Source: Albimonas marina (GTDB taxonomy: Bacteria; Pseudomonadota; Alphaproteobacteria; Rhodobacterales; Rhodobacteraceae). Taken from it: DNA of 64,000 nt. Both the position numbers and the translations under genes were made by a program. Where the stretch lies: NCBI RefSeq assembly GCF_029223255.1, contig NZ_JARHUC010000011.1, forward strand, positions 62,001-126,000, read 5' to 3'. Positions 1 through 64,000 of the stretch are shown here, one piece after another (the stretch's first letter is position 1; the number at the start of each line of letters is the position of its first letter). The notes under the pieces are model-generated. The model was given only the letters and a program-made list of their open reading frames with translations, was not told the DNA's origin and ran no database searches.

Positions 1-146
1 CGATCGGGGTGATGGAGGACTATCTCGTCACGCTGAAGCGGCTGGCGGGGATGGAGGTGTCCATCGTCCACGGCGGGCATGACCTGAGCTTCGGGCAGGC
101 GCGGATGCGCGAGATCTGCGCGGAATACCTGGCGAAGTGGAGCTAG
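1..146 (+). CDS. MBL-fold metallo-hydrolase, C-terminal fragment
   Basis: Only the last 47 codons are in the window; the frame enters from the left edge and ends at TAG 144-146. The tail reads as an amphipathic helix, then a VHGGHDLSF stretch, then a final helix with RMREI. A histidine in a (V)HGGH/PGHG setting followed by an S-F and a terminal RMREI-type helix is usual at the C-terminus of metallo-beta-lactamase-fold hydrolases, where this histidine is a late metal ligand. The substrate cannot be told. The final G of the stop codon is also the first base of a repeat box (146-167), so dispersed repeat DNA abuts the gene directly. The family call rests on a short tail and is tentative. Confidence 0.55.
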   Translation, partial: IGVMEDYLVTLKRLAGMEVSIVHGGHDLSFGQARMREICAEYLAKWS

Positions 147-167
147 GCGCCCTGCGGGCGGGCTTGG
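146..167 (+). repeat. 5' accessory box of the palindromic repeat family, copy A
   Basis: A 22-bp sequence beginning GGCGCCCTGCGGGCGGG and ending CTTGG. The same box occurs at 7810-7831 and 43747-43768 on the plus strand and at 13684-13705 and 21944-21965 on the minus strand. At copies A, C and D it lies outside the palindrome on the side that also carries a CACCCAAGAACA tract, so the family is a directional composite and not only a hairpin. Confidence 0.8.
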
Positions 168-170
168 CTG

Positions 171-290
171 GCCCGGCTGCGCCGGGGCGCGGTTCCCGCG
201 CAGGAGGCAGGCCCGACTGCGCCTGAGCGCGCATCGCGCGCAGGAGGCCTGTCCGGCTTCGCCGGAGCGCGCATCGCGCGCAGGGGCGCT
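171..290 (+). repeat. Three exact-period 40-bp tandem repeats
   Basis: Three units, 171-210, 211-250 and 251-290, align without gaps at a period of exactly 40 bp. Each unit holds two small self-complementary pieces, a CCGGCTTCGCCGG-type hairpin and a GCGCGCATCGCGCGC-type hairpin, followed by CAGGAGGC or a variant. Units 2 and 3 share the second hairpin exactly; unit 1 is the most diverged. The array lies between the 5' box and palindrome copy A. A related set of units occurs at 47627-47835. No gene is visible from 147 to 600. Confidence 0.8.
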
Positions 291-316
291 TCCGGAACCC
301 ACCCAAGAACAGGCCC

Positions 317-482
317 GCGCCTGTCCTCCGGATCCGTCCATCGCTGAAGATGCCTGAGCGAGTCGCCGGGCGGGGTCAAGGACAAGCCCCGCGCAGGCGC
401 GGGGTCGCTTCGCGATCCCTGACCCCGCCCGGCGACTCGCTCTTCACGGCATCAGCGATGGACGGCTCCGGAGAACAGGCGC
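317..482 (+). repeat. Branched 166-bp palindrome, copy A
   Basis: The outer arms GCGCCTGTCCTCCGG and CCGGAGAACAGGCGC pair, as do CCGTCCATCGCTG with CAGCGATGGACGG and GCGAGTCGCCGGGCGGGGTC with its complement. The centre holds two further hairpins, CCCCGCGC-AG-GCGCGGGG and TCGC-TTC-GCGA, so the whole can fold as a long stem with a branched head. One internal asymmetry, TGCCTGAG on the left arm against TGCCGTGAAGAG (complement of the right arm), recurs in copies C and D. The element lies between two plus-strand genes. There is no U tract and no associated transposase. Confidence 0.9.
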
Positions 483-600
483 TCGCGAGGAGGCTTGCGG
501 CGCCGGGCGCGCGGGGCGGGCGGTCGGACGGGGATCCATGGGGGGATCCGAGGGGGGGAGGCGGGTTGAAACGGGGCGTGCAGGCGCCACGTGGGCGGCT

Positions 601-1347
601 ATGCTGGACTGGCTCTCCGAGAACGCGACGCTGGTCCAGATCGCCGTGCAGGGGCTCACCGCGGGGATCTGGATCGTCTATCTTCACCTTCTGCTGGCGG
701 GCTTCCGCCGGCAGCGACGGTCGAACCTGTTGATCAGCCGGGCGGCGGGGGCGGGCGACCGGGCGCACCTGATGGTCTCGAACCTCGGGGCGGAGCCGAT
801 CGACGTGGTGAGCGTGATCGCCGACCTGGAGTTCGAGATCGGGGCCCGGCGCGTCGGCGAGGGGACGCGATGGGCGAGCCGCACGGCGGTGGCGAGCGAC
901 CGCAACAGCGACTCGCGCCGCGCCGCCGACGACAGCCTGCAGGCCACGCTCAAGGGGCCGCTGGAGAGCGGGGAGCACCGCGACCTGGGCAGCTTCGCGG
1001 ACCTGATGGAGGCGGCCATGGCCGATCTGGAGCCCGACGGGCCGGAGGGCGCGCTGCGCGGCGTCGCCCTGACCGTCGTCGCCGAGAGCGGCTGCGACGC
1101 GCTGCTGGTGGCGGGGCGGCAGAGGTTCTCGGTCGTCGAGATGCAGGACGGGCGCCGGGCCTGGCTGCCGCGCAGCGCCCGCACCGAGCAGGTGCGCGCC
1201 GGCCGCGCCCGCCGGGCGCTGGCGCGCCGGCTGGACGCGGCGCTGCGCGACGAGGCGCGACGCGTCGAGCGCGCCGCCCGGCGCGGCGGGGACCGGCCGG
1301 GCGCGCGCGCGGCGCCGGCCGGCGGCGGCATCCGCGACGCGGCCTGA
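601..1347 (+). CDS. Membrane-anchored protein of unknown function
   Basis: A 248-residue protein. I place the start at ATG 601 because it puts a single hydrophobic segment (about residues 10-33) at the very N-terminus; an upstream in-frame ATG at 538 would add 21 Gly/Arg-rich residues that look like translated intergenic DNA. After the segment come Arg-rich residues, then a probable beta-rich cytoplasmic domain (about 40-190, with the phrase MVSNLGAEP), and finally a very Arg/Ala-rich helical tail. The positive residues after the segment suggest N-out, C-in topology. I recall similarly built unnamed proteins in Rhodobacterales but no characterised member. It stands alone between palindrome A and the convergent gene at 1388. 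Confidence 0.7.
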   Translation: MLDWLSENATLVQIAVQGLTAGIWIVYLHLLLAGFRRQRRSNLLISRAAGAGDRAHLMVSNLGAEPIDVVSVIADLEFEIGARRVGEGTRWASRTAVASDRNSDSRRAADDSLQATLKGPLESGEHRDLGSFADLMEAAMADLEPDGPEGALRGVALTVVAESGCDALLVAGRQRFSVVEMQDGRRAWLPRSARTEQVRAGRARRALARRLDAALRDEARRVERAARRGGDRPGARAAPAGGGIRDAA

Positions 1348-1387
1348 GGCGCGGCCGGGGGCCTTGCGGCGGGACAGGCCGGGCGCC

Positions 1388-2206
1388 TCAGACGGGGAAC
1401 CAGGCGCTCTCCTCGGTGACGCCGTCGAAATCCTGGGCGGTGAGGTGGACGACCTCGGCCGTGAAGGCGTCCGGGGGGAAGGCGAGCGCGCCCTCGCGCA
1501 GCGGGTTGGTCGAGCGCTCGATGATCCCGCCCCCGGGGGTGAGGCGGCCGTGGCAGAACTCCTGGTCGAACAGCCGGCGCAGGGCGCCGCGGTGGCGGTG
1601 GGCGAGCGCCCGCTCCAGCCGGACGGGGAGGGAGGCGGGGGCGGCCAGCGCCTCGGGCGCGCCGCGGCCCAGCAGGAAGCGCTCGCCCGCGCGGGCCAGC
1701 ACCGCGGCCTGGCCGTCGGCGCGGCGGAGCTGGCGGGCGGCGAGCGGGCCGGCGCCGGGCAGGCGGCGCCAGAGCTCGGCGTAGTCGGCGAAGACGCCCC
1801 GCTCCATGAGGTCGCCGTTCTCGAAAAAGAGGGCGCCGACGTCGGGCCCGTCGAGGGGCCCTCGCCAGTTCACCCGGCGGGTCCAGGTGCACACGCCCCG
1901 CTCGACCGCGGTGGCGCCGGCGAAGCCCTCGGCCCGCGCCAGCAGGCGCAGGACCCGGGGCGGCAGGTCGGAGAGGGAGCGGGCGCCGCGCACGTCGGGG
2001 GGATCGGCGGGCAGGCGCAGGTCGACGTGCAGGGGACCGGCCTGGAGCCAGTGGACCTCGGTCGTCGCGTCCTCCGCCGCCGGGGTGCGCAGCCACAGGC
2101 GCCGCCACAGGCCCTGGACGTCGGCGAGCGTGGGCTCGACCGAGAGGGCGCCGGGCAGGCCCGGCGGCGGCGGCGGCGGTTCGGCGGCGGAGGGGGCGGC
2201 GGTCAT
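1388..2206 (-). CDS. Unknown protein, possibly lipocalin-like, end of importer operon
   Basis: A 272-residue soluble protein with a Pro-rich start. The body holds several short beta-type segments, including VHWLQAGPLHVDLRLP, a VCTWTRRVNW segment, ALFFENGDLMERG and a C-terminal FDGVTEESAWFPV. The alternation of strands and the opening WLQ...DLRLP motif suggest two lipocalin-like barrels of the HRI1 type, but I cannot confirm that family by eye. The start codon lies 1 nt after the stop of the isochorismatase-type gene, so it is the last gene of the ABC importer operon and is likely translationally coupled. No signal peptide is seen. Function is not assigned. Confidence 0.65.
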   Translation of the reverse strand: MTAAPSAAEPPPPPPGLPGALSVEPTLADVQGLWRRLWLRTPAAEDATTEVHWLQAGPLHVDLRLPADPPDVRGARSLSDLPPRVLRLLARAEGFAGATAVERGVCTWTRRVNWRGPLDGPDVGALFFENGDLMERGVFADYAELWRRLPGAGPLAARQLRRADGQAAVLARAGERFLLGRGAPEALAAPASLPVRLERALAHRHRGALRRLFDQEFCHGRLTPGGGIIERSTNPLREGALAFPPDAFTAEVVHLTAQDFDGVTEESAWFPV

Positions 2207-2207
2207 C

Positions 2208-2825
2208 TCAGGCGGCCGATCTCAGGGCATGGAGGCCAGCGACGATCTCCTGCGTCGAGCGCACGGCGCCGGTTTGGAGATACTCCATGGCCGCCAGCGA
2301 GGCCGCGTGGGCGGCGTCGGAGCTGCCGCCGACCGCGTCGCCGACGATGCGGCAGTGGTAGTCGTGCTGGTGGCCGTCGGCGAAGGTGTAGTGGCAGCAC
2401 ACGTCGGTCAGCCCGCCGATCAGGATCAGGGTCTGCGCCTTGAGGCCCTTGAGCAGGATCTCGAGCTCGGTGCCGAAGAAGCAGGAGTAGCGGCGCTTGC
2501 GGATGAAATAGTCCTCGCCGGGGCGGTAGCCGGTCTCCTCGATCGCGATCTCGGTGCCCTCGCGGCCCTCGACGCAGTGGACGGTCTCGGTCCCGTCGAG
2601 CTCGCGGCCGAAGTCGATCATGTCGGGGCGGTGCGCCTCCTGGAAAAAGATCAGCGGGGTTCCGGAGGCGCGGGCGGCGTCGATGACCTGGCGGGCGCGG
2701 CCCATGTTGGGGCGCCAGTCGGCCATCTTGGGGATGCCGCCGTCGTAGCCGTCGAGGAAGCCGCCCTTCTGGATGTCGATGACGAGGACCACGGGATTGC
2801 CGACGATCATGGGCTGGCGGGGCAT
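2208..2825 (-). CDS. Isochorismatase-family cysteine hydrolase
   Basis: A 205-residue protein with the complete catalytic set of the isochorismatase/nicotinamidase-like superfamily: Asp17 in VIDIQ, Lys110 in the IRKRRYSCFFGT segment, and nucleophile Cys143 in GGLTDVCCHYT. Members hydrolyse C-N bonds in amides, carbamoyl compounds, ureido compounds or biuret, or vinyl ethers; the substrate here is not evident. The start at 2825 has an AGAGGAG ribosome site 7 nt upstream, between it and the permease stop at 2838. Its place inside an ABC importer operon suggests that it hydrolyses the imported compound or a product of it. Confidence 0.9.
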   Translation of the reverse strand: MPRQPMIVGNPVVLVIDIQKGGFLDGYDGGIPKMADWRPNMGRARQVIDAARASGTPLIFFQEAHRPDMIDFGRELDGTETVHCVEGREGTEIAIEETGYRPGEDYFIRKRRYSCFFGTELEILLKGLKAQTLILIGGLTDVCCHYTFADGHQHDYHCRIVGDAVGGSSDAAHAASLAAMEYLQTGAVRSTQEIVAGLHALRSAA

Positions 2826-2837
2826 GGGCAGGCTCCT

Positions 2838-3638
2838 CTAGCGGCGGGTAGGGTCGGCCCCCATCAGCCGGGGCAGGTCGCCGAAGCGGGCGACCAGGCC
2901 GAAGACGGCGACGGAGGTCAGGATGAAGGCGATGGCGCCGACGGCCATGGTGGGGGTGAAGCCGTTGCGCAGGGAGTTGAAGATCTGCAGCGTCACCGTC
3001 GCGTAGGCCGAGGCGGAGACGAAGAACATCACGATGAACTCGTTGAAGCTGAGCACCAGCGCGAAGAAGAAGCCGGAGACCGTGTAGGGCAGGGTCTGGG
3101 GCAGGACGACGGTGCGGAAGATCGTGCGCTCGGTCGCGCCGAGTGTGGCGGCGGCGTCGAGATGGGCGCGCTCGATCGACTGGAGGCCGATGGAGACGGT
3201 GGCGAGCGGCAGGGCCGCGTGCAGCGCGGCGTGGGAGAGGACTCCCGCGCCGAGCGTGCCGATCAGCCCGGTGAAGGACCACAGGAACCCCAGGCCCACG
3301 CCGAAGACGATGGGGGGCAGGGCGAAGGGCATGGCGAGCGAGCCCGCCAGCAGGCGCGAGAGGCGCGAGCCGCGCCGCCACAGGCCGTAGGCCGCGGGCC
3401 AGGCCAGCAGGGTGGCGAGCGCCGCCGAGGCGACCGCGATCAGGACCGAGCGCTCGAGCGCGCGGGTCCAGACCGGGTCGGAGACGAAGAACTCGACGAA
3501 GCGGTCGAGGGTGGGATCCTCGGGCGGGAACAGCATGGTGCGCCCGCCGTTGAGCGCCGCCGCGCAGACCACCGCGATGGGGGCGAGCACGAAGAGCGCG
3601 CACCAGGCGAGGTAGAGGCGGCCGAGCAGGCGGCTCAT
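2838..3638 (-). CDS. ABC importer permease 2, PotC-type
   Basis: A 266-residue integral membrane protein of the binding-protein-dependent transport permease family, with about six hydrophobic segments. The EAA-type cytoplasmic loop that docks on the ATPase is visible as HLDAAATLGATERTIFRTVV, with the usual LP some ten residues later. It resembles PotC/PotI subunits of spermidine/putrescine-type importers. ATG 3638 overlaps the stop of permease 1 (ATGA, 3635-3638), so the two subunits are translationally coupled. The ligand cannot be read from the sequence. Confidence 0.9.
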   Translation of the reverse strand: MSRLLGRLYLAWCALFVLAPIAVVCAAALNGGRTMLFPPEDPTLDRFVEFFVSDPVWTRALERSVLIAVASAALATLLAWPAAYGLWRRGSRLSRLLAGSLAMPFALPPIVFGVGLGFLWSFTGLIGTLGAGVLSHAALHAALPLATVSIGLQSIERAHLDAAATLGATERTIFRTVVLPQTLPYTVSGFFFALVLSFNEFIVMFFVSASAYATVTLQIFNSLRNGFTPTMAVGAIAFILTSVAVFGLVARFGDLPRLMGADPTRR

Positions 3639-4582
3639 CGTCCGGCCTCCGACAGGCGCGCGAGGCGCAGGGAGGCGAGCAGGAAGGCCCCCGCGGTCAC
3701 CAGCAGCACCACCGCCTGGGCGGCGCCGAAGGGGGCGTTGAGCGTGGCGCCGCGCACGGATTCGTAGATCGTGATGGTCAGGGTCTGGCGGGCGGGATCG
3801 GCGAAGACCGTCACCGCCACGTAGGCCCCCAGCAGGTAGACGAAGAGCAGCAGCGCCGCCCCCATCAGCGGCAGGCGCGCGGCGGGCAGCACCACCGTGC
3901 GGATCACCGTGGCGGGGCGCGCGCCCAGGGTGCGCGCGGCCTCGAGCATCGCGGGATCGAGGCGCGAGAGCGCGGGGTAGAGCAGGATCACCGCGTAGGG
4001 GAAGACCAGGTAGCTCATCGTCAGCACGGTCGCGAAGACCGAGGTTTTGAAGCGCACGTCGCGCGGCGTGGCCATGCCGATCTCGCGCAGCGCGTCGAAC
4101 CAGCCCGTGGCCTTGAGCCAGTCGGTGACGCCCGTCTCGCGCAGCACCATCGGCAGGCCCGAGCGGTTGGAGAGCAGCACGTCCCAGCCCATCACCACGA
4201 AGACCTCTGAGAGCGAGAGCGACGACAGCAGGAACACCAGCCACAGCGTCTGCGCGCGGCGGGAGCGGCGGGTCATCAGCCAGGCGAAGGGGAAGGCGAA
4301 GCCGACGGCGAGCAGGGCGCCCGCGGCGGCGTAGGCGAGCGTCCACCACAGCTTCTGGAGGTAGAGGAAGGAGGTGGAGGCGGGCCAGTCGAGCCCGGCG
4401 AAGAAGCGGACGTAGTTCTCGGGCGTCAGCGCCCAGCGCCAGGCCGCGCCCTCGACCACCTGGCCGAAGGAGACCGCGAGCACGATGGCGAAGGGCGCGA
4501 CGCACAGGACCAGGAGCGCGAGGCCCAGCAGCGCCTGGAGGGCCCCGAAGCCGGGGCGCGGGAGGCGGGCCGCGCGGCTCAC
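3635..4582 (-). CDS. ABC importer permease 1, PotB-type
   Basis: A 315-residue permease with about six membrane segments. The EAA loop reads MLEAARTLGARPATVIRTVV. I start it at GTG 4582, giving VSRAARLPRPGF followed by the first membrane segment; no ATG lies in a suitable place. The frame stays open to 4774, but that stretch is Arg/Pro-rich and does not look like protein. GTG 4582-4580 overlaps the TGA 4581-4579 of an upstream spacer frame (GTGA). No Shine-Dalgarno site is visible before the GTG, so its translation may depend on ribosomes ending at that TGA. The downstream junction with permease 2 is ATGA. Confidence 0.85.
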   Translation of the reverse strand: MSRAARLPRPGFGALQALLGLALLVLCVAPFAIVLAVSFGQVVEGAAWRWALTPENYVRFFAGLDWPASTSFLYLQKLWWTLAYAAAGALLAVGFAFPFAWLMTRRSRRAQTLWLVFLLSSLSLSEVFVVMGWDVLLSNRSGLPMVLRETGVTDWLKATGWFDALREIGMATPRDVRFKTSVFATVLTMSYLVFPYAVILLYPALSRLDPAMLEAARTLGARPATVIRTVVLPAARLPLMGAALLLFVYLLGAYVAVTVFADPARQTLTITIYESVRGATLNAPFGAAQAVVLLVTAGAFLLASLRLARLSEAGR

Positions 4583-5438
4583 GGCGCCCAGGCGCCGCGT
4601 CGGCGGTCGCGCTCTTGGGGGGCGTGGCGCGCGCGGCGCGCGGCGGGCGTGGCGCCGGGGGCGGGCCTCGCGAGGCGGGGCGCCTGCGGACCGCGGGGCG
4701 GGAGGATCGCCGCGGCGAGGGGGCGAGGGCGCGGAAAGAGGAGCGCAGGCGCGTCGGTCGCGCAGGCGCCGCATCGGCGGTCGCGCCCGTGGGAGTCGGG
4801 GCGTGCGCGGCGCGAGGCGGGCATGGCGCGCGGGACGGGCCTCGCGAGGCGGGGCTCGCTCGGCGGGCGCGCTGCGCGCGGGGAGAGCTTCGGGAGCTTT
4901 CCCCGGAACAGGGGCCGCGCCTGCTCCGCGGAGCCGTCCTTCGCGTCGGATGCCTGAGCCCCGCGGCCCGTCCGGTCAAGGACAAGCCGCGCAAGCGCGG
5001 TCGCTTCGCGATCCTGGACCGGACGGGCCGCGCGGCTCCGGGCGGCATCCGCGAAGGACGGCTCCGCGGAACAGGCGCTCGGCGCCCCGGGGCGGGCGCC
5101 GCGCCGGGGCGCCCGGAGCCGGCGGAGGAGAGAGGGGGCGAAGGGGGAGGGGCGCGCCGTCGGCGAGCGGGGCGAGCGGGGCGAACGCTGCGACAGGACG
5201 CCGACGAGGCGCGAGGGCGAGGGCATGGGCCTGGGCGGCGTCGCGCAGGCGGCGACTGCGTTGACGGCGGGGGCCTCGGGGGCGGCGACGGCCGGGGCTT
5301 GGGAGCGGGCGGCGCGGATCCCGTAGATGGCGGGCGCTGCGCGCGGTGGGGGAGAGAACGTCTGCGCCGGGGTGGGGCGGGTCGGCGCCGGGCGGCGCAC
5401 GGCGAGGGTCTCGCGCAGGGGCGGCGGGACGGCGGGGG

Positions 5439-5442
<4 letters not shown>
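4579..5442 (-). CDS. Coupled low-complexity spacer frame running through palindrome B
   Basis: A 287-codon open frame. Its ATG (5442-5440) overlaps the ATPase TGA (5441-5439) as ATGA, and its own TGA (4581-4579) overlaps the permease GTG as GTGA. The product is Pro/Arg/Ala-rich with no domain, signal or membrane segment. The first 70 or so codons mostly end in G or C and could be a genuine old N-terminus; the rest is translated repeat DNA, including palindrome 4917-5078. In copies A, C and D the corresponding frame ends in a shared GACP-stop; in B the inner hairpin is 2 bp shorter on each side and the frame reads on. It may be a real small gene, a scar that keeps coupling, or chance. I infer translation; I do not show it. 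Confidence 0.45.
4917..5078 (+). repeat. Branched 162-bp palindrome, copy B
   Basis: The most diverged of the four copies but still paired along its length. The outer arms hold GAGCCGTCCTTCGCG against CGCGAAGGACGGCTC, and the inner arms GGCCCGTCCGGTC against GACCGGACGGGCC. The inner hairpin is CCGCGC-AA-GCGCGG, two pairs shorter than in A, C and D. The conserved internal asymmetry (TGCCTGAGCC against TGCCGCCCGGAGCC) is kept. It lies inside an importer operon transcribed from the minus strand, between the ATPase and permease 1, and inside the open frame 4579-5442. Confidence 0.85.
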
Positions 5443-6551
<1,109 letters not shown>

Positions 6552-6561
6552 CGCGGCGGCC

Positions 6562-7683
6562 TCAGGCGGCCGCCAGCATCTTCTCCCACGTCTCCTTGAT
6601 GAACTCGCCCATGTCGAGATAGGCCTCGTAGGCGGGCGTGATGGCGGGGGCGCCGGAGACGGCGGCGAACTCCTCGTCGGTCAGGTCGGTCGAGGCCTGG
6701 GGGAGGAGCGGCGCGGTGCCGATCATGCGGCTCATCAGGGCCTGGGTGGCGGGGTCGGAGGAGAAGTCGATGAAGGCCGCGGCCTCCTCGGCCTTCTCCG
6801 AGCCCTCGGCCAGGCACCAGGAGCCGTAGTCCTGGGGGTTGCCTTCCTTCGGGAAGATCGAGGCGATGGGGAAGCCCTCGGCGGCCATGATGCCGGCGAC
6901 GTCGTGGTAGTAGATGCCGCCGATCACGTCCTCGTTCTTCATGCCCTGCTCCATCTGGCTCTCGGCCGACCACCACAGCGCGACGTTGGGCTTCAGCTCG
7001 GCCACCTTCTCGACCACCGCGACGATGCCGTCCTTCGACATCATCGTGGCCTCGCCCTCGAAGAAGGTGGCGGCGGTGATGTCGAGGAAGTGGGAGTTGT
7101 GGAGCTTGGAGATGCCCAAGCTGGCCTCGTAGGTCGCGGGATCCCAGAACTCGGTCCAGGAGGCGGGGGGCGCGACGACGTCGGGGTTCACCACCATCGA
7201 GGTGAACCAGGACATCGCGCCCACGCCGACCAGGCCCGCGTCGGCGGTGTAGAGGAACTTGGCGTCCAGCCCCTCGGCCCGGGGCATGGCGGCGGGGTCG
7301 AGCGGGGCCAGCAGGCCGCCGATGCGCGAGGCGCGGATCATCGTGTCGCGCGCGTAGAGCGAGAGGTCCGCGGGGACCGAGCCGGAGCGGGCGGCGTTCT
7401 GCATCGTCACCAGCCAGTCGGAGGAGTTGGGCTGGGTGACGGATTCGACCGCGATGCCGGTCGCCTCGGTGAACTTGGGGTACACGTGCTCCTTGAACGA
7501 GTTCTCGAAATAGCCGCCGTAGGAGCCGATCTTGAGGCTGCGCGCCTGGGCCAGCGCCGGGGCGCCGAGGCCGGAGGCGGCGGCGAGGCCGGCCATGCCG
7601 GCGGCCCCCTTGAGGATCGTGCGGCGGGAGACCCGGACGGCGCCGGTGCGGGCGAGGAGCGGCGAGGCGGGGCGCGAGGTCAT
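6562..7683 (-). CDS. Periplasmic binding protein of the Pot-type importer, Tat-exported
   Basis: A 373-residue extracellular solute-binding protein. The start at 7683 is set by CAGGAGAG 6 nt upstream; a longer frame to 7767 exists but lacks such a site. The N-terminus has a twin-arginine motif (SRRTILKG) followed by a hydrophobic segment and an ALAQA cleavage-type end near residue 46. The mature protein begins LKIGSYGGYF and has the layout of PotD-like family 1 proteins that bind polyamines and other small cationic or amide ligands. It is the first gene of the operon, divergent from the dioxygenase at 8170. Confidence 0.9.
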   Translation of the reverse strand: MTSRPASPLLARTGAVRVSRRTILKGAAGMAGLAAASGLGAPALAQARSLKIGSYGGYFENSFKEHVYPKFTEATGIAVESVTQPNSSDWLVTMQNAARSGSVPADLSLYARDTMIRASRIGGLLAPLDPAAMPRAEGLDAKFLYTADAGLVGVGAMSWFTSMVVNPDVVAPPASWTEFWDPATYEASLGISKLHNSHFLDITAATFFEGEATMMSKDGIVAVVEKVAELKPNVALWWSAESQMEQGMKNEDVIGGIYYHDVAGIMAAEGFPIASIFPKEGNPQDYGSWCLAEGSEKAEEAAAFIDFSSDPATQALMSRMIGTAPLLPQASTDLTDEEFAAVSGAPAITPAYEAYLDMGEFIKETWEKMLAAA

Positions 7684-8169
7684 GAACGCTCTCCTGTCGG
7701 GCGAGGGCGCGGAGGCCCTGTTGGATCCGATGCCCCGGACTGGCGCCGGGTTGCGCGGAGGAGCCATGCAGGGGGCGTGCCAGAGGGGCGCGAGGCGACC
7801 GGTGACGGAGGCGCCCTGCGGGCGGGCTTGGGCCTCCGGCCGGTGGGCGTGCCGGGATGGGCGAGGGAAAGGGAGCGGCGGCAGGGGGGGGCCTCCGAGG
7901 TGGGGCTCGTCGGCGGGCCGCTGCGCGGGGGCGCGCGTTGCGCGCCCGGAAGGTCGCTTCGGGAGCTCACCAAAGAACAGGCGCTTCGCGCGGGCCTGCG
8001 GGCGTTGCGCAGGGCGCGCCTGGCGCGAGCGGTGGGTGGGGTTTGCCTGCGTTCGGCGCAGGCGGGAGGCTTTTGGTGGTCATTTGGTAGGCGGTTGCGT
8101 TTGCGTGGTCAAATGAATTGCAGGGTGGCAGAGTGCAGGGGACTCGTTCTCTCTCTGATGGAGCCGGCC
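7684..8169. other. Intergenic region with a truncated repeat composite
   Basis: This 486-bp stretch separates two divergent genes. It holds the 5' box (7810-7831), a GC-rich hairpin stretch near 7925-7950, a TTCGGGAGCTCACCAAAGAACA tract around 7953-7976 and GGCGC, but no palindrome follows. It is therefore a truncated member of the composite family. From about 8070 to 8115 the DNA is less GC-rich (TTTTGGTGGTCATTTGG and TGGTCAAATGAATTG), the likeliest place for the dioxygenase promoter. TGGTCATTTG and TGGTCAAATG are near-repeats about 28 bp apart and could be a pair of regulator sites. Confidence 0.5.
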
Positions 8170-9270
8170 ATGCATGACGGTCCCGCCGACGCCCTGCCCG
8201 TGGAACATCGCGCGCTGACGCTCGAGGATGCGCAGCTGCCGGTGGTGGACCTGGGGCCGCTGGACGACGGCTCGCCCGAGGGGATCGCGCGCGTCGCCGA
8301 AAGCCTGGGACGGGCGGCGCGGACCTCGGGCTTCTTCTACATCGTAAACCACGGCGTGCCGCAGGCGCTGGTCGACGGGGTCATGGCGGCCTCGAAGGAC
8401 TTCCACGGGCGCACGCGCCGCTTCAAGATGCGCAGCTGGTGCGGGTTCTCGACCCACCATCGGGGCTACGTGCCCTACGAGGAGAACGGATCGAAGTTTC
8501 CCAGGCGGATCAACTTCAACGAGGCCTGGGACATGGGCTTCGAGGCGCCGGCGGACCATCCCGACCACCTCGCCGGCTGGCGGATGACCGGGCCGAACGT
8601 CTGGCCGGAGATCCCCGGCTGGAAGGAGACCGTCTCGGCCTACTACGAGGCGGTCTTCGCGCTGGGGCTGCGGATGCTCGACTGCCTGGCCTTCGAGCTG
8701 GGGGTGGACCCGGCCGAGCTGCGCGCGCAGTGCGACTGCCCGACCTCGCAGCTGCGGCTGCTGCGCTACGTGCCCAACGACATGCCGAAGTCGGCGGACT
8801 ACGTGGGCATCGACAGCCATTCGGACTTCGAGTGCTTCACCATCCTGCACACCGGCGGGCCGGGGCTGCAGGTGATGAACGCCGAGGACCAGTGGGTCGA
8901 GGCGCCGCCGATCCCCGGCGCCTTCGTGGTCAACATCGGCGACATCTTCGAGGCCTGGTCCGGGGGCGCCTACAAGTCCACCCAGCACCGGGTGCTGAAC
9001 CAGGGGACGGAGCGCTTCTCCTGCCCGCTGTTCTTCGGGCTGAACTACCACGCGATCGTGCAGCCGCTGGAAAAGTTCCGGACGCCCGAGACGCTGGCCA
9101 AGTACCCGCCGTTCAAGGCGGGGGACCACCTGATGCGGATGACCATCGGGGGCTTCCGCTACATGGCCGACGCGCGCGAGAAGGGCGAGCTGGTGCCCGA
9201 TTTCGAGGTGCCGGACAGGAACCCGTTCGCGCGCGAGGCGAAGCCGATCGAGGGCCAGGACGCCGGCTGA
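8170..9270 (+). CDS. 2-oxoglutarate/Fe(II) dioxygenase, isopenicillin-N-synthase family
   Basis: A 366-residue non-haem iron oxygenase. The N-terminal DIOX_N region (about residues 22-130) contains LPVVDLGPL and GFFYIVNHGVP. The double-stranded beta-helix carries the iron ligands His217 and Asp219 (IDSHSDF) and His273 (STQHRV), with Arg282 and Ser284 (ERFS) placed to bind 2-oxoglutarate. I prefer ATG 8170, which has GGAG at 8160-8163; ATG 8158 is in frame but lacks a site. Relatives hydroxylate or desaturate small acids and amino compounds. Being divergent from a Pot-type importer operon with an amidase-like hydrolase, it may act in the same unknown catabolic path. Confidence 0.9.
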   Translation: MHDGPADALPVEHRALTLEDAQLPVVDLGPLDDGSPEGIARVAESLGRAARTSGFFYIVNHGVPQALVDGVMAASKDFHGRTRRFKMRSWCGFSTHHRGYVPYEENGSKFPRRINFNEAWDMGFEAPADHPDHLAGWRMTGPNVWPEIPGWKETVSAYYEAVFALGLRMLDCLAFELGVDPAELRAQCDCPTSQLRLLRYVPNDMPKSADYVGIDSHSDFECFTILHTGGPGLQVMNAEDQWVEAPPIPGAFVVNIGDIFEAWSGGAYKSTQHRVLNQGTERFSCPLFFGLNYHAIVQPLEKFRTPETLAKYPPFKAGDHLMRMTIGGFRYMADAREKGELVPDFEVPDRNPFAREAKPIEGQDAG

Positions 9271-9280
9271 GGCGGGCGCG

Positions 9281-9308
9281 GGGGCGCCGCCCGCCACCGC
9301 GGCGCCCC
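9281..9308. terminator. GC hairpin between convergent genes
   Basis: A perfect 10-bp stem, GGGGCGCCGC with GCGGCGCCCC, around an 8-nt loop, begins 11 nt after the dioxygenase stop. There is no T tract on either side. It may end both convergent transcripts (8170 plus, 9513 minus). The rest of 9271-9512 is GC-rich with nothing else recognisable. Confidence 0.55.
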
Positions 9309-9512
9309 TCGCCGGAGAGGAGGCCGCCGCGCCGCGCCCGCGCCGGTCGCGGCCCGCGCGCCCGCGGCGGCGGGGCCGGCCGCGCGCAAAGGGAGACGGC
9401 CGCGAGCGGCGCGCCGCCCGCCCTGCGCCGCGGGCGCGCGCGGGGCAGGCGGCGCCCGCCTGACGCGGCGCCTGCGCGCGGCGGGCGGATCCGGGCGGGC
9501 GAGGCCGCGGGG

Positions 9513-10478
9513 TCAGGCTTCGGGGGGCTCCGGCGCCGGGTCGGCGACGGGGGCGGGGTCGGGCCCCGGGCCAGGCGCCGGGGCGGCGGGCCGCGGGCGG
9601 GGCGCGATCTCGTCGGGGTCGGCGACGTCGACCGAGACCGACAGCATCTGCCCGCCGGAGCCGACCACCAGCCCCGTCACCGGGGCGCAGTCGGCGTAGT
9701 CGCGGCCCGTGGCGGCGAGGACGTGGTCCTCGCCCGGCTCGACGTCGTTGGTGGGGTCGAACTGCACCCAGCCGTGGCCCGGATCCCAGACCGAGACCCA
9801 GGCGTGGGTGGCGTCGGCGCCGATCAGCCGCTCCTGCCCCGGCGGCGGGAGAGTGCGCAGGTAGCCCGAGACGTAGGCGCAGGGCACCCGCAGCGCGCGC
9901 ATCGCCGCCAGCATCACGTGGGCGAAGTCCTGGCACACGCCCTCGCGCGCGGCGAAGCTGTGGGCGGCGATGGTGTCGGCCCCCGTCGCGCCGGGCACGT
10001 AGGCGAAATCGGCGTGGACCGCGGCGCAGAGTTCGCGCGCCGCCTCCAGCACCGGGCGGCCGGGGGTGAAGATGCGCCGGGCGTAGGCCTCGATGGCGTC
10101 GTCGGCCTCGGTGTAGCGGGTGGGGAAGGCGAAGAGCGCGGCGGCCAGCCCCGCGGGCGCGGCGGCGGCGGCGGCCGCGGCCTCCCACGGGGTCGAGGCG
10201 CCGGGCATGATCTCGGGCGCGGGCAGACGCTCGACCACCGTCTCGGCCACGATCTCGAGCGTGTCGTGGGGCTCGGAGACGGTGGCGGTGGCGAGGTGGT
10301 TGCCGAAGCCGTCGTCGAAGCGGTCGAGGTCCTGGGGCTCGGGCGTCACGGTCAGGCTGTGGGAGAGCACCTTCTGGTCCGGCCGCTCCACCGGCGTCAG
10401 CCGCAGCAGGTGCTGGGAGAAGGCCGCCGGAGCGCCGTAGACGTAGCGCGTTTCGTGGCGGACGCGCAGGCGGCTCAT
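9513..10478 (-). CDS. Bacterial transglutaminase-like cysteine peptidase
   Basis: A 321-residue protein with an N-terminal beta-rich region typical of these enzymes (residues 3-90, HETRYVYGAPAAFSQHLLRL) and a transglutaminase core. The triad is Cys182 (REGVCQDFAH), His225 (DATHAWV) and Asp241 (VQFDPTND). The last 40 residues are Pro-rich and probably disordered. ATG 10478 overlaps the stop of the preceding ATP-grasp/alpha-E gene (ATGA, 10475-10478), so the two are made together. Such proteins are known companions of circularly permuted ATP-grasp and alpha-E proteins in a widespread peptide-handling system. Confidence 0.92.
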   Translation of the reverse strand: MSRLRVRHETRYVYGAPAAFSQHLLRLTPVERPDQKVLSHSLTVTPEPQDLDRFDDGFGNHLATATVSEPHDTLEIVAETVVERLPAPEIMPGASTPWEAAAAAAAAPAGLAAALFAFPTRYTEADDAIEAYARRIFTPGRPVLEAARELCAAVHADFAYVPGATGADTIAAHSFAAREGVCQDFAHVMLAAMRALRVPCAYVSGYLRTLPPPGQERLIGADATHAWVSVWDPGHGWVQFDPTNDVEPGEDHVLAATGRDYADCAPVTGLVVGSGGQMLSVSVDVADPDEIAPRPRPAAPAPGPGPDPAPVADPAPEPPEA

Positions 10479-13099
10479 GCGCCGCCCTCCGCCGGGCGCA
10501 TGCGCTGGGCGGCCTGCACCTGGGCGTGGGTCTGGGTATGGGCGAAGAACGACCGCGCCAGCTCGTCCGACAGTTCCGCCAGCGCCTGGCGCACGTCCTG
10601 GATCAGGGCGCGCAGCAGCGGGCGCGCGCCGTCCTCGTCCTCCTCGGCCAGGGTCTCGGGGTCGGCGAGGCGCACCTCCATCAGCACCCGCATCGCCATG
10701 CGCAGCTCGCGCGAGCGGCGGGGGCCGGGGGAGGGCAGGCGCTCCAGCGCCTCCTCGAGGCGCATCAGCTGGAAGACGAGGGAGCGGGGGTTGCGCTCGT
10801 CGAGGATCAGCAGGTCGATGGCGGGCGCGGGTGCGGGCGTGGTCATGTAGCGCGTGCGGTAGGCCGAGCGGCTGTCGAGCAGGGTCAGCCAGGCGCGCAG
10901 CCAGGTCTCGTCCGGGTCGCGGCGCCGGCCGGCGAGCGCGTCGGCGGCGCGGGCGAAGGTGAGGCCCCGCTCCACCCCGCGGCCGAGCTCGAGGAACCGC
11001 CAGACGTGGTTGCGGGTCTGGTTCTCGTGCGTGGCGCCGGCGAAGGCGGCGAGCGCCAGCAGGCTGTCGTCGATCAGGCGCAGGAGGGCCGAGGCGTTCT
11101 GCGGCGGCGGCGGAGAGCGCCAGCCCCCGTCCGAGCAGAGCCGGTCGATCGAGCGCCAGCTCTCCTCCGACAGGTAGGGGCGCACCCGCTGGCCGGTGCG
11201 GCGCAGGGCCGACAGCAGGGCCGCGATGCCCATCGGCTCGTGCGGGTCGGCGGTGAGGCGGGCGATGGCGTCGCGCACGCGGACCATGCCGGTGCGCCGC
11301 TCGTCCGCGCCGGCCTGGATCTCGAGGATGGCGGAGAGGACCTCGGGGCTCTCGTCCTCCTCCTGGCCCGAGAGCATGCGGTCGATGGCCACCCGCAGGG
11401 CGCGCAGGGTGCCGTCGGCGCGCTCGGTGGTGCGGCCGAGCCAGAACAGGTCGTCGGCGACGCGGGAGAGCAGGTCGCCGCCGGTGCGGCGCAGGTGGGC
11501 GCCGGCCAGGCGACGCTCGATCGAGGGGGCGGTGCGGGCCTCGTCCTCGGTGCGCGCGGGGATCCAGACGTCCTTGCCGAAGGCGAGCGGCGGCGGCGGG
11601 CAGCCGGGCTCGACCAGGGTGGCGACGCCGCCCGGCGCGACCGACCAGCCCTTGGGCGTCAGGCCCGCGAAGACGCGCATCATCCACTGGCGGGGGGCGA
11701 GGCCGCCCTCCTCCCACGCCGGGGTGGTCGAGAGCGGCGGCGTCGCCACCGCCGCCAGCCGGTCGCCGGAGCGCTGCAGGAAGCGGAACAGGGCGTCGCG
11801 GTCGCGCATGGTCAGCGTGGGGGCGCCGCGCTCGGTCAGCGGGCCGCGGGTGATGCGTTCGAGCCGCCAGAGCTCGGGTTCGTCCATCGCCTGTTCGCGC
11901 GCCTTGGGGTCGCCCATCCACAGGCAGGGCGCGTCGTGGAGGATCAGCGGCTCCTCCAGCAGGTTCTCGCACAGGATGTGGGCGAAGGGGGCCATGGCGC
12001 GGTAGGCGAAGGCGCCCGAGCCCAGGCCGTTGGCGAGCCGCAGGCGGCCCGAGCGGGCGGCGAGCGACAGGGCGGGGGCGCCGGGGGCGGCCTCGTCGGG
12101 CTGGAACAGCGCGTCGAGGTGGCGCGAGTGGACGCCGCGCAGCAGGACCGAGAGGGGCTTGAGCCCCTCGACCGTCTTCACGTAGGCGGCGCCGTGGCGC
12201 ACGGTGACGTCGCCGGGCTCGATCAGCGCCGCGCCCAGGTAGCGGGCGAAGTAGGCGTGGGAGAAATAGCGCGCGTCGCGGGCGCCGCCGGACATCAGGG
12301 CGACGCGGCCGTCGGGGCCCATCGCGTCCTCGAGCGTGCGCTGGAGGGCGAGGTAGTGGCCGGCCAGCCGGCGCACCCGGGCGCCCAGGAAGGGCTCGGC
12401 GAAGGACTGGGAGGCGGCGACGCGGTTGGCGATCAGCCAGCCGTCGCCCAGCGGGCTGTCGACCCGGTCGGCGAGCACCATCCAGCGCCCGTCGGCGCCG
12501 CGGGCGAGGTCGACCTCGTAGAGGGTCATCCAGGGCGCGTCCTGGCGGGGCCAGTCGCGCCGCCACAGCGCGAAGTCGGGGTTGCCGTAGGCGAGGCCGG
12601 GGGGCAGCCAGCCTTCGTGCAGGGCCTTCTGGGGGCCGTAGAGGTCGCGCAGCGCCGCCTCGATCAGGCGGGCGCGCTGGGCGACGCCCAGCGAGATGGT
12701 CTCCCATTCCTCCGGCGCGATCACCACGGGGAAGGCGTCGGCGGCGGCGGCCATGGCGTCGGCGGCGCCGGCGGGATCGAAGGCGACGCCGGATTCGAGG
12801 CGCAGGCGGCGGTTCTCGGTCAGCACCGCCTCGTAGCCCTCGGGGCCGGCGCGGCGGGCCCAGTCGATGACCCCGCGCCAGTGGGAGCGCAGGCGCCCTT
12901 CGGCGTCGATGGCCTCGTCGAAGACCCGGGCGGGGGCGCCGGCGGGCGCGAGGGCGGCGGGCGGCTCCGCGGGGACCGTCGCGACCTCGCCGCCCGCTTC
13001 CGGCGCACGCCCGGCGGTCCGGCCGGACGCGGTCCGGTCGGCGGGGTAGTGCGCGAAGAGGGCCCGGAGGTCCTCTTCGAGGCGGTCGGCGACGGTCAT
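10475..13099 (-). CDS. Circularly permuted ATP-grasp fused to alpha-E domain
   Basis: An 874-residue fusion. The first 500 or so residues form a circularly permuted type 2 ATP-grasp domain (YGPQKALHEGWLPPG, YGNPDF, LYEVDLARGADGRW, a long KTVEGLKPLSVLLRG stretch). A second part of about 310 residues is an alpha-E domain (DLLSRVADDLFWLGRTTERAD, ENQTRNHVWRFLELGRGVERG, LILDERNPRSL). The two are commonly separate genes, so the fusion is notable. The start at 13099 has a strong AAGGAG site. The frame stays open upstream through palindrome C to 13687, but that extension looks like repeat DNA. ATP-grasp of this type is thought to form amide bonds; the product is unknown. Confidence 0.92.
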   Translation of the reverse strand: MTVADRLEEDLRALFAHYPADRTASGRTAGRAPEAGGEVATVPAEPPAALAPAGAPARVFDEAIDAEGRLRSHWRGVIDWARRAGPEGYEAVLTENRRLRLESGVAFDPAGAADAMAAAADAFPVVIAPEEWETISLGVAQRARLIEAALRDLYGPQKALHEGWLPPGLAYGNPDFALWRRDWPRQDAPWMTLYEVDLARGADGRWMVLADRVDSPLGDGWLIANRVAASQSFAEPFLGARVRRLAGHYLALQRTLEDAMGPDGRVALMSGGARDARYFSHAYFARYLGAALIEPGDVTVRHGAAYVKTVEGLKPLSVLLRGVHSRHLDALFQPDEAAPGAPALSLAARSGRLRLANGLGSGAFAYRAMAPFAHILCENLLEEPLILHDAPCLWMGDPKAREQAMDEPELWRLERITRGPLTERGAPTLTMRDRDALFRFLQRSGDRLAAVATPPLSTTPAWEEGGLAPRQWMMRVFAGLTPKGWSVAPGGVATLVEPGCPPPPLAFGKDVWIPARTEDEARTAPSIERRLAGAHLRRTGGDLLSRVADDLFWLGRTTERADGTLRALRVAIDRMLSGQEEDESPEVLSAILEIQAGADERRTGMVRVRDAIARLTADPHEPMGIAALLSALRRTGQRVRPYLSEESWRSIDRLCSDGGWRSPPPPQNASALLRLIDDSLLALAAFAGATHENQTRNHVWRFLELGRGVERGLTFARAADALAGRRRDPDETWLRAWLTLLDSRSAYRTRYMTTPAPAPAIDLLILDERNPRSLVFQLMRLEEALERLPSPGPRRSRELRMAMRVLMEVRLADPETLAEEDEDGARPLLRALIQDVRQALAELSDELARSFFAHTQTHAQVQAAQRMRPAEGGA

Positions 13100-13434
13100 G
13101 AAACTCCTTGCGAGGCCTCGATGGGGCGCGGGCGCCGGCGTCGCCCGGGCGGCCGTTCGCGACCGGCGCGGGGCCCGGGGCGGGCGCCGACCGGGCGCAA
13201 GGGGCGGAGTATGCACAGCCCCGCCGGGGGCGCCAAGCTGGGGATCGGTGCTGCGGCGACGCGGCCCCCGGCGCGCGCCCGCCGGACTCTCCGCCTCCGA
13301 TCCCCGCGAGACGCGCGGTCCCGCGCGCCCATGACCGCACCGGTTCTCGCCTGCCCGGCTCCGCACGCGCGCCTGGCTCCGCGTCCGGCTCCCCCGCCCG
13401 CCCCGGGCGCCCCTGGCCCCACGCGCCCCCGGGA

Positions 13435-13601
13435 GCGCCTGTTCTCCGGAGCCGTCTCTCGCGGATGCCGTAAAGAGCGAGTCGCCGGACGGGGTCAGGG
13501 ATCGCGAAGCGACCCCGCGTTTGCGCGGGGCTTGTCCTTGACCCCGTCCGGCGACTCGCTCAGGCATCCATCCGCGAGAGACGGCTCCGGAGAACAGGCG
13601 C
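13435..13601 (-). repeat. Branched 167-bp palindrome, copy C (reverse orientation)
   Basis: This copy is inverted relative to A, B and D: the TGCCGTAAAGAGCGAG arm comes first and GCTCAGGCATCC last. Stems are GAGCCGTCTCTCGCGGAT with ATCCGCGAGAGACGGCTC, and GCGAGTCGCCGGACGGGGTC with its exact complement. GTTCTTGGGTGAGTC (complement GACTCACCCAAGAAC) and the 22-bp box at 13684-13705 follow, as in copy D. It lies upstream of the ATP-grasp fusion and downstream of the DUF2126 gene, both on the minus strand. The remainder of 13100-13742 is GC-rich with no gene. Confidence 0.9.
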
Positions 13602-13683
13602 GGGCGCTTTGTTCTTGGGTGAGTCAGGAGCCCGCCGGAGGCTCCCTCCGCAAGCCCCTCCGGGCGCGCCCGAGCCCAAAGGC

Positions 13684-13705
13684 CCAAGCCCGCCCGCAGG
13701 GCGCC
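13684..13705 (-). repeat. 5' accessory box, copy C
   Basis: The reverse complement of the 22-bp box seen at 146-167 and 43747-43768, here reading CCAAGCCCGCCCGCAGGGC and on. It sits about 80 bp beyond palindrome C in the orientation expected for an inverted composite. Confidence 0.8.
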
Positions 13706-13742
13706 TGTAGTCCGCCCCCCTTCGGGAGGGAGGCAGAGGGGC

Positions 13743-16700
13743 TCAGCGCTGGCGGCGCAGGTCCAGGGTCAGCGGCTGGTCCGGGCTGATGCGCGCGGGC
13801 GCGGGCTTCATGCGGCCGGGCGTATGGCCGATGGTCTCGAAGCGGGCCAGGCGGCGCCCTTCCGCCTCCAGGTCGTTGATCGGCTGGGTGTCGAAGGCGC
13901 GCCCGCCCGGGTGGGCCGAGCGCAGGACGCAGCCGCCGACGGAGCGGTCGGAGAAGGAATCCCACAGGTCGAAGACCATGGGCGTGTGGACGCCGATGGT
14001 GGGGTGGAGGCACTCGGGCGGCTGCCAGGCGCGGTAGCGCACGCCGGCGACCCGCTCGTCCTTGCGGCCGGTCTCGGTCAGGGGCACCTCGTAGCCGTTG
14101 CAGGCGACCTTGTAGCGGCCCTCGAGGTCGCCGACGACGCGCAGCTGCAGGCGTTCGAGGGAGCTGTCGACGTAGCGCACGGTGCCGCCGATGGCGCCGG
14201 TCTCGCCCAGCACGTGCCAGGGCTCGATGGCCGAGCGCAGTTCCAGCAGCACGCCCTTGTGGCGGACGTCGCCGGCCAGCGGGAAGCGGAACTCGAACTG
14301 GGCGCGGAACCACTCGGGATCGATGGTCATGCCCAGGAAGTCCTCGATGTCCGACAGGACCTCGAGGAAATCCTCCCACACGAAATGGGGGAGCATGAAG
14401 CGGTCGTGCAGGGCGGCGCCCCAACGGCGGAGCGGCCGCTCGAACGGCTCCTTCCAGAACTTGGCGATCAGGGCGCGCAGGATCAGGGACTGGGCCAGCG
14501 ACATGCGCGGGTGGGGCGGCATCTCGAAGGCGCGGAACTCCACCAGGCCGAGGCGGCCGGTGGGGCCGTCGGGGGAGTACATCTTGTCGATGCAGATCTC
14601 GGCGCGGTGGGTGTTGCCCGAGACGTCCGTCAACAGGTTGCGGAAGATGCGGTCGACCAGCCACAGCGGCGTGGACCAGCCGGGCTTGGGCGCCTGCTCG
14701 AGCGCGATCTCCATCTCGTAGAGGATGTCGTCGCGCGCCTCGTCCATGCGCGGCGCCTGCGAGGTCGGGCCGACGAACTGGCCCGAGAACAGGAACGACA
14801 GCGACGGGTGCAGCTGCCAGTAGCGCACGATCGAGGCCAGCATGTCGGGCCGGCGCAGGAAGGGCGACTGTTCGGGCGTGGCGCCGCCCACGACGATGTG
14901 GTTGCCGCCGCCGGAGCCGGTCTGGCGGCCGTCGTAGAGGAACTTGGTGGTGGCCAGCGAGCAGTGGCGGGCGTCGTCGTAGAGGCCCTCGGCGATCTCG
15001 ACCAGCTCCTCCCAGGTCTCGGCGGGCTGGATGTTGACCTCGACCACGCCGGGGTCGGGGGTGACCATGATCTTCTGGAGGCGCGGGTCGGAGGGGGGCG
15101 AGTAGCCTTCGAGCTGCACGGGCAGGCCGGTCACCTCGGCCGCCTCCTCGATGGCCGCGATCAGGTCGACGAAGCTGTCGGCGGAGGGGAGCGGCGGCAT
15201 GAAGATGTGCAGCCGGCCCTCGCGCGGCTCCACCGTCACTGCGGTGCGCACCAGGTTGGTGTAGATGGCGATGCCGGGGTCGGGCATCGAGGCGGCGTTC
15301 ATCGCGGCCTCGGGGTGCAGCTCGCCGGCGATGGGCATGGGGGTGTGGCCGGGGGCGGCCTCGCCCATCCCGGGGCCGTAGCCCCAGACGCCCGACTGCG
15401 GGTTCTCGGCGGTCGCGGCCCGGCCCTGCATGGCGGTGCGCCGCGCCAGCGGGGCGCGGGGCGCGAACGGGTCGAGCGGGTTCATCCAGGGCCGGTCGAT
15501 CTCGGTGATCCAGGCCAGCGACGACAGCGGCAGGCGGTAGCCCGCGGCGCTGTCGCCGGGGGCGAGGAACAGCTTGCCGCGGCGGGTGCGCCAGCGCTCG
15601 GTCGCCCAGAAGAAGCGGCGGCGGGAGCGGTCGCGCGCCTGCTGGGCCTGCACCGGCAGGACCATGCAGACCGGCTTGCCGAGGCCGCGGTCGAAGACGC
15701 GGGCGAGCCGCTGCCGCTCCATCGGGTCGTCGAGCTTGTTGTCGACGGGATCGAGGTTGATCGGCAGCTCCTGCTCGCGCAGCAGGAAGGGGGCGGGGTC
15801 CTCGTAGGCGGCCTCGGCGGCGATGGGGTCGATGTCGAGGGCTTCGCACAGCGCCTCGGTGAACTTCTTGGCCTCGGGGAAGCCGGCGCCCGAGGCGGTC
15901 TCGGGCGCGATCAGCTCGGGCTTCTCCCACAGGGGTTCGCCGTCCTTGCGCCAGTAGAGGCCGAAGGCCCAGCGGGGCAGCTGCTCGCCCGGATACCACT
16001 TGCCCTGGCCGTGGTGCAGCAGGCCCTGGGGGGCGAAGCGGGCGCGGAGGCGGCGGATCAGCTTGTCGGCGTAGATGCGCTTGGTGGGGCCGACGGCGGC
16101 CTCGTTCCACTCGGGCGCGTCGCGGTCGTACTCGGCGACGAAGGTGGGCTCGCCGCCCATGGTCAGGGCGACCCCGTCGGCGGCGAGGCGGCGGTCCACC
16201 TCCTGGCCGGCGGCGTTGATCGCGGCCCAGGCCTCGTCGGTGAACGGGTAGGTGACGCGGGGTTCCTCGCGGACGCGCGCGATCTCCATGTGGAAGTCGA
16301 AGTCGACCTTGTCGGTCTTCTCGTGCCCGCCCGAGATCGGGGCGGCGGAGCGGGGCGAGGGGGTCGCAGCGAGCGGGATGTGCCCCTCGGAGGCGAAGAG
16401 GCCGGAGGTCGGGTCGAGGCCGATCCAGCCGGCGCCGGGCACGTAGACCTCGCACCAGGCGTGCAGGTCGGTGAAGTCGGCGTCGGGGCCCGAGGGGCCG
16501 TCGACGGACTTCACGTCGGGCGTGAGCTGGATCAGGTAGCCCGAGACGAACCGCGCCGCGAGGCCGCGGCGGCGCATCAGGTGCACCAGCAGCCAGGCGC
16601 TGTCGCGGCAGGAGCCCGACCCGATCTCGAGCGTCTCCTCCGGCGTCTGCACGCCGGGCTCCATGCGCACGAGGTAGGCGACCGCGTTCTGGACGACCTG

Positions 16701-17147
16701 GTTGACCTTCACCAGCCAGTCGACGGTGTGCTCCTCCGCCTCGGGGAGGGAGGCGAGCACGGTCTCGAACAGGTCGCCCTGGGGGCCGGTCTCGAGATAG
16801 GGGGCGAGGTCCTTGCGGTCCTCGGGCGTGTAGTCGAAGGGGAAGGACTGGGCGTAGTCCTCCATGAAGAAGTCGAACGGGTTCACCGCGGCCATGTCGG
16901 CCACGAGGTCCACCTTCACCTCGAAGTGGTCGACCTTCTCGGGGAACACCAGCCGCGCCAGCCAGTTGCCGAACGGGTCCTGCTGCCAGTTGATGAAGTG
17001 CGGCTCGGGCGAGATCTTCTGGGAGTAGCTGAGGATCTTGGTGCGGGAGTGAGGCGCCGGGCGAAGTCGGACCACCTGCGGGCCCATGGTGATGGGCTTG
17101 TCGTAGCGGTAGGTGGTGCGATGGGTGATCGCCGCGTTGATGCTCAT
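13743..17147 (-). CDS. Transglutaminase/DUF2126 protein
   Basis: A 1134-residue protein. The N-terminal 270 residues are a transglutaminase-like cysteine peptidase with Cys180 (GSGSCRDSAW), His229 (DLHAWCEVY) and Asp245 (GLDPTSG). The rest is the large DUF2126 region, with segments such as TMGGEPTFV, GGGNHIVVGG and HPRMSLAQSL. This size and order match the family's full-length form. It is not fused or broken. With the genes at 9513 and 10475 it makes the complete ATP-grasp/alpha-E/transglutaminase set, though about 640 bp with palindrome C separates it from its partners. Confidence 0.93.
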   Translation of the reverse strand: MSINAAITHRTTYRYDKPITMGPQVVRLRPAPHSRTKILSYSQKISPEPHFINWQQDPFGNWLARLVFPEKVDHFEVKVDLVADMAAVNPFDFFMEDYAQSFPFDYTPEDRKDLAPYLETGPQGDLFETVLASLPEAEEHTVDWLVKVNQVVQNAVAYLVRMEPGVQTPEETLEIGSGSCRDSAWLLVHLMRRRGLAARFVSGYLIQLTPDVKSVDGPSGPDADFTDLHAWCEVYVPGAGWIGLDPTSGLFASEGHIPLAATPSPRSAAPISGGHEKTDKVDFDFHMEIARVREEPRVTYPFTDEAWAAINAAGQEVDRRLAADGVALTMGGEPTFVAEYDRDAPEWNEAAVGPTKRIYADKLIRRLRARFAPQGLLHHGQGKWYPGEQLPRWAFGLYWRKDGEPLWEKPELIAPETASGAGFPEAKKFTEALCEALDIDPIAAEAAYEDPAPFLLREQELPINLDPVDNKLDDPMERQRLARVFDRGLGKPVCMVLPVQAQQARDRSRRRFFWATERWRTRRGKLFLAPGDSAAGYRLPLSSLAWITEIDRPWMNPLDPFAPRAPLARRTAMQGRAATAENPQSGVWGYGPGMGEAAPGHTPMPIAGELHPEAAMNAASMPDPGIAIYTNLVRTAVTVEPREGRLHIFMPPLPSADSFVDLIAAIEEAAEVTGLPVQLEGYSPPSDPRLQKIMVTPDPGVVEVNIQPAETWEELVEIAEGLYDDARHCSLATTKFLYDGRQTGSGGGNHIVVGGATPEQSPFLRRPDMLASIVRYWQLHPSLSFLFSGQFVGPTSQAPRMDEARDDILYEMEIALEQAPKPGWSTPLWLVDRIFRNLLTDVSGNTHRAEICIDKMYSPDGPTGRLGLVEFRAFEMPPHPRMSLAQSLILRALIAKFWKEPFERPLRRWGAALHDRFMLPHFVWEDFLEVLSDIEDFLGMTIDPEWFRAQFEFRFPLAGDVRHKGVLLELRSAIEPWHVLGETGAIGGTVRYVDSSLERLQLRVVGDLEGRYKVACNGYEVPLTETGRKDERVAGVRYRAWQPPECLHPTIGVHTPMVFDLWDSFSDRSVGGCVLRSAHPGGRAFDTQPINDLEAEGRRLARFETIGHTPGRMKPAPARISPDQPLTLDLRRQR

Positions 17148-17541
17148 TCGGTGCGTCCCTCGTCCGGCTGCGCCCAGTGGGCGGCGCAGACGCAGCGCAG
17201 CATATTCCGGAGACGATTCCTAGGGGAGGCTGGCCCGGCAGGCGGGATGCGCCGGCGGGGAGGGGGCGGATGATGAAATCGCAGGCGCCGCAGGCGGAGG
17301 CGGGGCGGCGGTCAGGGCAGGAGAGGTCCGGGCAGGGTCGGTGCTGGGAGGGTCGGGCCTGGCAGGGTCGGACCCGGCAGGAGCGGACCGGCGCGGCGCC
17401 GGGGCCTCGGCCGGGATCTCGCCGGGACGCCGCGGCGCCGGCGGGAGGGCCGGAGGGGCGTCGGACAAGCGACCGCCGCGCCGAAGGGGACGGCGCGGCG
17501 GCTCGGTCAGGCGGGGAGGGCCTCCCCGCGGAGCGGAGGGC
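17148..17541. other. Intergenic region with an imperfect 15-bp tandem array
   Basis: At 17318-17391 five imperfect units of 14-16 bp follow each other, with a CAGGGTCGG or CAGGAG(A/C)GG core (starts 17318, 17333, 17349, 17363, 17378). A promoter for the DUF2126 gene should lie just above 17147; CATATTCCGGAGACGATTCC (17201-17220) is the least GC-rich stretch there. No gene is recognisable. Confidence 0.5.
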
Positions 17542-17742
17542 TCACTTCTGCTTGGCGAGCCACTCGTCGACCTGCTTCTGGGCGTCTTCCTTGGCCACGC
17601 CGTAGCGCTCCTGGATCTTGCCCTCGAGGCGCTCGCGGTTGCCGGCGACCTCGTCGACCTCGTCGTCCGTCAGCTTGCCCCACTCGGCCTGGGCCTTGCC
17701 GGTGAATTGCTTCCACTTGCCTTCGATCTGGTCCCAGTTCAT
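17542..17742 (-). CDS. CsbD-family stress protein
   Basis: A 66-residue acidic/basic helical protein beginning MNWDQIEGKWKQFTGKAQ and containing GKLTDDEVDEVAGNRERL, the standard signature and length of the CsbD family. These are general-stress proteins in many bacteria with no known enzyme activity. The start at 17742 has AAGGAGA 6 nt upstream. It is a single gene, divergent from the ureohydrolase at 17918 with about 175 bp between. I did not find a clear GGAAC/CGTT stress promoter. Confidence 0.93.
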   Translation of the reverse strand: MNWDQIEGKWKQFTGKAQAEWGKLTDDEVDEVAGNRERLEGKIQERYGVAKEDAQKQVDEWLAKQK

Positions 17743-17917
17743 GGCGGTCTCCTTCCTTCAACCGATGTTGGCCGCTCCGCGTGCGCCGCGTTGGGGGGAT
17801 GGCGGACGAACGCGTCGCGACCGGCTATGCAGGGAAGATGGAGAGCGACCGTGCCGGAAGGGCGGCGGGCATGCGGCGAGGGCGCGGGTTTCGCGTGGCG
17901 ATTGGAGGGCGACGGAG

Positions 17918-18880
17918 ATGAGCGGCAACGCCTATGACGCGGGCGGGTTGAACCTGCCCTTCACCGGCATCTGCAGCTTCGGCAAGTATCCGATCGCGCC
18001 GCAGGGCGCGCCGATCGACGCCGACGTGTGCATCCTGGGCGCGCCCTTCGACGCGGGCACCCAGTGGCGCGCGGGCGCCCGCTTCGGCCCGCGCGGCGTG
18101 CGCGAGGCCTCGACCCTGTTCAGCTTCGGCCACGCGGGCGCCTACGACCACGAGGACGACGCGGTCTATCTCGACGGCGCGCGGATCGTGGACCTGGGCG
18201 ACGCGGACATCGTCCACACCGACACCGTCCGCTCCCACGCCAACATCGAGGCGGGGGTGCGCCGGATCCTCGCGGCCGGGGCGCTGCCGGTGGTGATCGG
18301 GGGCGACCACTCGGTCAACATCCCCTGCATCGAGGCCTTCGAGGAGGACTGCGCGCGCAACGGCCCGATCCACGTGGTGCAGCTGGACGCGCATCTCGAC
18401 TTCGTGGACGTGCGCCACGGGGTGACGCGGGGCCACGGCAACCCGATGCGCCGCGCGGCCGAGAAGCCCTGGGTCCGCGGCCTGACGCAGCTGGGCATCC
18501 GCAACGTGAGCTCGACCGCGCGGGAGGGCTACGAGGACGCGCGCGCCCGCGGCTCGGACATCCTGAGCGTGAGGCAGGTGCGCGCGCTGGGGATCGAGGC
18601 GGTGCTGGCGCGGATCCCGGCGGGGGCGCGGGTCTACGTGACCATCGACATCGACGGGTTCGACCCCTCGATCGCGCCGGGGACGGGCACGCCCTCCCAC
18701 GGGGGGTTCCTGTATTACGAGGGGCTGGAGCTGCTGGCCGGGATCGCCGCGCGCCACGAGGTGGCGGGGGTGGACCTGGTGGAGGTGGCGCCGGACTACG
18801 ACCCCACCGGCTCGACCTCGATCCTGGCGGCGCAGCTGCTGCTGAACTTCATCGGCCGGATCCTGCACGCGCGCGGCTGA
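17918..18880 (+). CDS. Agmatinase/arginase-family ureohydrolase
   Basis: A 320-residue ureohydrolase with the binuclear manganese motifs GGDHS (about residues 127-131), DAHLDF (about 156-161) and DIDGFDPS (about 244-251). The overall form, with a CSFGKYP region before GAPFDAGTQWRAGARFGPRG, fits agmatinase (agmatine to putrescine and urea), but guanidinopropionase and guanidinobutyrase share these motifs. GGAGGG precedes the ATG by 8 nt. No polyamine gene is adjacent; the Pot-type importer lies 10 kb away on the other strand. Confidence 0.88.
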   Translation: MSGNAYDAGGLNLPFTGICSFGKYPIAPQGAPIDADVCILGAPFDAGTQWRAGARFGPRGVREASTLFSFGHAGAYDHEDDAVYLDGARIVDLGDADIVHTDTVRSHANIEAGVRRILAAGALPVVIGGDHSVNIPCIEAFEEDCARNGPIHVVQLDAHLDFVDVRHGVTRGHGNPMRRAAEKPWVRGLTQLGIRNVSSTAREGYEDARARGSDILSVRQVRALGIEAVLARIPAGARVYVTIDIDGFDPSIAPGTGTPSHGGFLYYEGLELLAGIAARHEVAGVDLVEVAPDYDPTGSTSILAAQLLLNFIGRILHARG

Positions 18881-19062
18881 ATCATTCAAGCGAGGGGGGG
18901 AGGCGCGGCCGGCGGGCGACGTCGCCGGGGGATGGGGTTCCGCGTCCCGAGGGGGTAGGCTCGCGCCGCAAGGCGCGTCCCGGCCGCGGTCGGGGCGCCG
19001 GACATGGCCGGCCGCCGCGCCCGCGACCCTCGCGCGCCGGCGCCCGGCGGCGGAGGAAACGG

Positions 19063-19608
19063 ATGATCGGAAAGATGCCCCAGATGCGCGCGGGCCGCGC
19101 CTTCGGCCCCCTGGTCGAGGTCGCCGAGGACGCGCTGATCCACGACACCGCGCTGATCCACGGCAAGGTCAGCCTGGGCCCGCGGGTCTCGGTCTGGCCC
19201 AACGTGGTGATCCGGGCCGAGCGCGACGCGGTCGAGATCGGAGAGGGGACCAACCTGCAGGACTTCGTGATGGTCCACGTGGGGACGAACTCGGGGACGA
19301 AGGTGGGGCGCAACTGCTCGATCACCCACCACGTCACCATCCATGGCTGCGAGATCGGCGACGACTGCCTGATCGGGATCAACGCCACGATCATGGACGG
19401 GGCGAAGATCGGCGCGGGCTCGATCGTGGCGGGCCACGCCATCGTGACCGAGAACGCGGAGTTCCCGCCCAACTCGATCATCGCCGGCGTGCCGGCGAAG
19501 CGGGTGGCCGAGCGCGACTGCACCGCGCCCAACCGCGGCAACGCCGACTGGTACTGGCGCAACGCCCAGGCCTACGCCCACGGGGTGCATCGCGAAGAGG
19601 ACTGGTGA
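19063..19608 (+). CDS. Gamma-carbonic-anhydrase-like hexapeptide protein
   Basis: A 181-residue left-handed beta-helix protein with repeated hexapeptides (ALIHGKVSLGPRVSVWPNVV and on). The presumed zinc ligands are His72 (VHVG), His89 and His94 (ITHHVTIHG), with the 5-residue spacing of Cam-type enzymes. A C-terminal helix includes NADWYWRNAQAYAHG. Such proteins (YrdA/PaaY/CaiE type) may be carbonic anhydrases or thioesterases. GGAGGA precedes ATG 19063. Nothing in the context indicates its partner. Confidence 0.88.
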   Translation: MIGKMPQMRAGRAFGPLVEVAEDALIHDTALIHGKVSLGPRVSVWPNVVIRAERDAVEIGEGTNLQDFVMVHVGTNSGTKVGRNCSITHHVTIHGCEIGDDCLIGINATIMDGAKIGAGSIVAGHAIVTENAEFPPNSIIAGVPAKRVAERDCTAPNRGNADWYWRNAQAYAHGVHREEDW

Positions 19609-19616
19609 CCCGGCCC

Positions 19617-19655
19617 GGAGGCGCGCCGTCGCCGTTGGCGGACGGGCGCGCCTCC
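19617..19655 (+). terminator. Hairpin after the gamma-CA-like gene
   Basis: A perfect 11-bp stem, GGAGGCGCGCC with GGCGCGCCTCC, encloses 17 nt and starts 9 nt after the stop codon. No T tract follows. Its position makes a transcription-end role likely. The rest of the 19609-19841 gap holds a less GC-rich stretch (GGTTACCGGATCTTAATGGGTG, about 19736-19757) that could be the promoter of the next gene. Confidence 0.6.
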
Positions 19656-19841
19656 TGCGGGAACGGCCGGCCCGCGCCGGGCGTGGACCGACGGCTCGCC
19701 CTGGCGCAGGCTGACCGACGCGCCTCCGGCGAGATGGTTACCGGATCTTAATGGGTGAAATCCTAGCGTCCTCCCGAGCCGGTCCGCCCTGTGCGCCCGG
19801 CGTCCGCAGGCGTCGAATGCGCCGCGTCAGGGAGAGCTGAA

Positions 19842-21902
19842 GTGACCCCACCGCCGCCCGGACGACGCTTCGCGCAGCCCCGGTCCCGCGACGGGGAGGC
19901 GGGCGGGAAAGCGCCCGAGGGGTTCGCCGACGCCGGCGCCGGATCGCTGTTCCGCGCCCGGCTGGAGACGGCCGAGCCCGTCGCGAGGCGGGGCCTCGCA
20001 CACCCCGGCGCGCCTCCGGCTCGGCCCGACGGCCTGGAACCGGATCGGGACGGTTCCGCCTCCGACCGGGGCCCGGCGGGCGCCGCGCGGACGGCGACGG
20101 GACGGGCGCCGGCCTCTCCTGCGCCTGAGCCGACCCTGCGCAGCTCCGCGCCGGCCGTCGTCGTCTCGGGGCTCGACATGCTGGCCTGGGCGCTGCGGCG
20201 TCGCCGGCGCCTGGTCGCGGCGTGCGTGGCCGCGGGGGCGATTGCGGCGCTGGCTCTCCTCGCCGCGGCGCCGGACCGCCACGCGGCCGAGGCGGTGATC
20301 GAGATCGCCGCCCCCGCCCCCGACGGCTGGTCCGAGGCCCCTTCCGCCCCCGCTCCGCCCGACGCCGCGGCGATGGAGACCGAGCGCCGTCTGCTCCTTT
20401 CGCGCGAGGCGATGGAGCGGGTGGCCGCGCGGCTGGACCTGGCCGCGACGCCAGGGTTCTCCGGCCCCGGCGGCGCCCGCGGCCTCGCCGCGCTGTGGGC
20501 GGGCCCGGCGGAGGCGGGCGCGACGGACACGATCGCGGCCGCCCGCCGCCTCGCGGCCCGGGTCACGGCCGAACGCCTGGGCGACAGTCGCCTGATCGCC
20601 CTGCGCGCGGTCGCCGCGGAGCCGACGCTCGCCCGGCGCATCGTCGAGGCGCTGGTCGCGGACCGGCTGGCGGCGCAGTCGGCCGCCCGCGGCGAGCGCG
20701 CCGCCGCGGCGGCGGAGCGGCTGGCGCGGCGGCTGGCGACGCTCGAGCAGGCCGGCGCCGTCGCGGCCGGGACCGAGCCCGACGCCGGGGCGCGACCGCG
20801 CCTCGCGAACCGCGGCGACGGCGCCGCGAGGACGACGCTGTGGGCGTCCGCCCGATCCTCTCCCGACGCGGCCGGGCAGGCTGCGCCTCCGTCCGACGAC
20901 GCCCGCCTCGCCCCCTCGCGGGACGAGGAGCGGCGCACGCTGGCGGCCCGCCTCGCCGCGGCGCGGCTGGCGGCGGCGACCGCGGCGCCGGACGCGCGGG
21001 TGGTCTCGGCCGCGGCGCCGGTTCCCCCGGATCTGCTCCCGGCGGGGCTGACGCTGGCGCTGGGTCTGGGCGGGGGGCTGGCGCTGGGCGGCGCCCTCGC
21101 CTGGCTGCGCGAGACGCAGGACGGCGCGCCGCTCTCGGCCGCGATGGCCGCGGCCGACGCGGGCGCGCCGACGCTCGCCGCGCTGCCGCGGGTCCGCGGG
21201 CGCCTCGATCCCGTCGTGCAGGCCCGGCGTCGCCCCGGCTCGCCGCTCGCCGAGGGCGCGCGGCGGCTGCGCCAGGCGCTGGCGACCACGGCCGACGCCC
21301 GCACGCCGGGCACGGTGGTCGCGGTGCTCTCGCCCGGCCCGGGGGAGGGCAAGTCCACCGTCGCCGCCCTGCTCGCCGAAAGCTGCGCGCTGGCCGGCCT
21401 GCGCACGGCGCTGGTCGACGCGGACCTGCGCGCGCCCTCGCAGGCGCGGCGCTACGGGGTCGCGGGCGCGGCCGACCTGCTCTCGGCGCTGGGCGGGGAG
21501 GCGACGGTGGAGCAGGCCCTCTCCCGCCCGGTGGAGCGCGGGCCCTGGCTGCTGCCCGCCGATCCCGCCGGCGCCCGCCGGGCCGAGCTTCTGGCCGGCC
21601 CCGCCATGGCGCGGCTGGTGGCGGAGCTGCGCCGGCGCTTCGACGTGGTGATCCTCGACACGCCGCCCCTGCTGTGCGCGGCCGAGGCGCGGACGCTGGC
21701 GACCCTCGCCGACCGCCGGGTGCTGGCGCTTCGCTGGGGCGAGACGCGGCGCGGCGACCTGCGCGCGGCCGCCGACGCGCTGCGCGAGGCGGGGGCGCCG
21801 GCCACGGGCCTCGCGCTCTGCGCCGCGCCGCGCCGCGGCGGCCCGGATCCCGCGGCGCGCCGGCCGCGCTACGGGGGCTTCCTGGAGGGATTCGACGTCT
21901 GA
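19842..21902 (+). CDS. Wzz/bacterial tyrosine-kinase fusion (polysaccharide co-polymerase)
   Basis: A 686-residue inner-membrane protein. I start it at GTG 19842 because GGAGAG lies 5 nt upstream. A long Pro/Arg-rich cytoplasmic leader (1-110) precedes membrane segment 1 (about 120-145), an Ala/Arg-rich periplasmic coiled region with a Wzz-like layout, and membrane segment 2 (about 397-422). The cytoplasmic BY-kinase follows with Walker A PGPGEGKST near 500, Walker A' ALVDADLR and Walker B VVILDTPP. The C-terminus has only one tyrosine near its end instead of the usual cluster. No glycosyltransferase, Wzx, Wzy or Wza gene is nearby. It is likely a regulator of exopolysaccharide chain length acting on loci elsewhere. 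Confidence 0.85.
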   Translation: MTPPPPGRRFAQPRSRDGEAGGKAPEGFADAGAGSLFRARLETAEPVARRGLAHPGAPPARPDGLEPDRDGSASDRGPAGAARTATGRAPASPAPEPTLRSSAPAVVVSGLDMLAWALRRRRRLVAACVAAGAIAALALLAAAPDRHAAEAVIEIAAPAPDGWSEAPSAPAPPDAAAMETERRLLLSREAMERVAARLDLAATPGFSGPGGARGLAALWAGPAEAGATDTIAAARRLAARVTAERLGDSRLIALRAVAAEPTLARRIVEALVADRLAAQSAARGERAAAAAERLARRLATLEQAGAVAAGTEPDAGARPRLANRGDGAARTTLWASARSSPDAAGQAAPPSDDARLAPSRDEERRTLAARLAAARLAAATAAPDARVVSAAAPVPPDLLPAGLTLALGLGGGLALGGALAWLRETQDGAPLSAAMAAADAGAPTLAALPRVRGRLDPVVQARRRPGSPLAEGARRLRQALATTADARTPGTVVAVLSPGPGEGKSTVAALLAESCALAGLRTALVDADLRAPSQARRYGVAGAADLLSALGGEATVEQALSRPVERGPWLLPADPAGARRAELLAGPAMARLVAELRRRFDVVILDTPPLLCAAEARTLATLADRRVLALRWGETRRGDLRAAADALREAGAPATGLALCAAPRRGGPDPAARRPRYGGFLEGFDV

Positions 21903-21943
21903 GCGCGGCTGCGCCCGCCGGGCGCGCCCGTCCGCCCTCCCGC

Positions 21944-21965
21944 CCAAGCCCGCCCGCAGGGCGCC
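21944..21965 (-). repeat. Solo 5' accessory box
   Basis: The same 22-bp box as at 146-167, inverted, with no palindrome and no CACCCAAGAACA tract near it. It lies about 40 bp after the Wzz/kinase stop. The rest of 21903-22187 is GC-rich and shows nothing else; the efp promoter must lie in it. Confidence 0.75.
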
Positions 21966-22187
21966 TATGGGCCCGGCTCTCCGCCCCGCCCTGCCTGCGC
22001 AACCGAACGGCGAGAGACGCGGCGGCCCCGGGCCCGCTGCGGCTTGCCCCGGCGGCGGGGCGCGGCTATACCCCGCGCGGATCGCGCCCGGGCGCGGACC
22101 GCGCCTCGGCGGTCCGCGCCCGGCGCGCATGGCGTGCGCGGCCCCCCGCAGCGGAGGCGGCCGACGGAACCGAACATAGGCGCTTCG

Positions 22188-22748
22188 ATGAAGATCAACG
22201 GCAACGAAATCCGCCCCGGCAACATCATCGAGCATGACGGCGGCCTGTGGGTGGCGGTGAAGACCGCCCACGTGAAGCCCGGCAAGGGCGGCGCCTTCGC
22301 TCAGGTCGAGCTGAAGAACCTGCGCAACGGCACCAAGCTCAACGAGCGCTTCCGCTCCGCCGACAAGGTCGAGCGCGTGCGCCTCGAGCAGAAGGACCAG
22401 CAGTTCCTGTTCGAGACCGACGGCATGCTGACCTTCATGGACAGCGAGACCTTCGAGCAGATCGCGCTGCCCGCCGACCTGCTGGGCGACCGCCGCCCCT
22501 TCCTGCAGGACGGCATGACCGCGGTCATCGAGTACTACGAGGAGGAGGCCCTCTCGGTGCAGCTGCCCGAGAAGGTGATCTGCACCATCGAGGAGACCGA
22601 GCCGGTGGTGAAGGGCCAGACGGCCGCCAACTCCTACAAGCCCGCGACGCTCGACAACGGCGTGCGCATCACGGTGCCCCCGTTCGTGGGCCAGGGCGAG
22701 CAGGTGGTGGTGAACACCGAGACCTTCGAATACGTCGAGCGCGCCTGA
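22188..22748 (+). CDS. efp: Elongation factor P
   Basis: A 186-residue three-domain EF-P. The KOW-like N-domain begins [19 protein letters not shown] and carries the loop lysine Lys33 in KPGKGGAF, the residue modified with beta-lysine where EpmA/EpmB exist (E. coli Lys34). OB domains II and III follow, including [19 protein letters not shown]-type and C-terminal [20 protein letters not shown] sequences. EF-P relieves ribosome stalling at polyproline; many proteins in this window (FliK, TonB-like leaders, the transglutaminase tail) are Pro-rich. A cupin gene follows after 2 nt. Confidence 0.97.
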
Positions 22749-22750
22749 CC

Positions 22751-23071
22751 ATGTGCCTCTCGACCCCCGCGCCGGACGGCTACGTGGCCAAGCCCGCCGC
22801 CTCGCACACCCAGATGGTCGACAACGACCGCGTGCGGGTGACCGAGTGGGTCTTCGCCCCCGGCCAGGCCACCGGCTGGCACACGCACCAGATGGACTAC
22901 GTGGTGACCCCGGTCACCTCGCAGCCCGTCGACATCGTCGGCCCCGACGGCGCGGTGACCCGCACCCAGATGACCGCGGGCGTGACCTACTTCCGCCAGA
23001 AGGGCGTGGCGCACGACGTGATCAACGCCGGCGACGGCGAGCTGCGCTTCGTCGAGACCGAGCTGAAGTGA
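22751..23071 (+). CDS. Small cupin-domain protein
   Basis: A 106-residue single-domain cupin. Motif 1 includes GWHTHQMDYVVTPV (His-x-His), and motif 2 lies around VTYFRQKGVAHDVINAG. Proteins of this length and with the HTH...DY arrangement are often labelled BauB-like, for a link to beta-alanine degradation, but no function is firm. ATG 22751 is 2 nt after the efp stop, so it probably shares the efp transcript. No signal peptide is seen. Confidence 0.8.
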   Translation: MCLSTPAPDGYVAKPAASHTQMVDNDRVRVTEWVFAPGQATGWHTHQMDYVVTPVTSQPVDIVGPDGAVTRTQMTAGVTYFRQKGVAHDVINAGDGELRFVETELK

Positions 23072-23116
23072 CCCCGGCCGGGCGGTCGCGCCCGCGGGAT
23101 CCGACCCTGAAAGACG

Positions 23117-23137
23117 CCGCGCCGGCCTCCGGCGCGG
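23117..23137. terminator. Short perfect GC hairpin after the cupin gene
   Basis: CCGCGCCGG, a CCT loop and CCGGCGCGG form a perfect 9-bp stem about 45 nt after the cupin stop and about 100 nt before the next start. It lacks a T tract. It may end the efp-cupin transcript. Confidence 0.45.
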
Positions 23138-23240
23138 CTCATGCATTCCGCAGGCCCCCGATCCGCGGCGGCCTGAGCTGACCGCGGCGCCGATCGCCTC
23201 CCGCCCGGGGCGGCGGGGCGCCTCGAGGAGAATCGAAGAC

Positions 23241-24038
23241 ATGTCCGCAAGCGGTTCCGCCAATCTCAACGTGATGATCAAGGCCGCGCGCAAGGCCGCC
23301 CGCGGGCTGCTGCGCGACTTCGGCGAGGTCGAGAACCTGCAGGTCAGCCGCAAGGGCGCGGCGGACTTCGTCTCGCGCGCCGACCTCAAGGCCGAGGAGA
23401 CGATCAAGCACGAGCTGCTGGAGGCGCGCCCCGCCTACGGCTGGCTGGGCGAGGAGTCGGCCAAGGAGATCAAGGGCGCCGACCAGACCCGGCGCTGGAT
23501 CGTCGACCCGCTGGACGGCACCACCAACTTCCTGCACGGCCTGCCGCACTGGGCGATCTCGATCGCGCTGGAGCACAAGGGCGAGATCGTCGCCGGCGTG
23601 ATCCTGGACCCGGCCAAGGACGAGATCTTCGCGGCCGAGAAGGGCGCCGGCGCCTGGCTGAACGACCGTCGCCTGCGGGTGAGCTCGCGCCGCGACATGA
23701 CCGAGATGCTGTTCGCCACCGGCATTCCCTTCGCCGGCACCTCGGGCCTGCCCGAGACGATGAAGGACCTGTCGCGCCTGATGCCGCGCTGCGCGGGCGT
23801 GCGCCGCTTCGGCGCGGCGGCGCTGGACCTCGCCTGGGTGGCGGCGGGCCGCTACGACGGGTTCTGGGAGCGGGGGCTGAAGCCCTGGGACATGGCCGCG
23901 GGCCTGCTGATGGTGCGCGAGGCGGGCGGCTTCGCCGAGTCGCTCTCCGACCCCGAGCGCAACCCGTTCGACACCGCCGACGTGGTCGCCGCCAACGCCG
24001 AGATCTTCGAGAAGTTCGCGGGCCTGCTGCGGGGCTGA
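23241..24038 (+). CDS. Inositol-monophosphatase family protein
   Basis: A 265-residue Mg-dependent phosphatase. The motifs are Glu71 (LGEES), Asp89-Pro-Leu-Asp92-Gly-Thr-Thr (VDPLDGTTNF) and WDMAAG near residue 218, which together form the metal and phosphate site. Relatives act on inositol phosphates, fructose-1,6-bisphosphate or nucleotides, and SuhB additionally binds the transcription machinery. The sequence alone does not choose between these. GAGGAG lies 10 nt before ATG 23241. Confidence 0.93.
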   Translation: MSASGSANLNVMIKAARKAARGLLRDFGEVENLQVSRKGAADFVSRADLKAEETIKHELLEARPAYGWLGEESAKEIKGADQTRRWIVDPLDGTTNFLHGLPHWAISIALEHKGEIVAGVILDPAKDEIFAAEKGAGAWLNDRRLRVSSRRDMTEMLFATGIPFAGTSGLPETMKDLSRLMPRCAGVRRFGAAALDLAWVAAGRYDGFWERGLKPWDMAAGLLMVREAGGFAESLSDPERNPFDTADVVAANAEIFEKFAGLLRG

Positions 24039-24062
24039 CCGCCGCGGCCGACGCCGCCGCGA

Positions 24063-24082
24063 GGCCCGGTCGCGACCGGGCC
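24063..24082. terminator. Perfect 20-bp palindrome downstream of the phosphatase gene
   Basis: GGCCCGGTCG and CGACCGGGCC abut with no spacer 25 nt after the stop at 24038. In RNA it would make an 8-bp stem with a 4-nt loop. It is probably part of the termination region of the convergent pair 23241/24392. The rest of 24039-24391 is GC-rich without a gene. Confidence 0.4.
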
Positions 24083-24335
24083 GGGCCCGTCCGGACGCAG
24101 GTCCGGTCGCGCGCGGCGTGGGCCGGTCCGGCGTCGGACCTCGGCCGCTCGCCCGCCGTCGTATGCGGCGCAGGCGCGGCCGTGCCTGCCGCCGCCCCCC
24201 GGCCCGCCTCCCGCCCGCCCACCCCGGCGCGCCGGGGGGCGGGGCGCGGGACGGCGAGGGCGCCTCGCCCCTGCCGTGGGCATGGGGCGCATGACGCCGC
24301 GCGTCGATCGCCTGGGCGGGACGTCGCCCCGCGCC

Positions 24336-24364
24336 GCGGCCGCCGGCCGTCGCCGGCGGGCCGC
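24336..24364 (-). terminator. Hairpin downstream of the GFA-family gene
   Basis: GCGGCCGCCGGC pairs with GCCGGCGGGCCGC around a 4-nt loop with one bulged base, 28 nt beyond the stop of the minus-strand gene at 24392. There is no T tract. Confidence 0.45.
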
Positions 24365-24391
24365 GTCGCGCCTCGGGGCTTGGGCCGGGGT

Positions 24392-24793
24392 TCAGCCGGG
24401 GCGCTTGTCGAAGACGGGCAGGCCCTCGGCCACCAGGTGATAGGGCTGCCGGTCGCAGGCGAAGATCGCCATGGCCGGGGAGAACACCGAGGGGTCGTCG
24501 AGCGTGCCGACCTTGACCACGGTCATCGGCGCGCGGGAGATCTGGGTGGCGACGTGGGTGCCGCACTCGGGGCAGAACTGGCGGGTGACCGGCTTCTCGA
24601 GGTCCTTGCGCGCGAAGTCCTTCGCCGCGCCCTGGACGATACGGAAGCCCTCGCGCGGGAACATCATGAACAGGTTCGGCGCGCCGCCGGTGATGTACTG
24701 GCACTCGCGGCAGTGGCACTGGGCCTGCATGACCGGCTCGCCCTCGACCTCGTAGCGCAGTTCGCCGCAATAGCATCGGCCTGACAGCTTCAT
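24392..24793 (-). CDS. GFA/CENP-V family zinc protein
   Basis: A 133-residue protein with the family's seven zinc-binding cysteines: Cys7 and Cys9 (GRCYCG), Cys26, Cys28 and Cys31 (CHCREC), Cys74 and Cys77 (CPECGTH). The family was named for glutathione-dependent formaldehyde-activating enzyme, but most members lack a proven activity. GGGAGG lies 8 nt before ATG 24793. It is divergent from dddL; the 328-bp gap (24794-25121) holds no visible gene or strong motif. A link to the C1/alcohol cluster 23 kb away is possible but not shown. Confidence 0.9.
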   Translation of the reverse strand: MKLSGRCYCGELRYEVEGEPVMQAQCHCRECQYITGGAPNLFMMFPREGFRIVQGAAKDFARKDLEKPVTRQFCPECGTHVATQISRAPMTVVKVGTLDDPSVFSPAMAIFACDRQPYHLVAEGLPVFDKRPG

Positions 24794-25121
24794 CGCATCC
24801 TCCCGTTCAGCGCCCGTCTGCGCGGGCGGGGGCAGTCTGGATCCCGGGCGGCGCGGGAGCAAGCGGAAGCGGGGGCGATGTCGGAGGCCATGCGCAAGGC
24901 GTCGCTTTCGGCGCCGACGCGGCGGGCGCGCGGCGCGATGGGTGACGCTGCGTCGGCGATCTCGCGCCCGGCGCCCGCCCGCAGGCGCCGCCGCCCTCCG
25001 CCGCCGCCCTCCGCCGCCCCGCGCCGCCGGTCCGATCCGGCGCCCGCCCGCCCTCGCCCCGCCTTTCGTTCCGCGCCGGACCCGCCTTCGGCGGCGCCGG
25101 GGCCCTCAGGGAGCTACGCCG

Positions 25122-25931
25122 ATGCAGCCGTCCCAGGGCGAGAGCCCGATGTCCCCGACCCAGACGCCTGCGCCCGTCGACGCGCCCGTCGAGGCGGCGG
25201 CCTCGGACGTCGCCGCCGCCGAGCCCGAGCCCTCCCCGGCCGCCGCGGCCGAGCCCGGTCCGCGCCTGTCGGAGGCGCCGGACTGGAGCTACCTGCTGCT
25301 GGAGTTCGAGACGATGTACCGCGCCGGCGGCTCGGCGGGGGGGAGCAAGGCGATCCGCGGCCATCGCAAGCGGGTGCGCGAAACGCTGTCGGCGGTGCTC
25401 GACGCCGATCCGCGCCTGATCGCGCGCGCGCCGCAGGAGAAGCCGGTGACCGCCTACCTGCCGCGCGCGCTGGACGTGGGCGAGCGGGGGGCGATGTCGG
25501 CGCTTGCGCGCGCGCTGGGCCGGGTCGCGGGGCGGCTGACCTGGGAATACGGCTACGCCCGGCCGCCGCGCCACCTGACGCGGCGCTACGCCTATTGCGA
25601 GGTGATGGGGCCGCAGGGACCGGTGCCCTCGGAGCGGCTGATCCTGGGGTTCGTGCTGCTCGCGCCCTCGACCACCTATCCTCAGCACAGCCACAAGGAG
25701 ATCGAGGAGAGCTATCTCTCGGTCGCCGGCGCCTGGTCGGAGAACGACACCGCGGTCTATGCGCCCGGCTCGCTGATCCTCAACCGGCCCGAGCACGAGC
25801 ACCGGATCACCACCGGCGACCTCGAGCCCTGCCTGCTGGCCTACGCCTGGACGGGGCCGGCGGGGCGGCTGGCGGCGCCGGGGATGAAGCTGTCGGCCTC
25901 GCGCAAGGCGCGGGTGGCGCACGGGATCTGA
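25122..25931 (+). CDS. dddL: DMSP lyase DddL-type cupin
   Basis: A 269-residue protein that I recognise as DddL, the lyase that cleaves dimethylsulfoniopropionate to dimethyl sulfide and acrylate. The cupin core has motif 1 His189-x-His191-xxx-Glu195-xx-Tyr198 (HSHKEIEESY) and motif 2 with His225/His227 (RPEHEHRIT). YAYCEVMGPQGPV, SENDTAVYAPGSLI and LLAYAWTG are typical of the family. AGGGAG 8 nt upstream favours ATG 25122. The first 50 residues are Pro/Ala/Glu-rich, longer than I expect for DddL, and look disordered; ATG 25149 would shorten them. No dmdA, acuI or dddT-type gene is adjacent. Confidence 0.87.
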   Translation: MQPSQGESPMSPTQTPAPVDAPVEAAASDVAAAEPEPSPAAAAEPGPRLSEAPDWSYLLLEFETMYRAGGSAGGSKAIRGHRKRVRETLSAVLDADPRLIARAPQEKPVTAYLPRALDVGERGAMSALARALGRVAGRLTWEYGYARPPRHLTRRYAYCEVMGPQGPVPSERLILGFVLLAPSTTYPQHSHKEIEESYLSVAGAWSENDTAVYAPGSLILNRPEHEHRITTGDLEPCLLAYAWTGPAGRLAAPGMKLSASRKARVAHGI

Positions 25932-25969
25932 GGGGCCTGCAGAGATCGCCCGGAGAGCCCGGCGCGGCA

Positions 25970-25988
25970 CCCCGGGCCTGACCCGGGG
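25970..25988. repeat. REP-like palindrome after dddL
   Basis: CCCCGGG-CCTGA-CCCGGGG, a 7-bp stem with a 5-nt loop, lies 38 nt after the dddL stop. It resembles the CCCCGG...CCGGGG short repeats common between alphaproteobacterial genes and could also end the transcript. The rest of 25932-26225 shows nothing more. Confidence 0.5.
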
Positions 25989-26225
25989 CCTCTCGCGGCC
26001 TGCGGCTTCGCGCGGACCAGGGGAAGGCAGGGCGGGCCGCCGGCGCGGCGGTCTCGCTGGACCTTTCGAGAGGTCCGGGGGTGGGTCGCGCCTGACGAGG
26101 CGAGCCGCCGGAGGCCGGAGGCGCGGATTTCCGGGAGGGACCGCCGCGGGCGGGGCGACGGCCCTGGGCGCTCCGGCAGGCGGCGCGAGGGCAGCCAGAG
26201 CCGGCCCGCAGGCGCGGCGCCGGGC

Positions 26226-28139
26226 TCAGCGCTCGGTCAGCTTCAGCTCGATGCGGCGGTTGCGGGCGCGGGCCTCGGGCGTGTCGGCGGGGTCGATGGG
26301 CTGGTACTGGCCGAAGCCGTTGGCGGCCAGGCGCTCGGGCGGGAAGCCCTGGGCGTCGGCGAGGTAGCGCACCACCGACAGCGCGCGCGCCTGCGACAGC
26401 GCCCAGTTGTCCCGGTAGCGGCCGGCGCCCGACAGGGGCACGTCGTCGGTGTGGCCGTCGACGCGCAGCACCCAGGGCAGTTCGTTGGGCAGCGCGTCCT
26501 GCACGTCGCGGAACAGCTGGGCGAAATCGTCCAGCGCCGCGCGCCCGTCTGGGCCGAGATCGGCGGAGCCCTGGTCGAACAGCACCTCGGACTGGAAGAC
26601 GAAGCGGTCGCCCACGACCTCGACGCCCTCGCGCCCCTCGATCGCCTCGCGGATGCGGCCGAAGAACTCGGAGCGGCGGGCCTCGAGCGATTTCTTCTCC
26701 GCTTCCAGCCGGGCCACCTCCTGGGCGTTGCGCTCGGCCTCGCGGCGCTTGAGCTGGAGCTCGCGGGCGAGGGCGGAGTTGAGCTGGCTGCCGAGGTTGG
26801 AGACCTGGACCTTGAGCGTGTCGTTCTTCGACTCCTCCGCGTCCAGCAGCTCCTGCAACCCGGCGAGCTGGCGGCGCAGCTCCTGGGCCTGGGCGTTGAG
26901 CAGGGCGACGCGGCGGGCCTCGTCGGCGGCGGAGGTCTGCTCCTCGGTCAGGCGGCGCTGGGCGGCGGCGAGGATCGCCTCGCGCTCGGTCATGTCCTTG
27001 CGGACGGCGGCGAGCTCCTCCTCCGTCGCCTCGACCTTGCCTTCCAGCTCCGACTTGGCGGCGTTGGCGGCGGCGAGGAGGGTCAGCGTCTCCTCGGCCT
27101 TGCGGCGCTGCTCCTCGAGGGCGAGCTCCATCGCGGTCAGCTCGTCGCCGCTGTCGGCGAGGCGGGCGCGCAGGGCCTCGGCGGCGGCGGCCTCGGCGGC
27201 CTTCTGCTTCTCGGCCTCGGTCAGGTCGGTCTGTAGGGCGGCGAGGAGCTTCTCCTTCTCCGCCTCGGTGACCCGGAGCTGGACGAGCTCGGTCTGCGCG
27301 GCCTCGCGGGCGGCCTCCTGCTCGGCGCGGGCCTGCTCGGCGGCCTCGACGTCGGCGTTGAGCGACGCGATGGCGGCGTCCTTCTCCTCGATCGCGCGGT
27401 TGCGCTCGGCCAGCGACTGGAGGGTCTCGGAGAGGGTGGCCTGCGTCTCCTCGGCCTTGGCGCGCAGGTCGGCGGTCAGGGCCTCGAGCGCCTCGGTCTT
27501 GGCGGCGGCGAGGCGGGCGGCCTCCTCCTGCGCGGAGATCTCGTCGCGCATCCGGGCGAGCGTGAGCTGCATCGCCTCCTGCTCGGAGATCGCCTTCGTG
27601 CGCGCGGCCTCCAGCTCGTCGATGGAGGCGCGGGCCTGGGTGAGGTCCTGGGTCAGGTCCTCAGCCCGGGCGGTCTGGGCGTCGCGCTCGGATTCCACCT
27701 CCGAGACGCGGGCGGTCAGGGTCCCGATGCGGTCGCGCGCGGCGCCGATGTCGTCGAGCAGGGCGGCGACGCGTGCCTCGTATTCGTCGTTCTTCGCCGC
27801 CGCCGCGTCGCGCTCGGCGGTCAGGGAGTTCGACAGCGCCGTCAGCCGGTCGATCTCGGAGCGTTCGCGCGCCAGCGTGGCGGTCAGCGTGTTCACCTCG
27901 CCCTGAAGGTTCTCCCCGCGGGAGCGTTCCAGCGACAGGACCTGGGCGACCTCGGCGAGCTGGGCGGTGAGGTTGTCGAGCTCGGCGTCCTTGCCGGTGA
28001 CGAGGTCGCGCAGCACGAACTGGATGATCATGAAGATCGACAGGACGAAGATCAGCACCAGCAGCAGCGCCGTCATCGCGTCGACGAAGCCGGGCCAGAC
28101 GTTGCTCTCGTAGCGCTGGTTGCGTCTGGAGAGCGCCAT
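26226..28139 (-). CDS. MotB/OmpA-like stator protein with long coiled coil
   Basis: A 637-residue inner-membrane protein. One membrane segment (about residues 17-43) follows a short N-terminus and carries Asp20 (PGFVDAM), the position of the proton-carrying Asp in MotB. A very long Ala/Glu-rich coiled coil (about 50-490) follows, then an OmpA-like peptidoglycan-binding domain with FPPERLAANGFGQYQP and ARNRRIELKL. MotB of flagella has no such coiled coil. The start codon is 3 nt from the stop of the MotA-like partner at 28143. The pair should form an ion-driven envelope-spanning complex of unknown load. Confidence 0.88.
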   Translation of the reverse strand: MALSRRNQRYESNVWPGFVDAMTALLLVLIFVLSIFMIIQFVLRDLVTGKDAELDNLTAQLAEVAQVLSLERSRGENLQGEVNTLTATLARERSEIDRLTALSNSLTAERDAAAAKNDEYEARVAALLDDIGAARDRIGTLTARVSEVESERDAQTARAEDLTQDLTQARASIDELEAARTKAISEQEAMQLTLARMRDEISAQEEAARLAAAKTEALEALTADLRAKAEETQATLSETLQSLAERNRAIEEKDAAIASLNADVEAAEQARAEQEAAREAAQTELVQLRVTEAEKEKLLAALQTDLTEAEKQKAAEAAAAEALRARLADSGDELTAMELALEEQRRKAEETLTLLAAANAAKSELEGKVEATEEELAAVRKDMTEREAILAAAQRRLTEEQTSAADEARRVALLNAQAQELRRQLAGLQELLDAEESKNDTLKVQVSNLGSQLNSALARELQLKRREAERNAQEVARLEAEKKSLEARRSEFFGRIREAIEGREGVEVVGDRFVFQSEVLFDQGSADLGPDGRAALDDFAQLFRDVQDALPNELPWVLRVDGHTDDVPLSGAGRYRDNWALSQARALSVVRYLADAQGFPPERLAANGFGQYQPIDPADTPEARARNRRIELKLTER

Positions 28140-28142
28140 GCG

Positions 28143-29351
28143 TCAGCCCCGCTCGCCGGTCACGGCGCGGGTCAGGCGGGCGAGGTCCATGCGCAGCTCG
28201 GCCGTCGCCTCCTGCCGGCCGGCCGAGACCTCCTCCAGCAGGCGGGTGAGCTGGAGGTCGATGGAGCGCAGGCGCTGGCGGCCCTCGTCCGTCTCCTCCT
28301 TGTCCTGGGCGCGTTCCAGCAGGTGCACCACCCGCTCCTGCGCCGCGGCCACGCGGTCGAGACGGGCGGTGAGGTTCGTGTCGTCGAAGGCGACGGCGGC
28401 CTCGGGCGCAGGGGCCGCGGCGCGGGTCTCCCGCTCCTCCTCCAGCGCGCGGACGAGGCCGGAGAGGCCGGCGGCCAGCGTCTCGAGCCTCGCGTCGGCG
28501 GCGCGCTGGCGGTCCTCGGCGTCGCGGAGCGCGGCGACGAGGGATTCGATCTGGTCGGCGTTGCGGTCGAGCGCGTCGGCGGCGAGCGCGGCGACCGAGG
28601 CCTCGCCCTCGCCGCCCCCCAGCGAGATGCGGGAGATGGACGACAGCCACTCCTCCAGCTCGCGGTAGAAGCGGTTCTGGCCGTGGCCGGCGAAGAGGTC
28701 GAGCAGGCCCACCACGAGGCTGCCCGCGAGGCCCAGCAGCGAGGAGGCGAAGGCGGTGCCCATGCCGTCGAGCTGGCTGTTCAGCCCCGCCATCAGGTTG
28801 GCGAAGACCTGCATCGAATCGGTGTTCGAATCCTGCGCGCCGGACAGCGAGCGCATCGTCTCGACGATGCCGGGGACCACGTTCGACAGGCCCCAGAAGG
28901 TGCCCAGCAGGCCCACCAGGATCAGCAGGTTGATGATGTAGCGGGTGATGTCGCGCTGTTCGTCGAGACGGGTCGCCACCGTGTCGAGCAGCGAGCGCGA
29001 GGAGGTCGCGGTCAGCGCCTCGCGCGCGCGGCGGTCGCGCAGCAGGGAGGCAAGCGAGGTCAGCAGGCGCGGCGGGTTGACGAACTCATGCCCCGGGCGG
29101 TCAATGGCGAAGCCTTCAAGCCAGGACACCGCGCGCACCAGCGCGACCACCTGGTAGAAGCAGGCCAGCACGCCGATCACGAAGACGCCGGCGATGAAGC
29201 CGTTGAGCCAGACGTTGGCGGAGAACACCGCCTCGATGGGCCCGAGCAGGAAGAACACCCCGACCGCGACCAGCGCCAGCACGGCGACCATCATCACGAT
29301 CTGCCTGACCGGCTGCGAGAACTCGATCTTTCGGTCCTGAACGATGGCCAT
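28143..29351 (-). CDS. MotA/TolQ/ExbB-like channel protein with coiled tail
   Basis: A 402-residue membrane protein. Segments lie near residues 17-36, 47-70 and 140-165, with another around 200-222. The family's conserved region appears as NLLILVGLLGTFWGLSNVVPGIVETM and GMGTAFASSLLGLAGSLVVG. About 170 residues of helical, Glu/Arg-rich tail follow, so this partner too is longer than ExbB or TolQ. It is coupled to the OmpA-domain gene downstream. The pair ends 400 bp from fliC, on the opposite strand. I would not call it motA on position alone, because the tail and partner differ from flagellar stators. Confidence 0.86.
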   Translation of the reverse strand: MAIVQDRKIEFSQPVRQIVMMVAVLALVAVGVFFLLGPIEAVFSANVWLNGFIAGVFVIGVLACFYQVVALVRAVSWLEGFAIDRPGHEFVNPPRLLTSLASLLRDRRAREALTATSSRSLLDTVATRLDEQRDITRYIINLLILVGLLGTFWGLSNVVPGIVETMRSLSGAQDSNTDSMQVFANLMAGLNSQLDGMGTAFASSLLGLAGSLVVGLLDLFAGHGQNRFYRELEEWLSSISRISLGGGEGEASVAALAADALDRNADQIESLVAALRDAEDRQRAADARLETLAAGLSGLVRALEEERETRAAAPAPEAAVAFDDTNLTARLDRVAAAQERVVHLLERAQDKEETDEGRQRLRSIDLQLTRLLEEVSAGRQEATAELRMDLARLTRAVTGERG

Positions 29352-29755
29352 CCGCGGCTCCGGTCCCCCTGTTGCTCGGCCCCTGCGCGCGCCTGGCGCG
29401 TGTTGCGCGCCGCGCGTCCCGTCCGTCTGCGTTCGGGCGGATCAGGCCCTCGGTTCAGTTAACAGAGCCTGACCGGCCAAGGAAGAAAAGAGCGCGCGCG
29501 CGTTCGCGGGCGGATTTCCGCGGAGGTGTTGAAAAACCGAGGGAAGTCGCACCGCTCCGGGGCGCCTCGGTAACGCCTCGTTAGCGGCTGGCGGGCTAAT
29601 CCCCTCGCTGCGGCCCCAAGGGGTGGGCCGGCGCGGCGGGTCGAACGCCCGATGCGCTCCGTCAGAAGGGCGGTTCTCTCCGGTCGGGGGAAATTCCCGG
29701 TCGGTCTGCACTCACGCGGCGCGTGGCGCGCCGCCAGCTACGGGAAACGGAGCAC
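29352..29755. promoter_or_regulatory. Divergent promoter region of the stator-like pair and fliC
   Basis: 404 bp between divergent genes. It holds an inverted pair TCAGGCCCT/AGAGCCTGA (29442-29472, one mismatch, 13-nt loop) and a less GC-rich stretch (GGTAACGCCTCGTTAGCGG through GGGCTAATCC, about 29569-29600). I do not see a convincing sigma-28 or sigma-54 promoter. Confidence 0.4.
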
Positions 29756-31330
29756 ATGGCCAGCATTCTCACCAACACCAGCGCGATGGTCGCGTTGCAG
29801 ACCCTGAACCAGACCAACCGCGGTCTGACCCAGATTCAGGAGCAGATCTCGACCGGCAAGAAGGTCGGGTCCGCGAAGGACAACGCCGCCGTCTGGGCGA
29901 TCTCCTCGGTGATGCAGTCGGACGTGAAGGGCTTCAAGGGCATCAGCGAATCGCTGTCGCTCGGCCAGTCCACGGTCCAGGTCGGCCGCCAGGCGGCCGA
30001 GACGGTCACCGAGCTGCTGACCGACATCAAGGGCAAGATCGTCGCCGCGCAGGAAGAGAACGTCGACCGCGCCAAGATCCAGACCGACATCGACGCGCTG
30101 CGCGACCAGATCACCTCGGTGCTCGGCGCCGCCCAGTTCAACGGCAAGAACCTGGTCGACTCCTATGACGAGACCTCGGTCCTGTCGTCGCTCGACCGCG
30201 CGGGCAACGGGTCGGTCTCCTCGTCCTCGATCTCGTTCCGCGGCCAGAACCTGACTTCGGAGGCCGGCACGGTCGAGACCGCGAGCGCCATCGACCGCAT
30301 CGGCACCGTGGCCGACGACGGCACCTACACCGTGGGCGCCGGCGCCACCCTGTCGAACGCCGCGAACGACGCGACGATCACCATCGCCACCGACATGGCG
30401 AACGGCGACACGATCACCATCGACTTCGCCGACCAGCAGTTCACCTACACCAACAACACCGGCGCCGCGATCGCGGTGGCCGACCTCGACGACATCGTCG
30501 CCGCGGGTCTCGCCAACCTGGGCGTCGAGGGGGTGACCACCGCGGTGACCGGCGCGGGCGAGGTGACGATCTCGTCGACCAACGCCTTCGACTCGATCAC
30601 GATGCAGGGCTCCTCCACCGGCGCCACGACCTTCGTGGTCGACCCGGACGCCGGCGGCGCCATCGCGGCCGGCGCGGCCGGCGCGGCGGGCACCCTGACC
30701 GCCCGGGCCGAGACCGTGTCGCTGGGCGGCGCGGGCAACACCGGCGGCGTGGTGAACGAGGGCGACGGCTTCCGCATCTCGCTGGGCGGCCAGAACTTCG
30801 ACTACACCGCGAAGGAGGGCGACACGCTCAACGACGTGGCGACCGGCCTGAAGCGCGTGATCGACGCGGGCGGCATCGACGGCATCTCGGTGCAGGTGAA
30901 CCTGTCGGACGACCCGATCTCGCAGCCCCCGACGCTGCAGATCGACAACGACAACGCCGCCACGGTGGCGCTGACGGTCGACGACGGCTCGGGCGGCGTG
31001 TCCTCGGGCGGCCTGGTGGGCCTCGACGGCATCGACGTGACCACCGCCGACGGCGCCGAGAACGCGCTCGCCAACATCGAGTCGCTGATCCAGACCTCGA
31101 TCGACGCGGCCGCCGAGTTCGGTTCCGTCCAGGGCCGGATCGACATCCAGGCCGACTTCGTGAAGTCGCTGTCCGACTCGCTGACCTCGGGCATCGGCGC
31201 CCTGGTCGACGCCAACCTGGAGGAGGCCTCGGCCCGCCTGCAGGCCCTGCAGGTCCAGCAGCAGCTGGGCATCCAGGCGCTGTCGATCGCCAACCAGGCG
31301 CCGCAGAGCGTGCTGTCGCTCTTCCGCTAA
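29756..31330 (+). CDS. fliC: Flagellin
   Basis: A 524-residue flagellin. The N-terminal D0/D1 coil begins MASILTNTSAMVALQTLNQ and contains the usual QISTGKKV stretch; the C-terminal coil includes ARLQALQVQQQLGIQALSIAN and ends SVLSLFR. The variable middle (about residues 165-430) is Thr/Asp/Gly-rich beta and contains two similar modules, around DTITIDFADQQFTYTNNTG and FRISLGGQNFDYTAKEG, both followed by an Asp/Ala-rich helix. That middle makes it longer than the 270-400 residues common in alphaproteobacterial flagellins. There is no signal peptide, as expected for type III flagellar export. Confidence 0.97.
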   Translation: MASILTNTSAMVALQTLNQTNRGLTQIQEQISTGKKVGSAKDNAAVWAISSVMQSDVKGFKGISESLSLGQSTVQVGRQAAETVTELLTDIKGKIVAAQEENVDRAKIQTDIDALRDQITSVLGAAQFNGKNLVDSYDETSVLSSLDRAGNGSVSSSSISFRGQNLTSEAGTVETASAIDRIGTVADDGTYTVGAGATLSNAANDATITIATDMANGDTITIDFADQQFTYTNNTGAAIAVADLDDIVAAGLANLGVEGVTTAVTGAGEVTISSTNAFDSITMQGSSTGATTFVVDPDAGGAIAAGAAGAAGTLTARAETVSLGGAGNTGGVVNEGDGFRISLGGQNFDYTAKEGDTLNDVATGLKRVIDAGGIDGISVQVNLSDDPISQPPTLQIDNDNAATVALTVDDGSGGVSSGGLVGLDGIDVTTADGAENALANIESLIQTSIDAAAEFGSVQGRIDIQADFVKSLSDSLTSGIGALVDANLEEASARLQALQVQQQLGIQALSIANQAPQSVLSLFR

Positions 31331-31340
31331 GGGAGACGAC

Positions 31341-31368
31341 GGGGAAGGCCGGGAACCCGGCCTTCCCC
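31341..31368 (+). terminator. Strong hairpin terminator after fliC
   Basis: GGGGAAGGCCGGG and CCCGGCCTTCCCC pair perfectly over 13 bp with only AA between, 10 nt after the fliC stop. A T tract is missing, as with the other hairpins here. It should stop or protect the abundant flagellin mRNA before flaF. Confidence 0.75.
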
Positions 31369-31511
31369 ACCACCGCCCCCGCCCCGCGCGCGGGGGGCGC
31401 GCGCCGCTCGCGCGCCGCCGCCGGGGAACGGGGCGCACGGGATTTCACGGCGGGACGCGCAGCCAGGGCCTGAATCGCCGGCGCCGGACCTCGCCAGACC
31501 CAGGAGCCGCC

Positions 31512-31937
31512 ATGACCGCCGCCGCGCTCTCTCCCTCCCGATCCGGTCTCGGCCGCGGCGCCGACCGCCGGCCGGCCTATGGGGACGCCGCCCACGCGGC
31601 GCTGACGCCCCGCCAGGCCGAGTACCGCATCTTCGCCCGCGTCACCCATCGCCTCAGCGAAGCCCAGGCGGCGCTGGAAGCCGGCGAGATCGGCGCCTAC
31701 AGCCGCCTCGCCTCCGCCGCGCACGACAACCTGCGCCTCTGGCTGACCCTCGCCGCCGACCTGATGATCGAGGAGAACGGCCTGCCGGAGACGCTGCGCG
31801 CGGGCCTCCTGTCGCTCGCCGCCTATGTCGAGCGCGAGACGCCCCGCCTGGTGAAGCGCGAGATCTCGGCCGCCCCGCTGGTGGAGATCAATGCCAGCGT
31901 GATGAAGGGCCTCCGCGGCCAGGTCGAGGCGCCCTGA
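31512..31937 (+). CDS. flaF: Flagellar biosynthesis regulator FlaF
   Basis: A 141-residue FlaF protein. After about 25 variable residues the family body follows, with LTPRQAEYRIFARVTHRL and NLRLWLTLAADLMIEENGLPE. In Caulobacter FlaF is needed for flagellin translation and secretion, opposing FlbT. An AGGAG site precedes the ATG by 6 nt. It lies about 180 bp after fliC, and flbT follows after 1 nt. Confidence 0.95.
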   Translation: MTAAALSPSRSGLGRGADRRPAYGDAAHAALTPRQAEYRIFARVTHRLSEAQAALEAGEIGAYSRLASAAHDNLRLWLTLAADLMIEENGLPETLRAGLLSLAAYVERETPRLVKREISAAPLVEINASVMKGLRGQVEAP

Positions 31938-31938
31938 G

Positions 31939-32355
31939 ATGCCCGGCCTGATCCTGAAGCTCGGCCCGGGCGAGCGGGTGATGGTGAACGGCGTGGTGAT
32001 GGAGAACGGGCCTCGCCGGACGCGGATCAACATCCTGACGCCCGAGGCGAACGTCCTGCGCCTGCGCGACGCGATCCACCCCCACGAGGTGACCACGCCC
32101 GTGCGCCGGGTCTGCTACATCGCCCAGCTGGTGCTCGCCGGCGAGGCCGCACCCGCCGAGGGCCGCCGCCAGATCCTGGCGGGGATCGAGCAGCTGAGCC
32201 AGGTCTTCGACGACCCCGACAGCCGCGCTCGCCTGACCGAGGCGACCGAGCACGCGATCGCCGAGCGCTTCTACCAGTCGCTCAAGACCCTGCGCACGCT
32301 CCTCCCGCGGGAGGAGCGGCTGCTGGCCGTCTCCTCCGCCACCGCCGCGCAGTAG
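31939..32355 (+). CDS. flbT: Flagellin mRNA regulator FlbT
   Basis: A 138-residue FlbT protein, beginning MPGLILKLGPGERVMVNGVV and containing RRVCYIAQLVLAGE and AERFYQSLKTLRTLLPREERLL, all typical. FlbT binds the flagellin 5' untranslated region and lowers its translation or stability until the hook is complete. It starts 1 nt after the flaF stop, so the two are coupled. The unusual fliC leader and hairpin nearby are its likely targets in this genome. Confidence 0.95.
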   Translation: MPGLILKLGPGERVMVNGVVMENGPRRTRINILTPEANVLRLRDAIHPHEVTTPVRRVCYIAQLVLAGEAAPAEGRRQILAGIEQLSQVFDDPDSRARLTEATEHAIAERFYQSLKTLRTLLPREERLLAVSSATAAQ

Positions 32356-32367
32356 GCGGAGCCGGCC

Positions 32368-33210
32368 ATGGCCTTCACCCCGCTTCTCCCCCTCGGCGGC
32401 GTCGCCGGCTGGTCCCTGTTGCAGCGCATCGAGGACCGGCAGCGCGAGACCTTCGAGAAATCCCCCGAGATCACCCGCGCGGTCGCCCATTTCCAGGAGA
32501 CGATCCACAAAGCCGCCACCGCCGAGGATCTTGTGAACGACCGCCAGCTGCTGCAGGTGGCGCTGGGCGCCTTCGGCCTGGAGGACGAGATCGACAAGCG
32601 TGCCTTCATCCGCAAGGTGCTGGAGAGCGATCCGCTGGACACGCGGTCCTTCGCCAATCGGCTGGTGGACCCGCGCTATCGCGATCTGGCGAACGCCTTC
32701 GGCTACGGCAGCGTCCTGGGCGCGCGCGTGGTCGATGCGGGCTTCGCCGACAAGATCGCGACCGCCTACAAGGAGCGCCGGTTCGAGGTGGCGGTGGGCG
32801 ACGCCGATTCCGATCTCCGCCTGGCGATGAACGCCCGACGTGAGCTTGCCAAGCATGCCGCCGAGGCCGAGCGGACCGGCCGCGACGGCTCGTCGTGGTT
32901 CGCGGCGCTGGGCGACCGCCCGCTTCGGGCCGTGATCGAGAAAGCCTACGGCCTGCCCGACGCCTTCGCCCAGATCGACCTGGATCAGCAGCGCGAGACC
33001 CTGCGTGCGAAAACGCGGGAGCTGTTCGGAGAGGAATCGATCGCCGTTTTCTCGGACCCGGAAAAGGTCGACACGATGATCCGCCGTTTCCTCGCGCGCT
33101 CGGCCGCCGAGAACGGGACGGGCGGCTATGTTCCCGGACAGGGCGCCGTGACGCTTCTCCAGGCGGGCGCGGCGAGTTTCGCGAACCTGGTGCAATCCCG
33201 CTTCGGCTGA
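32368..33210 (+). CDS. DUF1217 flagellar-locus protein
   Basis: A 280-residue helical protein of the DUF1217 type, found in the flagellar clusters of Rhodobacterales and relatives. Recognisable segments are GWSLLQRIEDRQRETFEKSP, LQVALGAFGLEDEIDKRAFI, RSFANRLVDPRYRDLANAFGY and a C-terminal LLQAGAASFANLVQSRFG. No catalytic or membrane motif is seen, and the family's role is not known. GGAG lies 6 nt before the ATG, 12 nt after flbT, so it is the third gene of the flaF operon. Confidence 0.85.
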   Translation: MAFTPLLPLGGVAGWSLLQRIEDRQRETFEKSPEITRAVAHFQETIHKAATAEDLVNDRQLLQVALGAFGLEDEIDKRAFIRKVLESDPLDTRSFANRLVDPRYRDLANAFGYGSVLGARVVDAGFADKIATAYKERRFEVAVGDADSDLRLAMNARRELAKHAAEAERTGRDGSSWFAALGDRPLRAVIEKAYGLPDAFAQIDLDQQRETLRAKTRELFGEESIAVFSDPEKVDTMIRRFLARSAAENGTGGYVPGQGAVTLLQAGAASFANLVQSRFG

Positions 33211-33718
33211 AAACAATTGGGGCGGAGTCGGCATTTCCCTGGAGGCGAGCCCTCTGGGCGAGGAGAGCACCTGCCATGAACACCGGCGGCGAGAGTCATC
33301 GCCTTGCCTGAAGGCGCAAGCCCCGAACCCGGTTGGACATTTCGCGACGCCCCAAGCGCAGAACGCTTTCGGGTGACCGAGCGTGCGGCTTGCGAGAGAT
33401 GGCGCGCATCCGTTTGCGATGCTGGGAGGGCGGCGATCTAAGCGCGCCCCAGCATCTCGAGAGCGAAACGCAAACGATGAGCCTCCCTTGGGAGTTGTCT
33501 CGGACATCAAGCGAGACGTGGCTGGAGTTGCGGCTGGCTCGCCGTTCGGCACGATGGTGAGGCGGCAGGCCGCCCATGGCGCCGAGAACTCGAATGATCG
33601 CGGCGAAAGCGTCGCCGAGGGGCGGCGCATGGGGGATCGCAAGTCGCGCCGGGCTGTCGGCAACGGGATCGGCTCCGCCGCTCTGTGATCCTGTGGGTCG
33701 AGACCCGAGCTGGATGGA
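33211..33718. other. Lower-GC intergenic region with an imperfect inverted repeat
   Basis: This 508-bp stretch is clearly less GC-rich than its surroundings (near 60 % by eye). At 33407-33426 CATCCGTTTGCGATGCTGGG has an interrupted complement at 33447-33478 (CCCCAGCATC, then CTCGAGAGCGAAA, then CGCAAACGATG), a stem with a side loop. Open frames here are short and lack a GC-rich third position. It may be a decayed gene, a small non-autonomous element or an RNA gene. Confidence 0.4.
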
Positions 33719-34144
33719 TCAGGCTCTTCGGCCGCGGCCCGGCCCTGATCCGGTGACCACGCCGCCGGACCGGTCATAGCCCAGCTGCGAGCGTGCTTTC
33801 TCGTGCTGCGCCAACTCCTGCCGGGCGGCCGCCGCTCCCTCGAGAAGCGCGGCGAGAAGGCGACGGTTGCGGGCGGCGGCGTCCCGGATCCGTTCCAGCT
33901 CCCGCTCAGGCGTCTCGCCGGCGGGCGGGCTCGACAAGAAGTCCTCCAGCGCGGTGCGGCTCCGGGCGGCGTGGCCGGCCAGTCCCCGCAGGTCGCCCTG
34001 GAGAATCAGCTCCCGCTCCTCCTCGAGCAGGGCGCGCACCTGCCGCGCGCGGCCTCGCCATGCGGCGCCGCGCAGGGCCGCGCCAATGCGGCTGCCTTCG
34101 GGGGCCGGACTAGGGGACGCCGAGGCGGGACGATCGTCGCTCAT
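33719..34144 (-). CDS. FlgN-like flagellar chaperone
   Basis: A 141-residue helical protein. The central 100 residues (QVRALLEEERELILQGDLRG, then LERIRDAAARNRRLLAALLEG, then ARQELAQHEKARSQLG and YDRSG) have the pattern of the small FlgN/FliT-type chaperones in Rhodobacterales flagellar loci. FlgN escorts the hook-filament junction proteins FlgK and FlgL. Both ends are Pro/Arg-rich and likely flexible. ATG 34144 overlaps the stop of the rod-binding gene (ATGA, 34141-34144). Confidence 0.7.
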   Translation of the reverse strand: MSDDRPASASPSPAPEGSRIGAALRGAAWRGRARQVRALLEEERELILQGDLRGLAGHAARSRTALEDFLSSPPAGETPERELERIRDAAARNRRLLAALLEGAAAARQELAQHEKARSQLGYDRSGGVVTGSGPGRGRRA

Positions 34145-34458
34145 GTCGCCGCCGCGTCGCGGACGAGGGATCGGTAGATGCTTTCCGCGAGGCCGATCCC
34201 CCCCCGCTCGGCCCAAAGCCGGGCCTGTTCACGGACCAGGAGGCCTGCGAACGCCTGCTCCCCCACGCCGCCGCCGAACCCCTCGGGGGGGCGGCCCAGG
34301 CCGGCGGCCGTCAACATTTCCGCCAGGAACATCGATTCGAATTCGACCGCCGCCGCCCGCATTCGCGCGTCCTCGGCGCCGGGCGGCGGACGGCGGATCG
34401 ACGGTTGCGCCAAGGGCGCTTCGCGGCTTGGGCGCAGAGGGGCGGGGGCGTCGGTCAT
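34141..34458 (-). CDS. Rod-binding protein, FlgJ N-domain type
   Basis: A 105-residue protein matching the N-terminal rod-binding domain of FlgJ, without the muramidase domain: AAVEFESMFLAEMLTAAGLG, EQAFAGLLVREQARLWAERGGIGLAESIYRSL. Alphaproteobacteria normally have this short form. It acts in the periplasm to cap or assemble the rod. AAGGAGA lies 9 nt before ATG 34458. It is divergent from fliK; the gap 34459-34552 is short and less GC-rich (TTCGGTAAACGTTGGGTAACGATTC) and should hold both promoters. Confidence 0.85.
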   Translation of the reverse strand: MTDAPAPLRPSREAPLAQPSIRRPPPGAEDARMRAAAVEFESMFLAEMLTAAGLGRPPEGFGGGVGEQAFAGLLVREQARLWAERGGIGLAESIYRSLVRDAAAT

Positions 34459-34552
34459 CGCGGATCTCCTTGCGCCATCGCTACCCCGGCTTCGGTAAAC
34501 GTTGGGTAACGATTCGCGGTCATCCTGCGCCCCGACCCAAGAGCGGAGCAGA

Positions 34553-36187
34553 ATGCGTCCCATGCCCCATCTCGAGATCCCGGACGGCGCGTCCCGTCCC
34601 CCAGGCGTCCCGCTTCGCGACCGACCTGGGGCGCGCCCGGACGCGCAGTCGACCGCCCAGCTTCCCGCATCCGAAGCCGCCGGTCGAGCTTCCCAGCGGG
34701 AGCCTGTCGGGCGTGCGCGGCACGAGAAAGCGGAAGCCGCTCCCCCCACGCCCGGCGTCGCGGTCGACTTCGGCGCCGCGTTCGAGGCGTCGAGCCAACC
34801 GTCAGAGGGGGCCTGGCCGGCGCTCGGCCCGTACGTCGCGGCCACCGCCGTCCCTCCGCGCATCGCCATCGAGCGGCGAACAGGCGTGGCCGCAACGGCG
34901 TTCGCCGATGGAACAGGCGACGAGACGACCGGCTCGGGTCCCGCCGCTCGGAAGGGAGCGGCGACGAACGGGACGACTCGCGCGCTTGCCGGGCCGGCGG
35001 TCGCGGGGTCGACGGGGGCGTCGGCGGCTCCGACCGGCGCCGAGGTCGGGTCCCGCGCTTCGCCTGCGATGTCTCCGGGGCCGACGACGACCTTCGCCTC
35101 GCCGCCGGAGTTCTTCTCTTGGCAGGGGCTTGGACGGGAGCCTTCGGTCGCGCGCGACACGGCTGCGGTCCCGTCAAACCCTGTCGGGCCGGCGACCGTC
35201 GCCTCTGGTCGCACGACGATCGTCGAGGGCGCGGGGCCTCCGCCGGCGCCCATGGAGGAGCAGGCCGAAACCGCCAAGGGATCCCGGCCCGAGATCGCCC
35301 CTGCCGGTGCGCGGTCGGCGCCGGCGACCGAGTCTCGCGACGCGGTTCTTCGTTCCCTCGAGGCCACGGCGCCGCCTCGTCCGGATGCTCCGATCATGTC
35401 CGCGGCGTCGCGAGCGCCCAGTCCGCCCGTCCAGCCTGGTCTCGCCGCCGCGACTCAGCGCTTCGAGCCCGATCTGAAGCCGAGCGAAAGCCGTTCGAAG
35501 CGAGAGGAAACCGGGGAGGGCGAGCCCTCGCGCCGTTCGGCGGTTATCGCCGCGCCGCCGCCGCGGGCCGGACCGGGCTTCGCTGCAGTTGGGGGAAGCG
35601 CCGCGGCGACAGCGTCCCCGCCGCTCGTCACGGCAGGACCGGCCGGCATGACCTTTTCCGAGCAACAGCAGGCGTCTCGACCAGACGCTTCGGTCTCGGG
35701 CGCTCCTGCCTTGGGAGAGACGGAAGCGGGGCCCGTCGTCACGTCTGCAAGCGGAAGCGCTCCGTCAGGGCAGACCGCGCCTTCGGCCCCGACGGCCGCA
35801 CCCGCGCCGCCCGCGGCGCAGGCGGTGGCCGAGCAGGCGGTGCGCTTGGCGCGCCGCGAGACGCCCGGGGAGATCGAGATCACCCTCGACCCGCCGGAGC
35901 TGGGGCGCGTGCGCATGTCGATGTCGCGGCATGAGCATGGGCTGGTCGTCGCGATCGTCGCCGACCGGCCCGAGGTTGCGGACCTGTTGCGCCGACATTC
36001 CGAGATGCTGGGTCAGTCTCTGGCCGACGCCGGGCACGCCCAGGTGGACCTGCAGTTTGGCCAGGGCGGCGACGGCGGGCGCGCGCCGGCCGACGGCCGC
36101 GTCGCGGAGAGCGGCGATCCCGCGGTCGAGCCGCCGCCGCCGCGTTTCGGCGGCGCGGCGCAGCGCGGCCTGGATCTCAGAGTATAG
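34553..36187 (+). CDS. fliK: Flagellar hook-length control protein FliK
   Basis: A 544-residue protein. The first 400 residues are Pro/Ala/Thr/Ser-rich with no regular domain, as in FliK, where this region acts as the ruler. The Flg_hook domain is C-terminal: AEQAVRLARRETPGEIEITL, DPPELGRVRMSM, VVAIVADRPEVADLLRRH. The start is uncertain: ATG 34553 has GGAG 4 nt before it, ATG 34562 is next, and a TTG at 34502 also opens the frame. The N-terminal half is less GC-rich than neighbouring genes. flgD follows after 9 nt. Confidence 0.88.
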   Translation: MRPMPHLEIPDGASRPPGVPLRDRPGARPDAQSTAQLPASEAAGRASQREPVGRARHEKAEAAPPTPGVAVDFGAAFEASSQPSEGAWPALGPYVAATAVPPRIAIERRTGVAATAFADGTGDETTGSGPAARKGAATNGTTRALAGPAVAGSTGASAAPTGAEVGSRASPAMSPGPTTTFASPPEFFSWQGLGREPSVARDTAAVPSNPVGPATVASGRTTIVEGAGPPPAPMEEQAETAKGSRPEIAPAGARSAPATESRDAVLRSLEATAPPRPDAPIMSAASRAPSPPVQPGLAAATQRFEPDLKPSESRSKREETGEGEPSRRSAVIAAPPPRAGPGFAAVGGSAAATASPPLVTAGPAGMTFSEQQQASRPDASVSGAPALGETEAGPVVTSASGSAPSGQTAPSAPTAAPAPPAAQAVAEQAVRLARRETPGEIEITLDPPELGRVRMSMSRHEHGLVVAIVADRPEVADLLRRHSEMLGQSLADAGHAQVDLQFGQGGDGGRAPADGRVAESGDPAVEPPPPRFGGAAQRGLDLRV

Positions 36188-36196
36188 GAGCCTGCC

Positions 36197-36886
36197 ATGT
36201 CAGACATCGCCACCTCGCCCGTCGCCGCCGGCATCCGGGGCGCGCCGACCTCTCCGCCGGGGCCGGCTTCGAGCGCCGAGTCCGGGGCCGCCGCGAAGGC
36301 GGCCGGCGATTTCGAGACCTTCCTCAGCCTCCTGACTACGCAGATGCGCAACCAGGATCCGCTGAAACCGGTGGAATCGACCGAGTTCGTGGCCCAGCTC
36401 GCCAGTTTCTCGGCGGTGGAGCAGCAGATCCGCTCGAACGACCGGCTGGACGCGATCCTTCAGGCGCTGGGCGGCGACGGCGCGGGCCTGGCGGAATGGA
36501 TCGGCAAGGAGGTTCAGTCGGCCGCGAGCGTGCCTTTCGACGGCGACCCGATCTCGCTGGACGTGGAGCCCGTCGCGGAGGCCGAGCGCGCGGTTCTGGT
36601 GGTGAAGAACGCCGCAGGGACCGAAGTGGCGCGGGTCGAGGTGGACCCGGCCGCGACGGAGCTGGTCTGGGCGGGAGAGACCGCCTCGGGCGAGGCGCCG
36701 GAGGGCGCCTACAGCTTCTCGTTCGACTACCTGGGCGACGCCGAACTGCTGGAGAGCCGGCCGGGCCGCGCCTATGCGCGGGTGACCGAGCTGCAGCTCG
36801 GCGGCGACGCGCCCCTGCTGGTGCTGGAGGGCGGCGAACGCATCGGGGCGGACGAGGTCGTCGCCATCCGGGCGGCGGAGGGATGA
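36197..36886 (+). CDS. flgD: Flagellar hook-capping protein FlgD
   Basis: A 229-residue protein. The FlgD N-domain shows FETFLSLLTTQMRNQDPLKP and STEFVAQLASFSAVEQQIRS; the rest is the beta-rich FlgD tudor/FnIII-like part (VLVVKNAAGTEVARVEV, GAYSFSFDYLGD). FlgD caps the growing hook and is exported by the flagellar type III system. TAGGAG lies 7 nt before ATG 36197. It ends the flagellar block, convergent with the BMP importer operon 96 bp away. Confidence 0.94.
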   Translation: MSDIATSPVAAGIRGAPTSPPGPASSAESGAAAKAAGDFETFLSLLTTQMRNQDPLKPVESTEFVAQLASFSAVEQQIRSNDRLDAILQALGGDGAGLAEWIGKEVQSAASVPFDGDPISLDVEPVAEAERAVLVVKNAAGTEVARVEVDPAATELVWAGETASGEAPEGAYSFSFDYLGDAELLESRPGRAYARVTELQLGGDAPLLVLEGGERIGADEVVAIRAAEG

Positions 36887-36982
36887 CCGGTCTCGCGGCC
36901 GGCTGGCCGGTGCGGCTGTGGGCTGTTGGATCCTGCTGGGACCCGACCCGACGAGGGCCGCGGCGTCGATGCGGGGACGGGC

Positions 36983-37924
36983 TCAGCGTTCTCCGCGGCG
37001 GTAGGGGGCCATCAGGGCCTCGGGGGCGCGGCCGCGGCGCGCGACGACGATGAGGGCGACGATGGACAGGACGTAGGGCGCCATGAGGAACAGCTGGTAG
37101 GGCAGGCCCTCGACGACGTGCTGGAGGCGCAGTTGGTAGGCGTCGAAGAAGGCGAAGAGCAGCGCGCCGAGCAGGGCCTTGCCGGGACGCCAGCCCGCGA
37201 AGACCACGAGCGCGATGCAGATCCAGCCGCGACCCTGGACCATCTGGGGAAAGAAGCTGTTGAAGGCCGCGGTGGTCAGGAAGGCCCCGCCGAGCGCCAT
37301 GAGGGCGGAGCCGACGACCACCGCCCCGGTTCGGATGCCGAGCGGGTTGAGGCCCTGCGCCTCGACCGCGTGGGGGTTCTCGCCGGCCATGCGCACCGCG
37401 AGGCCGAGCGGCGTTCGAGCCAGGACCCAGGCGGCGAGCGCCACGGCGGCCAGCGCCACGTAGGTGGGCGCCATCTGGGAGAAGAGGACCGGGCCCACGA
37501 AGGGCAGGTCGGAGAGGCCGGGGATGGCCAGCGGCTGGAAGGGCTCGATGGTGGGGGGCGAGTCGCCGACGACCACCACCAGTCGGTAGACGTAGTAGGT
37601 GAAGGAGGACGCGAACAAGGTGATGCCAAGGCCCGAGACGTGCTGCGACAGGCCCAGCGGCACGGTCAGGAAGGCGTGAAGCAGGCCGAAGCAGGCGCCC
37701 GCCGCGGCCGCGGCGAGCAGCGCGACCCAAAGGTCGGCGCCCTGGTAGGCGGCGAGCCAGGCGATCATCGCGCCCAGGGTCATGATGCCTTCGATCCCGA
37801 GGTTGAGAACCCCGGAGCGCTCGCAGATCAGCGCGCCGAGCGCGCCGAAGATCAGGGGCGTCGCGATGCGCAGGACCGCGGCCCAGAGAGAGGCGGTGGT
37901 CAGGATCTCGAGCGCGTCGATCAT
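36983..37924 (-). CDS. BMP-type ABC importer permease 2
   Basis: A 313-residue permease of the branched-chain/nucleoside type (YufQ-like) with 8-9 hydrophobic segments. Hallmarks are PLIFGALGALICERSGVLNLGIEGIM near the N-terminus and RMAGENPHAVEAQGLNPLGIR, the ATPase-docking loop. ATG 37924 overlaps the TGA (37923-37921) of a spacer frame as ATGA. It is the last gene of an operon from 43561. Substrates of this class are nucleosides or nucleobases; the deaminase-like gene at 44064 fits that. Confidence 0.92.
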   Translation of the reverse strand: MIDALEILTTASLWAAVLRIATPLIFGALGALICERSGVLNLGIEGIMTLGAMIAWLAAYQGADLWVALLAAAAAGACFGLLHAFLTVPLGLSQHVSGLGITLFASSFTYYVYRLVVVVGDSPPTIEPFQPLAIPGLSDLPFVGPVLFSQMAPTYVALAAVALAAWVLARTPLGLAVRMAGENPHAVEAQGLNPLGIRTGAVVVGSALMALGGAFLTTAAFNSFFPQMVQGRGWICIALVVFAGWRPGKALLGALLFAFFDAYQLRLQHVVEGLPYQLFLMAPYVLSIVALIVVARRGRAPEALMAPYRRGER

Positions 37925-38427
37925 GGCTCGACCCCTTGGTTGAGGATGACGGACGGGGCCGGTCCTCGAGACGGTGTGCCGGTCCGCCCGAGGTGCGTGG
38001 AGCTCTGTCGATCCTGTGCGGTGGAGTACGGAGAGCCTGCGCTTGGACGAGCGGGCCACGGGTCGCGCGCCATCGCAAGACCGGTTGCGTGGGCTTCGCG
38101 TCGCCGGGCGGGCCGGTCCGCGCTGTGCCAGGCGACGGCAAGGGCGGCGTCGGCGCCGCGGAGGCGGCGCGCGGGTGCGCAGGGGCTCGACGCCCCTGCG
38201 GGGCCGCAGCTCCTGTCCGGCAAGGGGATCGGGCGCGGGGCGGAGCGGGGGGCCTCGGCGCGAGATTGGGCTCTCGTTGCGGCGCAGGCGGGGCGCGAGG
38301 TTGGAGGATGCCCGCCGGGGAGCGGGTTCCGGCCGGATCGGGAACACGGGCGCGAGGAGCCGACGCGGGCGTCGGCGCAGGGCTCGGGCGATAGGTCGGT
38401 CATCCGGTGCAGCGGCGGCAGGGTCAT
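37921..38427 (-). CDS. Coupled low-complexity spacer frame between the two BMP permeases
   Basis: A 168-codon frame with ATGA overlaps on both sides: its ATG 38427-38425 over the permease 1 stop, and its TGA 37923-37921 under the permease 2 start. The product is Arg/Pro/Ser/Ala-rich with no domain, signal or membrane segment. By my hand count about 32 of 168 codons end in A or T, far more than in the neighbouring permeases, so it is not an ordinary native gene. In related operons I would expect the two permease genes to be adjacent. I infer an inserted or expanded spacer kept open so that ribosomes reach permease 2; a real protein is not excluded. Confidence 0.4.
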   Translation of the reverse strand: MTLPPLHRMTDLSPEPCADARVGSSRPCSRSGRNPLPGGHPPTSRPACAATRAQSRAEAPRSAPRPIPLPDRSCGPAGASSPCAPARRLRGADAALAVAWHSADRPARRREAHATGLAMARDPWPARPSAGSPYSTAQDRQSSTHLGRTGTPSRGPAPSVILNQGVEP

Positions 38428-39476
38428 CGGCGCACCCGGTAGGTCGCGAAGAGGAGGGCGACGAGCATCGTCAGCAGGGAGACCGCCACGATCACGTCGG
38501 CGATGAAGGTGGGGGCGCCCAGGGCGCGGGACATCGCGTCGGCGCCCACGAAGACCACCGCCACGAAGACCGCGGCGCCGACCACGCCGATCGGGTGAAG
38601 GGCCGCGAGCATCGCCACCACGATCCCGGAATAGCCGTAGCCGGGCGAGAGGTCGGTGGTGACGTAGCCCTTCACGCCCGCGACCTCGATCGCCCCGGCG
38701 AGCCCCGCCAGCGCGCCCGAGATCAGCGCCACGCCCAGCAGCGTGCGCGACAGCGGCACGCCCGCGAACTCGGCCGCGCCGGCCGAGAGACCCGCGGCGC
38801 GGGCGCGGGCGCCGAAGACCGTGCGCGCCAGCATCAGCCACACCAGCCCCGCCACGGCGACGGCGATCAGCAGGCCGACGTGGAGGCGCGTGCGCTCGAT
38901 CAGCTTGGGCAGCATCAGATCGTCGGCGACGGGCACGGACTGGGGCCAGCCGAAGGCGAGCGGGTCCTTCAGCGGGCCCTCGACCATCATGCCGACGAAA
39001 AGCATGACGATGAAGTTGGTCAGGAGCGTCGTCACCACCTCGTCCACGCCGAAGCGCACGCGCAGGAAGGCTGGGACCAGGAGCAGCAGCGCCCCCGCGA
39101 CCATGCCCGCGGCCATCACTCCGGCGATGCCGAGCGCGGGGGGGAGGCCCGCCAGCGCCTCGGACCCCAGCCAGGCGGCGGCGAGCGCGCCCATGTAGAA
39201 CTGGCCCTCGCCGCCGATGTTCCACAGCCGCGCCCGGAAGGCGACGGTGGCGGCGAGGCCGGTGAGGATCAGCGGCGTCGCGCGGGCCAGCGTCTCGGTG
39301 ATCGAGAGACGGGAGCCGAAGGCGCCGCGCAGCATCTCGGCATAGGCCTCGAGCGGGTTGACGCCGGCCAGCGCGATCAGCCCGGCGCAGAGGACCAGCG
39401 AGGCGAGCACCGCGGCGAAGGGCGCGCCCACGGCCCAGGCGAAGGAGGGCTGCGGGCGGCGTTCGAGGCGGATCAT
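38424..39476 (-). CDS. BMP-type ABC importer permease 1
   Basis: A 350-residue permease (YufP-like). Segments include LARATPLILTGLAATVAFRARLWNIGGEGQFYMGAL, the family signature, and the docking loop RARAAGLSAGAAEFAGVPLSR. LSPGYGYSGIVVAMLAALHP near residue 270 is also typical. ATG 39476 overlaps the TGA of a 24-codon frame (ATGA). About 8-10 membrane segments are visible and no part is missing. Confidence 0.93.
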   Translation of the reverse strand: MIRLERRPQPSFAWAVGAPFAAVLASLVLCAGLIALAGVNPLEAYAEMLRGAFGSRLSITETLARATPLILTGLAATVAFRARLWNIGGEGQFYMGALAAAWLGSEALAGLPPALGIAGVMAAGMVAGALLLLVPAFLRVRFGVDEVVTTLLTNFIVMLFVGMMVEGPLKDPLAFGWPQSVPVADDLMLPKLIERTRLHVGLLIAVAVAGLVWLMLARTVFGARARAAGLSAGAAEFAGVPLSRTLLGVALISGALAGLAGAIEVAGVKGYVTTDLSPGYGYSGIVVAMLAALHPIGVVGAAVFVAVVFVGADAMSRALGAPTFIADVIVAVSLLTMLVALLFATYRVRR

Positions 39477-39547
39477 GCGCGGGCCTCCGGCAGGGGGGAG
39501 GCCGGGAGGCGGATCGCGACGGCGGTCGGGCGAGGGGCGCGGCGCAT
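39473..39547 (-). CDS. 24-residue coupling frame between ATPase and permease 1
   Basis: A 25-codon frame (24 residues, MRRAPRPTAVAIRL start, Arg/Pro/Ala-rich). Its ATG 39547-39545 overlaps the ATPase TGA (39549-39547) by one base as TGATG on the transcript, and its TGA 39475-39473 overlaps the permease ATG as ATGA. Translation could pass from one subunit to the next through it. Such a short frame may be chance, but its fit at both ends and its likeness to the spacer frames at 4579 and 37921 make it worth recording. Confidence 0.35.
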   Translation of the reverse strand: MRRAPRPTAVAIRLPASPLPEARA

Positions 39548-41100
39548 CAGGCGGGGGCCTCCGCAAGGTCGTCGCCGGCGGCCGCGAGGCGGTCGGCCTC
39601 CTCCCAGGCGCCGGCCATCATCAGGCCGATGCGGCGGGCGGAGGCCTGCTCGGCCGGGATCGGGCGGGAGAGGCGGCCCTTGACGATGGCCTGGATGCGG
39701 TCGGCGAGGCCGAGCACCTCGTCTAGATCCTCGGAGATCAGCACCACGGCGGCGCCCGCGGCGCGGGCGGCTAGCAGCTCGGCATGGACGGCGGCCACCG
39801 CGCCCTCGTCGAGACCGCGGGTGGGCTGGTTGGCGAGGATCAGCCGCGGGTTCTGCGCCAGGTTCCGGCCCAGGATCAGCTTCTGCATGTTGCCCCCCGA
39901 AAGGAGGCGGGCGCGGGTGTCGGGCTCGGCCCCGCGGATGTCGAAGCGGCGGATCAGCTCGGCGGCGTAGGCGCGGGCGGCGGCGCGGCGCACGAAGCCG
40001 CGGGAGGAGAAGGCGGGGGAGGAGAGCCGTTCCAGCGTGGCGTTCTCCCACACCGTCATCTCGCCGACGACGCCCTGCGCGTGGCGATCCTCGGGGATGC
40101 GGCCGACGCCGGCGGCGACGCAGTCCGAGGGAGTCATGCGGCCGAGGTCGTCCGTGCCCAGCGTGATGCGGCCGCGGGTCGGGCGGGCGAGGCCGGAGAG
40201 CAGGCGGCCCAGCGTGGCCTGCCCGTTGCCTGCCACGCCGACGATGCCGAGGATTTCGCCCGCGTGGACGGTGAAATCGGCCTCGTCGAGCAGGTCTCGG
40301 CCGTCCTCGGTGATCGTGACGGCCGAGGCGATGCAGACGGGGGCGCCGGGGGCCTGCGCCTCGCGCACCGGGCGGGCGACGCGGCGGCCGACCATCAGCT
40401 CGGCGAGCGCGGAGGCGGAGGTGTCGGAGGTGCGTCGTTCCGCGGCCACCCGGCCGCGGCGCAGGACCGTGACGCGGTCGGAGGCGGCCATGACCTCGTG
40501 CAGCTTGTGGGAGATGAAGATCAGCGACAGGCCCTCGGCGGTCATGCCGCGCAGGGTCTGGAACAGGCGCTCGGCCTCGGGGCGGGCGAGGACGGCGGTG
40601 GGCTCGTCCAGGATCAGGATCTTCGCCTCGCGATACAGGGCCTTGAGGATTTCCACCCGCTGGCGCTCGCCGACCGAGAGGTCGCCGACGCGGGCGTCGG
40701 GGTTCACCGGCAGGCCGAAGCGCTCCGCCAGGTCGCGCAGGCGGCGGCGGGCGGGGCGGGTCGAGGACATCAGGCGCGACAGCGGCTCGGACCCGATCAG
40801 GACGTTCTCGAGGACCGTCAGGTTGCCGGCGAGGGTGAAATGCTGGTGCACCATGCCCACGCCCGCCTCGATGGCGGCGCGGGGACGGCCGGGGGGAAGC
40901 TCCCGGCCGAAGACGCGCACCGCGCCCGCGTCGGCGGTGTAGTGGCCGAAGAGGATGTTCATCAGCGTCGTCTTGCCGGCCCCGTTCTCGCCCAGCAGGG
41001 CCAGGATCTCGCCCTGCGCCAGCGTCAGGGAGACGTCCTCGTTCGCCACCAGCGGCCCGAAGCGCTTGGTGATGCCGTCGAGCTCCAGCACCGGGCTCAT
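39547..41100 (-). CDS. BMP-type ABC importer ATPase with two nucleotide-binding domains
   Basis: A 517-residue tandem ATPase (YufO/RbsA class). Domain 1 has Walker A GENGAGKTT (about 37-45), signature LSVGERQR and Walker B ILILDEP. Domain 2 has a degenerate Walker A, GVAGNGQATL, with Gln for Lys, signature LSGGNMQK and LILANQPTRGLD; this asymmetry is normal for the class. The gene overlaps the amidase stop (ATGA, 41097-41100). It powers the permease pair at 38424 and 36983. Confidence 0.95.
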   Translation of the reverse strand: MSPVLELDGITKRFGPLVANEDVSLTLAQGEILALLGENGAGKTTLMNILFGHYTADAGAVRVFGRELPPGRPRAAIEAGVGMVHQHFTLAGNLTVLENVLIGSEPLSRLMSSTRPARRRLRDLAERFGLPVNPDARVGDLSVGERQRVEILKALYREAKILILDEPTAVLARPEAERLFQTLRGMTAEGLSLIFISHKLHEVMAASDRVTVLRRGRVAAERRTSDTSASALAELMVGRRVARPVREAQAPGAPVCIASAVTITEDGRDLLDEADFTVHAGEILGIVGVAGNGQATLGRLLSGLARPTRGRITLGTDDLGRMTPSDCVAAGVGRIPEDRHAQGVVGEMTVWENATLERLSSPAFSSRGFVRRAAARAYAAELIRRFDIRGAEPDTRARLLSGGNMQKLILGRNLAQNPRLILANQPTRGLDEGAVAAVHAELLAARAAGAAVVLISEDLDEVLGLADRIQAIVKGRLSRPIPAEQASARRIGLMMAGAWEEADRLAAAGDDLAEAPA

Positions 41101-42503
41101 CGCAGGTCCTCCGGCAGGCCGGCGAGGCGGGGGAATGGCGGGCAGGGCGCCAGGTCCTCGAGCCGGGCGGCCAGCGCCAGCAGGGCGCGGCCGGAGCCGA
41201 AGGGCGCGATCATCTGGAAGCTGCGGGGCAGGCCCCCCTCCATCCCGAAGGGCAGGGCGAGCGCGGGGAAGCCCGAGACGTTGGCGAGCGCGACGCCCGG
41301 GGCGGTCGCGTCCATCTTCGCGTGGTGGGCGTCGAGGTCGGTGGAGGCGGGATCGAAGGCGCCGATCTCGGGCGGGCCGTCGGCGAGGACGGGGGCGACG
41401 ATCACGTCGGCGTCCGCGAAGAGGGCCCACATGGCGTGGGCGACGCCGGCGGCCTCGCGCGTGGCGGCGAAGAAGGCGGGGGCGGAGAGGGCGCGGCCGT
41501 GGCGGGCGGCGGCGGCCGAGATCGGGGCGATCTCATGCTCGGCGAGGCCCGCGGCGTCCACCCATTCGGCCAGCGAGACGGCGAGCACCAGGTCCGCCAC
41601 CGCCGCGGCGCGGTCCGAGAGGGCCGCCCAGGCGGCGGGGTCGAGCGCGTGGACGGGGCCTCCGAGGGCCTGGGCCGCCTCGCGCGCCGCGGCGGCGGAG
41701 GCCTCGGAGACGGCGGGGGAGATCGCCAGCGCCACGCGGGGCGTCGCGGGGATGCCGCGCAGGGCGGGGTCGGGGACGGGGCCCTGCGCCTCGCCCGAGA
41801 TCGGGGCGAAGATCGCGGCCACGTCGCGGACCGAGCGGGCGAGCACGCCCTCGCCCACCAACCCGTTCAGCCAGTTGGAGAAGCCGGGCCCCATCGGCGT
41901 CGCCCCGCGGGAGGGCTTCAGGCCGACCAGCCCGCAGCAGGCGGCGGGCACCCGGATCGAGCCTGCGGCGTCGGTGGCGTGCGCCATGGCGACGATCCCG
42001 GAGGCCACCGCCGCCGCCGCCCCGCCCGAGGAGCCGCCGGGCGAGAGCGCGGGGTTCCACGGGTTGCGGGCCGGGGGGGCGCCGGGGGGCTCGGAGGTCA
42101 GGGCGTTGCCGAACTCGGGGACCGTGGTGAGGCCGAAGGGGACCAGGCCGGCGGCCCGGAAGCGGGCGAAGAGCGCGTCGTCCGCCTCGGGGTCCGGGGT
42201 GCGTTCGCGAAGCGCCGCGTTGCCCCCGCAGGCCGCGAGCCCGCGGGCGGAGGCGCCGAGGTCCTTGCCCAGGAAGGGCAGGCCGCGGAACGGGGCGGAG
42301 GCGGCGGTCGCGCCGGCCGCAAGGATCGCATCGGCGCGCGCGGCGCCGGCGCGGCCCAGGGCGGGGTCCAGCCGGGCGATGGCGCCCAGCGGGTCGGTCT
42401 CGGCGGCCAGCAGGGCGGCCTCCATCGCCTCGGCCGCGGTCAGGCGGCCGTCCGCGATGGCGCGGGCGAGGGCGGTTGCGTCTCCGCCGATGCGGCCGGA
42501 CAT
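41097..42503 (-). CDS. Amidase-signature family hydrolase
   Basis: A 468-residue amidase with the Ser-cisSer-Lys triad: Lys80 (FLGKDLG), Ser158 (PGGSSGG) and nucleophile Ser182 (DAAGSIRVPA). The Gly/Ser-rich signature lies around residues 154-185. There is no signal peptide. It sits between the importer's binding-protein gene and its ATPase, overlapping the latter, so it probably acts on the imported compound or a product (for example a ureido or amide intermediate of nucleobase breakdown). The exact substrate cannot be read. Confidence 0.92.
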   Translation of the reverse strand: MSGRIGGDATALARAIADGRLTAAEAMEAALLAAETDPLGAIARLDPALGRAGAARADAILAAGATAASAPFRGLPFLGKDLGASARGLAACGGNAALRERTPDPEADDALFARFRAAGLVPFGLTTVPEFGNALTSEPPGAPPARNPWNPALSPGGSSGGAAAAVASGIVAMAHATDAAGSIRVPAACCGLVGLKPSRGATPMGPGFSNWLNGLVGEGVLARSVRDVAAIFAPISGEAQGPVPDPALRGIPATPRVALAISPAVSEASAAAAREAAQALGGPVHALDPAAWAALSDRAAAVADLVLAVSLAEWVDAAGLAEHEIAPISAAAARHGRALSAPAFFAATREAAGVAHAMWALFADADVIVAPVLADGPPEIGAFDPASTDLDAHHAKMDATAPGVALANVSGFPALALPFGMEGGLPRSFQMIAPFGSGRALLALAARLEDLAPCPPFPRLAGLPEDLR

Positions 42504-42571
42504 GGGCGTCCCCCCTGGGAAGAGGCGCGGGGGCGGACCCCCGCGCCAGACTTGGATCAGGCGGGCTTTGA

Positions 42572-43561
42572 TCAGGCGGGCTCGGACTCGTCGATCGGCA
42601 CGTCGAACTCGCCGGCCTGGATCGCGGCCTGTTTGGCCTGCATCGCGGGGATCGCCTCGGCCGGGACCATGGACTCAACGTAGACCAGCTCGTTGCCGCC
42701 GTACTTCATGAAGGAATACTCGGTGTAGTCGCGCCCCGTCGCGGCGCCCTCCGTGATGTCCTTGACGATCGCGTCGACGGTCGGGCGGTAGTTCCAGATG
42801 GCGTTGGCGAAGACCGTGTCGGGGTAGCGGGGCGTGTAGTCGATCAGCGAGCCCACGGCCTTGATCCCGGCCTCCTTGGCGGCGTCGGCGGTGCCGATGC
42901 GCTCCCCGAACAGGACGTCGGCGCCGGCGTCGATCTGGGCGAGCGCGGCCTCCTTCGCCTTGGCGGGGTCGAACCAGGCGCCGATGAAGCCGTTGAGGAA
43001 CTTCGCGTCGGCGTTCACCTCCTTCACGCCGGAGCGGAAGGCGTTGATCAGCATGTTGACCTCGGGGATCGGGTAGCCGCCGACGGAGCCGAAGGTTCCG
43101 GTCTTCGAGAGGCTCGCGGCCAGCATGCCGGCGAGGTAGGCGGCCTCGTGGTTGCGGGTGCCGAAGACGCCGAAGTTGTCGCCCTGCGGCCCGCCGGAGG
43201 AGCCCATCAGGAAGGCCGTCTCGGGATAGTCCTTGGCCACCGCACGGGCGTCGCGCTCGACCGCGTAGGACTCGCCCCAGACCAGCTGCGCGCCGGCCTC
43301 GGCGTATTCGCGCATGGCGCGGGGGTAGTCGGTGGCGCTGACGCCCTCGGAGAACTCGTAGGTGATCAGCCCGTCGTCGGCGGCGGCCTGCATGGCGGAG
43401 TGGATGCGGCTGTTCCAGGCGTTCTCGACGGGCGAGGCGTGGACGGCGGCGACCTTCACCGGCCCGGCCGCGCGGGCGCGCGGAAGGCGCAGCACGGCGG
43501 GGGCGGCGAGGAGGGTGGCGGCGCCGGCGAGGAGCTGGCGGCGGGAGGGGGTGATGGGCAT
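42572..43561 (-). CDS. BMP-family periplasmic binding protein
   Basis: A 329-residue solute-binding protein of the basic membrane protein (BMP/PnrA) family. A twin-arginine-like start (SRRQLLAG) and hydrophobic segment end at about residue 31 (RARAAG). The mature body shows VAAVHASPVENAWNSRIHSAM, SGGPQGDNFGVFGTRNHEAAYLAGMLA and FGSVGGYPIPEVN, all standard. BMP proteins bind purine or pyrimidine nucleosides or nucleobases. AGGAA precedes ATG 43561. It is the first gene of the operon. Confidence 0.93.
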   Translation of the reverse strand: MPITPSRRQLLAGAATLLAAPAVLRLPRARAAGPVKVAAVHASPVENAWNSRIHSAMQAAADDGLITYEFSEGVSATDYPRAMREYAEAGAQLVWGESYAVERDARAVAKDYPETAFLMGSSGGPQGDNFGVFGTRNHEAAYLAGMLAASLSKTGTFGSVGGYPIPEVNMLINAFRSGVKEVNADAKFLNGFIGAWFDPAKAKEAALAQIDAGADVLFGERIGTADAAKEAGIKAVGSLIDYTPRYPDTVFANAIWNYRPTVDAIVKDITEGAATGRDYTEYSFMKYGGNELVYVESMVPAEAIPAMQAKQAAIQAGEFDVPIDESEPA

Positions 43562-43648
43562 GGGCTGTTCCTGTCGGGAAGGCTCCGGCCTTGGGGCCGT
43601 TGTGATGGACGCGGGCGGGGACGCGATGCGCCGGCGTGGGGCGCAGCA

Positions 43649-43670
43649 TTTTTGACCGATCAGGAAATGA
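43649..43670. promoter_or_regulatory. AT-rich segment upstream of the BMP operon
   Basis: TTTTTGACCGATCAGGAAAT is the most AT-rich run in this intergenic region and lies about 90 bp upstream of the binding-protein start. It contains TGACCGATCA, which is nearly self-complementary around CGATC. It is a reasonable place for the operon's promoter or a regulator site. No regulator gene is adjacent. Confidence 0.35.
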
Positions 43671-43746
43671 GACGGGAGAAGCGACGCGGCTGTCAACAGC
43701 GCGCTTGTGCGCTGCGGCGAAAATCGAAAGGGGAGGCGGGGACGGA

Positions 43747-43768
43747 GGCGCCCTGCGGGCGGGCTTGG
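43747..43768 (+). repeat. 5' accessory box, copy D
   Basis: A 22-bp box identical in sequence to that at 146-167. GGGCTTGTGG and a GC-rich spacer follow, then CTGACTCACCCAAGAACAAA (43830-43849) and palindrome D. Order and spacing mirror inverted copy C. Confidence 0.8.
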
Positions 43769-43856
43769 GCTTGTGGCGGGCGGGATCGCCTTCAGCCGGG
43801 GGGGCGCTGGGGGCGGGCGTCGCGGCGCTCCTGACTCACCCAAGAACAAAGCGCCC

Positions 43857-44022
43857 GCGCCTGTCCTCCGGAGCCGTCTCTCGCTGGTGATGCCTGAGCG
43901 ACTCGCCCGCCGGGGTCAAGGACAAGCCCCGCGCAAGCGCGGGGTCGCTTCGCGATCCCTGACCCCGGCGGACGAGTCGCTCTTTACGGCATCAGCGAGA
44001 GACGGCTCCGGAGAACAGGCGC
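43857..44022 (+). repeat. Branched 166-bp palindrome, copy D
   Basis: The outer stem GAGCCGTCTCTCGCTG pairs with CAGCGAGAGACGGCTC; the inner stem CCGCCGGGGTC pairs with GACCCCGGCGG, where copy A has CCGGGCGGGGTC and its complement. The head holds CCCCGCGC-AA-GCGCGGGG and TCGC-TTC-GCGA. The conserved asymmetry is TGCCTGAG against TGCCGTAAAGAG. It lies between the amidohydrolase stop (44064) and the BMP promoter region. No gene lies in 43562-44063. Confidence 0.9.
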
Positions 44023-44063
44023 TCCCGGGAGGGCTTGCGGCGGCGGGCGCGTGGGGCGGGCGG

Positions 44064-45368
44064 TCAGCCCTCGGCGGCGGGGGCGTAGGCGGCGGGGTCG
44101 ACGGCGGAGGGACGGCCGGGGAGGGAGAGGGCGGCGACGCGCTCGGGCGTCTCGGAGATCACCCGGCCGGCCTTCACCACGGCTAGGCGCGTGGCGCGCA
44201 GGCGCACGGCCTCGATCGCGTCGCGGGCCTGGAGGAGGACGAAGTCGGCCGGGGCGCCGGGGCGCAGCGTCGGGTCCGGCAGGCCCATGGCGAGGCGGTT
44301 GTTCACCGTCACCGCGTGGTGGGTCCAAGCCATCGCCTCGCGGCTCGTCATCGGGACGGCGTGGACCGCCATGTGGGCGACGTCGAGCATGTCGCCCGAG
44401 CCCAGCGGATACCACGGGTCCATGGTGCAGTCCTGGCCCAGCGCCACGTTCACGCCGGCGGCGCGCAGCTCGGGGATCCGCGTCAGGCCGCGGCGGCGGG
44501 GGTAGGTGTCGGAGCGGCCCTGCAGGGTGATGTTGATCAGCGGGTTGGGGATCGCGTGCAGCTGCGCCTCGGCGATCAGGGGGATCAGCTTCGAGGCGTA
44601 GTAGTTGTCCATCGAGTGCATCGAGCTGAGGTGACTGCCCGCCGCCCGGCCCTGGAGGCCGCAGCGCACGGTCTCGGCGGCCAGCGTCTCGACATGGCGC
44701 GACATCGGATCGTCGCTCTCGTCGCAATGCAGGTCGAGCATCAGGCCGCGGTCGGCGGCGAGCTCGGCGAGCTCGCGGACCGAGGCCGCGCCGTCGGCCA
44801 TGGTGCGCTCGAAATGCGGGATGCCGCCGACGACGTCGACGCCCATGTCCAGCGCGCGCAGCAGGTTCGCGCGGGCGGTGGGGTCGCGGTAGAGGCCGTC
44901 CTGGGGGAAGGCGACGAGCTGGAGGTCGATCCAAGGGGCGACCTGGCGGCGGACGTCCAGCAGCGCCTCGACGGCGGTCAGGCGGTCGTCGCAGACGTCG
45001 ACATGGGTGCGGATGGCGAGCAGGCCCTGGGCCACGGCCAGGTCGCAGTAGCGGAGCGCCCGCTCGGCCACCGCCTCGACCGTCAGCAGGGGCTTGAGCT
45101 CGCCCCAGAGCGCGATGCCCTCGAGCAGGGTGCCGGAGGTGTTGAGGCGCGGCAGGCCCAGCGAGAGGGTCGCGTCCATGTGGAAATGGGGATCGGCGAA
45201 GGGGGGCGAGAGCAGGCGGCCCCCGGCGTCGATCGTGCGCTCGGCGGGGGCGTCGATGACGGGGGCGATCTCAACGATCCGGCCCTCGGCCACGGCGACG
45301 CAGACCGGGTCGGTCGCCAGGCCGGAGGCGGCGGGCAGGCGCGCGTTCTCGATCTTCAGCTGCAGCAT
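44064..45368 (-). CDS. Cytosine-deaminase-like amidohydrolase
   Basis: A 434-residue metal-dependent amidohydrolase. The barrel ligands are His61 and His63 (DPHFHMD), a histidine in LHCDESDD near residue 215, GSHLSSMHS near 245, and Asp in LGQDCTMDPWYPLG near 315. These segments match cytosine deaminase (CodA; cytosine to uracil) and close relatives acting on other nucleobases or isoguanine-type compounds. It is transcribed toward the BMP importer, with palindrome D between them. Together they suggest uptake and deamination of a nucleobase or nucleoside. Confidence 0.88.
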   Translation of the reverse strand: MLQLKIENARLPAASGLATDPVCVAVAEGRIVEIAPVIDAPAERTIDAGGRLLSPPFADPHFHMDATLSLGLPRLNTSGTLLEGIALWGELKPLLTVEAVAERALRYCDLAVAQGLLAIRTHVDVCDDRLTAVEALLDVRRQVAPWIDLQLVAFPQDGLYRDPTARANLLRALDMGVDVVGGIPHFERTMADGAASVRELAELAADRGLMLDLHCDESDDPMSRHVETLAAETVRCGLQGRAAGSHLSSMHSMDNYYASKLIPLIAEAQLHAIPNPLINITLQGRSDTYPRRRGLTRIPELRAAGVNVALGQDCTMDPWYPLGSGDMLDVAHMAVHAVPMTSREAMAWTHHAVTVNNRLAMGLPDPTLRPGAPADFVLLQARDAIEAVRLRATRLAVVKAGRVISETPERVAALSLPGRPSAVDPAAYAPAAEG

Positions 45369-45541
45369 GGGGTCCCCTCGTTCTCGACCGGCGCGGCCAG
45401 ATCAGCACGCGGGGCGCGGCTGCGCAACGCACGGCGCGTCGCGGCCCCCATGCCTCCGCCCCGCCCGGCGTCCGGGCGGCTCGACCGGCCGGACGGTTGA
45501 CCCGGAGCCCGGCTTCCGGTGGAAAGAGGCGCCGGACCCGC

Positions 45542-45599
45542 GCCGGCCAATCCGCCGGCGCCGACGCCGGCCGAAGATCCCGCCGGCGCCCCCGCCGGC
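45542..45599 (+). repeat. Periodic GCCGGC array in a leader
   Basis: GCCGGC occurs at 45542, 45554, 45566, 45582 and 45594 (spacings 12, 12, 16, 12), just upstream of the CoA-transferase start. Each hexamer is its own complement, so small hairpins between neighbours are possible. It may be chance in GC-rich DNA. Confidence 0.5.
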
Positions 45600-45617
45600 C
45601 GATGCCCCGGAGGACAC

Positions 45618-46733
45618 ATGCGCGATCTCGAAGGACTGCTGGTGGTGGCGGTGGAGCAGGCGGTCGCCGCCCCCTACTGCTCGGCGCGCCTGGCCGACGC
45701 CGGCGCCCGCGTCATCAAGATCGAGCGGCCCGAGGGCGACTTCGCCCGCGGCTACGACCGCATGGTCGAGGGGCAGAGCGCCTATTTCGTCTGGCTCAAC
45801 CGCGGCAAGGAGAGCCTGCGGCTGGACCTGAAGAACCCCGACGACCACGCCCTGCTGGGCCGGCTGTTGGACAAGGCCGACGTGTTCATCCAGAACCTCG
45901 CCCCGGGCGCCATCGGGCGCATGGGCTACGGCATGGCGGAGCTGAGGAAGAAGCGGCCGGAGCTGATCACCTGCTCGATCTCCGGCTATGGCGAGGACGG
46001 GCCGCGGCGCGACCAGAAGGCCTATGACCTGCTGATCCAGGCGGAGACGGGGCTCGCCTCGATCACCGGGTCGCCGACGGAAGAAGCGCGCGTGGGCGTC
46101 TCGATCTGCGACATCGGCGCGGGGATCACGGCCCATGCCGCGATCCTGCAGGCGTTGATCGGGCGCGGGCGCACGGGGCAGGGGCGCCAGATCGAGGTGA
46201 GCCTGTTCCACGCCATGGCCGACTGGATGAACGTGCCTTACCTCCAGGCCCGCTACGGCGGCCGCCCGCCCCAGCGCGAGGGCCTGCGCCACCCCACAAT
46301 CGCGCCCTACGGCGTGTTTCCCTGCGCGGACGGGGCGATCCTGATCTCGATCCAGAACCAGCGCGAGTGGCGGATGCTGTGCGACCAGGTGCTGGGGAAC
46401 GCCGAGATGGCCGACGACCCGCGCTTCCACGACAACACCGCGCGGATCGAGAACCGGGCGGAGCTCGACGCGCGGGTGGCCGACCTGTTCCGGCAGCACG
46501 GGCGCGAGGAACTGGCGGCGAAGCTGGACGCGGCGAAGATCGCCTACGGGCGCCTGAACGGCATGGCCGACCTGATGGAGCATCCGCAGAACCGGCTGAT
46601 CTCGGTCTCGACCGACGGCGGCCCGGTGGAGCTGATCGCGCCGGGCGCGATCGTGGCGGGCGACGCGCCGACCTACGGCAAGGTGCCGGGCGTGGGCGAG
46701 CACGACGAGGCGATCCGGGCCGAGTTCGGCTGA
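45618..46733 (+). CDS. CaiB/BaiF-family (class III) CoA transferase
   Basis: A 371-residue single-domain class III CoA transferase. The catalytic Asp is Asp137 in KAYDLLIQAETG; VEQAVAAPYCSARLADAGARVIKIE and SISGYGEDGP are typical N-terminal segments. It transfers CoA between an organic acid and an acyl-CoA; the acid is unknown. GGAGG lies 4-5 nt before ATG 45618. The open frame extends to 45519, but that part is Pro/Ala-rich repeat DNA. It is divergent from the deaminase-like gene and convergent with the TauE/SafE gene 16 nt away. Confidence 0.93.
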   Translation: MRDLEGLLVVAVEQAVAAPYCSARLADAGARVIKIERPEGDFARGYDRMVEGQSAYFVWLNRGKESLRLDLKNPDDHALLGRLLDKADVFIQNLAPGAIGRMGYGMAELRKKRPELITCSISGYGEDGPRRDQKAYDLLIQAETGLASITGSPTEEARVGVSICDIGAGITAHAAILQALIGRGRTGQGRQIEVSLFHAMADWMNVPYLQARYGGRPPQREGLRHPTIAPYGVFPCADGAILISIQNQREWRMLCDQVLGNAEMADDPRFHDNTARIENRAELDARVADLFRQHGREELAAKLDAAKIAYGRLNGMADLMEHPQNRLISVSTDGGPVELIAPGAIVAGDAPTYGKVPGVGEHDEAIRAEFG

Positions 46734-46749
46734 GGGCGCGCCGCCGGCC

Positions 46750-47502
46750 TCAGAGCAGGTCGGCGGCCCCGCTCCAGATCAGGCGGGCGGCGAGCAGGCA
46801 CAGCAGGGCCGCGAGCGCGCGCTTGAACATCCGGTCGTCGATGCGCATCAGCGCGCGCTTGCCGGCGAGCGTGCCCAGGAAGCCGGTCGCGGCCATCAGC
46901 GCGACGGGCAGCAGCCAGGGGCCGAAGGCGAAGCCGAGGAAGCCGAAGGCGATCACCTTCAGCAGGTGCTGGGCGGTCATCATCGCGGCGTGGGTGGCCA
47001 CATGCTCCATCCGCCCCAGCGAGAGGGTTTTCACGTAGGCCGCGACGAACGGGCCGGTCGCGCCGAAGAACATCGTCAGAAGGGTCGAGACGAAGCCCGC
47101 CGGGCCGGCGCCCGCGCGCAGGGCCTTCGGCGGGGTGAAAAGGGCGGACCAGAGCACGAAGAGGCCGATTCCGATCTCGACGGCGGCGGGGGGGAGTTCG
47201 ACCGCGACCAGCCCGCCGGTCGCTGCGCCGAGCGTCGAGCCCACGAGAAACGGTAGAAGCGGGCCGCGCTGGATATGCGGGCGCAGGGTCGCGGCGCGGC
47301 CGGCGTTGGAGGCGAACTGCACCAGCCCGTGCACCGGGATCAGGGCGGCGGGCGGCAGCAGCGAGGCGAGGATCGCCAGCATCGCCACCCCGCCGCCGAT
47401 GCCGAAGGCCGCGGTGATGAAGGAGGTGCAGAACGAGGCCGCCGAGATCAGCGCCAGCGTCAGGGGGGCGAGCCCCTCGGGCAGGAGGGCGGCGGGGTCC
47501 AT
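46750..47502 (-). CDS. TauE/SafE-family permease
   Basis: A 250-residue membrane protein with about eight hydrophobic segments in two halves. The family motif pieces FGIGGGVAMLAIL and FFGATGPFVAAYV lie at the starts of the two repeats. Relatives export sulfite, sulfoacetate or other small organosulfonates and acids; the substrate here is not known. GGAGAGA precedes ATG 47502. It is a single gene. Confidence 0.9.
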   Translation of the reverse strand: MDPAALLPEGLAPLTLALISAASFCTSFITAAFGIGGGVAMLAILASLLPPAALIPVHGLVQFASNAGRAATLRPHIQRGPLLPFLVGSTLGAATGGLVAVELPPAAVEIGIGLFVLWSALFTPPKALRAGAGPAGFVSTLLTMFFGATGPFVAAYVKTLSLGRMEHVATHAAMMTAQHLLKVIAFGFLGFAFGPWLLPVALMAATGFLGTLAGKRALMRIDDRMFKRALAALLCLLAARLIWSGAADLL

Positions 47503-47626
47503 GGATCTCTCCGGGCGGGTCCTCTCGGTGTCCGGTCTGCGGCTCGGCGGGCGCCGCGTCAAGCGAAATGTATGCGGTTGTATGCAGAGCGCGCCTCCGT
47601 GGGGCGAGAGGCCTGCGGCCGGGCGC

Positions 47627-47835
47627 CGGGCCGGGCTTCGCCCGGGTTTCGCGCTGCGCGCGGGGGAGGACGCGGCGCGGGGCCGGGCTTCGCCCGGGCT
47701 GGCGCTTCGCGCCGGGAGGAACGGCGGGGGGCGGAGCCGCGGAGGGCGGCTCGGCGGATCGGAGGCGGAGAGGGGCCGGCGCGGGGGGCGAGCCGGGCTG
47801 CGCCCGGCTTCGGCGCTGCGCGCCGGGCGAGGGGC
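47627..47835 (+). repeat. GC-rich mini-hairpin repeat units
   Basis: Three related units begin near 47628, 47681 and 47791. Each has a CCGGGCTTCGCCCGG-type hairpin (CCGGGCTGCGCCCGG in the third) followed by a TTCGCGCTGCGCGCGG-type hairpin. They resemble the 40-bp units at 171-290. The rest of 47503-47877 is plain GC-rich DNA apart from AAATGTATGCGGTTGTATGC (47567-47586), the likely promoter area of the TauE/SafE gene. Confidence 0.6.
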
Positions 47836-47877
47836 CGGGAGAGGGCTGGCCGGGGCGCCGGGCGAGGGGGCGGGCGC

Positions 47878-50133
47878 TCAGACCACGGGGCCGGAGAGAG
47901 GGCCCCAGCCGGGGGGGGCGGCGCGGGTCTCGGCGAGGAAGCGCATCAGGCGGTCGGGGTCGACCGGCTTCTCGAGATAGGCGGCGCCCGTGGCATGGCA
48001 GGCGGCGCGCAGTTCGGGCGTGCGGTCGGCCGAGAGGATCGCGGCCGGCGTCGGGCCGCAGCGGCGGCGCAGGGCGGCGATCGCGTCGATGCCGTGGCGC
48101 CCGTCGTCGAGGTGGTAGTCGACCAGCATCACGTCCGGCGCCACGCCCACCTCGTCGATCAGGGCCAGCGCCTCGTCCTCGCCCGGCACGTCGAAGCAGG
48201 AGACGCCCCAGCGCTCCAGCAGCGTGGTCATCGCGTGGCGCACCTCGGCGTCGTTCTCGATCACCAGCACGATGATGTCTTCCAGCGCGCGGGACGAGGG
48301 CGCCTCCCCCGCGCCGGGCTCGGGCGCGCGGACCGGGACGCGGGCGGGGGCGACGGGCACGCCCACCAGGAAGCCCGCGCCGCGGCCGGGCTCGGTCTCC
48401 AGCTGCAATGGGTGGCCCAGGAGCTGGCAGGCGCGCTCGACGATGGCGAGGCCCAGGCCCACGCCCTCGGGGCTCATGCCCGGCTTGTCGATGCGGTGGA
48501 ACTCCTTGAAGATCAGCTCGCGCTTGTCCTCCTCGATGCCCGGGCCGGTGTCGCGGACCTCGATGCGCATGGCGCCGCCGCGCCGCCGCGCGCCCACCAG
48601 CACCCGGCCTTCGGGCGTGTAGCGGATGGCGTTGGCGATCAGGTTCTGCAGGATCCGGCGCAGGTGCGAGGGGTCGGAGCGGACCCAGGCGGAGCTGTCG
48701 ATCACGTCGAGGCGCAGGCCGCGGGCGCGGGCCAGCGGCTCGAACTCCTCGCGCAGCGGCCGCAGGATGCGCGAGAGCGGGAAGGTCGAGATCTCCACCG
48801 CCGCCAGCCCGCTGTCGAGCCGGGAGATGTCGAGCAGGCTGCCGAGAATGGCCTCGACGCTCTTCAGCGCGTTCTGGGCGCGGCCGGCCATGCGGCGGGG
48901 CTCGTCGTCGAGGTCGAGGCTGTTGAGCGTCGACAGGAACAGCTTCGCCGCGGACAGAGGCTGGAGCAGGTCGTGGGAGGCGGCGGCGACGAAGCGGGAC
49001 TTGGAGGCGTTGGCGCGCTCGGCCTCGGCGGCGGCGTCGGCGAGCGCCAGGGTGCGCTCGCGCACGCGCTGCTCCAGGGTTTCGTTCGCCTCGGCCATGG
49101 CGTCGATGGCGCGGCGCTCGGCGGTGACGTCGGTGAAGGAGACGACGAAGCCCTGGTCGGGCATCTCCTGGGCGAAGACGTCGAAGATGCGGGCGCCGCG
49201 GTGGCTGACCTCCAGCTTCAGGGGCGGGCGCACGCGGCCCTTCACCCAGGCCATCAGCCGGTCGGCCCCGTCGGGATCGCGGAAGGCCATGTCGGGGGAG
49301 AAACGGTCGAACAGCGTGTCGAAGCTGCGCCCGACGCGCAGGAGGCCGGCGGGGGGCGAGAGCAGCTCGTCGAGGCGGATGTTCCAGCCCACCAGCCGCT
49401 CGTGCCCGTCGAAGATCGAGATGCCCTGGTTGATGTGGTCGAGCGTGGCGCGGATGAAGCGGGCCTGGTCGTCGAGCATCCGCTCGCGTTCCTGCCGCTC
49501 CAGCCGGATCCAGTCGGTGACGTCGGTCTGCAGGATCGCGGTGCCGCCCTCGGGCGTGCGGTATTCCGAGACCTGGATCCAGCGGTCGCCGACGAGGCGG
49601 ACGTTGAAGATCGCCTTGGTCTCCCGGTGGCGCTGAAGGCGGCTTTCCACCCAGTCCTTCGGCGTCTGGCCCCGGGGCAGCGACAGGGAGGGGGAGCCGG
49701 CGACGCGGGCGACGTAGTCGGCGAAGGGCAGGCCCGGGCGCAGGAAGCGGCGCATGTCGGGCATGCCCATGCCGAAGCGGGAGTTGAACATCACCAGCCG
49801 GTCGTCGGCGTCGAAGAGGGCGAACCCCTCCTGCACCGCCTCAATGGCGTTGGCGAGGTCGGCGCGCGCCTGGTCGGCGGCGCGGTTGGCGCGGGTCAGG
49901 CGCAGGTTGGTGTCGTTGAGCAGCGAAAGCGCGCGCTCGAGCTCGGAGGTGCGGGCGCGGACCTCGCCTTCCAGGGTCAGGGCGCGCTGGAAATGGGCGT
50001 AGGCGGCGCCGTCGGCGTCGGTCGCCTGCTCGACCCGGCGCATCAGCACGCCGGCGATCTTGGCGAGCTTGGCGTTCTGCCGTTCGAGGCTCTCGTTCGC
50101 GTCGACGAGGGAGCGGGGGTCGAAGGTGGTCAT
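47878..50133 (-). CDS. Hybrid histidine kinase with PAS domains and receiver
   Basis: A 751-residue soluble sensor kinase. A coiled N-terminus (1-95) precedes two PAS-type domains (about 95-205 and 225-340), a HisKA domain with His387 (AASHDLLQPL), the catalytic domain (NLIANAIRYTPEG, DTGPGIE, GVGLGLAIV) and a receiver domain with phospho-acceptor Asp672 (MLVDYHLDD) and EKP. There is no membrane segment, so the signal is cytoplasmic. It follows the FIST and NarL-type genes on the same strand beside the PQQ cluster, an arrangement recalling the FlhS/AfdS kinases of C1 oxidation in Paracoccus and Rhodobacter. Confidence 0.92.
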   Translation of the reverse strand: MTTFDPRSLVDANESLERQNAKLAKIAGVLMRRVEQATDADGAAYAHFQRALTLEGEVRARTSELERALSLLNDTNLRLTRANRAADQARADLANAIEAVQEGFALFDADDRLVMFNSRFGMGMPDMRRFLRPGLPFADYVARVAGSPSLSLPRGQTPKDWVESRLQRHRETKAIFNVRLVGDRWIQVSEYRTPEGGTAILQTDVTDWIRLERQERERMLDDQARFIRATLDHINQGISIFDGHERLVGWNIRLDELLSPPAGLLRVGRSFDTLFDRFSPDMAFRDPDGADRLMAWVKGRVRPPLKLEVSHRGARIFDVFAQEMPDQGFVVSFTDVTAERRAIDAMAEANETLEQRVRERTLALADAAAEAERANASKSRFVAAASHDLLQPLSAAKLFLSTLNSLDLDDEPRRMAGRAQNALKSVEAILGSLLDISRLDSGLAAVEISTFPLSRILRPLREEFEPLARARGLRLDVIDSSAWVRSDPSHLRRILQNLIANAIRYTPEGRVLVGARRRGGAMRIEVRDTGPGIEEDKRELIFKEFHRIDKPGMSPEGVGLGLAIVERACQLLGHPLQLETEPGRGAGFLVGVPVAPARVPVRAPEPGAGEAPSSRALEDIIVLVIENDAEVRHAMTTLLERWGVSCFDVPGEDEALALIDEVGVAPDVMLVDYHLDDGRHGIDAIAALRRRCGPTPAAILSADRTPELRAACHATGAAYLEKPVDPDRLMRFLAETRAAPPGWGPLSGPVV

Positions 50134-50179
50134 GGCCGGGGATCCGGCCGGGCGAGGGCGCAGGGTCCGGCGGGGCGGG

Positions 50180-51409
50180 TCATGCCGCGGGCTCCTCGGG
50201 CGGGTAGATGGCGACGCCGGTGAGGGTCTGGTTCACGTGCACGCCGTTGATCTGCTCGCCATAGGTCGAGAAGCCGACCACCTCGTTGCGCGCCAGGATC
50301 TCGGACAGGGCCCGGACGCTCTGGTCCCGCTCGGCCGCCACCCGGCGCAGAACGCAGTCGCAGGCGAGGATGCCCGAGGGGGCGCCGCCGGCCGACAGGC
50401 CGTCGAGGGAGCGGGCCAGGTGCTCGGTCGCGTCCATCGGCTCGGCCAGCGTCAGCACCAGCCCCTCGTCGATGGCGCAGAAGAAGGTCAGGTCGCCGTT
50501 GGGCTCGACCTTCTGGATGGCGCGGACGTGGTGGCGCCCGCCCACGCGCACCATCACCGGGTGGGCCGAGAAGGTGAAGGGCGAGAGCTGCGCGGGGTCC
50601 ATGCCCAGCAGGCGGGCGTATTCGCGGGCCGCCGGCTCGCCGTTGATCTCGCGCACCAGTCGGCGTTCGGGATCGGCCTCGGTCACCACCATGCGGGCCT
50701 CGGCCGGGCGCAGGTTGTCGAAGTTGAAGACCTGCACGCGGCAGGCGGTGCGGATCAGGGCCAGCACCGCGGCGTCGGCGTGAAAGCGCCGCTCGTGCAG
50801 CACGAAGGCGCGCCCGAAATCGAGCGCGTCGCCCGCCGAGCCGCCGAAGAGCGGCACCCCGTCGAGCGCGGCGGCGAGGGTGGCGACCAGCTGCTCCTCC
50901 ATCAGGGACATGCCGTCGACCATCAGGAAGGCGAATTCGTTCGACCACTCGGGCGCGGCGGCGCGCAGGGCGGCGCGGCGGCCCTGCACCTTCTCGGCCG
51001 CCCCCACCCGGTCGAGGCCCGAGAGGTCGGCGACGAAGCAGACCTGGGCGGAGAACAGCGCCGCGGGGAAGGCGGCGGCGGCGATCATCCCGTCCGCATA
51101 GCCCGCGGGGCCGATCTCTCCGGCCGTGGTGCAGCCGATGACCGGCGCGCCCGCGAAGGCGTCGGCGGCGAGGCGGGCGACCGCCTCGAGATCGGCCTGG
51201 GGAGAGACGAAGAGCGCGACCAGCGCCAGCGGCGCCTCGCCGAGGGCGGCGCGCAGGGCGGCGATCGCGGCGGCAGGGTCGGAGGCCGGGGCGGCGGCCG
51301 AGAGCAGGTCGCGCCGAGGCAGGGCCTGCCCGGCGGCGGCCCGCGCGTCGCGGACATGATCCGGCCGGGGCCCGTCGGCGCGGGTCCCGGCGCACTGAGC
51401 CCCGTCCAT
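50180..51409 (-). CDS. FIST-domain sensory protein
   Basis: A 409-residue protein with FIST N and FIST C domains. The N-domain shows PVIGCTTAGEIGPAGYADGM and PLFGGSAGDALDF; the C-domain shows FDNLRPAEARMVV, VRAIQKVEPNGDL and GFSTYGEQINGVHVNQTLTGV. FIST proteins are thought to bind small ligands and pass the signal to two-component proteins. GGGAGGGGAG precedes ATG 51409. Its genes on both sides are a response regulator and a hybrid kinase, so it probably works as their accessory sensor, like the protein I recall as AfdT. Confidence 0.92.
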   Translation of the reverse strand: MDGAQCAGTRADGPRPDHVRDARAAAGQALPRRDLLSAAAPASDPAAAIAALRAALGEAPLALVALFVSPQADLEAVARLAADAFAGAPVIGCTTAGEIGPAGYADGMIAAAAFPAALFSAQVCFVADLSGLDRVGAAEKVQGRRAALRAAAPEWSNEFAFLMVDGMSLMEEQLVATLAAALDGVPLFGGSAGDALDFGRAFVLHERRFHADAAVLALIRTACRVQVFNFDNLRPAEARMVVTEADPERRLVREINGEPAAREYARLLGMDPAQLSPFTFSAHPVMVRVGGRHHVRAIQKVEPNGDLTFFCAIDEGLVLTLAEPMDATEHLARSLDGLSAGGAPSGILACDCVLRRVAAERDQSVRALSEILARNEVVGFSTYGEQINGVHVNQTLTGVAIYPPEEPAA

Positions 51410-51555
51410 GGGCTCCCCTCCCTTTCGTCTCGCCGCGGTCCCTGCGCAAACAAGGGGTTGGGCGAGTTGACGGCTGTCGACGACCGCGCGCCGGCTCCCC
51501 CGCGATCGCGGGGGCCTCCCTGCCGGCGGTGCGGTCGGCCGGTTCCGACCTCAGG

Positions 51556-52323
51556 TTAGTTCGCCCCCGAGGCGTCGTGCAATATCTTGCGGTAGCGGGC
51601 GTTCTGCGCCAGCAGCACCGCCTGCGTGCGCGAGCGGACGTTGAGCTTGCGCAGGATGGCGGTGATGTGGGCCTTCACCGTCGTCTCGGCGATGTCGAGC
51701 TCCCAGGCGATCTGCTTGTTGAGCTGGCCCTCGCAGACCAGCTCCAGGATCCGGGCCTGCTGGGGGGTCAGGAGGGCCAGGCGCTCGATCGCCTGCTCGG
51801 TCTCGTCGGGGGTGTCGTCGCCTTCGACGAAGCCGTCGGGGCGGAAGACCTCGCCGGCGGCGATGGCGGCGAAGGCGCGGGTGAAGACGTCGCGCGGGCT
51901 GTGCTTGGGCACGAAGCCGGCGGCGCCCGAGCGCAGGACCGAGCCGACGATGCGGTTCTCCTCCAGCGAGGAGACGACCACGACGGGGGTGTTGCGCGCC
52001 AGGCGGCGGACCCGCAGCAGGCCGTCCATCCCCTCGGCGTCGGGCAGGGTGAGGTCGAGCAGGATCACCTCGGGCGCGGGGGCGGCCTCGAGGCGGGCGT
52101 AGGCCTTGGCGAGGCGGTCCGCGGTCTCGATCCGCTCGACCCCCATCTCGCGCAGCATCAGGGTCAGCGCCTCGCAGAACAGGGGGTGATCGTCGATCAC
52201 CAGGGCCGAGGCGAAGGGGACGCCGGCGGCGTCGCCGCGGCCGGGTCCGGCCGCGCCCGAGGGGGCGGCGCCGGTGGGGCGGGGTGGGCTGGCGGTCAAG
52301 GCTCGCTCCATCGCCGGTTGCAT
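51556..52323 (-). CDS. NarL/FixJ-type response regulator
   Basis: A 255-residue regulator. After about 35 Pro/Ala-rich residues comes a receiver domain with Asp44-Asp45 and phospho-acceptor Asp90 (VILLDLTLPD), then a LuxR-type helix-turn-helix (LTPQQARILELVCEGQLNKQIAWELDIAETTVKAHI spread over about residues 184-220). GGGAGA lies before ATG 52323. It is encoded just downstream of the alcohol dehydrogenase gene and upstream of FIST and kinase. It is the natural candidate to bind the ATTCGACC-type sites near 59078-59140 and 60872. Confidence 0.93.
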   Translation of the reverse strand: MQPAMERALTASPPRPTGAAPSGAAGPGRGDAAGVPFASALVIDDHPLFCEALTLMLREMGVERIETADRLAKAYARLEAAPAPEVILLDLTLPDAEGMDGLLRVRRLARNTPVVVVSSLEENRIVGSVLRSGAAGFVPKHSPRDVFTRAFAAIAAGEVFRPDGFVEGDDTPDETEQAIERLALLTPQQARILELVCEGQLNKQIAWELDIAETTVKAHITAILRKLNVRSRTQAVLLAQNARYRKILHDASGAN

Positions 52324-52429
52324 GCCGGTCTCCCTTCCTGTGTAGCGCGATGCGCCGGCGCGGGCGATCCCCGGACCGGCGCCGCGGAGCGTGAAGCGGG
52401 CGCGCCCGCGAAGGCGCGCCCGTCCGGGC

Positions 52430-54193
52430 TCAGTTGGAGGCCACCTGGTCGGGGACGCGGAACGTCCAGACCATGCCGCCCTGGTTGAGGTAGCTGACCT
52501 TCTTGGCGACCTCGCCGCCCCACAGCGGCACCGCGCCGCCCCAGCCCGAAAGGACCGTGACGTACTGCACCCCGTCCTGGTCCCAGGTGATCGGCTGGCC
52601 GACGATGCCGGAGCCGAGCTGGAAGGACCAAAGCTGCTCGCCGGTCTCGTCGTCGAAGGCCTTGAACTCGCCCTCCGGCGTGCCGGTGAAGACGAGGCCG
52701 CCGGCGGTGGTCATCACCCCGCCCCAGAGGGGGGCGTCGTTCTTGTATTCCCACTTGATCTCGCCGGTGGTCGGGTCGATCGCCTTCAGGGAGCCGATGT
52801 GGTCCTCGAAGATCGGCTTGATGGTGAAGCCGGCGCCCAGGTAGGCCGCGCCCTTCTTGTAGGAGATCGGCTCGTTCCAGATGTCCATGCCCCACTCGTT
52901 CGAGGGGACGTAGAACAGGCCCGTCTTGGGAGAGTGGGCCATGGGCATCCAGTTCTTGCCGCCCAGGAAGGAGGGCACGGCGAAGATCGTCTCGCCCTTC
53001 TTGCCGTCGGCGGCCGCGGTCGGGTCGCCGGGGCGGTTCGCCTCGTTGAAGATCGGCCGGCCGGTGTCGTCGATGCCCGAGGCCCAGGTGATCTCGCTCA
53101 CGAACGGGTGGGCGGCGACGAAGGCGCCGTCCTCGCGGTTCAGGACGTAGAAGAAGCCGTTGCGGTCGGCGGTGGCGAAGCGCTTGTTGCCCTCGCGGTC
53201 GGTGAAGGCCACGACCTCGTTCACGCCGTCGAAGTCCCAGCCCTCCCGCGGGGTGGTCTGGAAGTGCCACTTGATCTCGCCGGTCTTCGGATCGATGCCG
53301 ATGCGGGACGCGGCGTAGAGGTTGTCGCCCGTGTTGCCCTCGGTGGGCGTTCCGGCGTTGCGCAGGTGGGAGTTCCAGGGCGCGGGGTTGCCGGCGCCGA
53401 AGACCAGCGTGTCGGTGTCGGCGTCGTAGGAGCCGCCGAGCCAGGTCGCGCCCCCGCCGGTCTTCCACATGTCGCCCGGCCAGGTCGCGTTCAGCGTCCC
53501 GGTCATGGTCGACTCCTTGCCGTTGAGGGTGCCCATGTGGCCCTCGATGACGGGGCGGGTCCACACCAGCTCGCCGGTCTCCGCGTCGCGGGCCTGCACC
53601 TCGCCGACGATGCCGAACTCGCCGCCCGAGTTGCCGGTGACGATCAGCCCGTCCACGATCAGGGGGGCGGCGGTGTAGGAGTATCCGGCCTTGTAGTCGG
53701 CGATCTTCTTGTTCCAAACCACGTCGCCGGTCTTGGCGTCGAGCGCGACCAGCCGCGCGTCCAGCGTGCCGAAATAGACCTTGTCGCCGTAGAGCGCGGC
53801 GCCGCGGTTGATCACGTCGCAGCAGGGCAGGATGCCCTCGGGCAGGCGGGCGTCGTACTGCCAGATCTCGCGGCCGGTCTTGGCGTCGATCGCCCAGATG
53901 CGGCTGTAGGAGCCGGTGACGTACATCACCCCGTCCTTGACCAGCGGCTGGGATTCCTGCCCGCGCTGCTTCTCGCCGCCGAGGCTGAAGGCCCAGGCGG
54001 GGACCATGCGGGCGACGTTCTCCTTGTTGATCTTGTCCAGCGGGCTGAAGCGCTGGAGGTGGCGGCCCATGCCGTTGGTGACCACCTGGGTGGTGATGGT
54101 CGCGTCGTCGGCGATGTCGGCCTCGGTCACCTCGGCGTTGGCGGCGGTGACGGCCAGGAGCGACACGGTCGCGCTCAGCAGAAGTCGTCTCAT
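52430..54193 (-). CDS. PQQ-dependent alcohol dehydrogenase, lanthanide type
   Basis: A 587-residue periplasmic quinoprotein with a Sec signal peptide (cleavage near Ala20). The eight-bladed propeller carries the vicinal disulfide Cys124-Cys125 (LPCCDV), metal ligands Glu192 (GGEFG) and Asn274 (GNPAPWN), catalytic Asp320, and a second Asp322 (GWDFDGVN). That extra Asp marks lanthanide-using enzymes (XoxF, ExaF, PedH), in contrast to calcium enzymes. The C-terminus ([20 protein letters not shown]) resembles ExaF/PedH ethanol-type dehydrogenases more than XoxF. It oxidises primary alcohols and passes electrons to a cytochrome c, probably the PedF encoded at 59212. Confidence 0.92.
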
Positions 54194-54287
54194 CGTTCCC
54201 TCCCTGGGATTCCGGGCGAGCCGATGCCGGCGACTCCGGCCTTGGGCGGCTCTGGGAAGGAGTATCCCCGGCGTCAGGCGCGGCCGA

Positions 54288-54305
54288 AATTGCACCATGG
54301 TAGGA
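54288..54305. promoter_or_regulatory. Variant of the PQQ-cluster motif upstream of the alcohol dehydrogenase
   Basis: ATTGCACCATGGTAGG at 54289-54304 contains the palindrome ACCATGGT (54294-54301), shared with ATTCGACCATGGTCGG at 59079-59094. It lies about 100 bp upstream of the dehydrogenase start in the 54194-54423 gap. Confidence 0.5.
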
Positions 54306-54423
54306 GATGGCAAGTCGTTGGATCGGCTGCGTTTCGCGTCCGTTCGCCCGCGCGGCGGCGCCCGCCGCGGCGCGGGGGCGCCGGGGCGGGCGGGGGCGGT
54401 CGGAACGGGGCGCCCGCGGGGCG

Positions 54424-54972
54424 TCAGAAAAGCTTGGGGGCGTAACGGGGTTCGTCGGCGTCGGGGGTGACCTCGGCGGGGTCGTAGCCGGCGCCCTTCA
54501 GGCGCACGGCGTCGTCGAGGCCCTGGGCCGCGGCGCGGTCGACCATGGCGCGGCCGGCGGCCTCGTCCTGTTCGACGCCGCGGCCGCGGAGCAGGGCGAG
54601 GCCGTAGTTCAGTTCGCCCACGGGGTCGCCGGTCGCGGCGGCGCGGCGGGACCATTCGGCGGCGGCCTCGGGGTCCTCGGGGCCGCCGAGGCCGTTGTCC
54701 TCCATCTGGGACATCCAGGTCATCGCGGCGGCGTAGCCGGCCTCGGCGCAGGCCTCGAAGACCTCGCGCGCCTCGGCGTGATGGCCCCACTTGGTGATGA
54801 AGTAGCCGCTGGCGCAGACGACCATGTCGACCTCGCCGCGGCGGGCTTTCTCGATGGCGGACTGGAGGGTCAGCTCCTCGGGGTTGGTCTCGCCCTGCGG
54901 GGCGGGGTCGGCGCCGCCCTGCTGGGCGAGGGCGGGCGCGGCGAGGAGCGCCAGGGCGAGGGCGAGTCTCAT
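54424..54972 (-). CDS. Periplasmic Sel1-repeat protein
   Basis: A 182-residue protein with a Sec signal (cleavage near ALAQQ, residue 15-17) and helical Sel1-like repeats, including [21 protein letters not shown] and [20 protein letters not shown] single conserved-looking Cys lies in [17 protein letters not shown] precedes ATG 54972, which overlaps the permease stop (ATGA). It ends the PQQ-associated ABC operon and may be a scaffold or assembly factor for periplasmic proteins of the pathway. Confidence 0.8.
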
Positions 54973-55760
54973 GCCTTCCTCCGGATCAGGCCCCGGGCGG
55001 GGTCGTAGCCGCGCAGCGCGAAGGCGGAGAAGACCGCGAGCGCGAGCAGGGTCCAGCCCAGGGCCGCGGGGTTGGGGGTCGCGTAAAGGGCGAAGCGGAT
55101 CAGCTCGACGGCGTGGGTGAAGGGGTTCAGGGCGCAGATGTCGCGCAGGAGGGGCGAGGACTCGGCCATCTTCCACAGCGGGTAGAGGGCGGTGGAGAGG
55201 AAGAACATCGGGAAGATCACGAAGTTCATCACCCCCGCGAAATTCTCCAGCTGGCGGATGAAGGAGGAGAGCAGGAGGCCCAGCGCGCCCAGCATCAGGC
55301 CGGTGAGGATCAGCGCGGGGAGGGCGAGGACGTAGCCCTCCCACGGCATCTGGATCCCGAAGGCGGCGGCGATGGCGAGGAAGGCGTAGACCTGGATCAC
55401 GCCGATCGCGGCGCCGGCGGCGAGCTTGCAGAACAGGAGCCAGCCGCGCGGCAGCGGGGAGGTCAGGAGCAGGCGCATCGAGCCCATCTCGCGGTCGTAG
55501 ACCAGCGAAAGGGAGCTCTGCATGCCGTTGAACAGCTGGATCATGCCGCAGAGGCCGGGGACGATGTAGACCTCGTATTGGATGTAGGTCGCGTAGGGGG
55601 GCGTGATCGAGAGGCCCAGCGCGGCGCGGAAGCCGGCGGCGAAGACGAGGAGCCACACGAGGGGGCGGACGAGGGCGGCGATGAAGCGCTCCCGCTGATG
55701 GATGAAGCGCAGGGCCTCGCGGGCGACGACGGCTTCGAGGGCGACGAGATGCGGGCTCAT
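54969..55760 (-). CDS. ABC-2 type permease of the PQQ alcohol cluster (PedC-like)
   Basis: A 263-residue ABC-2 membrane subunit with six segments and the family's [21 protein letters not shown] and [15 protein letters not shown] motifs. It matches the permeases linked to PQQ alcohol oxidation (PedC type). With the ATPase at 55757 it should form an exporter; what it moves (PQQ, a metal-chelating compound, a toxic aldehyde) is unknown. It overlaps both neighbours by 4 nt. Confidence 0.9.
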
Positions 55761-56482
55761 GCGGCGCGCCTTCCGGTCATCGAGAGGAACACGTCGGTCA
55801 GGGGGCGGGGGCCGGCGATCTCGGACGCGGCGCCGTCGGCGGCGACCCGGCCCTGGTGGAGGATCACCACCTGGTCGGCGGGGCGGACCTCGTCGACCAG
55901 GTGGGTGGCCCACAGGACCGTCAGGCCGGCGTCGCGGGCGAGGTCGTGGACATGGGCGGTGATCCCGGCGCGGGCCTGGGCGTCGAGGCCGACGGTCGGC
56001 TCGTCCAGCAGCAGGACCGCGGGGTCGTGCATCAGGGCGCGGGCGATCTCGACCCGGCGGCGGTGGCCGCCGTTGAGGTCGCGGGCGCGCTCATGGGCGC
56101 GCTCGGCCATGTCGAGGCGGGAAAGCGCCCGGATGGCGCGGGCCTGCGCCTCGCGGCGGGGGAGGCCGTGGAGGGCGGCGAAGTAGGTCAGGTTGCGCAG
56201 GACGGTGAGGTCGAGGTCCAGCGTGCTCTGCTGGAAGACCGCGCCGATGCGGGCGAGCGCCTTGCGGGGGTCCCGTCCGATGTCGTGGCCGGCGGCGGAG
56301 AGGCGCCCCGAGGGGGCGCGCATCAGGCCGGTCAGCAGGGAGAACAGCGTGGACTTGCCCGCGCCGTTGGGGCCGAGCAGGGCGCAGAAGGCGCCCGCGG
56401 GAACCTCGAACGACACGCCGTCCAGCGCGGTCTTCGGGCCGTAGTCGAAGCGGACGTCCTGGATCTGGAGGCCGGGGGTCAT
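55757..56482 (-). CDS. ABC ATPase of the PQQ alcohol cluster
   Basis: A 241-residue ATPase with Walker A GPNGAGKST (about 38-46), Q-loop VFQQSTLDLDLT, Walker B VLLLDEPTVGLD and H-loop WATHLVDE. The signature is LNGGHRRR where LSGGQ is usual, a variant I associate with the PQQ-linked ABC group. It is coupled by ATGA overlaps to the small periplasmic protein upstream and the permease downstream. Confidence 0.92.
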   Translation of the reverse strand: MTPGLQIQDVRFDYGPKTALDGVSFEVPAGAFCALLGPNGAGKSTLFSLLTGLMRAPSGRLSAAGHDIGRDPRKALARIGAVFQQSTLDLDLTVLRNLTYFAALHGLPRREAQARAIRALSRLDMAERAHERARDLNGGHRRRVEIARALMHDPAVLLLDEPTVGLDAQARAGITAHVHDLARDAGLTVLWATHLVDEVRPADQVVILHQGRVAADGAASEIAGPRPLTDVFLSMTGRRAA

Positions 56483-56904
56483 TCGATGGTCACCTCGAGC
56501 CGCATCAGGTCGCCGGTGGAGCCGGGGACGTGCAGCGTGTAGCGGCCGGGCTTGATGGCGAGGAAGCCGATCTCCATCGTGCCGGCCTCGTCGAACTCCA
56601 CGCTGTCGAGGCCGAGCGGGCGGATCTCCAGGCCCTCGATGACGATCTCGTCGATCCAGATGGCGCGGAAGAACTCGGGGCCGACGAGGCCGAGTTCGGC
56701 GGAGCCGTCGGCGGTGATCTCGATCTCGTAGTAGGTCCCGGACTTCAGGGTCAGGGGGGCGTCGGCCAGCGGCATGCCGGCCGAGAGGGTGATCGGGGGC
56801 AGGTCCTGCTTGTTCTTGCCCGAGAGGATGCCGGCGGGGCCGAGGCCTTCGGCGAAGGCCGGCAGGGCGACGAGGCAGAGCAGGGCGGTCAGGGCGCGGC
56901 GCAT
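56479..56904 (-). CDS. Small periplasmic protein of the PQQ alcohol cluster
   Basis: A 141-residue protein with a Sec signal (cleavage near AFAEG, residue 18). The mature part is beta-rich (SGTYYEIEITADGSAELGL, EAGTMEIGFLAIKPGRYTLHV) and reads like a cupredoxin-type fold, but the Cys and His ligands of a blue-copper site are missing. Its gene overlaps the ATPase start and follows the beta-propeller gene by 3 nt. I recognise it only as a frequent neighbour in such clusters. Confidence 0.75.
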   Translation of the reverse strand: MRRALTALLCLVALPAFAEGLGPAGILSGKNKQDLPPITLSAGMPLADAPLTLKSGTYYEIEITADGSAELGLVGPEFFRAIWIDEIVIEGLEIRPLGLDSVEFDEAGTMEIGFLAIKPGRYTLHVPGSTGDLMRLEVTIE

Positions 56905-56907
56905 GGG

Positions 56908-57870
56908 TCAGCCTCCGGTCGGGCGGGCGGCGGCGCCCCAGGGGAAGCGGCCGACCTTGATGGTCTTGATCGCCTCGCGGTTCGCCACGTCGATGACGGT
57001 GACGTCGCCGGAGACGCCGTTGGTCGTGAACAGCAGCCGGCGGTCGGGGGAGAAGGCCATGTGCCAGACCCGGCGGCCGACGAGAATGTAGTCCTCGACC
57101 TGATACGTCTCGGCGTTCACGACGGCGATGTGGTTGGCGGGGCCCAACGCGATGAAGACGGTCTTCTCGTCTTGGGAGAACTCGAAGCCGACGGGCTGGA
57201 TGCGGTCGCGGTGGATGTTGGGGATCTCGAACCGGATCTTGGCGAGCTCGCGCTGGTCCTCGACGGCGAAGACGGCGACGGTGCCGCCGATCTCCGACGA
57301 CACCCACAGCTCCGTGCCGTGCTTGGCGAATTCGGCGTGGCGGGGGCGGGCGTCGACCAGGGTGTTGGCGAAGAGCTCGTGCGTCTCGGTGTCGATCCAG
57401 TGCGCCATGTTGGTGGTCTCGGAGGTGGTGATGGCGATGGTCCCGTCGGGGGAGACGGCCATGCCCTCCGGCTCGATCCCCACGTCGATCTGGGCGATGA
57501 CGCGGCGCGTCTCGGTGTCGACCACGGTGGTGATCGCGTCGTCCTCGTTGGCGATGTAGAGGCGCCGGTCGTCGGGGTGCAGGGCGAACTGCTCGGGGTC
57601 CTCGCCGGAGGGGAGGTCGTGCAGGATCTCGCCCGTCTCGGGGTCCATCACCTGCACGGCGTTGCTGTCGGAGACGCAGATGTAGAGCCGCGAGTAGTCG
57701 TGGGAGAAGGTGAGGCCGCGGGGACGCTCGCCGGTGGGGATCGTGCGGACGACCTCCAGCGTGGCGACGTCGATCACCGAGATCGTGTCGTCCTTCTCGT
57801 TCGTCACCCAGATCTCGTCGGCGAGGGCCGGGGTGGCGAGGAGGGTCAGGGCGAGAGCGAGGGGGCGCAT
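56908..57870 (-). CDS. PQQ-associated beta-propeller protein
   Basis: A 320-residue periplasmic protein with a Sec signal (cleavage near ALADE, residue 17-18) and seven or so YVTN-type blades: IWVTNEKDDTISVIDVATLE, RLYIANEDDAITTVVDTETR, LLFTTNGVSGDVTVIDVANR. It fits the PQQ-dependent catabolism-associated beta-propeller group. It probably has no enzyme activity of its own and may help binding or assembly of the quinoprotein. It starts 2 nt after the binding-protein gene. Confidence 0.92.
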   Translation of the reverse strand: MRPLALALTLLATPALADEIWVTNEKDDTISVIDVATLEVVRTIPTGERPRGLTFSHDYSRLYICVSDSNAVQVMDPETGEILHDLPSGEDPEQFALHPDDRRLYIANEDDAITTVVDTETRRVIAQIDVGIEPEGMAVSPDGTIAITTSETTNMAHWIDTETHELFANTLVDARPRHAEFAKHGTELWVSSEIGGTVAVFAVEDQRELAKIRFEIPNIHRDRIQPVGFEFSQDEKTVFIALGPANHIAVVNAETYQVEDYILVGRRVWHMAFSPDRRLLFTTNGVSGDVTVIDVANREAIKTIKVGRFPWGAAARPTGG

Positions 57871-57872
57871 GG

Positions 57873-59042
57873 TCAGTTCCTTGCGGCGAAGGCGCGGCAG
57901 GCGCTCTCGCCCTCGTCCTGGCCGAGGGTGTCGAGCGCGTTGACGGGGTGCAGGAAGCCGTCGAGCGGGGTCAGGGCGACCAGCGCGCGGGGGTGGACCA
58001 GCGGCATCGGCTGGCGCAGCTGGCCGTTCCAGGGGCGGAAGGTCATCGGGCTGCCCTTGAACCCGGCGAGCTCGAAGGCGTCGGAGAGCATGTAGGCGCG
58101 CAGGCTGGCGGGGTCGGAGGCGTTGGTGCGGGTGGCGGCCTCGCCGATTGAGCGGACCGCGGCCCAGGCGGCGTAGTCCTCTGGCCGCATGTCGCGGGCG
58201 GCCAGCGCCTCGAAGCGGGATTGCAGCTGGGCGGCGCCCCATTGCTCGAGCGCGGGGGACCAGGCGACGGGGGTCAGGCCCTCGGACCCCGCCATGATCG
58301 TGGGGGTCCAGGTGTTGAACATCATGTAGCGGGCGAAGTCGCCGGCCTCGTCGGCCACCACCATCACGTCGTGATCGCGGAAGTCCTGCGTGAACAGGGG
58401 CGTCTCGCGGCCGGCGTCGCGGCGGATGTCGGCGTTCCACTCCCAGGTCTCGTCGGCGCGGATCCGCAGGCCGAACTTCGTGAAGCTGCGGCGCAGGGCG
58501 GCGGCGAAGGCGCGGTCGTCGGGATGGGTCCCCTCGACCAGCGCCACGTCGGTCCAGCGGCGCACGGTCAGGAACTGGGAGAGGGCGTCGGCGCGCATCG
58601 CGTGGCTGGGGATGGCGTGCAGGAGGTTCGCGCGGCAGTCAGGCCCGCGAAGCCGGTCGTCCTGGGCGGAGGCGTTGAGGATCAGGGCGCCCTGCGCCTC
58701 GGGCAGGTCGGCGATGGCGAGCAGGGTCTCGGCGGGGGCGTGGACCACCAGCAGGGGGGTCCGGGCGAGCGCCTCGCGCGCGGCGGCGAGCGCGTCGCCG
58801 CCGGGGGGGACGATGCGGGGCTCCAGCGCGTAGGCATGGCCGAGGAAGCGGCCGGTCCTGGCGTCGTCCTCGATCCCCAGTCGGGCGCCGGCGAGACCGA
58901 GGTCCTCGGGGATCGGGTCGAGGTTCGACAGCACCGGGGGGCGGTCGACCTGCTGCTCCAGCCAGCCCACGCGCACCGAAAGCTCCGCCTGCGCGGGGAC
59001 GGCGAGGGCCAGGGCGGCCAGGAGGGCGAGCGGCTTGAGCAT
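57873..59042 (-). CDS. PQQ-cluster ABC binding protein, Leu/Ile/Val-type fold
   Basis: A 389-residue periplasmic protein with a Sec signal (cleavage near VPAQAE, residue 19). The two-lobed fold shows LVVHAPAETLLAIADLPEAQ, LNASAQDDRLRGPDCRANLLHAIPS and DVMVVADEAGDFARYMMFNTW. It matches the substrate-binding proteins tied to PQQ alcohol dehydrogenase systems. Because the adjacent ABC-2 permease is exporter-like, the protein may be a sensor or carrier and not a classical importer subunit. It is the first gene of the operon ending at 54424. Confidence 0.88.
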   Translation of the reverse strand: MLKPLALLAALALAVPAQAELSVRVGWLEQQVDRPPVLSNLDPIPEDLGLAGARLGIEDDARTGRFLGHAYALEPRIVPPGGDALAAAREALARTPLLVVHAPAETLLAIADLPEAQGALILNASAQDDRLRGPDCRANLLHAIPSHAMRADALSQFLTVRRWTDVALVEGTHPDDRAFAAALRRSFTKFGLRIRADETWEWNADIRRDAGRETPLFTQDFRDHDVMVVADEAGDFARYMMFNTWTPTIMAGSEGLTPVAWSPALEQWGAAQLQSRFEALAARDMRPEDYAAWAAVRSIGEAATRTNASDPASLRAYMLSDAFELAGFKGSPMTFRPWNGQLRQPMPLVHPRALVALTPLDGFLHPVNALDTLGQDEGESACRAFAARN

Positions 59043-59077
59043 GGTTCAGGACGCTGGCCGCGACAGGGCGCCGCGTC

Positions 59078-59094
59078 CATTCGACCATGGTCGG
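59078..59094 (+). promoter_or_regulatory. ATTCGACCATGG site in the divergent PQQ promoter region
   Basis: CATTCGACCATGGTCGG with a 12-bp perfect palindrome CGACCATGGTCG (59082-59093). It lies 36 bp upstream of the binding-protein gene. ATTCGACC recurs inverted at 59133-59140 and at 60872-60879. Confidence 0.6.
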
Positions 59095-59128
59095 GGGTCC
59101 CGCGCCGGCGCGCCGCCGGCCTCTCGCC

Positions 59129-59143
59129 CGAAGGTCGAATACC
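59129..59143 (-). promoter_or_regulatory. Inverted ATTCGACC site upstream of pedF
   Basis: CGAAGGTCGAATACC; the minus strand reads GGTATTCGACCTTCG. It faces the site at 59078 across 34 bp and lies about 70 bp upstream of pedF. Confidence 0.55.
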
Positions 59144-59211
59144 GCCCCCGGCGGACGCTGCGGTAACGAATCCGCAACGACATCGAACCGCCTGACAGGG
59201 AGCCCGACCCC

Positions 59212-59931
59212 ATGATCCGCTCGCGATCCCCCGCCCGCGCCGCCGGCGCGCTCGCCCTCGTCCTCGCCGGGACCGCCGGCCTCGCGCCGGGGCCGGCGGC
59301 CTGGGCCCATGGCGACGTGGCCCCGCAGCCGGTGAACACCGACGCGCTGCCCGACGTCGGCGAGGACTGGCTGACCGAGAACCCCTACCGCGCCATGGGC
59401 GACGAGGTCTGGGCCAAGGCCATCGAGATCGGCGACAGCGGCTACAACCAGAACTGCGCGCGCTGCCATGGCTTGGGCGTGGTGTCGGGCGGCCTCGCCC
59501 CCGACCTGCGCTTCCTGGAGGCGGAGGAGTACGGCGACGAGTGGTTCGTCGAGCGCTTCCGCCACGGCTACACCCAGAACGGCGCCACCAAGATGCCGGC
59601 CTTCGGCGAGCTCTTGGGCCAGAAGGCCGCCTGGGCGATCCGCACCTATATCGAGACCCGGCCCGACGGCGACTCGATGGAGGCCTACGCCGGCCGGCTG
59701 AAGGAGATCCGCGACACGCTCGCCGCCATGCCCGCGGGGCAGGCCGACGCCGGGCAGGTGGCGGCGATGGCGGGCGAGCTGCACGAGATCGCCGGCGAGA
59801 TCGAGACCGCCTCGGGCGCGCCGGTGGCCGACTCGATCGCCTTCCGCGCGGCGAAGCAGCTTTCGGGCGAGGCGGCGGACCCCGCCCAGGCGGCCGAGAC
59901 GCTGACCGTCGGGCTGAGCGCGGCGCACTGA
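59212..59931 (+). CDS. pedF: Cytochrome c-550 PedF
   Basis: A 239-residue periplasmic cytochrome with a Sec signal (cleavage near WAHGD, residue 31-33). The haem site is Cys82-x-x-Cys85-His86 (NCARCHG), the likely Met ligand is in TKMPAFGE near residue 125. HGDVAPQPVNTDALPDVGED and FVERFRHGYTQNG are typical of PedF. An extra 70-residue Ala/Glu-rich helical tail follows the usual end. It should accept electrons from the PQQ alcohol dehydrogenase and pass them to the oxidase. AGGGAG lies before ATG 59212. Confidence 0.92.
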   Translation: MIRSRSPARAAGALALVLAGTAGLAPGPAAWAHGDVAPQPVNTDALPDVGEDWLTENPYRAMGDEVWAKAIEIGDSGYNQNCARCHGLGVVSGGLAPDLRFLEAEEYGDEWFVERFRHGYTQNGATKMPAFGELLGQKAAWAIRTYIETRPDGDSMEAYAGRLKEIRDTLAAMPAGQADAGQVAAMAGELHEIAGEIETASGAPVADSIAFRAAKQLSGEAADPAQAAETLTVGLSAAH

Positions 59932-60842
59932 TGCCGGGCCGTCGCCCCCTCCTGGCGGCGGCCGCGGCGGCCGCGGCCTGGGCCCTGCTCCTCCCGGCGG
60001 GCCCGGCCGCGGCGCGGTGCGAGGACTGGACGCCCCAGCCCCGGCCGCAGAACGCCTCGCGCGACGTGGTGGGCCAGAGCCTGGACGACATCCAGGCGCG
60101 CGGCTGGATCGACTTCGCGGTCTACGAGGCCTTCCCCCCCTGGTCGTGGGAGGAGGACGGCGCGCCGAAGGGCGTGGACGTGGAGCTGGGGCGGATCATC
60201 GCCGCGGACCTGGGCGTCGAGCCGCGCTTCACCTTCGTCGCCGCGGGCGAGACGCTGGACGACGACCTGCGCAACCACGTCTGGAAGGGTCCGGTGGTGA
60301 ACGGGCGGGCGTCGAACGTGATGCTGCACGTGCCCTACGATTCCGACTACGCCTGCCGGGTCGACCAGGTGGTCTTCGCCGGGCGCTACTTCACCGAGAC
60401 GCTCGCCATCGCCTACGCCGAGGCGGAGTATCCCGACGGCGGCCCCGTGCCGGCCTATTTCCGCTTCGATCCGGTGGCGGTCGAGAACGACAGCCTGGCG
60501 GATTTCCACCTCTCGTCCATCGGGAACGGGGCGTTGCAGGGGAACATCCGCCGCTACGCCTCGACGCCGGCCGCCATGGAGGCGCTGGCGCGGGGCGAGG
60601 TGAAGGCCGCGATGGGGCCGCTGCACGAGCTGGAATGGGGGCTGGTCCCTGGGCTGGCGGTGCATTCGCCGCCGCTGCCGGGGCTCGCCCGCGGGACGTG
60701 GACGCTGGGCGTCGCCGTGCGCCAGTCCTGGCGGCCGCTGGGCTACGCCGTGGACGACGCGGTGCGCGCCGCGGTCGAGGACGGGCGGCTGGCCGCGGTC
60801 TTCGAGGCCTACGGGCTGAGCTGGACCCCGCCCGCGGACTGA
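59931..60842 (+). CDS. Quinoprotein-associated periplasmic binding protein (MoxJ-like)
   Basis: A 303-residue family 3 type binding protein with a Sec signal (cleavage near AAARC, residue 28). Typical segments are GWIDFAVYEAFPPWSWEEDGAPKGVDVEL spread over residues 58-86, and MLHVPYDSDY. It belongs to the MoxJ/XoxJ-like group, thought to help maturation of the quinoprotein dehydrogenase. ATG 59931 shares its A with the pedF stop (TGATG), so the two are coupled. Confidence 0.9.
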   Translation: MPGRRPLLAAAAAAAAWALLLPAGPAAARCEDWTPQPRPQNASRDVVGQSLDDIQARGWIDFAVYEAFPPWSWEEDGAPKGVDVELGRIIAADLGVEPRFTFVAAGETLDDDLRNHVWKGPVVNGRASNVMLHVPYDSDYACRVDQVVFAGRYFTETLAIAYAEAEYPDGGPVPAYFRFDPVAVENDSLADFHLSSIGNGALQGNIRRYASTPAAMEALARGEVKAAMGPLHELEWGLVPGLAVHSPPLPGLARGTWTLGVAVRQSWRPLGYAVDDAVRAAVEDGRLAAVFEAYGLSWTPPAD

Positions 60843-60871
60843 GCGGCGGGGCCGCGGGCCCCCCCGCCTAA

Positions 60872-60879
60872 GGTCGAAT
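60872..60879 (-). promoter_or_regulatory. ATTCGACC site upstream of coxG
   Basis: CCTAAGGTCGAATGGCG (60868-60884); the minus strand reads CGCCATTCGACCTTAGG, closely like the site at 59129. It lies 80-90 bp upstream of coxG, in the 116-bp gap after the MoxJ-like gene. Confidence 0.55.
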
Positions 60880-60958
60880 GGCGCGGGCGGCCCGCGCCCT
60901 CCTACCCTCTCATCAACCCCACCGGCCCGCGACGGCCGGACCCGACAGGAGAAGCCCC

Positions 60959-61555
60959 ATGGAACTCACCGGCGAACGGATCATCCGGGCGGACCGCGCC
61001 ACGGTCTGGGCGGCCCTGAACGACCCGGAGGTGCTGAAGGCCTGCATTCCGGGCTGCGAGCGGCTGGAGAAGCTGTCGGACACCGAGATGGAGGCCGACG
61101 TCACCCAGAAGGTCGGCCCGGTGAAGGCGAAGTTCAAAGGGCAGGTGACGCTCGAGGACGTGCGCCCGGCCGAGGGCTATTTCCTCTCCGGCGAGGGCAA
61201 GGGCGGCGCCGCGGGCTTCGCCAAGGGGGGCGCGCGGGTGAACCTGTCCGACCACGCCGAGGGCACGCTGCTGAGCTACGTCGCCGAGGCGCGGGTGGGC
61301 GGCAAGCTCGCCCAGCTCGGCTCGCGCCTGATCGACGGGTTCGCGCGCAAGATGGCGGACGAGTTCTTCGCCCTGTTCCAGGCGCAGGTCGAGGGCGCCG
61401 CGCCGGCCCCCGCGGCCGCCGCGGTCCAGGCGCCGGCCCCCGCCGCGCCGGCCAGGGCGCCCGAGATGGCGGGCGCGACGTCCGCGCCGGCGCCTGCGCA
61501 AGCCGCCGCCGAGACCGGGGAGAAGAAGGGCTGGCTGCGCCGCCTTCTCTCCTGA
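60959..61555 (+). CDS. coxG: CoxG-family SRPBCC protein
   Basis: A 198-residue protein. The first 150 residues are a CoxG/START-like domain (ALNDPEVLKACIPGCERLEK, GPVKAKFKGQVTLEDV). An Ala/Pro-rich linker and a basic amphipathic end (KKGWLRRLLS) follow; CoxG is known to tether CO dehydrogenase to the membrane, and this tail fits that role. CAGGAGAAG precedes ATG 60959. It opens the coxGSL run. Confidence 0.92.
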   Translation: MELTGERIIRADRATVWAALNDPEVLKACIPGCERLEKLSDTEMEADVTQKVGPVKAKFKGQVTLEDVRPAEGYFLSGEGKGGAAGFAKGGARVNLSDHAEGTLLSYVAEARVGGKLAQLGSRLIDGFARKMADEFFALFQAQVEGAAPAPAAAAVQAPAPAAPARAPEMAGATSAPAPAQAAAETGEKKGWLRRLLS

Positions 61556-61636
61556 CCCATTCCGGCCGGCGCGCGGCATAGGGAGCGCGCGCCGCACCGA
61601 ACCTCAAGCCAGATGCATCGCCAGGGGAGGATCAAG

Positions 61637-62122
<486 letters not shown>

Positions 62123-62136
62123 GGGGAGGGGAGATC

Positions 62137-64000
62137 ATGCCCAAGGACTTCGGGATCGGCGCCAGCTCGAAGCGGCGCGAGGACAAGCGGTTCCTGACCG
62201 GCAAGGGCCGGTACGTGGACGACATGAACCGGCCCGGCCAGGCCTACGTGCACTTCCTGCGCTCGGACATGGCGCATGGTCGGATCCTGTCGATCGACGT
62301 CTCGGCGGCCGAGGCCGCGCCGGGGGTGATCAAGGTGTTCACCTCGAAGGACTTCGAGGGCGTCGGCGGCATCCCCTGCGGCTGGCTGATCACCGACAAG
62401 AACGGCGAGCCGATGAAGGAGCCCAAGCACCCGATCCTCGCCGAGGGCAAGGTGCGCCACGTGGGCGACCCGATCGTGGCCGTGGTGGCCGAGACCCGCG
62501 CCCAGGCCAAGGACGCCGCGGAGCTGGTGGAGGTGGAGCTCGAGGAACTCCCCGCCGCCATCGACATGCGCGCCGCCGTCGCCGGCGGGGCGCTGGTGCA
62601 TGACGAGGCGCCGGGGAACCTCTGCTACGACTGGGATTTCCCGGCCGAGAGCAAGGACGCCGTCGACGAGGCGATCCGCAACGCCCACCACGTGACGGTG
62701 CTGGAGCTGCGCAACAACCGCCTGGTCGCCAACCCGATGGAGCCGCGCGCGGCGCTGGGCGAATACGACGACGCCGACGACATGCACACGCTGTGGACCA
62801 CGTCCCAGAACCCGCATGTGATCCGCCTGCTGATGGGCGCCTTCGTCCTGGGCCTGCCCGAGCACAAGCTGCGGGTGGTTGCGCCGGACGTGGGCGGGGG
62901 CTTCGGCTCGAAGATCTACCACTATGCGGAGGAAGCCTTCGTCACCTTCGCCGCCAAGGTCGTCGGGCGGCCGGTGAAGTGGACCTCGGACCGGGGCGAG
63001 GCCTTCATGTCCGACGCCCATGGCCGCGACCACGTCTGCAAGGTGGAGCTGGCGATGGACGCGGAGGGCAATTTCCTCGCCCTGCGCTCGACCACGCTGG
63101 CGAACATGGGCGCTTACCTCTCGACCTTCGCGCCCTGCATCCCGACCTGGCTGCACGGCACGCTGCTGGCGGGCAACTACAAGACCCCGCTGATCTTCAC
63201 CAACGTGCGCGCGGTGTTCACCAACACCGTCCCCGTCGACGCCTATCGCGGCGCCGGGCGCCCCGAGGCCACCTACCTGATCGAGCGCGTGGTCGATAAA
63301 GCCGCCCGCGAGATCGGCATGGACCCCGCCGAGCTGCGTCGGAAGAACTTCATCACCGAGTTCCCCTACCAGACCCCGGTGGCTGTCCAGTACGACTCGG
63401 GCGACTACAACGCGACGCTCGACAAGGTGCTGGAGGTCGCCGACCGCGCCGGCTTCGAGGCGCGGAAGGCCGAGAGCGCCGCGCGCGGCAAGCTGCGGGG
63501 CTTCGGGCTCGCGCATTACATCGAGGCCTGCGGGATCGCACCCTCCTCCCTCGTGGGCGCGCTGGGCGCCCGGGCGGGGCTCTACGAGGCCGCGACGGTG
63601 CGGGTGAACCCGACGGGGTCGGTCTCGGTCTTCACCGGCTCGCATTCCCACGGGCAGGGGCATGAGACGACCTTCGCCCAGGTGGTGGCGGACATGCTGG
63701 GAATCCCCGAGGCGAACGTCGACATCGTCCATGGCGACACCTCGAAGGTGCCGTTCGGGATGGGGACCTACGGGTCGCGCAGCCTGGCGGTCGGCGGCTC
63801 GGCCATCGTGAAGTCGGTCGACAAGATCGTGGCCAAGGCCAAGAAGATCGCGGCGCACCTGCTCGAGGCGTCCGAGACCGACGTGACCTTCGAGAACGGT
63901 CAGTTCACGGTCGCGGGCACCGACCGGTCGGTGAGCTGGGCGGACGTGACGCTGGCGGCCTACGTGCCCCACAACTATCCCATCGACTCGGTCGAGCCGG
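62137..64000 (+). CDS. Molybdenum hydroxylase large subunit, form II CoxL-like (cut by window edge)
   Basis: The first 621 codons of a xanthine-oxidase-family large subunit. The N-terminal domain ([19 protein letters not shown] and on) and the molybdopterin domain ([13 protein letters not shown]) are visible. The active-site loop is AYRGAGR (residues 369-375), which marks form II; true CO dehydrogenase (form I) has AYxCSFR. Form II enzymes are thought to oxidise aldehydes, heterocycles or other substrates, though CO activity has been argued. The catalytic Glu region lies beyond 64000. coxM is not in the window. Confidence 0.92.

Follow-up and report, generated by a model that had tools for sequence, protein, structure and literature searches.

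What four long branched palindromes, dispersed over one stretch of the Albimonas marina genome, represent, and what keeps their two arms matched while their sequences change, bears on a wider and mostly open issue, namely how long bacterial palindromic repeats, although recognised for decades, move and why they retain their fold. The window analysed here is a stretch of 64,000 nucleotides from a genome of 5.85 Mb in 22 contigs. The family found in it has more than 100 copies in a single genome, shares many sites with a sister species, includes sites that lack the hairpin, and carries a copy-specific segment, here termed X, linking the outside of the hairpin to both arms. It makes testable which strand folds, whether selection or templated copying lies behind the matched changes, and whether a site stays fixed while its hairpin is exchanged.

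The preferred reading, on which our confidence is evenly balanced, is that of a non-autonomous, MITE-like palindromic element near gene ends, which would be kept through the folding of one of its strands and would drop out precisely between X repeats, some transposase presumably moving it.

A dispersed family with a common fold

The four copies of the original prediction were all found at their places, i.e. copies A (317-482), B (4917-5078) and D (43857-44022) on the + strand and copy C (13435-13601) on the - strand, the canonical strand being defined as the one that has CTCACC ahead of the hairpin (the orientation in which copy A is read) and the sense strand as its reverse complement. Copies A, C and D are supported by sequence and blast, copy A also by its fold, and copy B, the most diverged of the four, by sequence and the head pattern; for copy A the strand that probably folds is -. 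The extent first given to the copies is too short, as the conserved unit reaches to CTCACC-X outside the 5' arm. In copy A this outside segment (c), its layout taken from family comparison, consists of CCACC plus X1 (299-313, + strand, with X1, AAGAACAGG, at 305-313), and X2 (AGAACAGG), a direct repeat of X1, lies within the 3' arm at 472-479 (+). Segment c is CTCACC plus X1 (CAAGAACA) in copy D (43835-43848, +), reads TGTTCTTGGGTGAGTC on the + strand in copy C (13610-13625, canonical -), and is degenerate in copy B (TTTCCCCGGAACAGG, 4899-4912, +), which is listed as without the CACC motif.

Around these units further repeats occur. An Albimonas-specific left outer module, GGCGCCCTGCGGGCGGGCTTGG (146-167, +), directly follows the stop codon at 143-145, and is present, in some form, with 58 of 102 copies. 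Albimonas copies are wrapped in additional repeats, GGCGCCCTGCGGGCGGGC on the left and GCGTCGCGCCGGGGCGCC plus GACGCGGCGCC on the right, which are absent in other genera and are also found without a hairpin. Imperfect tandem units (...GCGCGCATCGCGCGCAGGAGGC...) occupy approximately 160-300 of the window, between the gene end and copy A. A loose-motif match at 11888-12081 is absent from every blast and model list.

Copy A with its flanks (300-500) folds at -150.4 kcal/mol, compared with a mean of -89.7 for 200 shuffles, none of which equals the real value (z = -12.2), and the shape obtained is the predicted one, a long stem with a head made of two small hairpins. Copies are 160-174 bases long, start with GCGCC and have paired ends. 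In a set of 35 diverse copies (34 from Albimonas, 1 from another genus), 97.9% of cells are paired and 26 of 60 pairs have changed on both sides, a number reached by 0 of 500 shuffles (18.2 ± 1.5). The covariation score for this set is 0.303, against 0.085 when shuffled and 0.045-0.077 when partners are slid, the real pairing having an advantage over the slid versions because the structure was derived from the alignment on which it was tested. Covariation exceeds every control run, in agreement with the claim that structure is conserved above sequence. One middle pair has no mismatch in 161 copies, of which 115 have C-G and 46 have G-C, and neighbouring stem pairs take up to all four Watson-Crick forms.

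Pairing is incomplete at some positions, stem position 9 being unpaired in 42/161 copies and an outer position having a T.C mismatch in 84/165. The asymmetry reported as kept in copies A, C and D is real as an uneven internal loop, in which T stands opposite usually 5 bases, although the loop sequence varies between copies. The retention of mismatches in many copies counts against the preferred reading, in which the copies still able to fold would be those that persist and multiply. It is also a difficulty for a possible, though unlikely, alternative, namely templated correction without selection, whereby a polymerase copies arm from arm, and X1 from X2, in replicating DNA hairpins, and no folded product matters; the mismatched versions have themselves multiplied in many copies.

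The dispersal of the family is wider than the four copies had indicated. Blast finds 40 full-length places in the window's genome (54 matches, 14 of them other-strand duplicates of the same places), and a head pattern has 107 matches there, with 0 for the reversed pattern. A 3'-arm pattern, which may match both arms of a single copy, has 175 matches in the window's genome, 193 in Albimonas pacifica CGMCC 1.11030, 1 in another genus and 0 in the remaining 391 of 394 family genomes, its reversed control giving one match, in one of the 394; the abundance of the element in A. pacifica is similar to that in the window's genome. At least 32 exact matches to this pattern outside Albimonas were set aside as chance, their inverted partner agreeing at best in 11-15 of 22 bases; in 71 Albimonas matches the partner agrees in 18-22 of 22. 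In one of those counted as chance (L126, a Caulobacterales MAG) the pattern reads GGCTTCGGGAAACAGGCGC near the usual context of the element, with an inverted partner of 14/22. The collected copies number 165 (109 from the window's genome and 56 from A. pacifica), a large sample but not all copies.

Searches with covariance models, as the original prediction had proposed, found many further copies. One model (R1), and a second (R2) built with diverged relatives added, locate the family, as diverged relatives, in 38/394 family genomes, and in one further genome, besides the window's own, among 385 class genomes; with 7 candidates scored per genome under strict filters, absence in these scans is not proof. 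When more candidates were scored, each of nine genomes from other genera had between 6 and 36 matches over the two strands; R1 matches per genome are those among the matches listed (at most 150 per genome). One genome labelled as of the same genus (G002) has no R2 match at E <= 0.001 and three weak R1 matches, and its DNA similarity to the 2 kb tested is short, so it is far from the other two Albimonas members. Copy A and a copy from another genus (L236) have no plasmid matches.

Segment X and the strand that folds

The foot of the hairpin has a constant layout, in which CTCACC and then a short X lie outside the 5' arm, that X recurs at the end of the 3' arm, and its complement is found within the 5' arm. 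One X position, read in this order through outside segment, complement and 3' arm, is A-T-A in 142 and G-C-G in 18 of 163 Albimonas copies with the motif, with 3 exceptions, and in relatives X varies from copy to copy (AAGCAGC, AAGCAAAG, GAACGAAG, GAAGAAAG, CAGAGAAG, CGAAGAGG and others). Thus, the layout is conserved and its sequence is not. Over 35 loci of 28 genomes X1 and X2 agree at 7.46 of 8 bases within a copy and at 3.96 across copies (0/10,000 permutations), the orientation having been chosen partly by X similarity, which biases towards agreement. Agreement is found within genomes too (0/5,000 permutations, 69 parsed loci from nine genomes), here with the strand given by the model, with loci partly overlapping the set of 35, and with 5/74 loci unparsed and left out; several low scores in this test (L312, L322, L333, L336) look like mis-anchored arms. 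The duplexes of the 5' arm with the 3' arm and with the outside segment are both better within than across copies (0/5,000 each). An exact 6-base complement is present in the 5' arm in 7/35 loci, compared with 2% across loci, so that X is matched less strictly by its complement in the arm than by its own repeat.

Under the preferred reading the 5' arm (b) could have two partners, the 3' arm (a), with which it would form the long hairpin, and the outside segment (c), with which it would form a short local one. The conservation of two alternative pairings while the sequence changes is what would be expected of an RNA switch at gene 3' ends, in which b toggles between the two hairpins so as to affect termination, 3'-end decay or the sensing of ribosomes at the stop codon, with dispersal being secondary. 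We regard this as improbable; the sequence has no U-tract after the short hairpin, which counts against it. Templated correction would account for X1 and X2 being more alike than pairing needs. It would also account for one relative's copy (L340), in which the 3' arm holds the outside context, GCACC-X, a sign that the two ends exchange sequence and, for that alternative, a direct sign of end-to-end copying.

The proposal of a folded RNA or DNA can be refined, since the two strands are not equivalent with respect to loops, outside-X pairing and mismatch types. In 164 parsed copies read on the sense strand, head hairpin 1 has a GNA loop in 55, a GNRA loop in 22 and a CUUG loop in 42, and head hairpin 2 has a GNA loop in 159/164; on the canonical strand, hairpin 1 gives 3 GNA and 0 GNRA loops. 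In 34/35 loci the outside segment pairs better when the sense strand is considered. Mismatches of the sense G.U type exceed their mirror type both in Albimonas (87 versus 11 parsimony events and 23 versus 7 sites, 161/165 copies used) and in other genera (207 versus 43 in 91 copies, and in 23/24 informative groups). The mismatched sites are C-rich on the canonical strand, and base composition accounts for part of this asymmetry, e.g. a quasi-independence fit gives no excess of the G.U type in other genera (207 observed, 203 expected), where the mirror type is short (43 versus 69), and a clear excess in Albimonas (87 versus 59). Wobble selection as proof of RNA is tempered by this fit. Regional skew does not cause the asymmetry, given that the strand on which the hairpin is C-rich is G-rich in the flanks.

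GNA loops are stable in DNA too, hence single-stranded DNA is possible as the folded form. That a single defined strand, complementary to the one on which copy A is read, would fold, as RNA or single-stranded DNA, into the long stem with its two-hairpin head is supported by good but not conclusive evidence; if RNA, that strand is presumably transcribed. Templated correction predicts no strand preference in randomly oriented copies, whereas the loops and the outside-segment pairing favour one strand. The available text of one study provides a precedent for choosing the orientation of an RNA by G-U pairs and GNRA loops (PMC2864571).

Placement, loss and exchange at shared sites

With genes called by simple codon scores, none of the 158 copies with enough flank is spanned by a predicted gene, the neighbours being convergent for 57, tandem for 86 and divergent for 15. 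Copies in tandem positions have no orientation preference (46 versus 40), so that a part played by a folded RNA in the transcript of the neighbouring genes gains no support there, a result that tells against the RNA switch in Albimonas and is a point against the preferred reading too. Of 35 loci in other genera, 32 were classified on both sides, and in 18 of these the element lies between two gene ends. More in keeping with such a switch, the sense strand there starts 1-23 bases past a stop codon at 14 of the 23 loci where a gene ends on that side. The many sites common with A. pacifica (29 pairs) also favour it, but sites come and go, since among five sites compared by window synteny copy A alone has a hairpin in both species.

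Orthologous intergenic regions without the element, for which the original prediction had proposed a search, do exist. The hairpins of copies B, C and D are absent in A. pacifica, and the window itself has a hairpin-less solo site, CACC-X-GCGCT, at 7968-7985 (+), whose orthologous place in A. pacifica has a hairpin. Retained at such solo sites are CACC, a single X and the sequence normally found downstream, and there are 6 of them in the window's genome and 4 in A. pacifica; of these ten, the sister species has a hairpin in 6/6 testable cases (5/5 and 1/1), the loci compared having mostly been sampled for holding elements. A match to the solo pattern in another genome (G022) was set aside as it looks like coding sequence. 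The simplest history of the solo sites is precise hairpin loss between the X repeats, which, as direct repeats at the hairpin foot, would allow the hairpin to go and one X to be left. Precise loss between direct repeats at the foot of a hairpin is a known product of slippage, and in this respect would fit templated correction also.

At sites where both species retain a hairpin, the stems differ. Comparison of flanks identified 29 orthologous pairs, all in the same orientation (as the search required), out of the 56 copies collected from A. pacifica and the 109 from the window's genome. In the 27 comparable pairs the variable stem 9-mer is identical in 0, and stem identity, at 0.457, does not exceed that of non-orthologous copies compared across the two species (0.481), whereas 75-190 bases upstream the DNA keeps a locus signal (0.689 for orthologous copies versus 0.613). 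Of the 432 stem pairs concerned (27 sites, 16 pairs each), 278 are unchanged, 133 have gone from paired to paired and 21 are paired in one copy and unpaired in the other. The gene flanks of the orthologous pairs are mostly 82-95% identical, so base-by-base mutation alone is insufficient and the stems have been exchanged as blocks. The proposal of arms kept paired by matched changes is therefore upheld by the covariation but is too simple, and gene conversion, which had been raised as an explanation within each copy, is partly right but would act between copies as well. Comparison of the two genomes points to replacement by another copy, not base-by-base compensation. Block exchange is also in line with templated correction. 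Under the preferred reading, gene conversion, or loss followed by refilling, would swap the hairpins at old sites for other versions, the site being kept while the sequence of its stem changes.

A more specific form of such exchange is that of a mobile fold with a built-in address, the arm carrying the complement of the X that marks its docking site, with one hairpin leaving precisely, a single X being left behind, and another version re-entering at the same X. We consider this doubtful; if true, it would mean that sites stay while hairpins exchange, and that different X segments define parallel sub-lineages in one genome. Among copies with both flanks sampled, a hairpin is present in the sister for 27/29 of the window's genome and for 26/27 of A. 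pacifica (one of the 27 read by eye, having been missed by the motif). High positional conservation is tempered by the loci having been sampled for holding elements, the unselected window synteny giving the one shared site among five.

Relation to known repeats

No Rfam family matches the window at the gathering score, and five loci of relatives gave far sub-threshold matches, with E up to 1 and 0.052 at best. Comparison by eye with consensus sequences led us to drop integron attC sites and self-cleaving ribozymes. In size and placement the element corresponds to bacterial MITEs in the broad sense, being shorter than approximately 200 bp, with inverted ends, more than 100 copies and mostly intergenic locations. 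With regard to the target-site duplication of MITEs, X1 and X2 are copy-specific direct repeats, yet the conserved CTCACC outside X1 argues against X as a plain target-site duplication.

Resemblance to REPs, which are palindromic, extragenic, multicopy and subject to strand-specific recognition in the accessible part of the account consulted (PMC3733652), lies in the hairpin form, the strand preference and the intergenic placement. It is nevertheless very improbable that the element is of the REP/RAYT type, with a Y1 tyrosine transposase mobilising it as single-stranded DNA. REPs, as described there, are 20-40 bp with a GTAG tag, i.e. several times shorter than the present 160-174 bases, the alignment has no GTAG at the arm ends, and Y1_Tnp (PF01797) has 0 matches in the window's genome in a search that was positive in 5/14 control genomes. 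The length, the tag and the lack of a Y1 transposase thus place the element outside REP/RAYT. The same search for a RAYT-like gene extends the statement that no transposase is encoded nearby to the whole genome, for Y1_Tnp alone, and this negative result weighs against the preferred reading.

The available sections of one paper (PMC2229807) suggest that the element is most likely closest in kind to YPAL and ERIC. YPAL/RU-2, the Yersinia palindromic sequence, is described there as a 168 bp, intergenic, long stem-loop that is not A+T-rich, lacks TA at its termini and has repeats at or near the dyad symmetry on insertion. It is thus similar in length, form, location, lack of terminal TA and repeats near the dyad symmetry, but, on that description, is set apart by its enterobacterial hosts and by the two-hairpin head and copy-specific X-X'-X foot of the Albimonas element. 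ERIC/IRU/RU-1, likewise a multicopy intergenic palindrome with RNA folding, and reported there to change mRNA stability in an orientation-dependent manner, differs in being 127 bp, enterobacterial and with TA termini, compared with 160-174 bases and a GCGCC start in Rhodobacterales. The CIR repeats of Caulobacter and Brucella are, in the same sections, alphaproteobacterial and intergenic with conserved RNA folds, but have two arms joined by a linker and a GANTC motif, whereas the 5' and 3' ends of the Albimonas element pair together. The open-licence literature yielded no description of this layout in Rhodobacterales, one elsewhere being possible; the view that no described family has it is in that sense uncontradicted, although long intergenic palindromes as a kind are, as with ERIC and YPAL, well known.

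Variation in the head was also observed beyond Albimonas. In L221, L222, L223, L247 and L250 short palindromes have the head of the element, GTCAAGGA...TCCTTGAC, without its outer arms, and may represent another repeat with that head; L221-L223 adjoin a common CCGCCTCTCAGCA stretch. Seven loci of other genera (L236, L238, L240, L219, L228, L231 and L242) have a second head type, approximately GCnGTnTCCC-hairpin-GGGnCCCTCnGCnATT, on the same foot, which resembles a fixed-sequence internal loop and may be a second lineage marker.
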